The notes below the pieces were generated by a model that did no database searches, was not told the DNA's origin, and worked only from the letters and a program-made list of their open reading frames with translations. From Paramacrobiotus metropolitanus (Eukaryota > Tardigrada > Eutardigrada > Parachela > Macrobiotidae): DNA of 64,000 bases. A program made the translations under genes and the position numbers. The stretch's first letter is position 1. Each line of letters begins with the position of its first letter. This document shows positions 1 through 64,000 of the stretch, one piece after another. Where the stretch lies: assembly GCF_019649055.1 (NCBI RefSeq), contig NW_026570222.1, positions 1,240,001-1,304,000 of the forward strand, given 5' to 3'.

Positions 1-1
1 T

Positions 2-205
2 GTTGCTGATAAATATCGCTTTGTACAGGTATCCGTGCGCCCATATAAGCATACCGAATACGAAAGATTCATCGGATCTGCATTCCCGTATTATATAAGT
101 GCTTTATCAATGATTGCGGGCACTTTCTTATTTGTGATAGTGTTTAACAGCTTTAAAGATGACGAACCGGCATCAGTGCCGGCTAAGCTTAAGAAGGAGC
201 AGTAA
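2..205 (+). CDS. DDOST: OST48 (DDOST), C-terminal exon, partial
   Basis: The frame is open from base 2 to a TAA at 203-205. It encodes a luminal stretch (VSVRP then [15 protein letters not shown]), one hydrophobic segment (about 20 residues around [15 protein letters not shown]) and a short charged cytosolic tail ending KLKKEQ. This matches my memory of the end of the 48-kDa subunit of oligosaccharyltransferase, where VSVRP-x-HTQYERFIPSA-PYY precedes the single C-terminal transmembrane helix. The protein is an ER membrane subunit of the complex that N-glycosylates nascent proteins. Only the last part of the gene is here; the rest lies upstream of the window. It converges on DHX34, whose stop codon is about 250 bp away. 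The family call is fairly secure; an intron could begin within the first 30 bases. Confidence 0.8.
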
Positions 206-451
206 GTGATGTTTTTTTGGCTACGAGCATTCGACGAGCTCGCAGCACCATTATTTTGTTGTTATTGATTTTATTGGTTTCGATGACTTATAATTTCATT
301 TTGAGTCAAAGAAAAGTTTTGTGATGGTCCGGGCCTGACGTAATTTGTTACGGGCCTTACGGCGTCATTGTTTTATTTACAAAATATTTGTACAAGGCGG
401 CTAAAGCTTTGTTATCACAAAGAGCATTTTCACCCTGAGCAAACTTCAGCT

Positions 452-5951
<5,500 letters not shown>

Positions 5952-6257
5952 TCTGTCAACAAAAGTGGTATGGCATCAATGGTAACTACTGTTGTTAAAC
6001 TAAACGGTAAGTCCTAAACGCTTTTATTGTTGCAGTAAACTGTAAAAATAATAATTATTTATATGGTAAAAATTGTCTCAAGCGATAGCGAAACAGAAAA
6101 CGTAAACAAAACGAAAATGTACGTAAATGCCGCATGGTTGTGGTGGAACGACTGAAACTGTATGTATACAATTTTTTTGCAATCTATTCTGCTGGTACAA
6201 GTTTCGCAACTTATTATTGTTATCACATTTTAACCAATTCTTTTGCACTACAAAATC
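5952..6257. promoter_or_regulatory. Probable bidirectional promoter DHX34 / TIMM21
   Basis: The ATG of DHX34 (minus) and the ATG of TIMM21 (plus) are separated by about 306 bp with no other gene between. Head-to-head spacing this short implies shared promoter DNA. I see no clear TATA box or named binding site, so this rests on gene arrangement alone. Confidence 0.4.
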
Positions 6258-7917
6258 ATGATTTTGAGGTCGCTGCTCTGCAAAAAAGTGGTTTCAAAAC
6301 TAGTATGGAAAGGAAGCGCAGAGAAATATGGAACCGCGTTTTTTATGTTCAGCAGAAACATCTCCGCAAAAGCGGAGTCCAGCAAAAATGAATCAAAAGA
6401 GAGAACTGCCTCTGATATGTCTGTGAGCAAGCCAGCTTCCAGTCTTCCCAGTACAAGTGCCGCGGAAAAAGGTAAGTTCAGGGTCTGACTGATAACATAC
6501 CGTAGGCATCTAAAACCATGATGTCGCTAAAGCTTTGAAATCGGTCATTTCGGTGATATGTAGTCTTGGCTGTGAAATGGAACTTTTAAAGGGAGTTGTT
6601 CAGTTGCAGTATCCTTTGGAATGCGTAATGGCTGATGATAATTTTTCTTACGCTAGTTGCAATCGTACCTGATAATATTTTTGTAAATATTTATGTACCA
6701 TTAATTTTAGAGTTTAAAATTGTGCATAAATCGGGTAACAACTGCAGATTCTTATGGTCTTGCAAGTTTGCTGTCTGCATCAATAACGCTTCATAAAAGG
6801 CGCAGGGCTTGTCTTCTTGTAGTGAAACAAGCCGGAAAGGATGCGTTTTGGACTGGAATAGTTATCGCAGGGATTGCGGTTACAGGTACACCGCACCCGT
6901 CCTGACTCCTGAGTGCTTACTATAGAGCAGTACAGGAATTTGCTTGAAGAATACGAGTACGACTACGCACTCGTGATGATTTCATTGGCGTAGTGGTCTA
7001 CCGTCTGCCTAAGCACAGGATGCGGAAATCCTTATCCACAGTCGTTTGTCTTTAGGACTGATGGGTTTTGTTATATTGCGGGAACTTTTTTCATCGACAA
7101 GTCCAAGCGGAGTGTATTCTGAAGCTTTCAAGCGTTGCAAAAAAGATCCCAGGGTAATTTACCATGTTTTGTTTTTATCAATAGGTTGCCTTCTTTTGTT
7201 CATCGAGCAAAATTAAACCATCTCTAGAAAAGAATTTCTTTTCGTATTTGCTGACTAGCACGGTTTTTACTGTGAGAGGAAATATTGAATTCGCACTGAT
7301 AGCGTACTTGAAAAATTTAAGATTTTCTAACTAATCCTCAAGTCTTAATGCTGTGTCTTGGTGGCCTTGATAATTATGTTTGCACGTAAATTCTACACAG
7401 ATGTGAAATGGATGGAATATGTGCGCTTTAATAAACATGGAATCACAGTACTATCCTTGTGCACCTATATCGTAGGCTCCTAGGAAGTGTTCCTGGTTAC
7501 CGGCTTTTTCTAAAACGAAATATTTTTGCAGGTGCAGTCCATTTTGGGATCTCCTATGAAGGCGTACGGAGAACTGAGTTCGTTAAGAGGCCGTCGGCGA
7601 CACGTGCAGTAAGTAAATCGTATACATTTTCCTTGCTGTCACTACCGGTGGCAGATCCTACTTGTGCGGTTATAACAGGAATTCCCGCAACTTTTTTCCT
7701 TGTCCGTAGATCAGCACAGTTTACCGACGGCCAAGCTCAGGTCATTCAGCTGGTCTTTTACGTTAGTGGACCTTTCAGTGCGGCAACTGTGTATGTCGAG
7801 AAGGATGTTACTAATTCGTCATACAGAGTTTTAAGGTTTGAGACAGATGATGGAAAGGAAAATTTTTCGTTGCTTGACGATCCTGTGAAATCTCGGCCTT
7901 CTACGATATTTAGTTGA
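6258..7917 (+). CDS. TIMM21: TIM21-like subunit of the mitochondrial TIM23 translocase
   Basis: Five exons: 6258-6471, 6823-6885, 7056-7153, 7532-7608, 7710-7917; phases close to 219 residues. The N-terminus (MILRSLLCKK...) is basic and Ser-rich, as expected for a mitochondrial transit peptide. A transmembrane segment follows (WTGIVIAGIAVTGLMGFVIL). Directly after it comes RELFSSTSPSGVYSEAFKRC, which closely parallels the KELFSSSSPSKIY block after the membrane helix in human TIMM21. The intermembrane-space domain keeps the GSPMKAYGE and RGRRRHVQ stretch. TIM21 links the TIM23 presequence translocase to TOM and to respiratory-chain assembly. Several exons lie outside any long reading frame and were found by homology plus splice phase. 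Start chosen at the first in-frame ATG upstream of the basic leader. Confidence 0.9.
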
Positions 7918-8441
7918 CTTCTGTGATATTGAATACGGTTTTGTTGTGTTACGTACGCGAACTACAAGGCAAGCCGTTGAAGTGGCTTTCGATCTTTTGC
8001 GGCAGTTTCGATCTTGAACTCCACGTGGTTTTGCCGTACAATATACGATGTCCGTTTTTCGAATTTTATTGCAAATAGAAAAAGAGATCGGTAAAGTCTA
8101 ACCAAGCAGAGATAGCTTTCCAAATACAGAACTCGAACATTCATAAAACAACTGCATACATACTTGTCCATTGCGGAAGTTAGCGAAAGCGTTAAAATTT
8201 ACACGATTGAATAATTTATAATTATCTACACATCATTAAAAAATATCATATACTTCGTAAAACCCATACTTATTTGAAACACTGGGACGACTGAAAGGGT
8301 ACAGAACATTAAAGACGACAAAAAATGTCCAACCAAACTCGATATTGTACAGCTACGAAGCAGGCGTTTGCACCACCTGTTTTTAACAATAACATCCGAA
8401 CCAGATTCCACAAACACGCCAGGCTAATCCTTTTCGAGCGA
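7918..8441. other. Convergent intergenic spacer TIMM21 / SIAH
   Basis: About 520 bp between the two stop codons. It presumably holds both 3' UTRs. I see no further gene or repeat. Confidence 0.5.
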
Positions 8442-9892
8442 CTAATCGAACATAGCGTCATCCGCAGCAAGCATATTTGCATCCAGCAGCTCAAACGTCG
8501 TGATGGCGACGTTAATGCCTAAATTCCCGTTCTCTGCAAACTGCTTGGCAATGGCCTCTTCAAACATGACGCAATCGCGGCTAAAAACGTTAGCGTTCAC
8601 TCCATCGAGAATAGAAATCGGGGTGGCTTCCCATGTCAACTTGCGTCTATCACCACCAAGTTCCAATCTGGCAAAAGATGCCCATTAGATCACCGATGCC
8701 TGCGCGTGCAATACAAAACACATACTTATAAGCGAACTTTTCTGCATCTTTTCGGTTTCCCACGAAATAGACCACTGCATAAAAAACGCATCCATCGTTT
8801 CGGTCCTGTTTTTCCAAAATCAAAATAAAATGATGGTTGAAACAGGTCTGCATCATAACCCAATCAACCGCTCCCGGAAGTGATATATCCGTTGCCAGAA
8901 ATACGATATCTTCGCCTATAACATCGTCAACTAGTTATCAAACCCACTCTGTAACTGGAAAGCACTTATCGAACCAAACCAAGTAAAAATAAGACAACCT
9001 TGAAGAGTGGTGATACTGGAATGAGCAGTTTTCAGATGCGTTGTCACCTGCTCCAGCGGGCCATTCCAATTGCAGCCCGCTCCGGGACATGGACACGTGT
9101 AGGGACGAAAATCGCATACCTCTTCGTGCTTCAGTTTGACAAAACAACCCATAGTTTGTGTGCAGCCTGAATTACTGAATCGGCAGGGAAACACTAATGT
9201 TGCAGCAACTTTCTCCATAGCCAGATTCCTGACGCTCCCTAAAAATCACGAACCAGGTAAAGAACGGCTGGCAACGGTTTTGCCCATTGGTGGACAATTT
9301 ACAGCAGAAATCATTAATTTTACAACGAATGCGTACCAATGGGGCCACGACAGGAGGGACAGCAACTCAGTTTTTCTCTGCATAATTGGCACACCAAATG
9401 CCCGCTGTGACACTGAAGACATTGTAAAATTTTAAAGTGGATGTAAATCAGCAGTACTGCAAATGTATGTGTCGTACCTGTAGCAATGGAGGAACGGCAT
9501 AATCAAAACAAACTAGAAATAAAAGCATTGGTAAAGTAAACATTACTGGAATTTAACTGTACAGAACACGCACAACTCAGTACTGACCAGGACACTCGAA
9601 ATGCCCTATTAGGTCTTCATTTTTGATCGCTAATGGTGCTCCGTTGCTCAGTGAAGAAAGTGCGCCTCCAGCGCACTCCGAATTCATCTGGTGATTCTCT
9701 GCACGAGAATTCAGACCAGGCGGAGGTGCACTGTTTGGTTTAGTTCCTGAAAAGGAAGAAATTAGCTTTATTAGGCGCGTCCATACCAATAAGTCAGCCA
9801 TAACACTAGTGGAATCAGTCAATTCCACGAGCGCAGTAAAAGGACACATACTTACCAAAATGAGGCATGGAATATCCCAGGCGACGACTCAT
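8442..9892 (-). CDS. SIAH1: SIAH-family RING E3 ubiquitin ligase
   Basis: Seven exons (minus): 9892-9856, 9746-9588, 9512-9478, 9412-9337, 9238-8999, 8915-8726, 8667-8442; 320 residues, phases all consistent. The start MSRR followed by a Pro/Ser-rich leader resembles human SIAH1 (MSRQ...). The RING reads FECPVCFDY...[10 protein letters not shown]...[24 protein letters not shown]. The SIAH zinc fingers follow ([24 protein letters not shown]), then the substrate-binding domain ([30 protein letters not shown]). SIAH proteins target substrates for proteasomal degradation. The RING is split across three exons, one of only 35 nt. The C-terminus runs about 15 residues past the usual end. The SIAH1/2 split is a vertebrate matter, so the symbol means family only. 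Confidence 0.95.
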
Positions 9893-11150
9893 TCCTAATC
9901 GACAAAAGGAACCACTAGGCATTGGAAAACATCGATGAAAGCGCAGTAAATCCGCGTTCAAACTTATCCCAACAAAAAGCAACTACGTGGTTCTCTGATC
10001 TGTTGTGAACATGCGCAAAGCACAGCCTTCCGAACGCAACAGCAGAACTCAATAATTTTGACAAATCAGGAATGGAAATATGGAGGTGTACCTTAGCACA
10101 TTTGCTGCCTTTCGCAGAACTTGCGAACTTTAAGTAGAGGAGCAAAATTCATATACTTGTATTCAACTTGTATAAAGTTCCCGAATTGAAATCACTGTGC
10201 ATGGGATACGTACATGAGACATCCTGGACAAGGCTGGATTTATCGATCAGTTTGCCATCAAAGCAGGCAAGTTGTACGAAATGTGTGTAGTGACGCTGTA
10301 TACAGTCCGTACGAGTACACTTTATTAATAAACTAGTATAAGGTCTCATACGCCCTTAGGGCAAGCGGGCGGCGGTCTTTAATTTTAAATGTATAAGGCA
10401 GCAAATGTGCCAACTGCCAAGCGGCAAGCATTCACTAACATGTAAACACGAAAGCTGCAAATTGGCCTTGGTAGTTAACATTTAGTTTCAAAGGAACTGC
10501 CGCGTGCATGTTGCTAAATCCGTTCAAACTTTCGCTTTTGCGCCATCCCAAAAACTTTTTTACAGTCCTCAGTAACATTTTGTGAACAAATAATTTGCGA
10601 CACTAAAGTAAAAGCCATTTGTCGACGCAACATCTGGTTGGAGAAGGATGGGCGAGATAAATTTCAGTAAGTTTCAAAGCTACCCGGTACAGAAAAAATC
10701 TCATTATGGACCAACTTGCTCAAATCTTATATGTAATTGCACATAAGTATCTAATCCCCAAAGTATGAATGTATTGTACTCTGTATGTATACCGAACAAC
10801 GGCTCTAAGCAGTTTTTCTCAATTTTGAAACAGATTTCAGAAATTATAAAATTTATTTTGAAACTTGGAAAAAATACCGTTACAGTGGTTTCGTCACTTC
10901 TGTCTAAAATCACTCCAACCGGATGTAAAATTTCCCTACGTTGTTGTAATTAATTTTTTTTACAGCGAAAAAACCATCAGTGGCAAAAAGAAAATTACAG
11001 CGGAACGAGCAATTCGATAGTCGTGAATTTAAAACAGGATTACCTAAATTTCTCGGTTTCACTACTCTGTACAACCAGTAACGGTTATCGCGCTGATCGC
11101 GAATAGCGATCGGCCACTAACCGGGTGTTGTCCATTGCGACCGCTCTATA
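9893..11150. other. Intergenic DNA upstream of SIAH
   Basis: AT-rich sequence upstream of the SIAH start, presumably carrying its promoter and 5' UTR. Short open frames here have no recognisable features. No gene is supported. Confidence 0.4.
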
Positions 11151-11154
11151 CAAC

Positions 11155-11790
11155 AGAAAAATTAATATATTCTACTATTTGGAAGTTGGTGAAATTTAGA
11201 GTTTTCTAATATCGCTTCCTGTAAAATTCGGCGCTACAAGTTTGCTAGTTTCACTTTTATAGAATATCCGGGACTTTAATTTATAGAACGCATTTGAGGA
11301 GCACGTCGAGGCAGGCTAATATGGCTTTCTGATAACCAAAAACTTGCAGTAACCATTTAAAAGAACTGTCTTGGTGGTTCCAGCATTTACCAAACCAGCA
11401 TTAAGTCGAAAAATTAGTATATTCTACTATAAGGAAGTGGGTGAAATTTAAACCAAAACCACCAGCAGAAAATCAGAAATATAATCCGGTTTCGATTTGA
11501 AACTGAATGCATATTTAACAAATGGATTAAGAAATTCATAAAATTTATAAAAAATTTATAAAAGAAAAGAAATTTGATAGATTAGAAAATTATCAGTTTG
11601 AAAACTGATTCTGAAACCAAAACCAGGTCTCGAGAATTATACTAAAAAATATGAAATCAATTTTGGATTAGAAACGTGGGAAACTGATAGATACTAGTTC
11701 CACAACTTAAAATCAGAAATATAATCCGGTTTTGGTTTGAAATTGAATGCATATTTACCAAATTGATTAAGAAAACTTTTAAAATTTTTA
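11155..11790. repeat. AT-rich direct repeats, two diverged unit types
   Basis: A ~45-bp block (GAAAAATTAATATATTCTAC...) occurs near 11155 and again near 11407. A second ~65-bp block (AAATCAGAAATATAATCCGG...) occurs near 11469 and 11708. The spacings are about 252 and 239 bp, which suggests an old tandem duplication of roughly 245 bp. No coding capacity. Confidence 0.6.
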
Positions 11791-12239
11791 AAAAAATTAA
11801 ACTTCAAAAAATTTTAGAATGTGTGGGTTGTTTTTCAGTGAGCCTTAAATTTGAGAAATGATTCTCGTATTAATTAATAGGTTGGGAGCACCAGTTTAAT
11901 GTTTACTTTGAAATTCATAAACTATTTTATAATTTGGCATTTTTAATGAGAAGAAATATATAAATAACGGGGATTATAACTTTATTCATTACATTTTGCG
12001 TTTGGCATTTTTACCGGAAATGAAGTTTACTGGAATCAAATTTTGCATCTTCGGGCTTTTAAGTCAGTGCTGATCGACCTTTTGAAAAAATGGTAGCAAA
12101 ACAAATCTAACGTGTGTTTTTGCACGACCTCTTTAGACCTTTAACAACGCAGTAAAAGCTTTTGCACCTTACGTATCCAGTTGGTTAAATGTGTAGGTAT
12201 TCAGTTAGCTGAATTAATATGAATGTTTTTAAATTTTTC

Positions 12240-12840
12240 CAGATACTAGATATATTTTAAAATTATCAAAAATATCTAGCGATAGAAGAAATATTTAGAA
12301 AAAGATTCAGAAAATTTAAAAATAACCATAAACATTTAACATAAACATATATAAACATTTAACATCGGTATTTAAAAATCTTCAAAAATATTTAAAACCG
12401 TTCAGAAAAAATTCAAAAATATTTAGATTTATTTAGAAATATTTAGAAATATTTAGAAATATTTAGAAATATTTAGAAATATTTAGAAATATTTAGAAAT
12501 ATTTAGAAATATTTAGAAATATTTAGAAATATTTAGAAATATTTAGAAATATTCAGAAATATTTAGAAATATTCAGAAATATTTAGAAATATTTAGAAAT
12601 ATTTAGAAATATTTAGAAATATTTAGAAATATTTAGAAATATTTAGAAATATTTAGAAATATTTAGAAATATTTAGAAATATTTAGAAATATTTAGAAAT
12701 ATTTAGAAATATTTAAAAATATCTAGAAAAATTTATGAAATTTTAGGAATATTTAAAAATATTTAGAAATATTTAGAAATGTTCAGAATATTTAGAAAAA
12801 GATTTAGAAATATTCAAAAACATTCAGAAAGTTTTATAAA
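12240..12840. repeat. Decamer satellite (ATTTAGAAAT)n with degenerate flanks
   Basis: From 12431 to 12710 the sequence is 28 successive 10-bp units of ATTTAGAAAT. Two units at 12551 and 12571 read ATTCAGAAAT. Degenerate copies of the same motif extend about 190 bp on the left and about 130 bp on the right. The core is almost homogeneous, so it looks recently expanded, while the edges are decayed. Confidence 0.97.
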
Positions 12841-13028
12841 TCTGAAAAAAAAAGATATTTCGAAATTTTGAGTAGTTCATTTTGTTCTTCAGATGTGGTT
12901 AGAGCGGGTACAGATGGAACCACGTTTCGAAGCATTTCTAAAGTGCATAAATATAAATGATACATCGGGGATCCGAATCTGAGTTTTCCGAAGACTTCGC
13001 TTTGACTGAGCACTTAAAAAATACGCAC

Positions 13029-13580
13029 TGGAACTTTGGCGCCCCCCGATGACGTGGTCTCCGAGTGTCATATACATAAGACTGTTTTGGCGACCTCGGG
13101 GACCCAGGTTCGCGATCCCCGAGTACTTAAGTTAGACTCACCAGGTCAAACTGCGCATTTGCAGTACCTATCGTGGTGGCGACCTCGGGGGCCCGTTTTC
13201 GAGGTCCCCGAGTACTTTAGTTCGACTCAGCAGATCAAACTGTGCGTTTGCAGTACATATCGTGGTGACGACCTCGGGACGTGGGTTCGAGGTCCCTGAG
13301 TACTTCAGTTCGACTCAGTAGGTCAAACTGTGCATTTACAGTACAGATCGTTTTGGCGACCTCGGGGACCCGGGTTCGAGGTCCCCGAGTACTTCAGTTC
13401 GACTCAGCAGGTTAAACTTTGCATTTGCTGTACATATCGTGGGGGCGACCTCGGGGACCCGGGTTCGAGGTCCCCGAGTACTTCAGTTCGACTGAGCACA
13501 TCAAACTGTATAGGAATCACCATGAAAATTGGTGGCGACCCAAAGGTCACGCGGCGACCCAAAGGTTATGGGTACTTCCC
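13029..13580. repeat. 89-bp GC-rich tandem repeat with hairpin core
   Basis: Units start near 13089, 13178, 13267, 13355 and 13444 (spacing 88-89 bp), with a degenerate unit before (about 13029) and short GGCGACCCAAAGGT pieces after (about 13532 and 13550). Each unit carries an inverted repeat; in units 5 and 6 the arms CTCGGGGACC and GGTCCCCGAG match perfectly around the 9-nt loop CGGGTTCGA (13361-13389 in unit 5). The rest of the unit is conserved too (GTACTTCAGTTCGACTCAGC, TCAAACTGTGCATTTGCAG). Open frames across the array are by-products of the period. Confidence 0.95.
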
Positions 13581-13699
13581 GTCGCATCGAACCCTCAATA
13601 TGTCTTGAATTAGAAACGCGGGCTCGCTTCGCTCGCCCGCTTGATAAAGGACGAGCATAAAAGTGCAAGCACCTTGATATCATGCCAACCGCCCATGTG

Positions 13700-14090
13700 C
13701 GCCACCTCCTGATGGTCGTCAGGTAGTGCTGCCTGAGATTGTCCGGATGTCCGGATTTTGTTCGGCGGCCATACTGTATGTCAACGTTTGCGGTTAAAAG
13801 TGCAATTTTGTTTTGCTTGCTCACCTGTCCGGACACTAAAGGACCTGGAAAGACTAGGCGGCCATCGAATATTTATATGTCCCTGCCTACCGCCCGCATG
13901 CCACGCCGAAAGCATTGCAAGAAGTTCGTTGTGTACGCTTTTGAATATGCCGATGACCTTTTGCGAAGAAAACAGATCCAAAGCGTCAATTACGCATGCG
14001 CGCGGGACAAGCAATTGTGAAACTGGTTTTTGGAGATGATTCAGACTGAAACAATGTCACCTTCCCCTAGGCTTAGGGACGCAATACGCT
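13700..14090 (+). pseudogene. Decayed fragment of a MULE Ulp1-like domain
   Basis: Broken reading frames here encode KFVVYAFEYADDLLRRKQIQ, then an NYACARDKQL stretch, a stop, and NWFLEMIQTETMSPSPRLRD. The order matches the end of Ulp1-like (C48-fold) domains carried by some Mutator-like transposons. At DNA level the region is clearly similar to 31520-31690 of the transposon at 29.65 kb; both share ACAGATCC followed by an A/G, AGCG, AATTACGC and the GCCATCGAATAT block. A CGCATAGCGCGGG stretch near 14394 resembles that element's terminal repeat. Stops and frameshifts make this non-coding today. Confidence 0.75.
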
Positions 14091-14099
14091 AAGAAAACT

Positions 14100-14821
14100 T
14101 CCGCGAGTAATCCAGAGTTTGAACATAACGCCAGTTGATGGCGCGAGGTTCCACTTCGGCGTTGGCCGTTGCCAATATTCCACGCCGTCAGAACGACTGT
14201 GGTTTTTTTTACTAATCTTCGTTTCTTTTTACTAATCTTTTTTACTAAGAAGTAGAAATGCGGTATGGCAGATTAACAGTAATTCTGTCTTCAAAAACTC
14301 GAATAAATGCTGGAGCATTGCTGCGCTTCGGCAGTGTCGTATACCTAGTGTACGTTGCGCACGTCGAAATCAAATACTGGCACGCATTCAAACCGCATAG
14401 CGCGGGTTTTATTTCTCCTTAATGTAGACACGACCGTCATGACGTTAAAGTATTAACTCAGGTTTATGTTAAAATAAATATCAATAACTTTCAATACTCA
14501 CAGGATACTGCAGAAATTTGCTAACCATCGGGAACCGCTGCCTATTGCACCTACTCTGTATGCTTGCATTGTTATAAGTGCAGACTTCCAAGCTGTACGG
14601 CTTTACGAGTAAAGTACTCAGTACTTTTCGATCGATCGAAAAGATCGTTTGATTTTGTAACTTCTGTCTTATTGTTTGTGGCATCACCAAATTGTTTGAA
14701 AGACGCTTATGACACCGTCAGTCGAATGAAGTTAAGGAACACGGTTAACTCTCGGCAGAATTTAAATATTGTTATCAGGGCATGTCGAGTTACCAACCCT
14801 ATTTCAATGTTAACAAACAGT
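14100..14821. other. Intergenic DNA
   Basis: Lies between the decayed transposon fragment and the stop codon of the four-pass membrane gene. Open frames at 14481-14998 show no domain signal. A possible terminal-repeat remnant sits near 14394; otherwise nothing is seen. Confidence 0.4.
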
Positions 14822-16349
14822 CTAAGGCAATTGGACATTGTTGTTAGAGTAGCTTGGATTTTCGAGTCCCATTCGATCTCTAGCCGAACGGAAGGACACT
14901 GGTGGCAGAGGCTTGGTCACTGGTTGCATGAGGAGGCCCCAGATAGCCAGTCCCATGTCCGCAATTCCCGTCAGACAGTGCAGAACATGAAAGGGTAGTG
15001 CCGCATGTGCAATGGTGATTTGCTGCAATTACGAGGGTATGTCTTTGCAAGTTCTTTTTATGTTAATTTAATATTATGTGACTGCTAAACAAGATTCGTT
15101 TATGTAATAGTGTAACAAACTAAAATCAAACACTAGCTCGAGTGGTGACTACTGCAGCGTCTGTAAGGCTGTATAACAGTGTATATATGTGTTTCGTATG
15201 CGTTATGTAATTATCAATCTAACTCAATCAGGCATTAGGTATTAAATAAGCAATTCGAACAATTACGAAGATTTGAAACGGAAACGAAGATTTGGAATGT
15301 AATTACTGCGGTACCGATAATTCAAATGCACGCTGCTGATTGTGTATATTTATATGTATATGTTATATATGTACGATCTGTATGAATTTTTACGTTTTAT
15401 TCACCGCCGGATATCAATCATTAGAAAATTTAGATTAAGCTGCAGGTATTTGATATGACATTCTGCGTTTCTTTTAGGTAATTTTTTTACAATTAGTATT
15501 ATTTTCAAGCGCTTCGTTGCTTTCGATTCATACGAGCAGTGTGCTGTTATGTTGCATTACTTGCATACTCGTACTCACCTGAAGGTTGGCTTCTTCAAAC
15601 TGATGCGAAGTTCGATAGGCAAGATAACCACTGAAAAACACCAGGATAAAGGAGAACGGAATGCTAATTCCACTTAATGCTTTAAATATCTTCACGGGCA
15701 CTGTGACATCTGCATTCTCGTTTTCCTTTAAAATATTAGTGATTCGAAAAGCCGCAACGCCTGCAAGGATGAAAACGATTCCGGCAAAGATGCCCGTGGA
15801 TGAGTTGGCAATATCTCTCGCATAGTCTGCCATATAGATGTTGAATTCTGCAGTGTGCAGTCCTGCACATATGTGCACTGAAACCAGCAATTTGCCAATA
15901 ACTGAAGTGTGTAAAGAACTGATTTAAAAAATAAATGTAAGTAATCGAGTTGTCGTTGGCATGTGACCTCAGGTGCTGATGATGTGCATGTACTTTCTGC
16001 AGGTCGATACGTGTGATTAAACAAATTCTTTCACCACATCTTTTTGATTACGGAATTCGCATCATCAGTATCCCATTGGGATGTTTTGGCAAAACATGGT
16101 AGTGTTTGGTGTATGGTAGTGTTTAATTTACATCGATATGAATAAGGAGTATTACAAGAGATTCGGAGATTTGAGCACAAACGAGTATTTCTTAACAGAA
16201 CCATAACAAAAAATAGCCAGAATCATGGTACTATTACAACACATATGGTTAAAGTACTTACCTCCGATTTGCCAAATTATACTTAAGCCACCGGTAAAAA
16301 AGTGGCCGATGCCATTCTTTCTCAGTGATCGTGCAGTTGGAGAAAGCAT
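14822..16349 (-). CDS. Unrecognised four-pass membrane protein
   Basis: Three exons (minus): 16349-16262, 15901-15579, 15022-14822, joined in phase to about 203 residues. Four hydrophobic segments are visible: around HFFTGGLSIIWQIG/VIGKLLVSVHICAG, TGIFAGIVFILAGVAAF, ISIPFSFILVFFSGYLAY, and PFHVLHCLTGIADMGLAIWGLL. The loop after segment 1 holds an NSS sequon and an Asp/Tyr-rich stretch. Topology and size resemble MS4A- or tetraspan-like proteins, but I recognise no family signature and assign no function. The tail is polar (SFRSARDRMGLENPSYSNNN). The start is the ATG before the first hydrophobic segment; an upstream exon is possible. A second protein with the same layout is encoded at 61.4-62.85 kb. 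Confidence 0.65.
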
Positions 16350-18590
16350 GTTTTCAGAATGCCTTGGTGCTTGAGTCACTCCACAATCAAACCAAAATCG
16401 TAGTACGGTACAAAATTTAATGACCAGAGGTGCGAACAACGGGAAATGCTGGCTCTAAACTTTTGCAACCACCGGGTAAAAGTCAGGTCACCGGATGCGG
16501 AAGCCAGTGAACGGATGCCACAAAATTTTGTCAGCGACAACCTTTCCAGATTTCATTGTATAAAATTGTGTTTGCGTAATTCCGTGCTTTTCAAATGAGA
16601 CAACAAAGCTGATAATACAAGTTTGCAGATTATGTACCGATACACGACCCACATTTACTATTACGAACCAGTAAAACCTAACACTCTTTTTAATTCGGCC
16701 AGTAAAACCTAACATTTGCAAAGTTAAGAATGAAGTATGTCGAATCGTCAATGATATATGGGACGAGACTGATACGCCAAACTGGTAACATTATTCTTTA
16801 TCGTAATTCATGGTGATAACTTCGGGTCAAAGATTTGACTGTTTGGTTTTTAATTGGTACAAACTGGTGTCACCGACAATTTTCGAGGAATGATTATGCG
16901 CAATGCAAACTGAAAATTATTAGCTCGGACTAGAACAGGCGAGATCCAACAAAACGTCGAGATGATTTGACTAGTTTTTACATTACCGATAAAATTAAAA
17001 CTGTAGGACAACAATTAACACTTTTTGCCCTCCACCAGAGATAAATATCTTTTAATTACACTAAAGTTAATTTAGTCTTGCCTGCGTTAATTCTATCCAT
17101 CGTAATAAACTTTCGATTTGTACATACGAATTGGCGTATGTTTATCTTTTTTTACATGTTGTCTGGTTCACGTGAAAAAAAACCTAAGAATTACTTATAA
17201 ATAATCTAAAGAATTACCCTAAGAGAACCAAAACATAACATAGATTGTGGTACAATCCCAACCAAAACATAACATAGAGGGTGGTACATTTTGTGTGTAA
17301 GTAAAAAAACATTACGTAAAACCGTTAAAGATAGTCTCTTTAATGGATTTACGCGATGGCGTTTTACGTATACAGATAAGTAATCGAATTTATCCATGTT
17401 TTTTATGCCGCCAATCTGAACTAAAATAGTACATTATTTTACAAAATGTGTCCGTATATCTATAGTAGCGACTAGCGAGTCATTTCATTTTCATTTCATT
17501 TTCATTTACTTGTAACAGTATTACGTCTCTTAAAAATTAATGATGTTTGTTAATTGTATCCGATTATGCACTCGTATAATTGTTGTAGATCTAGCAATTT
17601 TATAAAATAAATGCGGTCCACATATCTGCACCATACAATAGGAATAACTGGACAGAGATTTTGGGCGCTTTTTTAAAGTTCAAATTTAAACTGTGGAGCA
17701 GATTGTTCGCATTTGCATTCGCACTTTTTATGACTTGATGGCTATTTCCTATTATTTAGGGTATCATTTACTCCAACATACTATGACATACACGGGATAC
17801 CAAAACAAAAACTTTCGAAGGCTGCTACGGTAAAAAGCGGCAGAAATTGCAAGGATTTACTACGCAGTCTTCAATCGGTTCTTTACATATACTTGTTACA
17901 TTGGAAAAGTCTTTCATTATATTAGTTCCATAGATTCGAAACACGGTATGTCCGCGATACATGCAACAACATTAAAATGGTTGTACGAGATAAGTCACCG
18001 GCAGGCGTATTCAACAGTGCAGCGAATCAAGAGCACGTTGAAAGCTGTACGAATGTTCAAATTCAAAAGTTTTATGATGGTGATTTCAGTGGTCAGTTAG
18101 GCTGTTAGTACTGTTTGATCGCTTTTGCCGCAAGGAAATTGGTTTAAATATTACAGCAGAATGGTGATGTAGTAGATTTGAACTATGCGTACGTGCAAAA
18201 CCGGGCATTTGAGCTTCACACCGGTGATCCACCCAGCCGCTTGTCCAGGAAACCTACGCTGAGTGGGAGGTGTTTAGATCTGCTTGGCTGTCCACATTAA
18301 CAGACGCGGTCGTTCCCATTCACAATCACCGCGCAGGTGTTGCTGCGCTCTGAGCACTGAGCAGCATATTTCATTTGACTTACCTCTGCAGTTTATCTTG
18401 CCACAGCACTGCGCCGACATATGTGCAACTCCCTGGCTAGTCTACTAGTCTCTGGTCAAGAATATTGGGGAGTTGTGCTGCGTTATTCATTGAGACAACA
18501 ATAATTACATGCGTGCGCTTTTGATGGATATGGGATCATAAATTAACTGGGCATTGCACTGATGTGAGGGCTTCCCGTTATATCATTTAA
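16350..18590. other. Intergenic DNA upstream of CCDC88
   Basis: About 2.2 kb with no supported gene. A short direct repeat (AACCAAAACATAACATAGA at 17226 and 17260, 34 bp apart) and a CATTTCATTTT microsatellite near 17485 are the only structures seen. It probably contains promoter elements for the plus-strand gene starting at 18591. Confidence 0.4.
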
Positions 18591-21500
18591 ATGGAGACTC
18601 CAGCAATTGTTTCATTGTGGCCTGTGGAGCCTGCAGAGGGATTTGATGTGGATGAATTCTTATCATCTCCCCTTGTTTATTGGGTACGGACCTGTGGCCG
18701 TTGAGCAAAAAGCACTGAAAAAGATAACAGTTACAATCAGATTAGTACATTTATGGATCGTTAGAAATTTTTGTGGTTGCATTTTCATTCGTTTTTGGTG
18801 TATATATGTTCGCTCGTATACAAAAAGAATGAAAGTACGAGTAGTTGATTGGTGAATTTCAGACCAAGAATCTGGCTGCAGTGGACGACCGCAGCATAGA
18901 ACCTTCGGATTTATGCAGTAGCGAATTCCTGCGGAATCTGTTGTCCGAAATGTAAGTCATGCAGTGAAGTATGCGCAGTAAATGTCTGTGATTACGCTTT
19001 CCGTTCGGTGGTAATGATCCCGCTTAGCCTTAACATAACATGAACAGCTGGACGGCCACCAAACCATTTCGTGTGCTCTCTCCGTAACGCATAAAATGCA
19101 AGAACTGCACTTTTAATTTTACAACATTTCCCACAAGCTCAGCTACTTGGAAGAAAGGATCTGTGTGTTCAGATCTGTGCCCATCAATGGAAATATCGCC
19201 TTCCGCTCACTCTCTGGCGTGCAACTGTGTTGCGAGCAAAATGTTTGTTAGCTTTTGAGGTTAAACATTCCGAAAATTTTGAGGAATTAAATTGCTTAAT
19301 ATGAGGGAAAGCCCAGCAATAATCTTTACAGGGGGTGGAATTTCGCCTTCAAGATGTTGCTCATCAGTAGCTATTTCGATTTCAATAAATTATCATCAAA
19401 CTCATACTGCTGCGGGGCTTCAATCTGTTTTATCTGAATTCTGTCTCACTACACGTCTCACGCGTCTTATTGAGCGATATTATATGTAATTCACGAAATC
19501 CTGCTTTCTCGCGCTTTGTGCTTGACTTGTGACCCCTTATTCCGCACACAACGCGCCTTTCTTCAAGAGGTTTATTCATAAAAATTAATATTCCTTCGAG
19601 GGGGAAATATTTTGCCGCATAGTATTGCATTTTAATCAAGTGTTTCCTTTATAAACTGAATAATCTCGCTTTATCGAATGTTGTGTGGTCATTTTATAGG
19701 TAACGCACAAGTTATCAGACGCCTATCAAGAGTCAGGATAATTAATAATAAATCTATACTGCATCGTTATTTCACAGATTTAAACCCGTTCTCAATTTGT
19801 CAGCCATAAATACAGCCATAAGACGAACATTTTGTAGATAGAATAATCGTATCAGCGTCATAAACAATCAGTAAAACAGTTGCTAAACAGACATAATTTC
19901 CCCAAGGTTTGCACAAGTGTTATTGTTGCTCACATAGCCCGTATCCCTCCTTTGATTACTGGTTAACAATGGTCTTTAAAATCGTGCGCAGTTCTTATCT
20001 CTTATTTAATCGCAATGGCCTTGAAAGGTGCCGCAGACCTGCAAAGACGATTGTTTGCGTGAGGCCGCATATGCACATTATTATGCGCTTATTGAGTCAA
20101 GCTCGAGAGTAAAGTTGCCGCACCAGGGATTCTGCAGCAGCCGGTTGTGTGTTGTGACCAGATTTTCCGTTCAGGGATTATATGATTTTCTACAGATAGA
20201 CTAGTATCTGTGACTAGTCTGCAGAGCCAGTAATTACTGTTTGTCGCGCAGTAAGTAAACGGTCACTTGCTTGAAGATATAAGTCGCAATCAGATTAGCC
20301 GTTTGTTGCCGGTTGGATGAAGTTTAAAATCTCCATTGCGGTCGCGCCCCTCTGGGAAGTAGCACAGCCTTTCCTGGATGGAGGAAGTGGTATTACACAG
20401 CCAGTATAATATTCTTATGGTCACTTGTGTTCCCAGACCTCAGGTCAAACCGCTGATGCGTTAATTTATTGGTCTTCACTCTTGGCTTTTCAGCTTTTGC
20501 ACCTTCAAAGTGTATACAATACACGGCCAGTACAGTAGTGCATCAATATCAGTGTTTTTATACCATTAAATGCGACAAAGTATCACAAAGAAATGAAAGC
20601 GTGATAATGATTGCCAAATTAGAGATTAATTAGTTTAAATTTGAACACATGTTTTTTTGTATTTTATAGACAGCAAACCAGAAAACCATAACTGCAACGA
20701 GGCGAGTGTCGATAGCCGCACTGTGAATAGGGATGTTTTAAAATAGCCGAACACAATTAATTTTGATTGTTGAACCATTGTAGTGCATGACGCATGCTAA
20801 TGCATCCCAAACCGGGCGAAATCTTATGAATAGCATTGAATACCGCTGTTCCTACAGCGTAAGCGGCGCTAATGAATTATTATTGCAAGCTGCGATTGCT
20901 TCCGCAATTTACTTTTATTACCAGTTGATTCACAGACAAGTTGTATTGCGGTTGAGAGGTACACACTAACCGAAAGAAAATAATACCGAGAACATAACAT
21001 CTCTAATAACTAATAACTGAAAAGAGCGATGAGCGAAAATGAACTACTCCAGTAATATTCAAGTAATAGTAGTGTAATATTCAAGTACTGTTTGTACGAG
21101 TATTTTGTGTATCCGTTTCTTTGTTGGGTTTTGCCAAGCGGGAAACGCTTTAGTGGCGCGTGGGTTGTGCGTGCGTTTTGAAAGACGTGCTGTAGGTTTA
21201 CATATCATACATAGAAATTATCTTTTGTATTGTTGCTGACGTTCATTATCATATTTCAGCGATCCTCATTTGCCCGATGGCCATGGCAATGATCATAACG
21301 ATCCCGTTGATCCGGTTCTTCGAAGATTACATGTACTGGAAGCCCTGGTGTTGCATATTCGTCGATATTTCTCGGTATGCAAGAGATGACAGTTAGTGGC
21401 AGATAGCATACGACGGATACGAGTTATGAAACTTACCGACGTCCGAAACTGAAAATTATCTGACTTCAACGTTGCCTTATTTATTTTCCATTTGAAATCT

Positions 21501-24500
21501 ACTTCCGGCGAGCATGAAATGCGATAATGCTTTAACTATTAAGATAATACACCAACTGTACCTTTGAGCTCGTATTAAATTACTTGCGGTTCATGACATT
21601 TTAAGCTTTTTATGGGATTTCCGTTGCAACGGAAATTTCCTTGGTAAAATTATTTTAAAGGGATTCATCAAATGTTCTATTAAATTTATTTGTTAGGGTG
21701 ATAGGGTGCGTCGCAAATAATATTTTTTCTAACTCTCACATTTGTTTCATCAGAATAACTGATTATTCTTGTGTGTTTGTGGTTTGCTATTACTGCTAAT
21801 ACATGAGGCACAAAATTCCCGAAACAAAATGTGAGTGAGTTTTAGAAAACCACTGATTTGATTTTGCAGTCCTTTGGTAACCTTTATTAGATGCACGTTT
21901 TCCGATTACAGTGGTCCGGACTCCGGACGGTTTTGTTGCATTATATTTGTGTGGCATGGTATGTCAGTTTAAAATTTGTTAAAGGTTACGCAGAGGCAGA
22001 ATTGATCATGCAGGAATGACAGATGGTACCTGGCTACTTTGCGTGTATTTGCTGCAGCAGTCGACAGACAATCTGATTTTGTGAGCAATATTTAGTCTGA
22101 TTGCTATACGGATGAGTGAGTCTACGAGCCGGGTAAACCTGCAAGGTACACTCGATTGGCCGAAATTATCGTTTTCCAATTCAAGCTGAATTTTTACAGT
22201 TGCGCAAATAAAACCGAGCTAAGCTAATGATAGTTATTAGTATTACCTTCGAGTGAATACCGCGCTCTGTGAACATTTTTTTCTTTTGATAGTTTGTTTG
22301 TATAAAATTCTGTCACTGAGTTGCGGCGTCATTTTTAATCTGTAGACAGGGTTCTTTTTTTAGATGACTCGAATAATTTATGGTGTGAATGAATGGGATG
22401 ATTAATGCACAAAGCGGTGTTGCAAGCGACACGCAACAGGTGCTATTGATAAAATTTCCTGGTTGCATTGGTGCCATGCATGTTTATAAGCGTGAGAAAA
22501 ACTCATCAAAAACGATAAAACTACGGCACTTTTTCTGTTTAGGCACGAAGTGGATAGTAGTGTTTAATATTGATTGAAGATAAGGCCGGTTGCGCATGAG
22601 CAATAACGACCCGGGTACATAAATAATTCAGACCTGCGAACAAGCCTGGTTTCCGGTCCGTTCGGTTGGGTGCGCGATATTTAATTATAGCATATTGTTT
22701 GATTCACTAATATTTGTGTGCGGTTAGATATATACAAGTCCCTGAACTGGTATAGTGAACTTTCGATCTTTGCCGTTTACGCTAGCCTAGAATGCTGCGA
22801 CGGCATTTTGTTATTTGACAAATACAGTTACATAGCTTGATCCGTTGTGGTCCATAACAAGTTAATTTTTTCGAAGACAGTTTTGTGTTTACGCTGGTGT
22901 ATTTCACAAAGCTTGATGTAATCATGGAATTGAACAAACAAAATCTAAAAATCAAACCAAAACATTAACTTCACAACTTTATAACGAGAAAACTAGCACT
23001 ACGTACAACGAAATACCAATTAATACGAGATCGAGTAAAAGATTAACTATATTTGCTGGTACGGATAAGCAGTTTTTATAAGTATTTCATGTTGATTTTA
23101 CTTCGGATGACAACATGACAACTATTTAGTGCTATGTGGTCATTTTCTAAAGTCAAAAGCGTGAAGTCTTTGCTTCGAGCTACTGCATTTATGCCAAGGT
23201 TGCATTATAATCGTAGTAAATGATTGCATTTCAATTACCAAACGATCTTATTCGCATGCTGATCGGCTTACAGGAGATCCTTGGCCAAATTATTGTTATG
23301 CGGCCACCCGACATTTTATATATCAGCCAGTGTCCGACAGCCGGTATGTGATGCTCAGTAGCTCAGATTTATGTGGAAGCACCTTGAGAAAACATGTTTA
23401 CATGTTTCCAGAACACGCCGTACGGGAGATGCGGAGTTTACTTCTCATGGTGTTGAGTTTTGCCGTACAATGCAGTCAAAAGGAAGACGTTATTGAGCGT
23501 ATTCAAAAGATGGACGAGTGCGCACAAAAAGGCATCGTAGAGTGTATTAAAGAGGTTAGTAAAATCTTTTACAAACAGACGCAGCTTGAGGGAATTGTGG
23601 TAAATATTTTCTTTTGAACGGAATAGGTGACAGATAACCCTCAGAGAGTATGGAAAATGGAGCATACGGACCTTGCCGTAGTGGATTATCCATCGGCACA
23701 CGGTGACGGTCATCGCAGTGGACCGCTGTTGATAGCCCATCAGCATATTAAAGCGCTTGTTAACGATCGCGATAAGTTGTTAAAGGTGCGGGATTCGGCT
23801 GGACTGCAACAGTTTCGAAATCATAAAATGTAGCTTTTTGTTATTACAGCTGGTGTTGCTGCTGTGGCGCGAAAACTATCAACGCAAAGCGGATGGCAGC
23901 GGGAAGAAGTTGATGCCAGGAGGCATCCATCATGCCGCGGAAACCGCCGATCTCAGGGCGCAGATTCGCCGTCTTTCACAAGAATTGTACGCAAAACAGC
24001 AGATGCAATCGTGATTTCCCTTTCGCAGTTATATGCTGTAAATTTTTTAGATACGAATGCGGAGAAGAGATGAAGGAATGCAAAGAGGAACTGCACAGGA
24101 CCATGGTAACGGTGGATAGTCTACGCAAAGAAAATGCCGAATTGTCAACAAACACCCGTCTGGTCAAAGTGTACCGTGATGAACTTGATATTGTGTACGA
24201 AAAGGTGTGTAAGATCTTGAACCCGTGTATTTGCAGTTGTGTAGGTGGTGGGTAATTTGTTTAAGAAAGCAAACTCTTGCCATACGCATGTAAATAGCAT
24301 GTAAATAGCGTGATAATTGCTCTTGACTGGCACCAGTTACAGCTTGTCGGTGTAACAACAAAGGCGCAGTGCTTGATGTGTTGTTTGGAAACTTTCAGTT
24401 GGACAGTGCATAGCCGGAACAACCATGTTAATCAATCATTACGCTAAAAAAAAATGGTTGCCTGTCGTAAACATAAGTAATTAAACCAAATACCATTATA

Positions 24501-27500
24501 ACGAAGAAGGGTTACTTAAGTTGACAATACGCTTCACTGGATATTTGTGAGTGACTGTCATTCTGTGTATTGTGAGGAGAGTTTTATTCCGGGTCGTTAT
24601 CATGTTACAGGAAAAGAAAGCCGAGAAACTGGAGAGCGAAGTTAACCGTTACCGGAGCCAATTGAACGAAATGGAATATTATAAAAATCGCATTGAAGAA
24701 ATGCAACAAAATCTTCAGTTGCTGTCCGAGGCAAAGGCTTTACTCGAAACCCAGCTAGAATCTGCTCGAAAACGAGCCGATCTCGTACCGACATTAGAAG
24801 TGGATGTTGCGCAACTGAAGAGCCAATTGTGTGCAGCTGCAGCCGATGCGGCTAGCCAAAGAGAACAAGTCAAAGATCTCGTCGCGGAAAATGCTCAGTT
24901 GACCTTAGATCTCCAGCGATACCGTACGGAAACGGAATTGACCAAATACGGGGATGACGGTCATTCTGATAAATCTTCTGGTACTTTTACAACCGCTTTG
25001 CGTAACTGAAAAGTGAAATCTTGAGTCGTAGCTTTTGTTGGTTAGCCATATTACCTCCCTGAAGCATTTTGTAGTTAGACTATGGTAAAAGAATTGTGTG
25101 TAGTGTGTGTGCTTAAGAATGACAATTACTTACTGTTTTTGTTAGCGTTTGCTGTTCGTGTAATTGGAATTCGTTCTATTTAGGAGTTGGCCTTTCTTTA
25201 TCGGATCAGCTTACCGAGAGTCTTTCAACAAAAGTTCTCAGATTAGAAATTGAGAACGAAAAGCTGCGTTGCCTTCTGGAAAGCCGTGATCGCGAGCACA
25301 TTCCCACGCATCGTTCTAACTCGGACTATACTGATTCCGATATCGGAAGCGGCGGATCGGACAGTTACGATCTCTGTGCATCACAAACAAACTCTTTATT
25401 CCACACGATGGATAGTACCCTGACGTACGAAGAGTCGACTGTTACCGGTTCGACGCTTTGCGAATACGAGCCAATGACTTTGGATCGTCATTTGATTTCT
25501 CCTAATAATAAAAGTGTTTCTAAGCTACATTCATACCTGGAAGAGGAAAATTTCCTGCTAAAAGCTGAAATTTTGTCGCTGAAGAAATCATTGGAGCAGT
25601 ATGAGAAATTGGAGGCGAAACTGACGGAGTGTCATGATGAGCGCATCGAAACTCGAAAATCGCTGGATGGGGCGCTAAGTGAGATCTTGAACTTGACCGG
25701 TGAGATGCGGCAAATGGAGGATTCTCGTGCCGTTCTGCTTGAACAGGCCGGTGAAGCGGATGTGCTGAGGAAGGAGAACGCCACGCTGCAGTTGGATTTA
25801 AAATCGTCTGATCAAAAGTCGAAAATTCTAGAGCGTGAGAATAAGCGATTGCGGCAACTAGTGGACAGTCGGTCAGACGAGATTGCGGAACTGCGTAATC
25901 AGACAGCACAACTCGAAGGGGCCTGCAAGGAATCACAGAGTGAAGCTGAGCTCATCGGGCAACTGCGGTCGCGCATGGCGGAGTTGGAGGCGGCCAATAT
26001 GGAAATGACCCAGAAGCTGAGCATTTGTGCGGATAGCATGAACAGTCTGCAGAATGAATTGGTCAGGGAGAAGCTACGCACACGAAACTCTGGGAAATTT
26101 GTCAAAGAGATGTTGGTTTTTTTGAATAATCAGCACGTGAATGTTCCCACTGAAGTCGAATTGGACGATGGGAATGGCGCTACGGTGGCTGGCGTTGTCA
26201 TTGATGCACTGTCGAGTGCGTTGAACCAGAACGAAAAAGATGCCTTGAAGCGCGAAAACGACGACGTGAAGGCGGAACTGGACAACCTGCGCAATGACTA
26301 CCACGCACTGTGGACGGCGTACGAGAAGGAAGCGCGACGCGCACGTACCACTCCGTCGAGTATCTCCATCGAAGCGTCATGTACCAATGGCGAACTGCAG
26401 AACGATGCACTGGAAAAATTACGCATGGAAGCAGCATCCCTGAAACAAAGTCTGACTGTTGCCAAATTGAAAAGCCTAACATTTGAAGATCGATTGAACA
26501 CATCGCAGGCCTCGTATCAGTCACTGCAATCCGATTATCAAAACCTGGAAAAGGTCAAAGCCCAGTTGGAGGTGGAAAGCAAATCGCAGCAGCTCACTAA
26601 TTCCAGTTTATTAAAGAATTTGATTCAGTTGGAGAAAGAAAAGGATAGTCTGCTAAAGAATGCAGAAGATTCGCAAGATGCACATTCTCTTGTAATGGCC
26701 GATCATGAGGCTTTGCAACGTCTGCATGAACAGTTGAGCCAGGATTACGAAAAACTGACTAAAGAGCTAAATATGGCAAAGGCCGAGAACAAGAAGCTAG
26801 TGCACGATCTGGCACAAAGTAGACCGTATTCCTCTATGACGCAAGAAGGACTGCGCAATAACCGAATGCCCGACTCAGCGGATATTCGTGAGGAGCGTTT
26901 GAAACGTCTGGAAGCGGAGTATGCGGCACTGGTGTCGGAAAATGATGCGTTACGAAATACAAATCATGAGCTCAGCGAAACGTATCGGATCCTGACGGAA
27001 GAACATAAGACTGTCAAAACGGAGATCAATCAGTTGCGATTGAAAAAGATCGAGTATGAGGGTGTTGTTTACGACTGCAAGAGTCAAGTGCAGAGCAAGG
27101 AAGTGGAAGCCAACAGACACACTGAAGTAGGTGCTTTTTTGAGAATGATTCACAGCAATCGTTACTTTTCAGCTGAATATGTTGCAGATTTTGCTAGGAA
27201 TTATTGCTTCGTTAGAGGACGAAAAACGATCTTTTGCGGCAGCCATCGAACGGCTTGTTCTTCAATACGATGATGTATTTTTGCATTCATGGCGCGAAAA
27301 AAGTCAGATGCAAACAGAGCAGAAGGAACTCCAGTAAGTCACTACTAGTGATGCGATAGGAAGAGTGCATTTTACACTTCATATCCCCATATTACTGTTT
27401 TCACGAGTGCTGTCGGCAGTAAGCAGCAGTGCATCCGAAGTACATACCGTATAAAAAGTGAAAAAAACTTACAAAGGCGTTTTATCATTTTTCTGACGCA

Positions 27501-29050
27501 TTTGCAGTACGTAATAAAACAAATTGTACGTCTTGTTCTTTTGTTTGGTACATTACCAGCATTTATTTTGCAATGTACCAACTGCTGTTTCTGTTTACAG
27601 AGAAAAACTCCATGCACTGGATTTGCAAAAACAGTTATTAATACAAAAACTGTATGATACATTCAAGAATGCTGACGCGCGGAAGCGGCATGTGGGATTT
27701 CTGAAGCGAGTCCGTCGCGCTGCCGGTGAGCTGGTGGGGCGTAGTCGAAGTCGGTCGCGCACACGAACTATCAGTCCGACGGACAGCACCGCTGATAGCT
27801 CATCAGTGGAATCCACAGCAGGGACAACTGACCGTGCAACCGGTAAAATTTCTGACCAACTAAAATTGGGGTAAGGAAAACAGTTCTCATTTTTTTCTCC
27901 ACAGTGAAGCGACTCCATTCAATCAGCATGCATACCATGGCTGCCTTACCTAAAAGTGCAAGCGAGCGGAATGCTGCAAAAAGTGGTCCGCAACTGAGCT
28001 ACTCGTCCGACGATCTACGCAAGAATAGCTCCAGTGCCTCTTCGTGCATTTCACCATCGGAACAACCGGCTGAAGATGGCCGACCCCGTACAGTGTCTAA
28101 CGGCACATCCGCCGCCGACAGTGCCGGCAACTCTCGTGATCCGGCACTGCATCGCATTGGAAGTCGTCGCGGGGTGTATCAGCCTAACACCAATGTGGTT
28201 GTGCACCATCCGGCAAGAGAACGAGGGAATCAGTTATCCGAGCCAACTAATCCGTCCAAACCACAAGACGCTGGCGATTCGTCTAAACCGGGTGCCAAGA
28301 AATGCTGCACATCGTACGGCGGTTTCCACGATTGTAGTATGTTGAATTACACCAGGCTGACCGCGGCAACAGCCCTTGCAAACGGTGCGTCGCCTAGCAC
28401 GTTGAGAAGAAATAACGAGGTGCGAGCGTCCAGTGAGATGCGGGAAAGCAAGGATGATCGGGCATCTAGTGGCAGTAATGTATCTACACCCACGACATCC
28501 GTTCGGTCGGCGCATTTGTACGCTGTTCCCCACCAGCAACGGTGAGCCATCTTGGAATTCATTCGTTGTTTTGTACGGTTGTTTTTTATGTCTTTTTTCG
28601 TTGCAGACTCAAACATTTAGTGTCCACTACGACCTCTCGGAGTTCTCCGAAACCTGGGCTTGGAACGCCACCGAATGGATACGTTTTTCGGGTGCGTACT
28701 TCGCAACATTACAACTGGAATATTATAACGGTTTATACAACAGGGGTATTAAAAATTGTGCTGTGCATGGCATATTTCTTCGCTGTAAAACCTTTTCACT
28801 TCAGCCTAGATCGTCCATTGCGGCATCCGACACAGCAACGCAAGGTGAAGAGAGCGACACAATATCAACCTGGTCGTTCAATGGCTCCCAATCTGGGCAC
28901 GTTCAGTCCGGTAGTTACGAGAGGCCCAGCTATTATAGGAGCGACGCCAGTACACCGTCAGTGATTATGGAATCTCAGCCGCGCGATCTGGGCAGCTCCG
29001 TGGGAAATGTTGAGGATAGTCCCGTTTGGTACGAGTACGGCTGCGTCTGA
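18591..29050 (+). CDS. CCDC88: CCDC88 (Girdin/Daple)-like HOOK-domain coiled-coil protein
   Basis: Fifteen exons: 18591-18683, 18863-18951, 21260-21374, 23274-23343, 23412-23554, 23627-23785, 23850-23986, 24051-24204, 24611-24980, 25184-27126, 27173-27333, 27601-27842, 27905-28541, 28607-28691, 28805-29050; phases close to 1547 residues. The N-terminal HOOK domain (about 1-220) has FLSSPLVYW and LSFAVQCSQKEDVIERIQ, matching Girdin FMTSPLVTW and LGCAVQCQKKEEFIERIQ. A long coiled coil follows (about 230-1170, MYRDELD-like VYRDELD, KLESEVNRY). A basic segment and a Ser-rich tail end in WYEYGCV; the terminal GCV is the PDZ ligand by which Daple binds Dishevelled. Family roles: dynein/microtubule and actin linkage, Wnt/G-protein signalling. 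No clear Galpha-binding GBA motif is seen. Introns 2 and 3 are about 2.3 and 1.9 kb. Confidence 0.93.
18952..21259 (+). other. CCDC88 intron 2
   Basis: The intron is defined by donor AAAT/GTAAGT and acceptor ATTTCAG/C. It contains no supported gene on either strand, only short chance frames. Its length is unusual for this window and could hold regulatory elements. Confidence 0.7.
21375..23273 (+). other. CCDC88 intron 3
   Basis: The intron is bounded by TCG/GTATGC and TTACAG/GAG. I see no gene, repeat or structured element inside it. Confidence 0.7.
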
Positions 29051-29425
29051 TGGACCTGTTGGACATTCTGGTTATACCCAGTCTCTGTAGTCGAATGCAG
29101 CTCTTGCGGTTGTTTATTTGTGATCTGACTTGATTTCCCTTTGTTCCTCAGATGTACTTCGGTTAGGCTACCTTTTTATGTAGTTTAAAATTATGTAAAA
29201 TATGCGTGTTTACACCACCAAGCGTATTTATACTGTGAACATTGTGCGCATAGGGTGCGCGTTATCTATACACTTTGTGCGTTATATTGTGAGTTCGGAC
29301 ATTATTGTTCATGTTTTCTTAATTTTGATGTTTTATTGTTGTAGTACCGAGTGCTTCTTCCGTTCTGCTTTCTGTTGGCGTTCTGCTTTATTCGCACAAT
29401 AGAAGCGGATAACCTGGCTTTGGTC

Positions 29426-29431
29426 AATAAA
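29426..29431 (+). terminator. Polyadenylation signal AATAAA of CCDC88
   Basis: Canonical AATAAA about 380 bp after the CCDC88 stop, with no competing gene before the transposon. Confidence 0.55.
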
Positions 29432-29644
29432 ATACGTACAGTGTATCATCCGGTTCCGGCGAAAAAAAAGCTCTTCTTAATGCTTTCCTTGAAAATTTGA
29501 TCATAGCAAAATTATGATTTTGTTCAATTAGCCTGCAAACAGGCGAGGAGAAAACATGAAGAAAACACATCCGCATTCGCGAATCTTTGCACGCAGCAAA
29601 CGATTAATTAAAAAAATATTCATAAGACTTAACAGTAAGGGCCA

Positions 29645-29653
29645 ATAAAGAAA
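29645..29653. repeat. Left 9-bp target-site duplication
   Basis: ATAAAGAAA directly abuts the left terminal repeat. The same 9 bases follow the right terminal repeat at 32031-32039. Confidence 0.88.
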
Positions 29654-29720
29654 CGAAATGGCTACGCGCGAGAGCATCTCGCGCTATGAGTTTTGGCTAC
29701 GCGCGAGAGTTTTCGGGCGG
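29654..29720 (+). repeat. Left terminal inverted repeat
   Basis: Begins CGAAATGGCTACGCGCGAG. It contains two copies of GGCTACGCGCGAGAG (29660-29674 and 29695-29709) separated by a CGCGCTATGAGTTTT segment. The whole repeat matches the reverse complement of 31962-32030 with a few changes. Confidence 0.92.
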
Positions 29721-29878
29721 AACGAAATTGACAAGGTTGTCATGTCATGACAACCTGTAAATGCTGTAGGAGTCACCTTCGTACACGAAAGTAATTATTA
29801 TAAAGTAAGTATCATACTATCGAACCGGCATCTCGCACATTGCGCTGACCGGTGTTTCTGTAATAATTAGCCCACACA

Positions 29879-30343
29879 ATGGCACTAGTAATTAAGATAG
29901 GCGACAGATTCGAATCCTACGCGGCGGCGTTACGTGCAGTCGAAGTATGGAGCGAATCCACTCATCAGGTCTTCATAAATCCCGGTGGCAATGCAAAGAC
30001 TTCGAAAACGCATCCACTGCACGACACCTTCCCGTACAGTTCAGTGAAACTGGCAAGCAAGAAAGCCGGCGTGTATCGTCCTCATCGGCGAGGCTCACTT
30101 TCGACGAAAAAGTCTATCACCACCACTCTGAAGAGCGACTGTCAAGCAGCTATCCGTCTGAAACTGGGTCAACGGAATGTTGGAAGTCATCCACGTGCCG
30201 ACTGCAGAAGACCACAATCACGAGGTGTCGCAGATTCGCAGGCGATAGCACAGCACTTCCCGGAAAGGAGACGGCTGTCCGACACGGAGGAGAAGACCGT
30301 GGAGCAGCCGCGTGCCACCGAGGATTATTGCGAGCACTGTTAA
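29879..30343 (+). pseudogene. MULE N-terminal zinc-binding (FAR1/ZSWIM3-like) domain, frameshifted
   Basis: The frame starts MALVIKIGDRFESYAAALRA and carries FPYSSVKLASKKAGVYRP and SDCQAAIRLKLGQ, typical of the N-terminal domain of ZSWIM3-like/MULE proteins. After about residue 100 the homologous reading switches frame: the expected EVIHVPTAEDHNHEVSQ continuation (HNHE ligands) is in another frame and soon hits a stop. The first zinc-ligand position appears to be Ser rather than Cys (VKLASKK). Degenerate copy, not a working protein. Confidence 0.7.
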
Positions 30344-31136
30344 CGCTTCACGTCGGTCGAGCGGGACAGCCGGCACTGTCATCACGAAAGACATTTTGAA
30401 CCGGGGGACGAAAATACGCATGGAAAAGAGGCAAGGGCGGGAGGAGCACGAAATTCTCACGGAATTTCTGCGGCAAAACAGGCAAAGAGATGCGACCGGC
30501 ACTTATGATGTAGTTGTGGCGGAAGACGGAATAGATGCGTTGCGCATCGTTTTCGTTCAGACCACTACCATGAAGCAAACGTTCTCTCGCAAACGTTTTC
30601 TCGCCACCGAGTTAGCTAAATTCGGAGCGGTTGAGTTCAAAACACACATAGTAGCTCTGCAGCAACACCTTGATATAGTGCGAAGTGAAGCTGTGCCGTT
30701 AATTAGTCATCCTGACCTGCTGGCTAAGGTATCGGTACCTGAAACAACTTTAAAGCAGCCGGAAATCCCTGAAGCCGCAGCGGAAGGCGATTTGCCAAAT
30801 CTAAAACCTCCTGCCGCAGAAAACTTCGTCGCTCCTGATTTTTCTGCGTTCAGAGTCAGACCTCGCGGAACCATTAAACCCAAAGGACGGCCGTCGGAAG
30901 GAAGGCGCCATCAGCGGTTCAATCAGACAGCCGTGACGTCTTCACAGCCAATTCAAGCCACGCCCCAGCCAGCCGACACACCGGTTGCCGCTGTTTCGAA
31001 CAGTCCCTCGGCAACAAGGAACGAAATGGGCATGCCGCGGCGGAAGTCGGCCAGGATATCCCGCAGTCCACCGCGTCCGGGAGAAACACCCGCTATGCGT
31101 GCGGCTCGGATACTTAAGACACATGCGAATTTTTAG
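30312..31136 (+). pseudogene. MULE middle region with internal deletion of the transposase core
   Basis: A 274-residue open frame. Its first ~95 residues (ending DALRIVFVQTTTMKQTF) look like the region just before the RNase-H-like DDE core of ZSWIM3/MULE transposases. The text then jumps to a low-complexity Pro/Ser/Arg linker with RPRGTIKPKGRP, a motif usually found after the SWIM zinc finger. Several hundred residues including the catalytic acids seem to be missing, so an internal deletion is inferred. The frame could be transcribed but should not encode an active transposase. Confidence 0.6.
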
Positions 31137-31169
31137 AATGAAGTCGTACACCGATTTGCGGAAGAATTA

Positions 31170-31691
31170 GTGGTGCTTCGCGAGGACATCAACAATCTGA
31201 AAACGTTCGGCTCGGATTTGGAGCTGAGATTACTCAACGCAGGAGTTTATCTGCTACGCAGTGCATTTCGTCAAAGAGGCTGGCTAGAACTTCCTGCAGA
31301 GTTGGCTCTGTGCCAGCATAACGACCAGTGTTACGCTAGGATTCGTTTTCATGTCCGCATGCATGGAGGTATCATCATACAGCCGCTGTACAATGGTGAC
31401 AGTCATTATGTTTGCGCCTTCTTTAATTCTCAAAACCCTGGCGTGGTGCGAATATACTGCTCCACCGGTCAAATGCCCACCGATGCTTTGAAATTGCAAC
31501 TCAACTTCCTGTTCTCTTATCCCGACACCAAAGGCCAGGTTGCCATCGAATATGTCCCTGTGTATGCCCAGTCTCCCGGCAGTAACAACTGCTTGGTATA
31601 CGCTTTTGCGTATGCGTGTGACCATAGAGCGATAAACAGATCCAGAGCGCAAATTACGCCCGGGGTGAGGATTTCCGACAGTGGTTCTTAG
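31170..31691 (+). pseudogene. MULE C-terminal Ulp1/C48-like domain, frameshifted at the end
   Basis: The frame encodes GGIIIQPLYNGDSHYVCAFF, VRIYCST and IEYVPVYAQSPGSNNCLVYA, the usual order of the His, Asp and Cys blocks of Ulp1-like cysteine-protease domains. His (DSHYVC) and Cys (NNCLVY) are present; the usual Asp in the IYDS-type block is replaced by Cys (IYCS). Near 31640 the homologous continuation (NYARGEDFRQWFLDII) moves to another frame, as shown by comparison with the fragment at 13.9-14.08 kb. This suggests both loss of catalysis and a late frameshift. Confidence 0.7.
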
Positions 31692-31961
31692 ATATAATAT
31701 AAACAGGAGCACTGACACCTCCTCCTCGAGTACAGGGAAGAAACGCCTGAAGGAAAACTTCTGTGACCAAAAATAACGCTGTAGTAACGGCAGCTGATGT
31801 ACTGCCCATAATTCGCCGGCTGGGAAAGCCTACCGGTTTCCGAACGACTGCGGTGTGACTGACTTGATGCAAATTGACTGATGCGACAATTATAATGCAC
31901 TATATAAACAACTCCAGAGCTGAAATTATGTCGAAATGTTTTGATTATATTCATAAATAGT

Positions 31962-32030
31962 GGCGCCGAAAAACTCTCGCGCGTAGCCAAAACTCATAGC
32001 GCGGGAGTATTCTCGCGCGTAGACATGACG
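31962..32030 (-). repeat. Right terminal inverted repeat
   Basis: Read on the minus strand it starts CGTCATGTCTACGCGCGAG, then CGCGCTATGAGTTTTGG and a second CTACGCGCGAGAG, mirroring the left end. The inner copy (31974-31988) is identical to the left motif; the outer copy differs slightly. Confidence 0.92.
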
Positions 32031-32039
32031 ATAAAGAAA
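32031..32039. repeat. Right 9-bp target-site duplication
   Basis: ATAAAGAAA directly follows the right terminal repeat and is identical to 29645-29653. Confidence 0.88.
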
Positions 32040-33148
32040 ACGTTTAAATCCATTTTAAATTCGTCTTTTTCTTATTTCTGTTCACAAGAATTTGGGTACC
32101 GTTTAAGGGACAAAAACTTGAAGCTTTGGGGCAAGTAGGTATATAGTTAAATTTTGCTAAAAAGATATTACATATGGCATTCTTGATTATGTTGAAAAGA
32201 CAAACGTTACTGTAGTTGAGTATAGTGACTAATTCAGTCTGCGTATACTATATACTTAATAAGTTCTGGTACCACCTTTAAGTTTCAAAACTTCCTAAAT
32301 GCTAGATCCAGCGAACGATGGTTAGATGCTATGATGAAAAGCACTGTCCAAGGCCACTCACAATTATTAGAAGATTTGCATGCAATAATATTATTATAAT
32401 TATGCGGACTACACGTGCAGGACAAGTAGCAACAGAGTGAATGGACACCCCGACGCATGGTTGTTTAATAACATCTAAAATAATACATAGTATGGCCGAT
32501 TGACGTTTTGTGCGGTACTTTTCCGCCACACATACCATTGTAATATTGCATTTCGTGCTAAATTTTCCCTGGTTGATCATAACACCACCCAATTAAACCA
32601 GAAGCTGATTTATCGGTAGATGTCAACTGGTAGCTAATCACATACAGTCGCAATCGATGCTGGGTGGCTTTGTGTGATTCGTTCTTGCTCTAATGCGATG
32701 TCATTCAAGCCCTCCGGACATCGTACCAAACAATCCCACATATCGTTTCATATTAAACGGTATATTAAACTTCATGTCGCGATTTTATTTTGTGGTGTAC
32801 GCAACAGACTCCATCAATTATAACCTTAATATATGATTCTACTCATTTAATCGCCAAACGTATTTTTCTACTTTCCACTTGCTGCCTATTTAGTTAGCAC
32901 CTATCTTCGAAATTAAATTTAAGCTTTTTTAGATTTTTGTATTTTTCAACGAGAAGTTATTGCTTACTACTTGATATGTTTGATGAAATCAGTAATGGTG
33001 GTATAGAACTTTATTTAAGCAGTTGCTGCATGCGTACAGCTGGTGATGTGACCTTAGTAAATTTGCAAAAGTTGTGAGCGCATCAGCAGCACAGCTCTGC
33101 GTTGACTTGTTTTCCGATTACCGCCATAATTTGTTGTACAATAATACC
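32040..33148. other. Intergenic DNA upstream of the homeobox gene
   Basis: About 1.1 kb of AT-rich DNA between the transposon and the homeobox ATG. Presumably promoter and 5' UTR of the downstream gene. No other feature is seen. Confidence 0.4.
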
Positions 33149-34369
33149 ATGTCATCCGTTAAAACCCCATCTTCGCTGAATTTTGGTATTGACAGTATTC
33201 TCCAGTCGTCGAAGCGAAAGCGTTTGGATTATTCTCATGCTCATCGTCCCCCTTCCCCTGTGACCTTTAAATTTGCCCTTCCGTCGTTGACAGGATTGTC
33301 ACCGTCGTGCGCACGTCCCACTTCCGAATCCATCGTGCATTTATACGGCTATGAACGGCCGACTTATGCGGTGCCGCCAGGCTGTTACAGTTCTGACGTC
33401 TTCGGATACAATCAGCTCAACTATCCTGCCGAAAATATGGGATCACTGCGTTTCAGTAAGTACTTGTACTGTACTGCAAGCGCAATGTGCCGAATTGCAA
33501 ATTCAAAACTAAAGTGCATACAGGTATTTTAAAACTTTTATAATAAATCTCGATCATTAATTTTGCATAAGTAAGGTAGGTGATTAAAGTTTTATATTGT
33601 AATAATAACAAAATTCAGATGACATAATATTCAATGCTGCCACCGGTTTATCACATGTTCAGACTACCAGTAGGTATACGTGTCCAACTACGGACTACCT
33701 ATGCGGTTTGCATATGCTGTATACGCATGTTTTTAGGAGATAATATACCTCCATCCTGCTGGGACGCAAACAATATCATGAACACTGTGCCGTCTATTGT
33801 TCAGCGGCTTCCTTTGGCAGTTTCTTTTCGCTCGCAGCCAACCTACGCTCCGACTGCGGGACAGTTGACAACTCCTTCCCGCTCAACCGCAAACAGCAAC
33901 GCAGTGGGGAGTCGGCATGGGCACACTGCTAGTAAGCGCAAGAAGACGTGGACGCGCGCGGTGTTCTCCAGCTTGCAGCGGAAGGGATTGGAACGTAGTT
34001 TTGTTGCTCAGCAGTACATCAGCAAGAAGGACCGAAGAAAGCTTGCTGCGACCTTGGGATTAACGGATTCACAGGTAAGCGCTGCTGCTAATTTTGATCC
34101 CGTATTGAACCTTCGTTGACCTCCACTTTTATATGACTCACATTATATACAGCGTCGATTTTATTCAGATGTATAAACTGCCAAAATTATAAGCGCGGCA
34201 TGATCTACTTTTACGCAAAATAAGTTCTTGGTAAAACTTTCTTATTATTTAAATTTTTCTCGTTTGAAAGTTTTTCTATATTCTTTCCAAGGTTCGCATT
34301 TGGTATGCCAATCGAAGAATGAAAGCGAAGAAGTCGCCAAAAATCGAGTCGGCTGTTATTTGCAGCTGA
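33149..34369 (+). CDS. HLX: H2.0/HLX-like homeobox transcription factor, divergent recognition helix
   Basis: Three exons: 33149-33455, 33737-34074, 34292-34369; 240 residues in phase. An Eh1-like repressor motif (FGIDSIL) lies near the N-terminus, followed by a basic KRKR patch. The homeodomain reads KKTWTRAVFSSLQRKGLERS, then the YISKKDRRKLAATLGLTDSQ block, split at the classic 44/45 intron, then VRIWYANRRMKAKK. The (W/S)xRAVFSxLQRKGLE and KxDRxxLAxxLGLTD blocks point to the H2.0/HLX class. W48, N51 and R53 are kept, but residue 49 is Tyr, 50 is Ala and 56 is Ala where HLX has Phe, Gln and Trp. The protein ends about 10 residues after the homeodomain. DBX is the nearest alternative class but fits less well. 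Confidence 0.88.
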
Positions 34370-35836
34370 TTTGTCACATGGAATTATCTACGTATCTGTA
34401 GAAACACATCTCGTTATAAAAAAAATTTGCACATCGTTTTGTTACTTAATGCATTCTCACCGTATTTATGTTGTGCGTCGACTGGACAACTAATTAAGTT
34501 TGCACTTTGCAATGGTGTTAAACTTAAGTTGATTGTGCCGCTGTGCTTTATTGATTTGGTTGAAATTTCAATAAACTTAAAGCACAAGAAACGAGCTGCG
34601 TAGTATGTAATCAACAAAGTTATGAGCTCTGTGTAAGGTGCATGAAGAAGAAACAAAGTAATTAATAAAGATGGCCATACTTCCACGGTCCTTTTTCCTG
34701 TTTTCTTAATCACTTCTACCGTATTGATTATTGGCAGAGGTTTAATAAAAACAATTACGTCGCATGAAACCGTATTATATGGTCTATAATGACAATGCTA
34801 CATGTTCTAATAAATAACTTTTGGATGTGAAACCAAATGCCTTGCGGATACAAAATTATGTGATTTGACTGCATAAACTCAGCCATAAGATAATGAATGC
34901 AACAAGTAGTAAGGCATAAAAATATTCACCAGCGTGTGTGCTTAAAGTTAAGTACTAATTTTGCTGCCGTCGATTGCGCGCTCTTTTCGTGCTCCTACAT
35001 TCCGCCACGCCAAAGGTCAAGATACACACTCAACCACATAATGCCTGATGAAGTCAAAATAAATTTAGTTTTAATTTCGATTTATTTCGCATTCATCTGC
35101 ACTTGTTCCGAAATATTTCCTGCTATATGAGATAGTTTATTCATGTCGGCCGGTGAATGATAAATGATTGCGAAATGGAACGCGAAGTCTCGGACAAAGG
35201 AAGTCAACATGTTTGCGATAGTAAAAGCAAACGCTAGCAAACGATGAGAATAATCTTGACAACTGTTGGCCGGTGAGTTCACGACAACAGCAGGAGGTCT
35301 TTAGCGCCTGTCACATCTATCAACACGAGCCATCTCCGTAATTTAGCCAACGCTGATTCGCGGCATAGGAAAATAAAACCTGAAAAGCCCGATAGGTGAG
35401 CAACGCAAAACCTCATTAAACACCGCTTGGGGTACAATTATCAACAACAGATTATTCTCTTATTAGACCACAAACCTACCAACCAGCTCTCACCTTCTGG
35501 GTGGTAGGTTTGGCTTCTTATATTACACGATCCGCTGAAAAGTTAACAATTCTGTGTACATACATACCTCTACGATAGATATCACACGTGTAAGATGCAT
35601 ATCCGATGGGAATTGCTTCCTAAACTTTAACAGCACGCTTGTTAGCCGATCCAAGTTGCAAAAATCAGAAAATGGGGTGTTGAAGTTTACCGATTTTATG
35701 GCTAACTTCGGTTAAACTCACAAGTCACTTATAATCGTCAGTACGAGAGAAACATTCCCATGTTATGGTTCGTACCTGCAACAGAGATGTAGTTAAATTC
35801 TGACGTCTGCTTGTTGCAGCTTAATTATTTTTTTGT
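34370..35836. other. Convergent intergenic region HLX / MLH3
   Basis: About 1.5 kb between two convergent genes. It contains no supported gene. A stem-loop is present at 35472-35511. Confidence 0.4.
35472..35511. repeat. Inverted repeat (10-bp perfect arms)
   Basis: AAACCTACCA at 35472-35481 pairs with TGGTAGGTTT at 35502-35511 across a 20-nt loop. Pairing extends outward with one bulge (CCAC on the left against TGG on the right). It lies between two gene 3' ends, and no function is known. Confidence 0.7.
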
Positions 35837-38732
35837 TCATTCAGAGCCAACTAATAAACAGCGGCGTACAGGCTTCGGATCAGGCAGTTTTGGAAAGGAT
35901 ACCGTGACCATACTCGGCCGACCATGAGCACACTGGAAAGGGAAGTTACATGCAAAAGCTTCCTGCAACATGCATTTCAAATTGTCTGCAGACACAGCAT
36001 CACCAAACATAACGGCACCTAAGAAATACAGCTGGTTATTAAATGAGTATTTTTTCGCCATAATCAGAATGTATCTTTATTATGAATGCTGCAAAGTCTT
36101 TTTACCTCTACATGCGGCCGTAGCAATCCAGTTGTACATCACCGACGGGATTATAAAGGCTAATGGCGAAGCATTGCAAAAAATCTGAAATAATGACCAG
36201 TTGGTAATAGAGTACTAAGGAGTAATGATTTCATATTTGGCAGAAAACCTTTACAACGCACTTCTAAAGCCTCATCGATCAGAACTTGAACATCTAGTCG
36301 CAGTGCATCCCGATAACTGGACACTCTGTGCTTCTCCACTAACAGCGCCGGCACATGGGTGACAATCACCACTTCATCGGCCGGATTTTGAATGATAAAG
36401 CGAAGTCCTACTCTGGCGAAGGCATCGGTGTACTTTGCAATACCCGCTAACGTGGCCATCGCCAATTCCAGTCTGAGATGAGGCATAATGAGAACAGAGC
36501 GTACAATCTTGCTTCCGTGGTTTACAAATTCATTTTCACATAACTCTGAAATATGCATACGAATTTAATTTTAATAGCCGGAAATTACCATACACAAACG
36601 ATAACGATGATACGATACCATTCAGTATTCGTTCCATGCGAATTCGTTCGTGTACTGCGTGCTGGTCAATGAGGAGCAAAAACTCATAATTGGACAAAAA
36701 AGGAGCTACGAAAAATGGACAGACACTTGCAATAGAAAAACTTGTAGTTTTAAGATTTAATGCACCCGGTTTTATGCTCCGTATGTACAAGCGTTCCCCT
36801 GAATTTACAAAACGTACCAGTTTCTAAAGCATTTTCCAAAGAAGTCGTTGTACACACAAGAAGTGAGTTACAAAACGTTCCGACAAACTATCAATATAGT
36901 AATAACATTTTATAAAGCTAACCAAAATTAACTCACTTAGAAATTAATACTCTTAGAAACCATATAAAAGGCTGTACCTGCACTGACTTTTGAAGTGACC
37001 TTTTGGAATACACAACTTGGGACGCATTTTGATTGTCCACTCTACGGCCAAAATCTTCGACCTAAATATGGACTGCTTAATTATAATACAATTCCAGCAT
37101 AGCGACATCTACTTATAACCAGGTTCAAAATCCCATGCTAGATGTCTTCCTAACCGGATATAAGCTACCCACTGACTCGAATTAAATTAAATTAAACGGT
37201 TGGTACTGTACATATTATAGCATGTCGACCGCATGAATTTAGCCATCAGTGATTATAACTGGAGATTCACCTACGCAAATGCGGCATCCATCCTTGGCGT
37301 ACAATGGAAGAAGCGGACAAATTACTTAAACAAATTCTGTTGGCTATGAAATTGACTCGATACTGTAATCACAGTATATAAAAAACCTGTCTTGAAATGA
37401 AATTCTCAAACGATTTTCTTTTCTACATTATGCAGCGATAAATGGACGCTGTAGCAAACAATATCAGCCCGGTAATCCCGGTTGATTACAGTACTGCAGG
37501 CTAATAACCAAAAGATACGTGCACGTGATCACTTACGCCCGGATAATCCTGAACTTTATCCGTCCACAATTTTTCTGCAGTAAGACTTAGGCAACAGGAA
37601 AGGTTGTTTTCCCGAGCTCCAGCTGCAATCCGAGAAAAAACACCGATGAATAAGAATTTCGCTTATAAAACAAAAAGACAGGTTAACGCAAGCATGTAGT
37701 GGATCCAGTAATTAATATACAGTACATTGTACTGTTTACTATGATTCAAAATCAACATATTGTAAAGTCTGACGAACAAACATGTTTTACAAATCGGCAA
37801 CGGTTTTAGCAACTGTTTAGTTACAGCTGCGAACTCCGCACATTTCGGGATCTCGTTCATCGTACCCGTAACAGGACGCAGGCCTCTGAATCTGTCGGCA
37901 ATATTTTCGGTATCCAACTTAAACCATCGCGGTGTGAGACTCAACATGATGTCAGACTCAGTTTGATTGCTGCCATTGGAAACACTACACTGCTTCTGAA
38001 AAATAGTGTACTCGTATACTTTGTATAACCGAAAATATTTCTTATTAATTACGATCGAATGGCAGATTACACAGTTAATAACAATGGTAAAACATACAGC
38101 AAATGCTAATTATATGCATTAATATTACCGACTGACGGTGAGATGATGTAGGAACGTCTACTTCAACAGTAATCCGGTGTGAACTTGTGTCACTTCCTTC
38201 CGAATTCCTGTGGCAGTGCAGTGGAATAATGGAAGCATCCTGCAGATCTGGATTACTCTGCGTTTCAAGCTGGCTTATGTATCGGCTGTTTCCTGTCAAA
38301 ACATCTATGAACGCCAGGCGATCATCCGGAAGGCGCAACACCATCCGCGGCTGACCGGTGTGGATTCGTAGGCTGCTCAACATGTTGCGATAAACCGTGG
38401 AATATGGCCAATACGTGCCTACAGTCTCAATTATAAATGAATGAATAAAATCAATAAAATAGTAAATAAATTTATGGACGCCGTACATAAATCCCAAGAA
38501 CTGCATGCTTCATTAAGCCTAGCCGCATGCAGTATTTGAATCTTTGAATAAATTTGATTTCCAGTATGTGCGAAGAAATGTACAGTTATGTACTCACTTA
38601 AAAAAGCTTGCTTTTGTTGATCAAGCACCGGCTGTACCGCTGGTATTGCTGACGGCCACGGGCCGCCACGAGGAGTGGGCTTGTTATCAGACACGAGCGG
38701 ATGATGCAATAAACTGCACTCATGCAATAACC
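35837..38732 (-). CDS. MLH3: MLH3-like mismatch-repair protein, nuclease half (5' part not found)
   Basis: Exons (minus), decreasing confidence upstream: 36018-35837, 36184-36106, 36545-36262, 36682-36619, 36887-36854, 37061-36978, 37362-37271, 37622-37537, 37995-37866, 38418-38129, 38732-38598; about 486 residues in consistent phase. The C-terminal half is clear: endonuclease metal motif DQHAVHERIRME (DQHA-x2-E-x4-E), GLRFII, ACRGAVMFGD and FPFQCAHGRPSM, the last characteristic of MLH3 rather than PMS2. Upstream, PKGHFKSQC and SERFVTHFLC parallel human MLH3 TKGMIHSMQ and NKFIACLM, and RLAFIDVLTGNSRYI parallels its RMVYVNKMTGLSTFI linker. MLH3 pairs with MLH1 in repair and meiotic crossover. 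The first listed exon begins mid-codon, so the gene extends further, but no GHKL ATPase motifs were seen before the divergent gene at 39.45 kb. Confidence 0.8.
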
Positions 38733-39453
38733 CTGCAAAACGTACTTATACGAGTATAACGTTGTAAACACAGCCTGCAACCAGTAATAATACGCGTACA
38801 ATACCAGGACAGTAATAATTTTTTTATTGTAATTGTAGCATTGTTTTTGCAGAAATCTTGTTTCTCATATCAATTTTAATATTATGGTTTCGAACTTTTG
38901 AGCGTAAGTACAGATGCGGTACTACCTTAGTTGCTTGGAATTTTCGTTTGTACCACTTTTTTTATAGTTTAGCGCTATTGAAACAAAAAGGTAGTAAGTT
39001 TTTTGAGTTTGTTGTTTGCATTCTTATTCTTGTTCAAGTTGCCGTTTTGGAAAATTCGCCCAGCGTCATTGTATTCTTTATTGTCATCGCTGCAGATCCG
39101 TTTGCATTAATTTATTAACACAGAATCCAGAGTTCTTGTTGTGTAATTTGGAATTTATCGAGAAGGTAGTTGCGAGTGTCCATAAGCAGCGGCAAAACAA
39201 CTGGCGAGTGTGTTGTACAACAGCAATATCAATGCATTCATGCAGACACGGTATCCAGCCAATCTGGAGAGTTGCGAGGTATGAAGTGTTTAATTTAATC
39301 GATTATAATACCATGACTACGCGCTGGAACAGGAATGGTTTGAGTGCGGATTGTTGTTTAATATTCCTCGCCTCCGGAGGCCGTGAATTTTAGTCCGAAG
39401 TATATGACCCGCTTGTTTCTCGCTCGTTTAGGCCCGGTCTGACACAAAAAAAA
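38733..39453. other. Region between MLH3 exons and SERHL
   Basis: About 720 bp that should hold the SERHL promoter/5' UTR and the missing 5' part of the MLH3 gene. A possible plus-strand 5' UTR exon has acceptor TTTTTGCAG near 38853 and donor GC/GTAAGTA near 38903. No protein motif was found on the minus strand. Confidence 0.35.
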
Positions 39454-41288
39454 ATGATGCACGGTGCTGCCAATCCGCAAGAATTGGAAATCGCTCTTCC
39501 ATGGGGAACGATCGCCGCTCAGGAATGGAAGAGCACTGAATGGAACAAACAGGTGCTAATGCTGCATGGCTGGCAGGACAACAGTAATTCCTTCAAGCGA
39601 TTGATTCCGTTGTTACCCAAAAACTGGTGGCTGATTGCCATTGATTTCCCTGGTCATGGACGTAGCAGTTCGCGACCAACAGGACTCCCCTACCATGGAC
39701 CGGACTATCTTATCGACCTGAAAGCCACCGTTAACAGTAGGATTTTGACATTCTTGGTTATTGCATCTGTGTATCTGTGGTATGCTTTCATTCCGACAAA
39801 TGTCTTACATTTTTGATTTCCTTTAGAATTAGGATGGAAGTCATACAGCATTATCGGGCACAGTATGGGCGCTGGAGTGGCGCAAGCAGTAGGTGCAAAA
39901 GCGTTTTTTACTATGCATTCCGTGAATTTCCGTCTAAATGGTTATCGAATTTTGCGAAATTAATATTACGATAGAAATGAGTTGATATTACAGAATTACT
40001 TTGAACATTTGTCTATAAACATTTTCGTTTGGCTGTGAAATTCTTTTCCGCTTTGTCGTCTCTGCTTTCGTGGATTTTGGTTTATACTTGTCAGTTAAAT
40101 CAGTAATATTGTTCGCAGATGGCTGCTTGTTTTCCGGAAGAAGTGACAGCTGTTGTATCCATCGATATGATAAAACCAATATCTGCCAAAGCGGTAACGC
40201 CATTTTGTCCGAATTTTACGCAAGATACGAAAACGATTTACTGTAGGAGACTTCATTGTCTACGCTGAGGAAAGGCATCATCGCCCATGTTAATTACGAT
40301 GTCTCGAAAGATACGCGTACTTACACCCGAGAGGAAGCCGCTGAGAGGTACGCTGCTTAAAAAAATTTAAAACTGTTTTGCTCTTACGGTGAGTGACTGT
40401 GATACGCATTATTATAATGTAAGTTGGACTCCTGTTTAGGTGGTTTGAGGCAATTGCCTACAGTTTAACCAGAGAATCTGTTGAAATCCTGATGGAAAGG
40501 GGCCTGAAAGAAATTTCTCCTGGTATTTCACAGTATTCATCGTACCTAATTCGATTGTAAGATTACCGGGCTTTTATTATGATCTTGTTCTGTAGGTCGG
40601 TTTACATATTCCAGGGATCGACGGTTGCAGTTCGTAAGCTAGCCAGCATCAGGGTTTAGTTTAAATTAATATTTTGAGAGTATGAATCACTATATTGGTC
40701 AGAACTCAGGACTGGCATTTTTGAGCACTCTTAATTGCGCAGGCTCGTTTATCGCTGTCCAAAATTTATGCTGTGTTATATTTCAGCCCTCCTTGTTTCG
40801 ATATACAACTGAACAACACTTGGACATTCTTAAGGATCTCAAAAGTGATTTGCTTATAATTAAGTATGTCATTGATTAATAACTTTATGCTGTGTGCACT
40901 GCATTTTATGCAGTTTGTGTTATTAATAAGTAACACTTATTTTGCAGGGCAATGGATACGCCACAATTTGAAAAGCAAGAAATTGAAGATCAGTTTTTGC
41001 ATTTATATTCCAAAACGTGCCGCCGGGTAAGGCAGTTTTCGGATGTTTCTCATCTACCGCAGTGTTAATGTTAATGTTTTATTCTAACCTTTAAGCGAAC
41101 TTTGTACTTAGTTTATGTTCATGAAAGCCGAAGGAACACATCATCTTCACTTGAATACCCCGGAAAACGTTGCTTCGACCATAACTGATTTCCTCAGTCA
41201 CGATTCCCACGCTATCGTCAAGGACGATGCAGCAGAAAATGCTGCTGTCGTTAAGGAAGCAGCGGTTCCTGTGAGCAATGGTTCATGA
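39454..41288 (+). CDS. SERHL: Serine hydrolase-like protein (SERHL), alpha/beta-hydrolase
   Basis: Nine exons: 39454-39736, 39827-39888, 40119-40193, 40247-40347, 40440-40522, 40596-40633, 40787-40863, 40948-41026, 41112-41288; 324 residues in phase. N-terminal PWGTIAAQEW, LMLHGWQDNSNSFKRLIPLL and DFPGHGRSS match the SERHL start (LHGW oxyanion region). The nucleophile elbow is GHSMGAG in exon 2. The catalytic His is in GTHHLHL near the end. The acidic member is less certain (SIDMIKP is a candidate region by analogy with LLDTP). Family substrates are poorly known; peroxisomal and perinuclear locations have been reported for mammalian SERHL. The tail after the hydrolase fold is Ala/Val-rich. 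The third intron (40194-40246) is only 53 bp. Confidence 0.92.
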
Positions 41289-42000
41289 GAAAAGGGTGAC
41301 TCGCCAAGTAGTGATGAGACTCCTCGCCGGAAAGTCGTCAGGAATGATTCGAGACCCGCGTGATATCCAAATCTAAGACTTATTTATAAATTACAGGTTT
41401 TCGACGGTGATTGACCTATGGATCACCGAATGTTTGCTTTCCGTGACTTGTTACGCCATTATTATAGCAGTTGATTAGTAGTACTACAGTACTTAAATCA
41501 GTCAAAATACCAGTAATATGTGAGCGTGAATATCTTATAAAAACTGTACTTCCTGTTTATATTTATGCGTTTCTCATGTGTTTATTTGATTAATTGTTCA
41601 AAGATGTGAAATTATATATCTGGCTGATGTTTTGGCTGAATAAAGCACAACCAGAATACCTATTAGTCGCCCGCCAGCCGCTCACGGGAAAACAATACGG
41701 TCAAAATTTTGTATGTATACATCAAATTTTTCAACATCTAAAACAATAAACATTTCGCGAAATTTTTTACGGAGATGTTCAGATTTTAATTGTGAAGCTG
41801 AGAATGGACATTTAAATTAATTGAGAATTCTATCGTGATATGTGGATACAAATTCTGGGTCTGGCATTTTAATGGTGAACTGCGCTGATCACTAACTGGG
41901 CTGGGCGTGCTACCCCAATCGCGCGACCTGTTCAACTAGGGACTCTGCTGCGTTTTATGCCTTTACATTCGCAATCCATTGCCTCGATATTCCCTGAAAA
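41289..42000 (+). other. SERHL 3' UTR and spacer
   Basis: Holds an AATAAA at 41639-41644, likely the SERHL polyadenylation signal. The remaining ~350 bp lead to the MTRF1L start and presumably contain its promoter. Confidence 0.5.
41639..41644 (+). terminator. Polyadenylation signal AATAAA of SERHL
   Basis: Canonical hexamer about 350 bp after the SERHL stop and before the next plus-strand gene. Confidence 0.5.
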
Positions 42001-44153
42001 ATGTTTTCCTATGTAAACCGAACTCTCGCATGCTGCTGCTTTGCAGAAATGCGGCGACTTATTTGCGGCGCGCGAGGCAGCTTTCTTTATCATCGATTCT
42101 CTTCGACCCCCACGCCATCACGAGTTTCGGATGAGCAGCGATCTGTTGTCGCCAATTATTTGGACAATCTCCCCAAACAACTCGAACATTTACAGAAAAC
42201 TCTGTATCCTACAAATTCTGTGGAAGAAACCCTTAGCGTCGGTGCAGTAACGGAAAACCTGAAAGCGCGATATCACAGAATACAAAAGGCAATGCCGGCC
42301 ATCGAGAAGAGAATGAAAAAGATGTCCGATGCCCAAGAATTAGAGAGTTTGGCAGCAGGTAGCAGAACGTTTACGAGACTTTTAAAAAGTATTCCTTGAT
42401 TTTTAGAGTTAAATTTCTGAACTTAGGTTAATTTTGCAGATCTTACAAGAACTAGCGACGCTGAAATGGCGAAACTGGCCGACGAAGATTTACGAAAATG
42501 TATGCAGGATGTGCAGAAACTGGAAAAGGAGGTGTGAGTGAGACACGATTTGCGTCCTAGCTGCCGACGGTTTACTTAAAAATAAATCGCAAATTCATAG
42601 CAGGTGTTATTTTTATGCATGTTACTGTTTGCATATTGCATTAGTACATTTTAACATCTTTTAATTGGAATTTTCAATGTGGACCAGTTTCTGCAGTTTT
42701 TCAAGGGGAAAGTGACCATTCTGTGTAAAAGCGTATATGATTCTCATGAATTGTGAAAGCAGTGAAGTTTTGAGAGACTTATCAACGCAGATCGCGTTAT
42801 TTTTCAGGTAATTTTCAAGATAATATGCTACATCGCGGATACGTTTTTTTGCGTTTCAGATTCTGGACATTCTGGTGCCGGAAGATGCGGGGGATGCGGG
42901 CGACATTATCATGGAAGTTAGTGCGGGAGTTGGCGGACAAGAAGCGATGCTATTTGCTAGTGAAATGTACCGAATGTATGAGAGATATTCTTTGTTCCGC
43001 GGATGGATTTTTGAAGAGCTGCAAAATGATGAAAGCGAAATAGGCAAGTGTCATTTTTTAGCGGAATGTTAAAGCGGAATATAAATTTCTGGCGTTTGCA
43101 AAGCTGTTCGCTGCCAATTGCGAAAAATTCAGCATAATGCCAGCTTTTACAAGAATGATGCCAGTGTACAACTCATTCGCTATAGATGCGTCTTGTAAAT
43201 GCACGAAATTGTACTGAAATTTCAACATTAAAATTTAAAGGAGGAATTCGCTTTGCAAGCGCATCGGTGAGTGGTCGCGAAGCCTACAAGCATCTGAAAT
43301 TTGAAGGCGGTGTCCACAGAGTTCAGCGCACACCAAAAACGGAAAAATTTGGCCGAGTACATACAAGCACGATTACCGTTGCCATCCTCTCCAAACCGAA
43401 AGACGTAAGTATGCAAAGCTAATGTTTAAGTGGCCAATATGGCCACTGATCGGCCAACAATGCTGGACACGCAGATATTTTTCAGAGTTTTGCTTTACGT
43501 ACCATTTACATTTTGATAACGGTTTTACATTGATTTGAGAGATTTAATGGATGTGTTGCAAAACTTACAGGTGGATGTTGTCCTGAGAAAAGGTGATCTG
43601 AAAATCGAAACTTGTCGGTCATCCGGAAAAGGTGGACAACACGTTAATAAAACGGACAGTGCAGTGAGAATTGTCCATCTTCCTACTAACACCGCAGTAG
43701 AATGCCAGGAACAGAGGTCACAGGCTGATAACAGGAAACGGGCAATGGAGAAGCTGGTAATAAATACAGACAGGAGATAGCCCTAGTGTTTTTATTATTG
43801 TGTCCTGAGTAACAAAATTGGGGTGTTTGCTGTAGGCTGCTATACTCAATCAGAAACAGTTAGATGACCAGATGGACAAGGAGACGTCAAGCAGAAAACT
43901 ACAAGTCAGGAGTTGTGATCGATCGGAAAAGATCCGAACCTACAACTTTGCACAAAACCGCTTAACGGATCACCGAATTGGAATTACCCTGCATAACCTA
44001 GAAGAAGTTCTGCAGGGAAAGGAAGGATTTCATGAGCTCATACAGAAAACCCTTGCAGAGTATAGACGCGAATCCATAGAACATTTAGTGAATGCTGCGC
44101 TGACATCCGGTGTTGCATCTAGTCAAAAAACCCGCGCTGATGTCAAAAGTTAA
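42001..44153 (+). CDS. MTRF1L: Mitochondrial translational release factor 1-like
   Basis: Six exons: 42001-42358, 42440-42531, 42860-43043, 43241-43404, 43571-43756, 43836-44153; 433 residues. The leader is basic/hydroxylated, consistent with mitochondrial import; a second ATG at 42049 could also serve. The class-I release-factor core is complete: [37 protein letters not shown] with the PKT tripeptide typical of mtRF1a (MTRF1L) rather than MTRF1, the peptidyl-hydrolase GGQ in [20 protein letters not shown], and [19 protein letters not shown]. The protein terminates mitochondrial translation at UAA/UAG. The intron after exon 3 starts with GC (AG/GCAAGT), required by both phase and conservation ([12 protein letters not shown]). 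Confidence 0.95.
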
Positions 44154-44230
44154 AGTTTTTTTTCCGTGAAGAACTTGATTACGTTTCTTGTATCGAACTG
44201 ATGCCAATCAACAGAAAAATCGAGAAATTA

Positions 44231-44236
44231 AATAAA
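44231..44236 (+). terminator. Polyadenylation signal AATAAA of MTRF1L
   Basis: Canonical hexamer 78 bp after the MTRF1L stop. Confidence 0.6.
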
Positions 44237-44737
44237 GTTGTGGTTTGTGCTTTCCTCACATTTCAGCTAGTTAATAAGTAACTATTTTCAATACGAGGAC
44301 GCATCCGGTCTGAAATATGCAGTGAACAAAGCCAGTAAACTGAACAAATAAATCGCCCCTTAAATTTTAAATACCATCCAGTGGGTATTAAAATCACTTG
44401 CAATTAGTACAATACCATCAATAATACAGTACATGCAAAATCGGAATCGTAGCGGACAGAAATTACTAGCTCCATATAAGTTGTTCAAAAACTTTTTACT
44501 GACTGATATAGTTAACGGAGAGGAACATAAAAATCCGCATTTTTTTTACCGAAATTGGGGAAAAATCCGGGAACATCAACCAATTCGCTAACTGTATGCT
44601 GGCTGAATGTAGAACATAACACGCAGGCACCGGGATTTCATGCTTCGAATTTCGAAAACATTTGCCTAATTCCTACTGCTTGTTTTTCATACGAAAACGA
44701 AAATACAGGCAATCATGATCGTACTTCATTATGCATC

Positions 44738-44743
44738 TTTATT
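44738..44743 (-). terminator. Polyadenylation signal AATAAA of RPL12
   Basis: TTTATT on the plus strand, that is AATAAA on the minus strand, about 70 bp after the RPL12 stop. Confidence 0.6.
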
Positions 44744-44811
44744 TCCGATGGTAATCATACACAATACGTATTTCCGTAAAAGCCATCTGAATGGTAGCCA
44801 AACAAGCTGAA

Positions 44812-45625
44812 CTACTTCTCGGGCACATTAACGTCTCCATTATTGATCTTATCTATTACGTCGTGTGGGTTAGAGCCTTCCACGGTGCAGCCGACAGACT
44901 GGCAGGTGCCGAGGATTTCTTTGACAACTCCCTCCAATTTCCTCGCCATCGAGCGTGGCCGCATAGTTCTGGCGATATCCAGGATATCATCAAAGGTTAA
45001 ATTGCCCGAATGTTTTACTGAGAAATAAAACAACACATATAAGCATAGTAACAGGAAACATGCCTCTGGCGTCTCGATGTGTTTCTTGACTCACCGTTCT
45101 TAACTTTCTTGCGGTCGCGCGGTGGCTCCTTCAGCGCTTTGATGATCAGAGAGGCGGCTGACGGCACAACGTCGATCTTGGCCTGACGATTTTGAATTGT
45201 CAGCTTCACTGTAACTTTAAGGCCTTTCCAATCGCCGGTTGCTTTCGCAATATCTTCACCGACTTTTTTGGGAGCCTAAAACAAAGCGATTATTAATAAA
45301 ACAAGGGTTTCCAATTCCAACAACCGAAGCGGAAATATAACTCAATAACTGCGCAAAAACGCTGAAAACGTACCAATCCGAGAGGACCAATTTTGGGAGC
45401 CAAGGCAGCCGTCGCGCCAACCTCACCACCGATCGCACGCATATACACTGCAATATACATCACATTTTGCATAAAACTTATTAAGCGTGCTGACATCTGA
45501 GAAATCTGTGATGCAGAGCTTCCCGCGAACCATATCATGCATGATACTGTATCGTGGCGAAATTAAAATGAGTCCCATGGGCACTTACCTACTACGATCT
45601 CATTAGGATCAAATTTTGGAGGCAT
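44812..45625 (-). CDS. RPL12: 60S ribosomal protein L12 (uL11)
   Basis: Four exons (minus): 45625-45589, 45447-45374, 45275-45095, 45017-44812; exactly 165 residues, the length of human RPL12. The protein begins [20 protein letters not shown] and continues with [38 protein letters not shown] and [11 protein letters not shown], then ends ...HPHD-type [12 protein letters not shown]. It binds 28S rRNA at the base of the P-stalk. Start and stop are unambiguous. The ATG is 78 bp from a divergent plus-strand small open frame. Confidence 0.98.
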
Positions 45626-45703
45626 TGTGAATTAATAACCAGTTAATCGCTAATCCAAAAACAAATCAAATTCCGAACAGACTCCAATCTAGGATAATCA
45701 AAG

Positions 45704-45910
45704 ATGCAAACAGTCAAGACCCGGCTCGAGGAACTCTACGAGTCTTCAAATCCGATCCAGCTGCCGAGCTGCATGCAGAGTACGTACAGATTTTCCTGGC
45801 TGTACCGAGGCAGTGCGCATGGCAAGCGGGTCTGCACAATTTTCGATTTATCGTTTGCTCACGTAGCCGCATGCCGGCTTGCTAGGAGCCCGACCGGAAG
45901 TGCCGTTTAG
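45704..45910 (+). CDS. Small open frame divergent from RPL12, unrecognised
   Basis: A 68-codon frame starting MQTVKTRLEELYESSNPIQL. The first ~25 residues look protein-like (charged, amphipathic); the second half is Cys/Arg-rich without recognisable motif. It starts 78 bp from the RPL12 ATG on the opposite strand, so it could be transcribed from the same promoter. A splice donor (GA/GTACGT near 45779) could redirect the frame. I do not recognise a family, and this may not be a real gene. Confidence 0.25.
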   Translation: MQTVKTRLEELYESSNPIQLPSCMQSTYRFSWLYRGSAHGKRVCTIFDLSFAHVAACRLARSPTGSAV

Positions 45911-46641
45911 TAATAGCTCGCTATGTTAGGTATCTTTCTAAAAAATTTATCAACTGTAAGTGATGTTTCGTGCCGATGACCGGCATTCGTGAAAAAGCTT
46001 GCAGCCATTTTGGGGTATCAGTCTTCTTGGGAAAAAGCGTTAAACCAATACTAGAACAGCCTTTTTGTAGTAACAGAAAACTGGCTGCTTCGGTGATTGA
46101 ATAATAAACGCCGTATTAAAGCGAGCCTGTTTTTTCGATTACACGGAAGTACAAGTACAGTCCTTGGATATTAACAGATCGATTATTAACGATAAAAATA
46201 ACATACACATACAGTAATCGGAATAGTAAATTGCAACGATTATACGGCATTCGTAATATAGTAACGAAATTTAAACATGGATTTAACAAGTAGAGCAAGT
46301 GTCGCTAAAAATGGAAAATAACCGACAAAACTTTTACGATGTTTCGGTAGTACCTTTCAAAATGCTTTACTTCCATAAAAGACAATACAACACATCAATA
46401 CCAGGTTTGCAAAGACACCGGAAATAAAAAAGTCCACCCTAAAATCCTATACATAGTCCAAAAGGGGATCACACATGTTTGTAAAATAAGTATAAAAAAT
46501 AAATGATCACTAATACTCACAATTAGAACAAAACAAAAATCTCTGTCATGAGTATCAAAAACCATAATAATACTGCAAATTCAAACACAATTAAAAATCA
46601 CCGGATACCCAAAAAATCACATAATGCTTCTTTCGGGTAAA
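45911..46641. other. Intergenic DNA / 3' flank of the TSR gene
   Basis: AT-rich, about 730 bp, presumably including the 3' UTR of the minus-strand WAP/TSR gene. No feature is identified. Confidence 0.4.
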
Positions 46642-49600
46642 TCAATAGGGGATTTTTCTCGTATCTTCGTCATAATCATCATAATCCGCGCTTACAGATT
46701 CACGATAGCGTTGCATTAGAACTGGATCAACTTTGGGAACGTTAGCCGGTCGTTCTGGGTACGAATTTTGGGGCCTGACATCAGGAAGCGGGGCAGGCAG
46801 TACCTTGGACGCCGCTGGAGGGTTGCTGGCGACTGGCATTTGAGGAACTTTAAGAATCTCAACCGGCCGTGTCGCTCCGTATGCTAACGGAAGTGGCTTT
46901 GGCGCTCCGCGAGAATACGAGTTTCGTCCCGTGTAATTTTGTCCAGGCAAGGCCATCTGCAGTAATTAAACAAGATAATTTCCCTGTACAGATTGGTGAT
47001 AAACGTACAGGGTAATTTTCAGGCCTTAGCGATCACTTAAAAAAATAAACATTTGAGTAAATAACGTCATTACAAACAAAAACGTTTATTCTTTGAAGTT
47101 TTTACGCACTTACGCATCCAACAGGCACTTATGAGGCTTGTGCCATATTATACTGTATGCAAAGATATTCTGACCCGTCACAAAAAATATTACATACTTG
47201 GCTGTAATTACGCCCTGGCATCGGTGGAGAATTGGCATTTGGTGGAACGACGTAAATGGACGATGCCGATCCTATCCCGTTCTCAACCATCTTGTCGTAC
47301 AGCTGCAGCAGGAAACATCCTTCATCCAAACACAGGCCGACACTAGGACACGACTGGCATAGTCGATCCAGAGGAACACACCGTTGTCGCGGCTTACAGT
47401 TGATTGCTTCGCAAGCCGAATTACAGGCGCACATTGTTTCCCCGGTAAGAGGGTGTTTACGATATCCAGAAGGACAAGACAGAGGACAAATACATTTAGG
47501 CACCGGTTCACAAGGAGGATATGGACAGTTCGGCTGCACCCAAGAAATACACTCGAAGCCCGGTCGGCAAGTGGCTTGTGTACATGGAGCCGCAGGATCA
47601 AAATTGCAATCTGCAAAAGCTCAAGAATGATGTTAAAATGCAGATAGCCCAACAGGTTCGTAAATAACAATGAATTTACCAGAGCCGCCAATGCATACGG
47701 AATTGCACCCATCGGGAGTACAACATTTCGAATTGCTTCCGCAGTCATTGTCTCCTTTACACTGCTTAACACAAGCCGGAGTTCCTGAAGAGCGCAACGA
47801 ATTTTACACAATAAGTAATACGATTAGAAACTCAATGATTAAAAGGTCCTTTACCGCTACAGGCTTGTTTGTTGCATGCATCATTTCGCCTGTCGGGTCC
47901 AATACACTCTTTCCTGTTTTCAGACGCAGCGCATACACGAATTTTAAATCTCTGCCCTCCATTACAACTCTTCGTACAACCGCTCCACGGTCCCCATTCT
48001 GACCACCCGCCAACGAATCCTTTAGACAAGTCCAAAGCAAAGCTGACATTAGGATAAGGTCTAGATTCGGCCACTAATCCCCAACCAGAGACAGCGGGAG
48101 TGCTGAGTGCGACAGCCGGTCCCCATCCCTGGTATGTTGTCGGTGCAAGGTACAATTTTTCAGGCTTGTATTCAACATAGCTTGTATTTTGAGCTACAAC
48201 AATTCCTCCTACCAAAACAGTCATCCATACAGCAAAAGTTGCAGTCATCCATACAGCAAAGAACAAAAATCAGTTACACATTTACCTTTTAGACCGTACG
48301 GCGTTGTGCCCCATCCGGATGTTGTCTGATATCCCAATGTCGATGATGGCCCCCAGCCTTGTGGAGGCACAGTACTGGTTGTTCCCCATCCCTGTGGTTT
48401 CGGTGTCGTCGAGCTCCAGCCAGTAAAAGTTGATAACGGCCCCCATCCAGCTGTTGTGCCGTAGGAAAGTTTCGCACTCTGCCGGTCATATCCATACGGA
48501 GATGTCGTTCCCCATCCTTGAGGCGGCAACGTGGTTACAGGACCCCAGCCTTGTGGTGGAGTGCCGACAGGTGGCCCGTACTGCTGCGGTCCGCTAGAAA
48601 CGATTTGATTAACGTAAACAGCGGATTGATTATACTGCAGAGCTCCTTGTAGTCGGGAAACATTATACGGCTTCGCTCCAGGAGGCACTGAACCCCATCC
48701 CTGCATCGGCTGACCAGGTTGCACATACGGAGCTGACACATTTCGAGGTCCATACTCGGGCGGACGTTGTACACGGAAATCGCCGGGCAAAGGCAGGTTG
48801 TAAACCAATGTCTGCACTCCTGGGTTTACTTGAGGATAACGCAGAAGATGACCGGTTGCGTTGACGAAGTCGTAACCTTGATACGCCGGAAAAGGTGGAA
48901 CTATAGATCGGTTTGGATACAAAGTATTCACATTGGTGTTCCATCCTTGATAACTGGGCACGTACACACTGGCCGGCGCTGGTTGATACTGCGAAACAGT
49001 CTGCCGGTAACTGCTCGAATTTGATGACACATACTGCGTGGGGGATATTGTTGTGGCAGCTGTGGGGTACTTCGGATAATGTTCGTCATGGTCATCTTGC
49101 TCCAAATGATCCAGTTTTAATCTATTCGCTCCTTTATCGGGATACGCCGTGCTGTTGTATTCCACTAGATCAGCTGCAGCGGGATATCGCGGAGTGGATG
49201 CTTCGTTGGCGTAATTGTAGTTGTCTTTGTTGTCGTACTGGGCATCGAAGCGCTGCAGTTCGCCTAACAATAAACGATGTAAACTCATTTGCCTGCCTGC
49301 CTGACTACGATAACTTAATAGGCATAATTATGTAAAATAAATACCCGGGCATAAGCTGATAGCGCAACCAGCCAGTTCAATGCCACTCAGGAAATCGGAC
49401 GATCCATCCAGGCAAGCGCTTCTAGGTTGTGGCCGAGGAGGTGGGATTACAACAGAATCCGTATATTCAGGTACGCTGACAATCATACACTGACGGCGTC
49501 GCATCTGGATCCCTCCGCCACAAGAACGAGAGCAAGACGACCATGAACTCCAGTCTCCAGCAAATTCAGTCTTTTCTCGTAAACCTGCAAGGACACAAAC

Positions 49601-52600
49601 ATATAATATTTCCAGTAATATCGATGAGGAAAAAAAACAGAGTGCCAATATTGACGTGGGCAACTTTCGAAATGATTCGAAAACGTACCGCATTTTTTAC
49701 GATTACATTGGGCTACTTCAAAAGCCGGTTTGGTACAGAATTCTCCGTTGACTGGAAGGTCATCTGCAAACGTCCGATTGCGATACCCATATCCGGTCCC
49801 ACACGGCTTTGAACACGATGACCATTCACTCCATGGAGGATAAATGAAATTGTTTACATCTACAAATTTACGAATGAAACCTCGTCCAACAGTCTGAGTG
49901 AAAATGTGGAAACGAGATGTGATCAGTCTTACCTTTATAACAGCTTCGGTAATCGCATTCGACCTGCCGTATTTCGATTCTCGGGCAATCTTCGACATCC
50001 GCCGACCCACAACTGAATATACGAAACGTGTTAGCGAAATAACCATCCTCAGAACACTGGCCGGAGCAAGGAGTGGGCAATGACCAGCTACTCCATGCTG
50101 CATAATCTTGACGGTAATCTGTTCAACAATACATTCAATATGACAAATTTGTCCTTAGATGTACACACGAGTTGTTGTCCTTACGGTCACAAGGATGAGT
50201 GTTGCACGGCTGAACATCATACGGTGTCCCGGGGCATACTAAATGTTGATCGATACCGTGCGATAAGCATTTTCGAATGCGCATAGTTGAACCACCTCCA
50301 CATAAGGAAGAGCATGGAGACCAGCTTGACCAGTGATCCCAGGCCAGTGCTTTCTCTGAAAATTTTACGGGATTATTGCAATATACAATATATTGTACAG
50401 TATAAATCACGGAATATTAACATAAACTGCCTGAAGGGTGTATGTACTGTTCAGCGTTCGGCGAAAACAGTTATAGCGAAAAACCAGATATCGTGCTGGT
50501 TGCACACTTACTTGAGCAAGGACGTGTTTGACATCGTTCGATTTCGAAGTCGTGACCGTGGCAGGCATCAGAATCCTTTCCAGCAGGACACAGGGAGTAC
50601 TTATAACGTATTCTTGTTCCGGTGCCGCAAGTATGCGAACATGAGCTCCAAGGAGTCCAAGAGGATAATTTCGCATCGACTTCCTGATCTGCAAGTGATC
50701 ACGATTTGAAAGTTCGAGTGTCAGTTATTATCAGTGATTCAGTGTCACATCATAAGAAAGCGGCAAGACATACCGTCACAAGCGTCCGTGTTACATGCCT
50801 CATCTTCGTAAGGATCAGCATTACAAATTTCATCATACCGCTGTTGCGTAGGGGCGTTACAAGTCCCATAGCGAATGCGACCACCTCCTCCACATTTACG
50901 ACTGCATGGTGACCAGCATCCCCATTCATAACCTTCGCTTGCTGTATAAAAAAACATCGTTATATTCAGCAAACCATCAAAGTACAGAAAAGGGAAGTGT
51001 ACGGCACAGATTCTGTTAATCAGCTTACCGCTGCACGAGACAGTATTACAAGCTTCCAGTTTGAAATGATCCCCTGGGCAATAACGTCCGCCATACATTG
51101 GGGTGGGATTATCACAACTTCGGCTTTTGTAACGTAATCCTCCACCACACGAAGCGCTGCACTCACTCCACTTTCCCCAGTCCGACCAGCCGCCATCAAC
51201 CACTACAAGCAAAAGATTTAAACTACTACTGCTGTAATTAAGAAGTCGCATCTCCTGTGTATTACCAGAAACAAACAATTCAAATCGCAACGCCAGGCTA
51301 TGCAATAACATATTTGAATTTTGACCCAATAAATCCAGTGCTATTTAAATAAACAATTCAAATTGTACTCACTCTTGCAGAAATTACAAACTCGGAGTTC
51401 AAAAGGCTTTCCACTACAATATCGCCCGCTGTTCCACGGTGTCGGATGATTACAATCACGCGACGCGTACTGGTATCCTTCTTCGCACCCATCGGCAGAG
51501 CATTCTGACCAGTCACTCCACTGCCCATAATCTCCGGGAATAACTATCGACAAGAGCAAAAATCGGTCAATAACCGTTTATAATTTGGAGCAAATGCAGT
51601 TAGTTCGACTACAGAAGTTCAGTGATGCAGTGATAAAGTTTATTATAGACTTTTTCCCAACTGATTTTATAAGTGAAGATTTTTAGCCAGGGTTAGTTAA
51701 AAAATAAATCGCATAAATCATAACATAGTGTAGCGACGCACCAGGACACTTTTGCGGATTGCAGATATCACTCCTGAATTCGTATCCTTCACAATCCTTG
51801 CCTAACTGACATTCAGGGTTTTTCCTAACAGAGATCTTCAGCCCACTGTCGCAATCCCGAGTACACCGAGACCAGTCAGACCAATCCTCCACTAGTCTTT
51901 GTTCGCCTAAAGCATTACATTAACAAGTTGGCATACATGTTAGCGTCTTCGACAAAATGCAGGCTATCGAATCAATTTCACTTTGCAAAATATAATTCGG
52001 AAACAGTACCTTTACATGGTGGTCCAGTGCACACTTTGTAGTCGAAATTTGGACCGGAACATTCGCCAACGTAGCCCGTAAATGGACAAAACGGACAAGA
52101 GCGAAACCGGGACATTAGACCGGTACCACAGGAGCTGGAACATGCCGACCAGCTACTCCAATTGCTGTACACAACATCTGGAAAGAAAAATGAGTTACAT
52201 ACTTCCTCCTATGGTTACAATAACATAGTTTGAAGCATATTCCCCAACTGAACGAAAGCATCAAGCGGACCAACCTGCGCAACTGTGGTAATTACATTCC
52301 TCGAGATCCATTTGAAAATCATCGCAAAAGATCTTTTCACTGGAATCTTCATCAGCGCACACACGGAAACGATAACGACTACGCACTCCACCACCGCATT
52401 TTGCCGAGCATGCCGTCCACGACGTCCATTCCATCCATGGGGAAACGTAGCTCTCACACTTCTGGCTATTGCAACTCTCCAACTCGTAATGATTCCCGTG
52501 ACAGTATTTCTTCTGCTCCGCCAAGCGTCCAGGAAAATTGCAGTTCCGATTGCGCACGCGCACACCTCCTCCACAGCTGGCCGTGCAGCTTCCCCATTGA

Positions 52601-53477
52601 CCCCAGTGGTACCAACCGAAATCTTCTACTCACGGAATAAACCAAACATCAGAATCACAGACCCAAGAGGTTTTGCCGTGGTCTTTTATTGCCCAAAAAA
52701 AATTAATACTAGGAGTTTTTTTAAGAAATAAACTTTTGATTATTTACGAACCTCAGTACAAAAGAGCTGGATAAATCTTCAGTTGTTCTTAAGTTAGAGT
52801 GCAAAAATAACTTCTGTTCGAAATGGCCGTTTTACTTACGGATCGGTGATGAGCAGATGTTTTTTCCGCACTCATTCTTGCAGCATTTCCACTTTCCCGG
52901 GCAGTCTGCATCAGATTTGCAGGTATCCAAGCAAGATCCGATAGCAATCGCGTATGCAGGCGGACAAGTGCCGATTTTATGGTCACCTATAATATTATCG
53001 CAAAATTCAAATCGCTTTTGGAATAATTCACAAAGTCGATCGATCACGGTAAGAGACTGCCTCCAGTTCCTGTATACAATTATTATGTGCAATCCATGTT
53101 TCTTCTAAACTTCGTTTTCGAAAAATGAAATTACCATCAACTTGCAAAATCCCAGTAGAAGATCGGTTGACCAAAGGTGGACTTTCTCGTTCCCCCTGCT
53201 TCATCAGAGGTGGCAATTTGGTCGAAGTGTACAGGTCTTCGTCTGCATAAAGGTCATCGCCCCCATCTACAAAACCACAACAAATGCGCAGATTGCAGTT
53301 ATCTTCCGAAAACAGCAACCTGGAAGAGCTTGCTACTAAATCCAAACACAAACCTGGTGAAGTCAGATTCTGAATTTTTATGTTAACAGTGCCAACCACA
53401 TCTTCGTCCTGCGCACGAGAGCACGGGGTACAGGAAGATAGTATAACGCAAGATATCCAAAACTTCCTTATGATCAT
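46642..53477 (-). CDS. Secreted WAP / thrombospondin type-1 repeat / QGWG-rich protein
   Basis: Eighteen exons (minus): 53477-53135, 52986-52840, 52625-52275, 52177-52010, 51906-51742, 51543-51373, 51202-51029, 50941-50774, 50688-50512, 50355-50185, 50106-49933, 49859-49689, 49584-49345, 49263-48286, 48208-47855, 47784-47680, 47610-47198, 46956-46642; 1594 residues in phase. Order: signal peptide (MIIRKFWISCVILSSCTPC), WAP domain (GTCPPAY...DADCPGKWKCC), twelve TSRs (WSxWSxC...CGGG), a ~320-residue Tyr/Pro/Ser-rich segment with repeated PQGWG, a 13th TSR (WSEWGPWSGC), a second WAP-like domain (DNDC..SKCC), a Cys-rich TIL/antistasin-like module and an acidic tail. Most modules sit on single phase 1-1 exons. 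Probably extracellular matrix. The arrangement recalls papilin/ADAMTS-like proteins, but no Kunitz, lacunin or ADAMTS spacer region was seen. Confidence 0.88.
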
Positions 53478-54576
53478 GATAATTCCGAGCGACTGCGAAC
53501 TGGAATACAGTACTGTAAAATTTCACGAAGAAAAACGATTAATCAGCACTGAACAATTACAAAAACATAAAATAATTTGGCTCTAAAACAGAAAAACTAC
53601 AAAATCCGAAGAACTACAAAACCTGGGTCGCATAGAGAAAGAGAAATTTGCACCCAAGTCTTGGATCAGAATTTCCTATTGAAATCACTGACGTCTATAT
53701 TTTGTAAGTATTACTTAATACGCCGGTATCTTAAAATTCGCAAGACTTAGTGGCTAACGCGGTACCGAGGCGGTATTTATTCTATACGGTGCTTCTTCAT
53801 CAGTACTCGTACGCGCGCTCCACTATATAATTTTAAAATAATATAAATATTGTACGAAATGCACCCGTATTGTACAGGAGTTGTGACAGGTATGACTATG
53901 AGTGCAATACTTTGAGTACAGTACTGTGCGAAACATAAACGTACGTGGTGGTGTATCACAGATTCACGACTTCTGAACGCCCATTGGTCACTCTCTTTAA
54001 GCCGATGAAAGAATGATTAAATTAATTTTCGGGGGATTTCAGTAAAAGATTGCGGTTGAAAAAGACAGGTTGTTCGATGACTTCAAACTTTAGCGATTGT
54101 GCGGACGTCCCGCCAACGCATCTTTGTAGTATTCTGTCCGATGATTCCTGCTTCGCCGCAACTGGTAGTTTATGGAGATGTACTCGTATCAGCAAAACCA
54201 TAGAGCATGTAAACTGAAATTTAAATTTTTTACACCTGTTGATCTTGCTCATATTACTTATACTGCTGTCTGCGTGGAAACTTGAAAGGTCCTACCACAT
54301 TACCATTAATTTTACCATAGCGTGATAGACTTACTTTAAGTAGGTATATTATAAGCGTCATGCTGAATGGGCCATGATTTTACTGTACTGTAAATTGTAA
54401 AATCATTATTGTTGTACAGGCAGGCCTACATGTTGCAGGCACGTTCTTGTCAAACAGTTGTCATCAAACCATTGAGTTACAGTACCGTACATTCATATAA
54501 CATCAACACTTAATAATAACTTCAACCAACCTTACCGCCCCAATCTCATTCCAAATTATGAAATAAATCAAAAACA
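53478..54576. other. Intergenic DNA TSR gene / GOLGA5
   Basis: About 1.1 kb holding the promoter side of the TSR gene and the 3' flank of GOLGA5. A 76-codon minus frame at 54022-54252 has no recognisable domain and is not called. Confidence 0.4.
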
Positions 54577-57370
54577 TCATCTTTTCGAATGCTCTGTACC
54601 ATGCATTTCCGGTGTATAAGTAAACAAAACGACAAGAACCCAAAAGTGCAAAAGCAGCATGTACACGATTACCATAACTCGTGCTAAAGGATAACGTCGC
54701 AAGAATGTGCCCAACCGGAAGCTGAAGCGGTCCACCGTTGAATATGCCCGCTTAAGCCTCCGCGAAACTTCATTATCACCAGAGTGTTCGTTTAGAAAAG
54801 ACGGTGCGTTAGTTCGAAACGCTTCACTGTGGGGACCGGATGCCACCGGAAGGACAAAATCATTTGCACTATTTCGACTAGATTCCCTCAGCCGCCTCTC
54901 CAAGCGCTCCATTTGAACAGACATCGAATTCTTCTCAGTGTTCAGAGTTTCGATTAGAGTTTGCTTTTGGATAAGATTGTCAGTTAAGATCCTCATCCGA
55001 GATTCCAGTTCCTGTTCTGATGGTTTCGATTCGCTTCTAGTAAAAAACTGTTGCCGCAGACGAATAAGCTCCTCTTCACGGTCTTTCATTCGGGAATGGA
55101 AAGTCTGCTCTTTTCTGTTTAGTTCGTCTTCCACCGTGCGTAACTCGTCCGATCGACTCTGCAGACCGGCTTCAGCTGCCGACCGCTTGTTGCTTTCTTC
55201 CGACAGTGCCTGTTCTAGTCTGATAACCTGGGATCGCAACGCTGTTTCATCTTCCCTGTGGCGAATTTCGTTGGCATGGAGCTGTTTCGTAACATTTTCA
55301 ATACGGCTCTGAAGACTAATGATTTCAGTTCTCAGCATTTCTTTTTCTTCTTCCATTTCGTTCATTTCTAATCTAGATGTTTCGTCATTTAAAGCTCCCG
55401 AGTTCATTTTAAGAGAACCAATCAGTTCGTCTTTCGACTAAAAAACAAAGTTGATTAACGTGTTTGGATAAAAAGGTCGCTAATCGAACTTGTACGATTA
55501 ACAATAACAATTATTAATGATACTTCAATGTATTGCACAATAATTCTAATCACCTAACTGACGGACAAGAGCATATATACGCATTGCACCCACATTTCTA
55601 CACGATATTCTATTCTATTCGATTTCTATAATAATTTCGTCGTATGCATATCAGTACAACACGGCCCTGTGGCCCAAGGCAAATAAATACACTGGTTCAC
55701 TTATTAACCATTGTTATTTTAATTAAATACGCATGAACGAAACTTACCTGCAAAATTTTGTGCGCCTTCTGCTGATAATCGACCAACTCCTGCCTGGCCA
55801 AATCGCAATCCAATAGAGCTAAACTCATTTGTTTTGCCGTTTCCTCTCGTGCGCCTACAGAAATCACTGCCTTAAATCTCCCATCGACCTAATCGGACGA
55901 TAACGTGCGCAGTAATAACAAACCATACTTTTTTCGGAGGCAATGTTTTTCTCCAGTAAATAAACAGAACCCAGCAATTCCTGATTTTGATTCTCCAAAT
56001 ATTTAATGCTCGTCGCCAGCTGGTTCTGTACAAATCGAGATTTATTCAATGTGTAGAGTTTTGTATCAAAAACTGGCGAATAAGAATTTCACACCTGCTG
56101 AGATACTGCAGCTTCCTTTTCCCGATGCAATTGTGTTTCCAGTTCGGATATTTGCCGCTTAGTGAATTCCATCTGCACATTTTGCGAACCCATGTCCACC
56201 TGTAGCCGATTCAATCTGGAAAAAAATACTGTATTGAAAATTCCCGTCAAGTCGGCCGGAAGGAACACCTTTATTCCACGATCACAATATTAACCAAACA
56301 AATATTCTCAACCTGTTTAACTCAGAATCCGCGTTATTCAACTTCTCCTGAATGCGACGGCATTCTCCTTCTGCTTGTTCCAATTTCACCCTCAGAACCG
56401 CTGTTTGCGAATCCTTGGCTTTGAGAGCATTCATAAAGTCAGCTTCTCGAGAGTTATTTTCAGCCACATTTTTAGTGCGTTCAGCGGATACTTGGTTAAG
56501 GAGTTTTTCCATATCTGAAGCACATTAAAACGTAAATACCAAACCAGTACAATCAGTAACTAGTAACACGCATCGGAATGGCGGAATTCCTCTCTTACCT
56601 TGTTCAGCTCGCTTAGCTCGAGCAAGTGCCAAACTGGATTCTTTCCGCAGTCCCTGCAGTTCACTTTTAAGAAGCTGATTTTCGCGATAAAAAGCTTCAC
56701 GAGGAGCAGATCCGGAATCTTGCACATCCGCTGCTTTTTCCAAAATTTCTGATTCAACTGAGACGGAAAAATATATGGGTAATTTCTGTTTTAAACCGTT
56801 ACCCATAAAAGTAAAACGATCAATAAATAGCATTCCGAATTCTGGCATCGTTAAAGGGAAAAGGGATTGATCGTTAACGTTACTGCTACAATAAATACCA
56901 TGCGGGTCATTTCCTTGGATGTGCTGCGTATTGTTTGAGTCGCGGCGACTGTTCACTTCGGCAGAACTATTTTGCTCCTCAGCGTTCAAAAATTCCATTA
57001 ATTCGGATTCCGTTTGTTTACTTCTGGGACTACTCCGAGCTTTCCTCTGATCTCGTGATGCGGCAAAATCTTGGTAACTGGCTGTTCTACGAACGGGATT
57101 ATCAACGGATTCCAAATCGTGTGTGTGCCACGCTTCCTCGGGAAGAGAGCGATGGTCGCCTCCAAAGAGCGCATCCGACGCAGTGGAGACATTCGAACCG
57201 GAGTGGCGATGAGATAGGCGAGTTGTACGGTTGTTCCCGATAGAATCTGAGGGAAACCCTTGCGTGCTACTGCCAACTGGAGATCCAGAGTGCAAAGTTT
57301 CTGCAGCTGTTTGGTCCATGCGATTGAGGAGACTCTCTGCTTTGCCAGCCAAGTCCTGAAACCATGCCAT
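54577..57370 (-). CDS. GOLGA5: Golgin-84 (GOLGA5)
   Basis: Seven exons (minus): 57370-56899, 56757-56599, 56514-56313, 56215-56095, 56025-55929, 55854-55748, 55437-54577; 672 residues. The start MAWFQDLAGKAESLLNRMDQ matches golgin-84 (MSWFVDLAGKAEDLLNRVDQ). A Ser/Arg-rich linker follows, then a long coiled coil (AKDSQTAVLRVKLEQAE, RQELVDYQQKAHKILQ). The conserved tail has FSFRLGTFLRRYPLARVMVI, a C-terminal transmembrane anchor and TYTPEMHG. It is a Golgi tether that binds Rab1 and, via CASP, intra-Golgi vesicles. The start Met is fixed by the conserved N-terminus. Confidence 0.96.
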
Positions 57371-57943
57371 GATCAAAGGCAATAAAGAAAAAATGAAAAA
57401 AGCCAAACCGGAAACAGAGGTTTTTTCGAACTCAGTTGACTTCACAAATCAAAATCTCCGATATCACAGAATCGTAATGGCACCAATAGCAGACAAAAAA
57501 AATTTGTCAGCTTTCACATGCGACTTATGAGCATCAAAGCAACTGGTAAACAATAATCCCTGAAATTTTTTAGCGAAGGAAATACGTACAGTTTATCCAG
57601 TTCGTAGGTTACGGTACGTGGCGAAACGAAACCACAACATTGCGCATTCGTGCATCTCGGGTCACTTGCACGTCGCGCATCAGCAGGCGGTGCGGCCTAC
57701 CGCACTTCTGCTTCACTTTGCAATCTTATCTGGCCGCAGCCAGAATAAATGTCTGCCAGATGTTTAGAACAGAACTTTTTGCGTGTCATGATGACATTAT
57801 TTTATCCCATTTGAATTTTTATAAGGAGAGAAAAAATCTGAAAGATGATGAAATTTGTTTGCAGGTTTTAACAATATTATTATCTGTCTGGAATTGTTTG
57901 GCAGAGTTCTGTGTACGAGATCGACACACACCGATCCCGAACC
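57371..57943. promoter_or_regulatory. Probable bidirectional promoter GOLGA5 / NEMF
   Basis: 573 bp separate the two divergent start codons, with no other gene between. The call rests on arrangement; no specific binding site is recognised. Confidence 0.35.
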
Positions 57944-60900
57944 ATGAAAGCTCGTTTTACCAATATTGATATTGTCGCCGCTGTGCGGGAACTGCAAGGA
58001 TTGATCGGTCTGCGCGTAACGAATGTTTATGATGTCGACCACAAAGTGTACCTTTTCAAGTTCGCAAAACCTGATTCAAAGGTGATGCTGTTAGTGGAGT
58101 CTGGAATCCGCATACACACCACAGATTTTGAATGGCCGAAAAACTCCGCACCATCAAGTTTCGCAATGAAGCTGCGCAAGCACATTAGAAATCGCCGATT
58201 AGAACGTATTCATCAACTTGGCGTCGACAGAATAGTCGACATGCAATTTGGAAGCCGCGAAGCAGCGTACCATGTAATTGTGGAGTTGTACGACAGAGGA
58301 AATATTGTGCTCACTGATAATTCTTACAATATCCTGAATATCTTGCGATCCAGAACGGACGAAGATACCGATGTGCGTTTTGCGGTGCATGAACAATATC
58401 CAACACAGATGGCCAAACAGTGGACTCCTCCTCCCAGCGAAAAAGAAATTCGAGGATGGTTCGTTAATTTGTCTGGTAAAGATCAGCTGAAGAAAATCTT
58501 GAATATCCATCTTTTCTATGGGTCAGCGCTGGTGGAGCACGCATTGTTGATAACGGGACTCGTACCCAATCAAAAAGTTGCGAAGGATGCGAATTTAGAA
58601 GCGCTCATTCCCAAAGTCATCGACGCATTGCAAGTATCAGAAAATTTGTACAAACAGTGTTCCGAATCAGTTGGAAAGGGGTATATCACCTACAGAACGG
58701 AGAAAAAAATTCAGGCCGGAAAAGACGAAGAATGCGAAGTTTATGATGAATTTCATCCCGTATACTTTCAGCAGCTGAAAAGTGTACGTTCTCTTGAAAA
58801 AGACACCTTTCTGACTGCAGTGGACGAATTTTATTCGAAATTAGAGAGCCAGAAGTTGGATATGAATATTCTGGAACAACAGAAACTGGCACTGAAAAAA
58901 CTGGAGAATGTTCAACGGGATCATGAGCGTCGCCTGGATGCGTTACGTCAAACCCAAGAAAAAGAAGCTCTCCAGGCTCGCTTGATTGAAGAGCATGTAG
59001 AATTAGTGGATAAAATCATCGTTTACATGCGAACTATAATGGCAGCTGAATTATCCTGGCCGGATGTGGCCGAGCTGCTTGAGCGAAGACGCGAACGAGG
59101 AGATGAAATTGCCGAGCGAGTGGTCAAGGCTGATATTGCACGGAATACAGTGACCATCGTTTTGGATAACCGTAATAACCGCAGCGACGAAGATAGCGAC
59201 ACCGAAGAGCAGGATGACGTGGTGAAGCTTGACATTAATCTCGGACAGTCTGCTTTCCAAAATATCACCAGGGTAATTATTACTAATTACTTAACTTATT
59301 TGCTTATCAGGTGGTCAGATTGCTTATTTTGCTAAAATAATGTTTTCATATATTACGTATTCCTAGTTGTACACCGTTTCACAACACTTCGGTTATTAAT
59401 TTTTGGTGTTGCGTGTTTGTTCTTTAACTGGTATACGTTCGAAGTAGACAATGAGTGGATCCTTTTACCGGTTGCTGACCGTTTGTCCTAAATTCGTGTT
59501 TTTTTATAGTTACATTCCGTGAAAAAGCAGGCAGCGGCCAAAGAACACAAGACTATTGAAGCATCTGAAATAGCCCTTAAAAATGCCGAAAAGCGGACTA
59601 GGCAGGCACTGAAAGAAGTGGCTACAATTGGGACAATAACAAAGGCGCGGAAAACGTATTGGTTTGAAAAATTTTTTTGGTTTATCACTTCGGACAACTA
59701 TTTGGTCATTGGTGGCCGTGACGCCCAGCAGAACGAAATATTGGTGAAACGCTATTTGAAAACTAACGATTTCTATGTTCACGCGGATTTGCATGGGGCC
59801 AGCAGTGTTGTTGTTAAAAATCCTTTGAACACCCCGCCGCCACCGAAAGCTCTGGAAGAAGCTGGCGTCATGGCTATCAGTTACAGCAGTGCGTGGGAAG
59901 CTAAAGTCCCTTGTCGTGCTTGGTGGGTGTACAGCCATCAAGTTACCAAAACGGCGCCGACGGGAGAATACTTGACCACGGGTAGCTTTATGATACGTGG
60001 ACGAAAGAATTTTTTTGTCGATTTGCCCATGGTAATGGGATTCGGTATAACCTTTAAAATCGATGACGCTTCGGTGCAGAACCATATCGGACAAGAAGAT
60101 CGGGCTGAAACCGAAGCTGATGCAGAAGTAACTACAAATCCTGGTGAAGATGTTGCACTGGAAATGGATAACAGTTCCGATGACGAAGCGGAAGTTGCGA
60201 CTGTAGAACAAGAATCGGGAGATATTAATTTGCTACGCAGTTTGGCTTCTCGGATTTTGTCAACTGGTGTAGATAACGAGGAAAACACGCTTATCACGGC
60301 TACATTGTCTGGCTTTGTTCCGGCGCAAAAAAGTGGGTCTCAGAAAGCAAGCGTTAAGCAAAGCGGAGAGTTAAAAGTTGTACCGCCGAAAATTAATATT
60401 ACAAAGGCTGATGTCAAAGAGAAGAATAAGCCAAATGCTGTCGAAGATGATCACGATTGGTCGGATTATAAAAAGAAAAAGGGAAAATCTGCTCCCCGGG
60501 CAACAAAAAACTACACCCAGCGACACCAAGGTCTCCCGGAAAAGGTTCGTAAGAAGAAGACAGATAGAGGGCTCAAGACTGAAGAAAGTATTGCTTCCCT
60601 TGATGATTCCGTAAAACTAACTGAAGAGGAAACATCTCAAAATGTGATGAATGAGATCGAAACTGCTGGAGCAATGGGAGATGATGCGCTGGTGGAACAA
60701 CCGACTGAAACAACTTCGGGTACGTAGACAGTCTTTTTACGTGACACGAAAAAGACACTGATGTTTTTATAATTGTCATCTAGACCAGTCATTAAGTGAA
60801 AGGAAGCCCGGGACGGAAGAGCGTGATGAAGAGGATGTGGATGAGGATGAGCCGGTGACAGCTGCCACCGAGGTACGTTTGAATGCATGTCACGTAGTTG

Positions 60901-61297
60901 CGTTCCTACTCTTACTAGGTGCTTGATGGCAGGATTCACACTTTTGGAAAACATTTATTGGAAATCCGCTGCCCAACGATATCCTGCTGTTTTGCCTACC
61001 CGTTTGTGCTCCATACGCCGCTATGCAAAGTTTCAAGTACAAGATGAAATTACTCCCGGGCACGGCGAAACGCGGAAAAGCAGCCAAAGCTTGCTTTCAG
61101 GCATTTATTAGAGACAAAACGGCCACATCTACAGAAAAGGACATACTGAAATCGATCAAGGCAAATATCTTGGATTATCTGTTTAAAATGTTATGTCATT
61201 TTGTGTCTGTTTTTAGGACCAGGATTTATCGCGCAACTTTCCGGGCTCTGTCAAGGTGGCATTACAGCAGCCCAAGTTCAAACAGCGACGAAAATAA
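57944..61297 (+). CDS. NEMF: NEMF (Rqc2/Caliban) ribosome quality-control factor
   Basis: Five exons: 57944-59272, 59510-60719, 60784-60872, 60933-61160, 61217-61297; 978 residues. The NFACT-N domain begins [19 protein letters not shown] and keeps [28 protein letters not shown] and the functional Asp-Arg in [12 protein letters not shown] coiled-coil middle follows. The NFACT-R domain reads [20 protein letters not shown], then HADLHGASS and [13 protein letters not shown] Lys/Glu-rich segment precedes the C-terminal NFACT-C ([29 protein letters not shown]). NEMF binds stalled 60S-peptidyl-tRNA, recruits Listerin and adds C-terminal tails. The last intron has a GC donor (AAG/GCAAAT, 61161). It converges on the next gene with only 77 bp between stops. 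Confidence 0.96.
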
Positions 61298-61374
61298 TGG
61301 ATGTTTTGTTCTTTACTAAAAAAACCGGTTCTGTTACCCCAACGAGCAGAGATATACTTCGGATAATATTCGGA

Positions 61375-62851
61375 TTATAAACTGGAAATCTTGCGCTTAT
61401 TGGTGTATTTGCTCATGGTCATGTAATGACTGCCGCCTTTGGTTATTTGAATACGGAACGGTCCATCATCCTTAACCGGCTCCGGCGGGACGTTCGCTAG
61501 CCGTGCCATTTTCCAGCTGGTGAAAACAGCAATTAAACAAATGAATCCCTCCATGCCTGCATCGCTCAGGGCAATTATGATCCAAATGTCTTTCTGGTCC
61601 TTCTGAAATGTATTCCCGTCGTTGGTGTGGTAGACGAGTCCCAGTCGTAACAGCTGGATACTTATTAACAGCAGGATCATGGCACACACCGAGACCCCGA
61701 TGAAAAGATGTATCTGTTGCAAATCAATAGAAAAGTGATTTTATGAGCTGATTTATTGGCCAATTATATGGTTATTTGAGTGATTTACCATGTACACTGT
61801 TCGCTTCCGCGCTGCACTGATTCCACAAAATCCCGCCACTACAAACTGAGTTATAACGGTGTGATTATCACGTCTTTGATGATTAATTTAGTTTTACATT
61901 TCCACCCTAATCAGAATAATTCTTTTTGACGCCTGCAATAAATTCTGAATTTTCCTGTCGTCTGATATTTGGTAACACGTATACTGACGGATCCACATGG
62001 TATAAGCGGCATTTTAGATATTCCAGTGTTTTGTTGTTCTAAACCTGATATGAAATATGCCGCTATCATTTTCCATGGCCATGTTCACCTTGGCAGATTT
62101 TGATTACCGCATTGTTTGCGCTGGATGGCGAAATCGTGCCGCGTGATGGTTTTTCGCTCAAGAGTAATATAAAGTGACATGTGTAAAACCATCTTTAATG
62201 GAAATCACCAGCCCGAAATAAAAGTTGGGATAATTGAATTTTAAATTTTATTTCCTGTCTGAAGGCTGGTGCGGGTCGTTGAGGGACGCAAACTACCCAA
62301 GGGGTAAGAGATTAAAGACCAGTACAGTTCACTTACTGATAATCCGCTCCAGATGGGGGACACAGTGTGAGCATAGACAGTTTGCTCCGCTGCTATCGTC
62401 GTGATGACTCCTGTTGTGCAAAACACACTACCTTATTAAACGCGGATGATTACAATTTCTGATATAATAACGCGGGGCACACTAATAGGTCATGCGGAAA
62501 TTTGTTTTGCTGCATACCAACACCAATGCTGATGAATCCGCACACAAAATGGCATCCGGCTAGCACAAACGTGGAATATATCAGTGCAAACCATAATTTC
62601 GGATTTGCGCCCGTTGGAACGCCAACAAAAGCGTTGCCTTCGTTATCCTCCATACTGAGGGCGATAGTATTGGTACTGAATTTCCTCCACACCGAATGAC
62701 GACGAGAACTTTGAAATGAATTATGTGTGGATGCGCTAAATGTTCGCGTTGCGCGTCGTTTGGGAGCGTGCACGGATAGTAAGCCAGAGTGCAATGTTGG
62801 GCTGCGCGATGCATAGTGTACATGCGCTGTGTGGGAGTGATCCATAATCAT
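61375..62851 (-). CDS. Unrecognised four-pass membrane protein (second)
   Basis: Four exons (minus): 62851-62518, 62410-62337, 61845-61789, 61713-61375; 267 residues in phase. A basic, Ser/His-rich cytosolic N-terminus of about 75 residues precedes the membrane segments: LWFALIYSTFVLAGCHFVCG, then PIWSGLSFVVAGFCGISAA, IHLFIGVSVCAMILLLISIQ and IIIALSDAGMEGFICLIAVF. The PIWSGL motif before segment 2 resembles the PIWxGL-type motif of MS4A/tetraspan-like proteins, but I cannot name the family. The tail is basic (SKYTNKRKISSL). The start is the first Met of the exon; the next Met is two codons later. Topology and size parallel the gene at 14.8-16.3 kb. Confidence 0.7.
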
Positions 62852-64000
62852 GTTTTGTTAAAGAGGGGAACGCTAGATAGCACTGTGCTTCAATTAATCC
62901 ATATTCCCTCAGATTCACGAAATCACTTGCATCACATGGCAGCGCTTTTTAATCATAACGGCTGAGATATATGTGCGTTGTATACGCTCCACAGGATCGC
63001 GCAATATGCCGGCTATGGCTTTATTTTCCTCTTTGCTGTATACGGCTCAGTAACTGCCTTGACAGTGATTACGATCGTAGCATGAGGGAATTTTTCTAGT
63101 TTGTATACAGTAGATTTGGTGGGAAATCGATCAACTGCGAGCGTTTGTTATGTTGCGGCGGCGTTTTTATAGTGGCTGTGGATAACGCGACGTGACTGCC
63201 GTGCGGGATAACCGCATTTTCCCGTGGGCAACAGTCCTTAAAGGAAATTGTGAATTGTGCGTGAGTGCATTAAGGTCGAACGCAGTGTGATGGAGCATCC
63301 TGGAGCTCCAGCCGAAAGAAGGGCAGGTAGAGCGGAGTGGCCCCAGCAGTGCTCCTCAGCCCACACGTTTATACTGGTCAAAGGAAATTACGTTGCACAA
63401 GTATGCATGTACCGCGCATGGAGATATCACAAAGGTTATAATGAAGACACCATGGGAAGCGGGGCGATGATGTCTTGAGCTTCCATCGTAGGAATAGTGA
63501 CAGCTGGAACCGTACTGCGCCATAAGAAATGTCTGTATGATTAATGTTAATGGCTTAAAGGTGTTTTTGCATGCATGGCGCTCAACTTTAAACACTCATT
63601 TCATATAGTCTAGTTATGAAATTAATATTTGATCCAGAATCCAGATACATCGAAAACACAATTTTGTACACAACATGCAACATTCTTATTACCGCTGCAC
63701 GTATCATGAACGAACGGTGACCTTTCTAAAATAAAAACCTATTGTGCAAAAAAGGTTCAGCTTTCTGCTTATCTCAGTTCAATGAATAATCTTCCAAAAA
63801 TATTAAAGACGTACACTGTTGTATGATACAGTGCTGAATTGTACACAAATTGTTCTCGCACAGGTAATAATAGGATGTAAGCGTGTCGGTAGTCTACTAC
63901 AGTAATGTAGATAATATAATATCTATACATAGATAATATATAAATATGTACAGTATATATATATTTTGCCTTACCATAATACATGCACGTGTATTTTGGT
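62852..64000. other. Upstream flank, no supported gene
   Basis: About 1.15 kb. One candidate first exon on the plus strand (63290-63326, MEHPGAPAERRA followed by a GCAG/GTAGAG donor) cannot be extended within the window. The end is AT-rich with a short (TA)n stretch. Confidence 0.3.

Follow-up and report, generated by a model that had tools for sequence, protein, structure and literature searches.

The window analysed here, a stretch of 64,000 nucleotides of the Paramacrobiotus metropolitanus genome, carries a Mutator-like element (MULE) bounded by terminal inverted repeats (TIRs) at positions 29654-32030, 2377 bp lying between perfect 9-bp duplications (Table 1). The arms of the repeats at 29677-29719 and 31964-32006 are 93% complementary and outer pairs extend each end to approximately 67 bp, which is the length claimed for them in the preliminary description made from the sequence of the window; the coordinates that it gave for the element and the exact 9-bp duplication that it reported at both ends were likewise correct. 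Each end is built of tandem units approximately 35 bp apart (mostly 35 bp), and a motif scan of 16 copies found between one and four units per end. The TIRs and a 9-bp duplication (class range 8-11 bp, mostly 9 bp), together with a DDE transposase of MULE type in longer copies whose ends are the same, place the element in the MULE superfamily. A search of the window against Rfam returned no match. Thrombospondin type 1/spondin-like, golgin A5 and NFACT domains are also encoded in the window, and on their strength the host was taken for an animal. Searches for SL1, nematode cuticle collagen and COX1 as host markers gave no match; no conclusion is drawn from them, those for SL1 and the collagen having had no positive control.

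Table 1. Features of the element in the window. C2 is the window copy; C6, C7, C19 and C181 are other copies in the genome.
Feature	Position	Strand	Basis or comparison
Left target-site duplication ATAAAGAAA	29645-29653	.	Sequence read, copy comparison
5' terminal inverted repeat of two units spaced by 35 bp	29654-29720	+	Genome matches of TIR
FAR1-like N-terminal region in two frames, corresponding to C19 residues 5-239	29888-30590	+	tblastn with C19 protein
TAG stop, also present in C6 at this position; stretch out of frame relative to C181 in both	30246-30248	+	
Deletion junction with 14-bp near-duplicate (filler); DDE core and SWIM missing	30575-30602	+	Common to C2, C6 and C7
Linker region	30603-31133	+	C19 protein comparison
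Ulp1-like domain; His, Gln and Cys retained, Cys at acid position	31137-31622	+	
C-terminal end of Ulp1-like region, other frame	31634-31855	+	Differs from C6 by 1 bp near 31625
3' terminal inverted repeat, two units	31964-32030	-	Repeat comparison
Right target-site duplication ATAAAGAAA	32031-32039	.	Sequence read, copy comparison

The coding region of the element is broken, its frames being interrupted as had been described. In a tblastn comparison with the predicted protein of C19, a longer relative, the window matched residues 5-239 (in two frames), 636-982 and 987-1060, with nothing found for residues 240-635, which represent the DDE core and SWIM. The missing counterpart agrees with the earlier view of a degenerate copy lacking a DDE core and, because the core is absent, we classed the element as a non-autonomous derivative. 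When the window frames alone were searched against Pfam there was no FAR1, MULE or Peptidase_C48 match at E values up to 1, and the domain identities given here come by way of relatives.

Searching the 170-Mb assembly (533 contigs) with the 67-base TIR gave at least 61 matches including that of the window itself; overlapping units enter this figure separately, and the candidates scored for it numbered 40 of 94. The copies anticipated from the window do exist, and the longer relatives C19 and C181 are among them. Target-site duplications were compared in the 16 copies that could be cut out with both ends, a set from which the other places with TIR matches were left out and C7 and C30, each with one end found, were excluded. 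Duplications of exactly 9 bp were present in 10 of the 16 (C2, C181, C107, C55, C48, C24, C19, C128, C50b and C203) and are composed nearly wholly of A and T. That of C148 becomes exact once its 3' end is shifted by one base, while the remaining copies have one (C31, C1), two (C38), three (C6) or eight (C56) mismatches. As a control, left flanks were paired with right flanks taken from other copies, which gave no exact duplication in 240 pairs and six with at most one mismatch. Two of the copies with exact duplications, C50b (L041 269-1011, 743 bp) and C203 (L042 169-1087, 919 bp), are short derivatives with the ends of the family. In viral contigs there were 11 pattern matches, none of which was a relative.

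The longer copies C181 (3835 bp) and C19 (3881 bp) have the ends of the window copy, exact duplications and MULE domains above the Pfam cut-off (PF10551). GT-AG introns can be placed at two matching positions in both, and in the resulting gene models C19 would run for 1060 codons with no stop, with the predicted domain order FAR1-like, DDE/MULE, SWIM, linker and Ulp1-like. Its core contains the motifs FLDSTYR, FVDRD, CAFH and NNTTNRIE, accompanied by a SWIM-type finger and the Ulp1-like end. The reading frame of C181 has breaks and its N-terminal region scores 27.1 bits against Pfam FAR1, just below the cut-off of 28.1. A copy from another clade, C50, has an interruption between its two open frames and aligns to C19 residues 11-1056 as one block in one frame at 30% identity. 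We infer from these copies that the longer members of the family encode a FAR1-like region, a DDE core, SWIM, a linker and a Ulp1-like domain in one predicted protein. The occurrence of the FAR1-like, MULE, SWIM and Ulp1-like parts in this order supports the preliminary proposal that the family couples a MULE transposase with a Ulp1-type part, whose protease fold is putative. Gene capture is known for MULEs (PMC13317346) and the window copy could conceivably be a set of TIRs around host gene fragments of the Pack-MULE type, however C19 and C50, from different clades, have an identical order of parts alongside the transposase; we give this origin almost no weight, host-gene capture being ruled out by the colinear longer copies. 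At a further locus (C68, L035 4599-5639) an open frame matching PF03121, a herpes UL52-type primase, just above the cut-off follows a MULE transposase frame of the same strand, approximately 1 kb downstream of it, and could represent either cargo or a primase gene of the host.

The identity of the Ulp1-like domain was approached with Pfam, profile and PDB searches. The long frames of C181, C19, C50 and C106 had no match to Pfam C48 at E 0.1. Queries restricted to the domain returned PF02902 as the sole family for C106 and C51, below the cut-off (E 0.023 and 0.034), and no Pfam match for C54. A C48 domain above the Pfam cut-off is present at a second group of loci (C41, C149 and C1), and comparing the profile of the window's group with that of this above-cut-off group gave 91.7% (E 7.8e-7) with the His, acid position, Gln and Cys aligned, whereas 12 controls (10 column shuffles, one reversal and one unrelated alignment) gave 0.1-2.3%. 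This supports homology of the predicted window domain with Ulp1/Peptidase_C48, an assignment made because of the profile comparison and not of Pfam matches to the window. Searches of the PDB with alignment A1 of the first group and with C106 found no C48 relative; the same search with the second group found SENP2 (E 0.0016). Four of the eight C48 clusters sit 4.9-8.1 kb downstream of a MULE match on the same strand. The loci of this second MULE family (L037 with C41, L038 with C149, L039 and L053 with C1) are four in number, each with a Pfam-level C48 domain at that spacing and on that strand, and the domains at the C41, C149 and C1 loci have His, Asp, Gln and Cys all present.

The deletion junction of the window copy is found at other places in the genome. 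A junction search gave seven matches, of which C2, C6 and C7 have the full junction and the other four cover one side, and the whole 261-base junction stretch is matched at C6 (99%) and C7 (96%). The window copy and C6 have the TAG stop and the frame break in common, with 51 differences between them over 2376 aligned bases; over 620 codons the pN/pS between them is 0.98 (9 synonymous and 28 non-synonymous changes), and there is no sign of constraint since the two split. The window copy has both ends, the duplication and the deletion, and the scar is common to three loci. As the scar occurs at three loci and the stop and frame break at two of them, we conclude that the form which moved was already deleted and coding-dead, most simply by mobilisation in trans. 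Movement after loss of the transposase had been suggested for this element from its clean ends, and the presence of the scar in C2, C6 and C7 at separate loci supports that suggestion.

We therefore consider the element to be a non-autonomous derivative, formed by deletion, of a MULE family with a transposase-Ulp1 protein predicted in its longer members, and to have been moved by the transposase of a relative, with a probability of roughly 0.93. An ancestral copy would have lost the DDE core and SWIM in a single event that left a short filler behind, the kind of trace that interrupted gap repair may leave. Both TIRs would have been retained, so that excision and reinsertion of the deleted form by the transposase of a longer relative sharing these TIRs would still have been possible, presumably giving the 9-bp duplication. 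Against this reading stand the gene models, which are inferred, the FAR1 score of C181 and the state of the scar-bearing copies, among which the window copy is the only one with perfect ends: C6 has mismatches at 3 of the 9 positions of its duplication and C7 is without a 3' end. The lack of a clean duplication at C6 and the truncation of C7 would also be expected had the scar spread by segmental duplication or by gene conversion, which is conceivable among copies, rather than by transposition of the deleted form. However the ends of the window copy are perfect, its 800-base right flank has itself as its sole match in the assembly, so that no segmental duplication is seen on the right side, and the flanks adjoining C6 are unlike those of the window; we regard such a spread as very improbable.

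A further possibility is that the deletion derivative has been retained as a FAR1-Ulp1 fusion gene that regulates the family. The deletion in C6 puts both halves in one frame, of 501 codons after one stop, and C198 from another clade has an open 268-codon frame that joins an N-terminal piece to Ulp1; its changes relative to C106 are 8 synonymous and 8 non-synonymous (pN/pS 0.29). The stop, the frame break and the ratio of 0.98 common to the window copy and C6 are difficult to reconcile with a retained gene, and the deletions differ in other derivatives, C24 and C107 keeping parts of the transposase core and having no Ulp1. Selection to retain FAR1 together with Ulp1 was set aside on account of these two copies and of a bias in the count that had pointed to it, and a fusion gene seems if anything slightly less probable than duplication or conversion. 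Ulp1 lies downstream within 3.5 kb in 34 of 67 FAR1 clusters, with a MULE match between in two of the 34, a count that is biased because these two pieces were themselves the queries. C198 (L036 2951-3754) is a second, independent form without the core, and its Ulp1-like domain has an Asp at the acid position. The same locus has at 1064-1966 on the minus strand an open frame which we take to resemble a Harbinger-type nuclease.

Classical Ulp1 catalysis depends on His, Asp and Cys together with a Gln. The His, the Cys and the oxyanion Gln are invariant in all 13 rows of alignment A1; in C6b (L051), which lies outside it, Asn replaces the His. At the acid position 11 of the 13 copies examined in the window's clade have a Cys (C2, C181, C19, C6, C30, C128, C55, C1, C56, C7b and C6b) and the other two, C148 and C48, are frame-broken there. 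The classical catalytic acid (Asp or Asn), a mark of an active C48 protease, is absent from the window copy. In other clades of the first group the residue is Asp in eight cases (C106, C51 twice, C198, C70, C97, C55b and C117), Asn in four (C54, C37, C76 and C173) and Cys in C50, with C66, C14 and C35 unreadable, and in the second group it is Asp in five of five (C41, C149, C1 twice and C13). Six rows of the window's clade group together in a tree with support of 100/99; of the 18 inner branches of this tree 8 have good support, and it contains some long rows. An Asp in a PTD motif eight residues on was considered as a compensating acid and rejected, since C97 carries both this Asp and the normal acid.

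For the Ulp1-like domain pN/pS was 0.19 between C6 and C30 (p 2.7e-6), and 0.25 for C30-C128, 0.30 for C30-C19, 0.34 for C128-C19 and 0.22 for C181-C19, the latter four values being rough because synonymous sites are near saturation. The C181-C19 ratio can be compared with those of the DDE core (0.22) and the FAR1 region (0.24) in the same pair. These ratios show purifying selection on the predicted domain across lineages despite the Cys at its acid position. The Ulp1-like domain most likely would act on modifications of the SUMO or ubiquitin type, carried by the transposase or by host factors for silencing or repair. We tentatively suggest, at a little less than even odds, that in the window's clade it serves transposition as a non-classical module within the transposase, either a SUMO/ubiquitin binder or a Cys-His dyad enzyme.

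The preliminary description had noted that fusions of this type are known from plants and had hinted that they are little described in animals. The second part was put too strongly, as Mutator transposons of hydra and lancelet that encode Ulp1, as does the present family, are already in print (Bao et al. 2010, PMC2836005), and the animal MULE-Ulp1 kind is thus already known. Among the literature matches listed, with subscription journals mostly outside the scope, there was no animal case beyond these two. The clade that lacks the catalytic acid and is still constrained may be a variant, the hydra and lancelet elements being compared here by their description alone. Ginger1 likewise has a C-terminal Ulp1 (or OTU) on an animal transposase (PMC2836005), however its core is described as Gypsy-integrase-like whereas that of the present family is of the MULE/ZSWIM type. 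Other animal MULE groups such as Phantom (Dupeyron et al. 2019, PMC6446971) also have TIRs, 8-10 bp duplications and in some cases SWIM; in the main text of that paper none of the terms ulp, protease and peptidase is used, whereas the present family has a Ulp1-like part.

MULE and Ulp1 are also described together in plants, in KIU/Kaonashi and Vandal elements and in melon, rice and grapevine (PMC13317346, PMC2528002). In plants, non-TIR MULEs are described as having three genes, KIU among them (PMC13317346), and the Ulp1 region of grapevine MULE families lies in either orientation relative to the transposase (PMC2528002), whereas in C19 and C50 the Ulp1-like domain is predicted to be the C-terminus of the transposase frame itself. 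KIU-carrying Vandals of Arabidopsis have been linked to hypomethylation of their relatives (PMC13317346), and Bao et al. suggested for Ulp1-type domains a function in the ubiquitin pathway while transposition takes place (PMC2836005).

One genome here holds predicted transposase-Ulp1 fusions in several clades, one copy that appears uninterrupted in its inferred gene model and many deletion derivatives. With such a set of copies the published idea of a part for Ulp1 in transposition (PMC2836005) can be put to the test, and the clade that lacks the acid could tell a protease role from a binding role.
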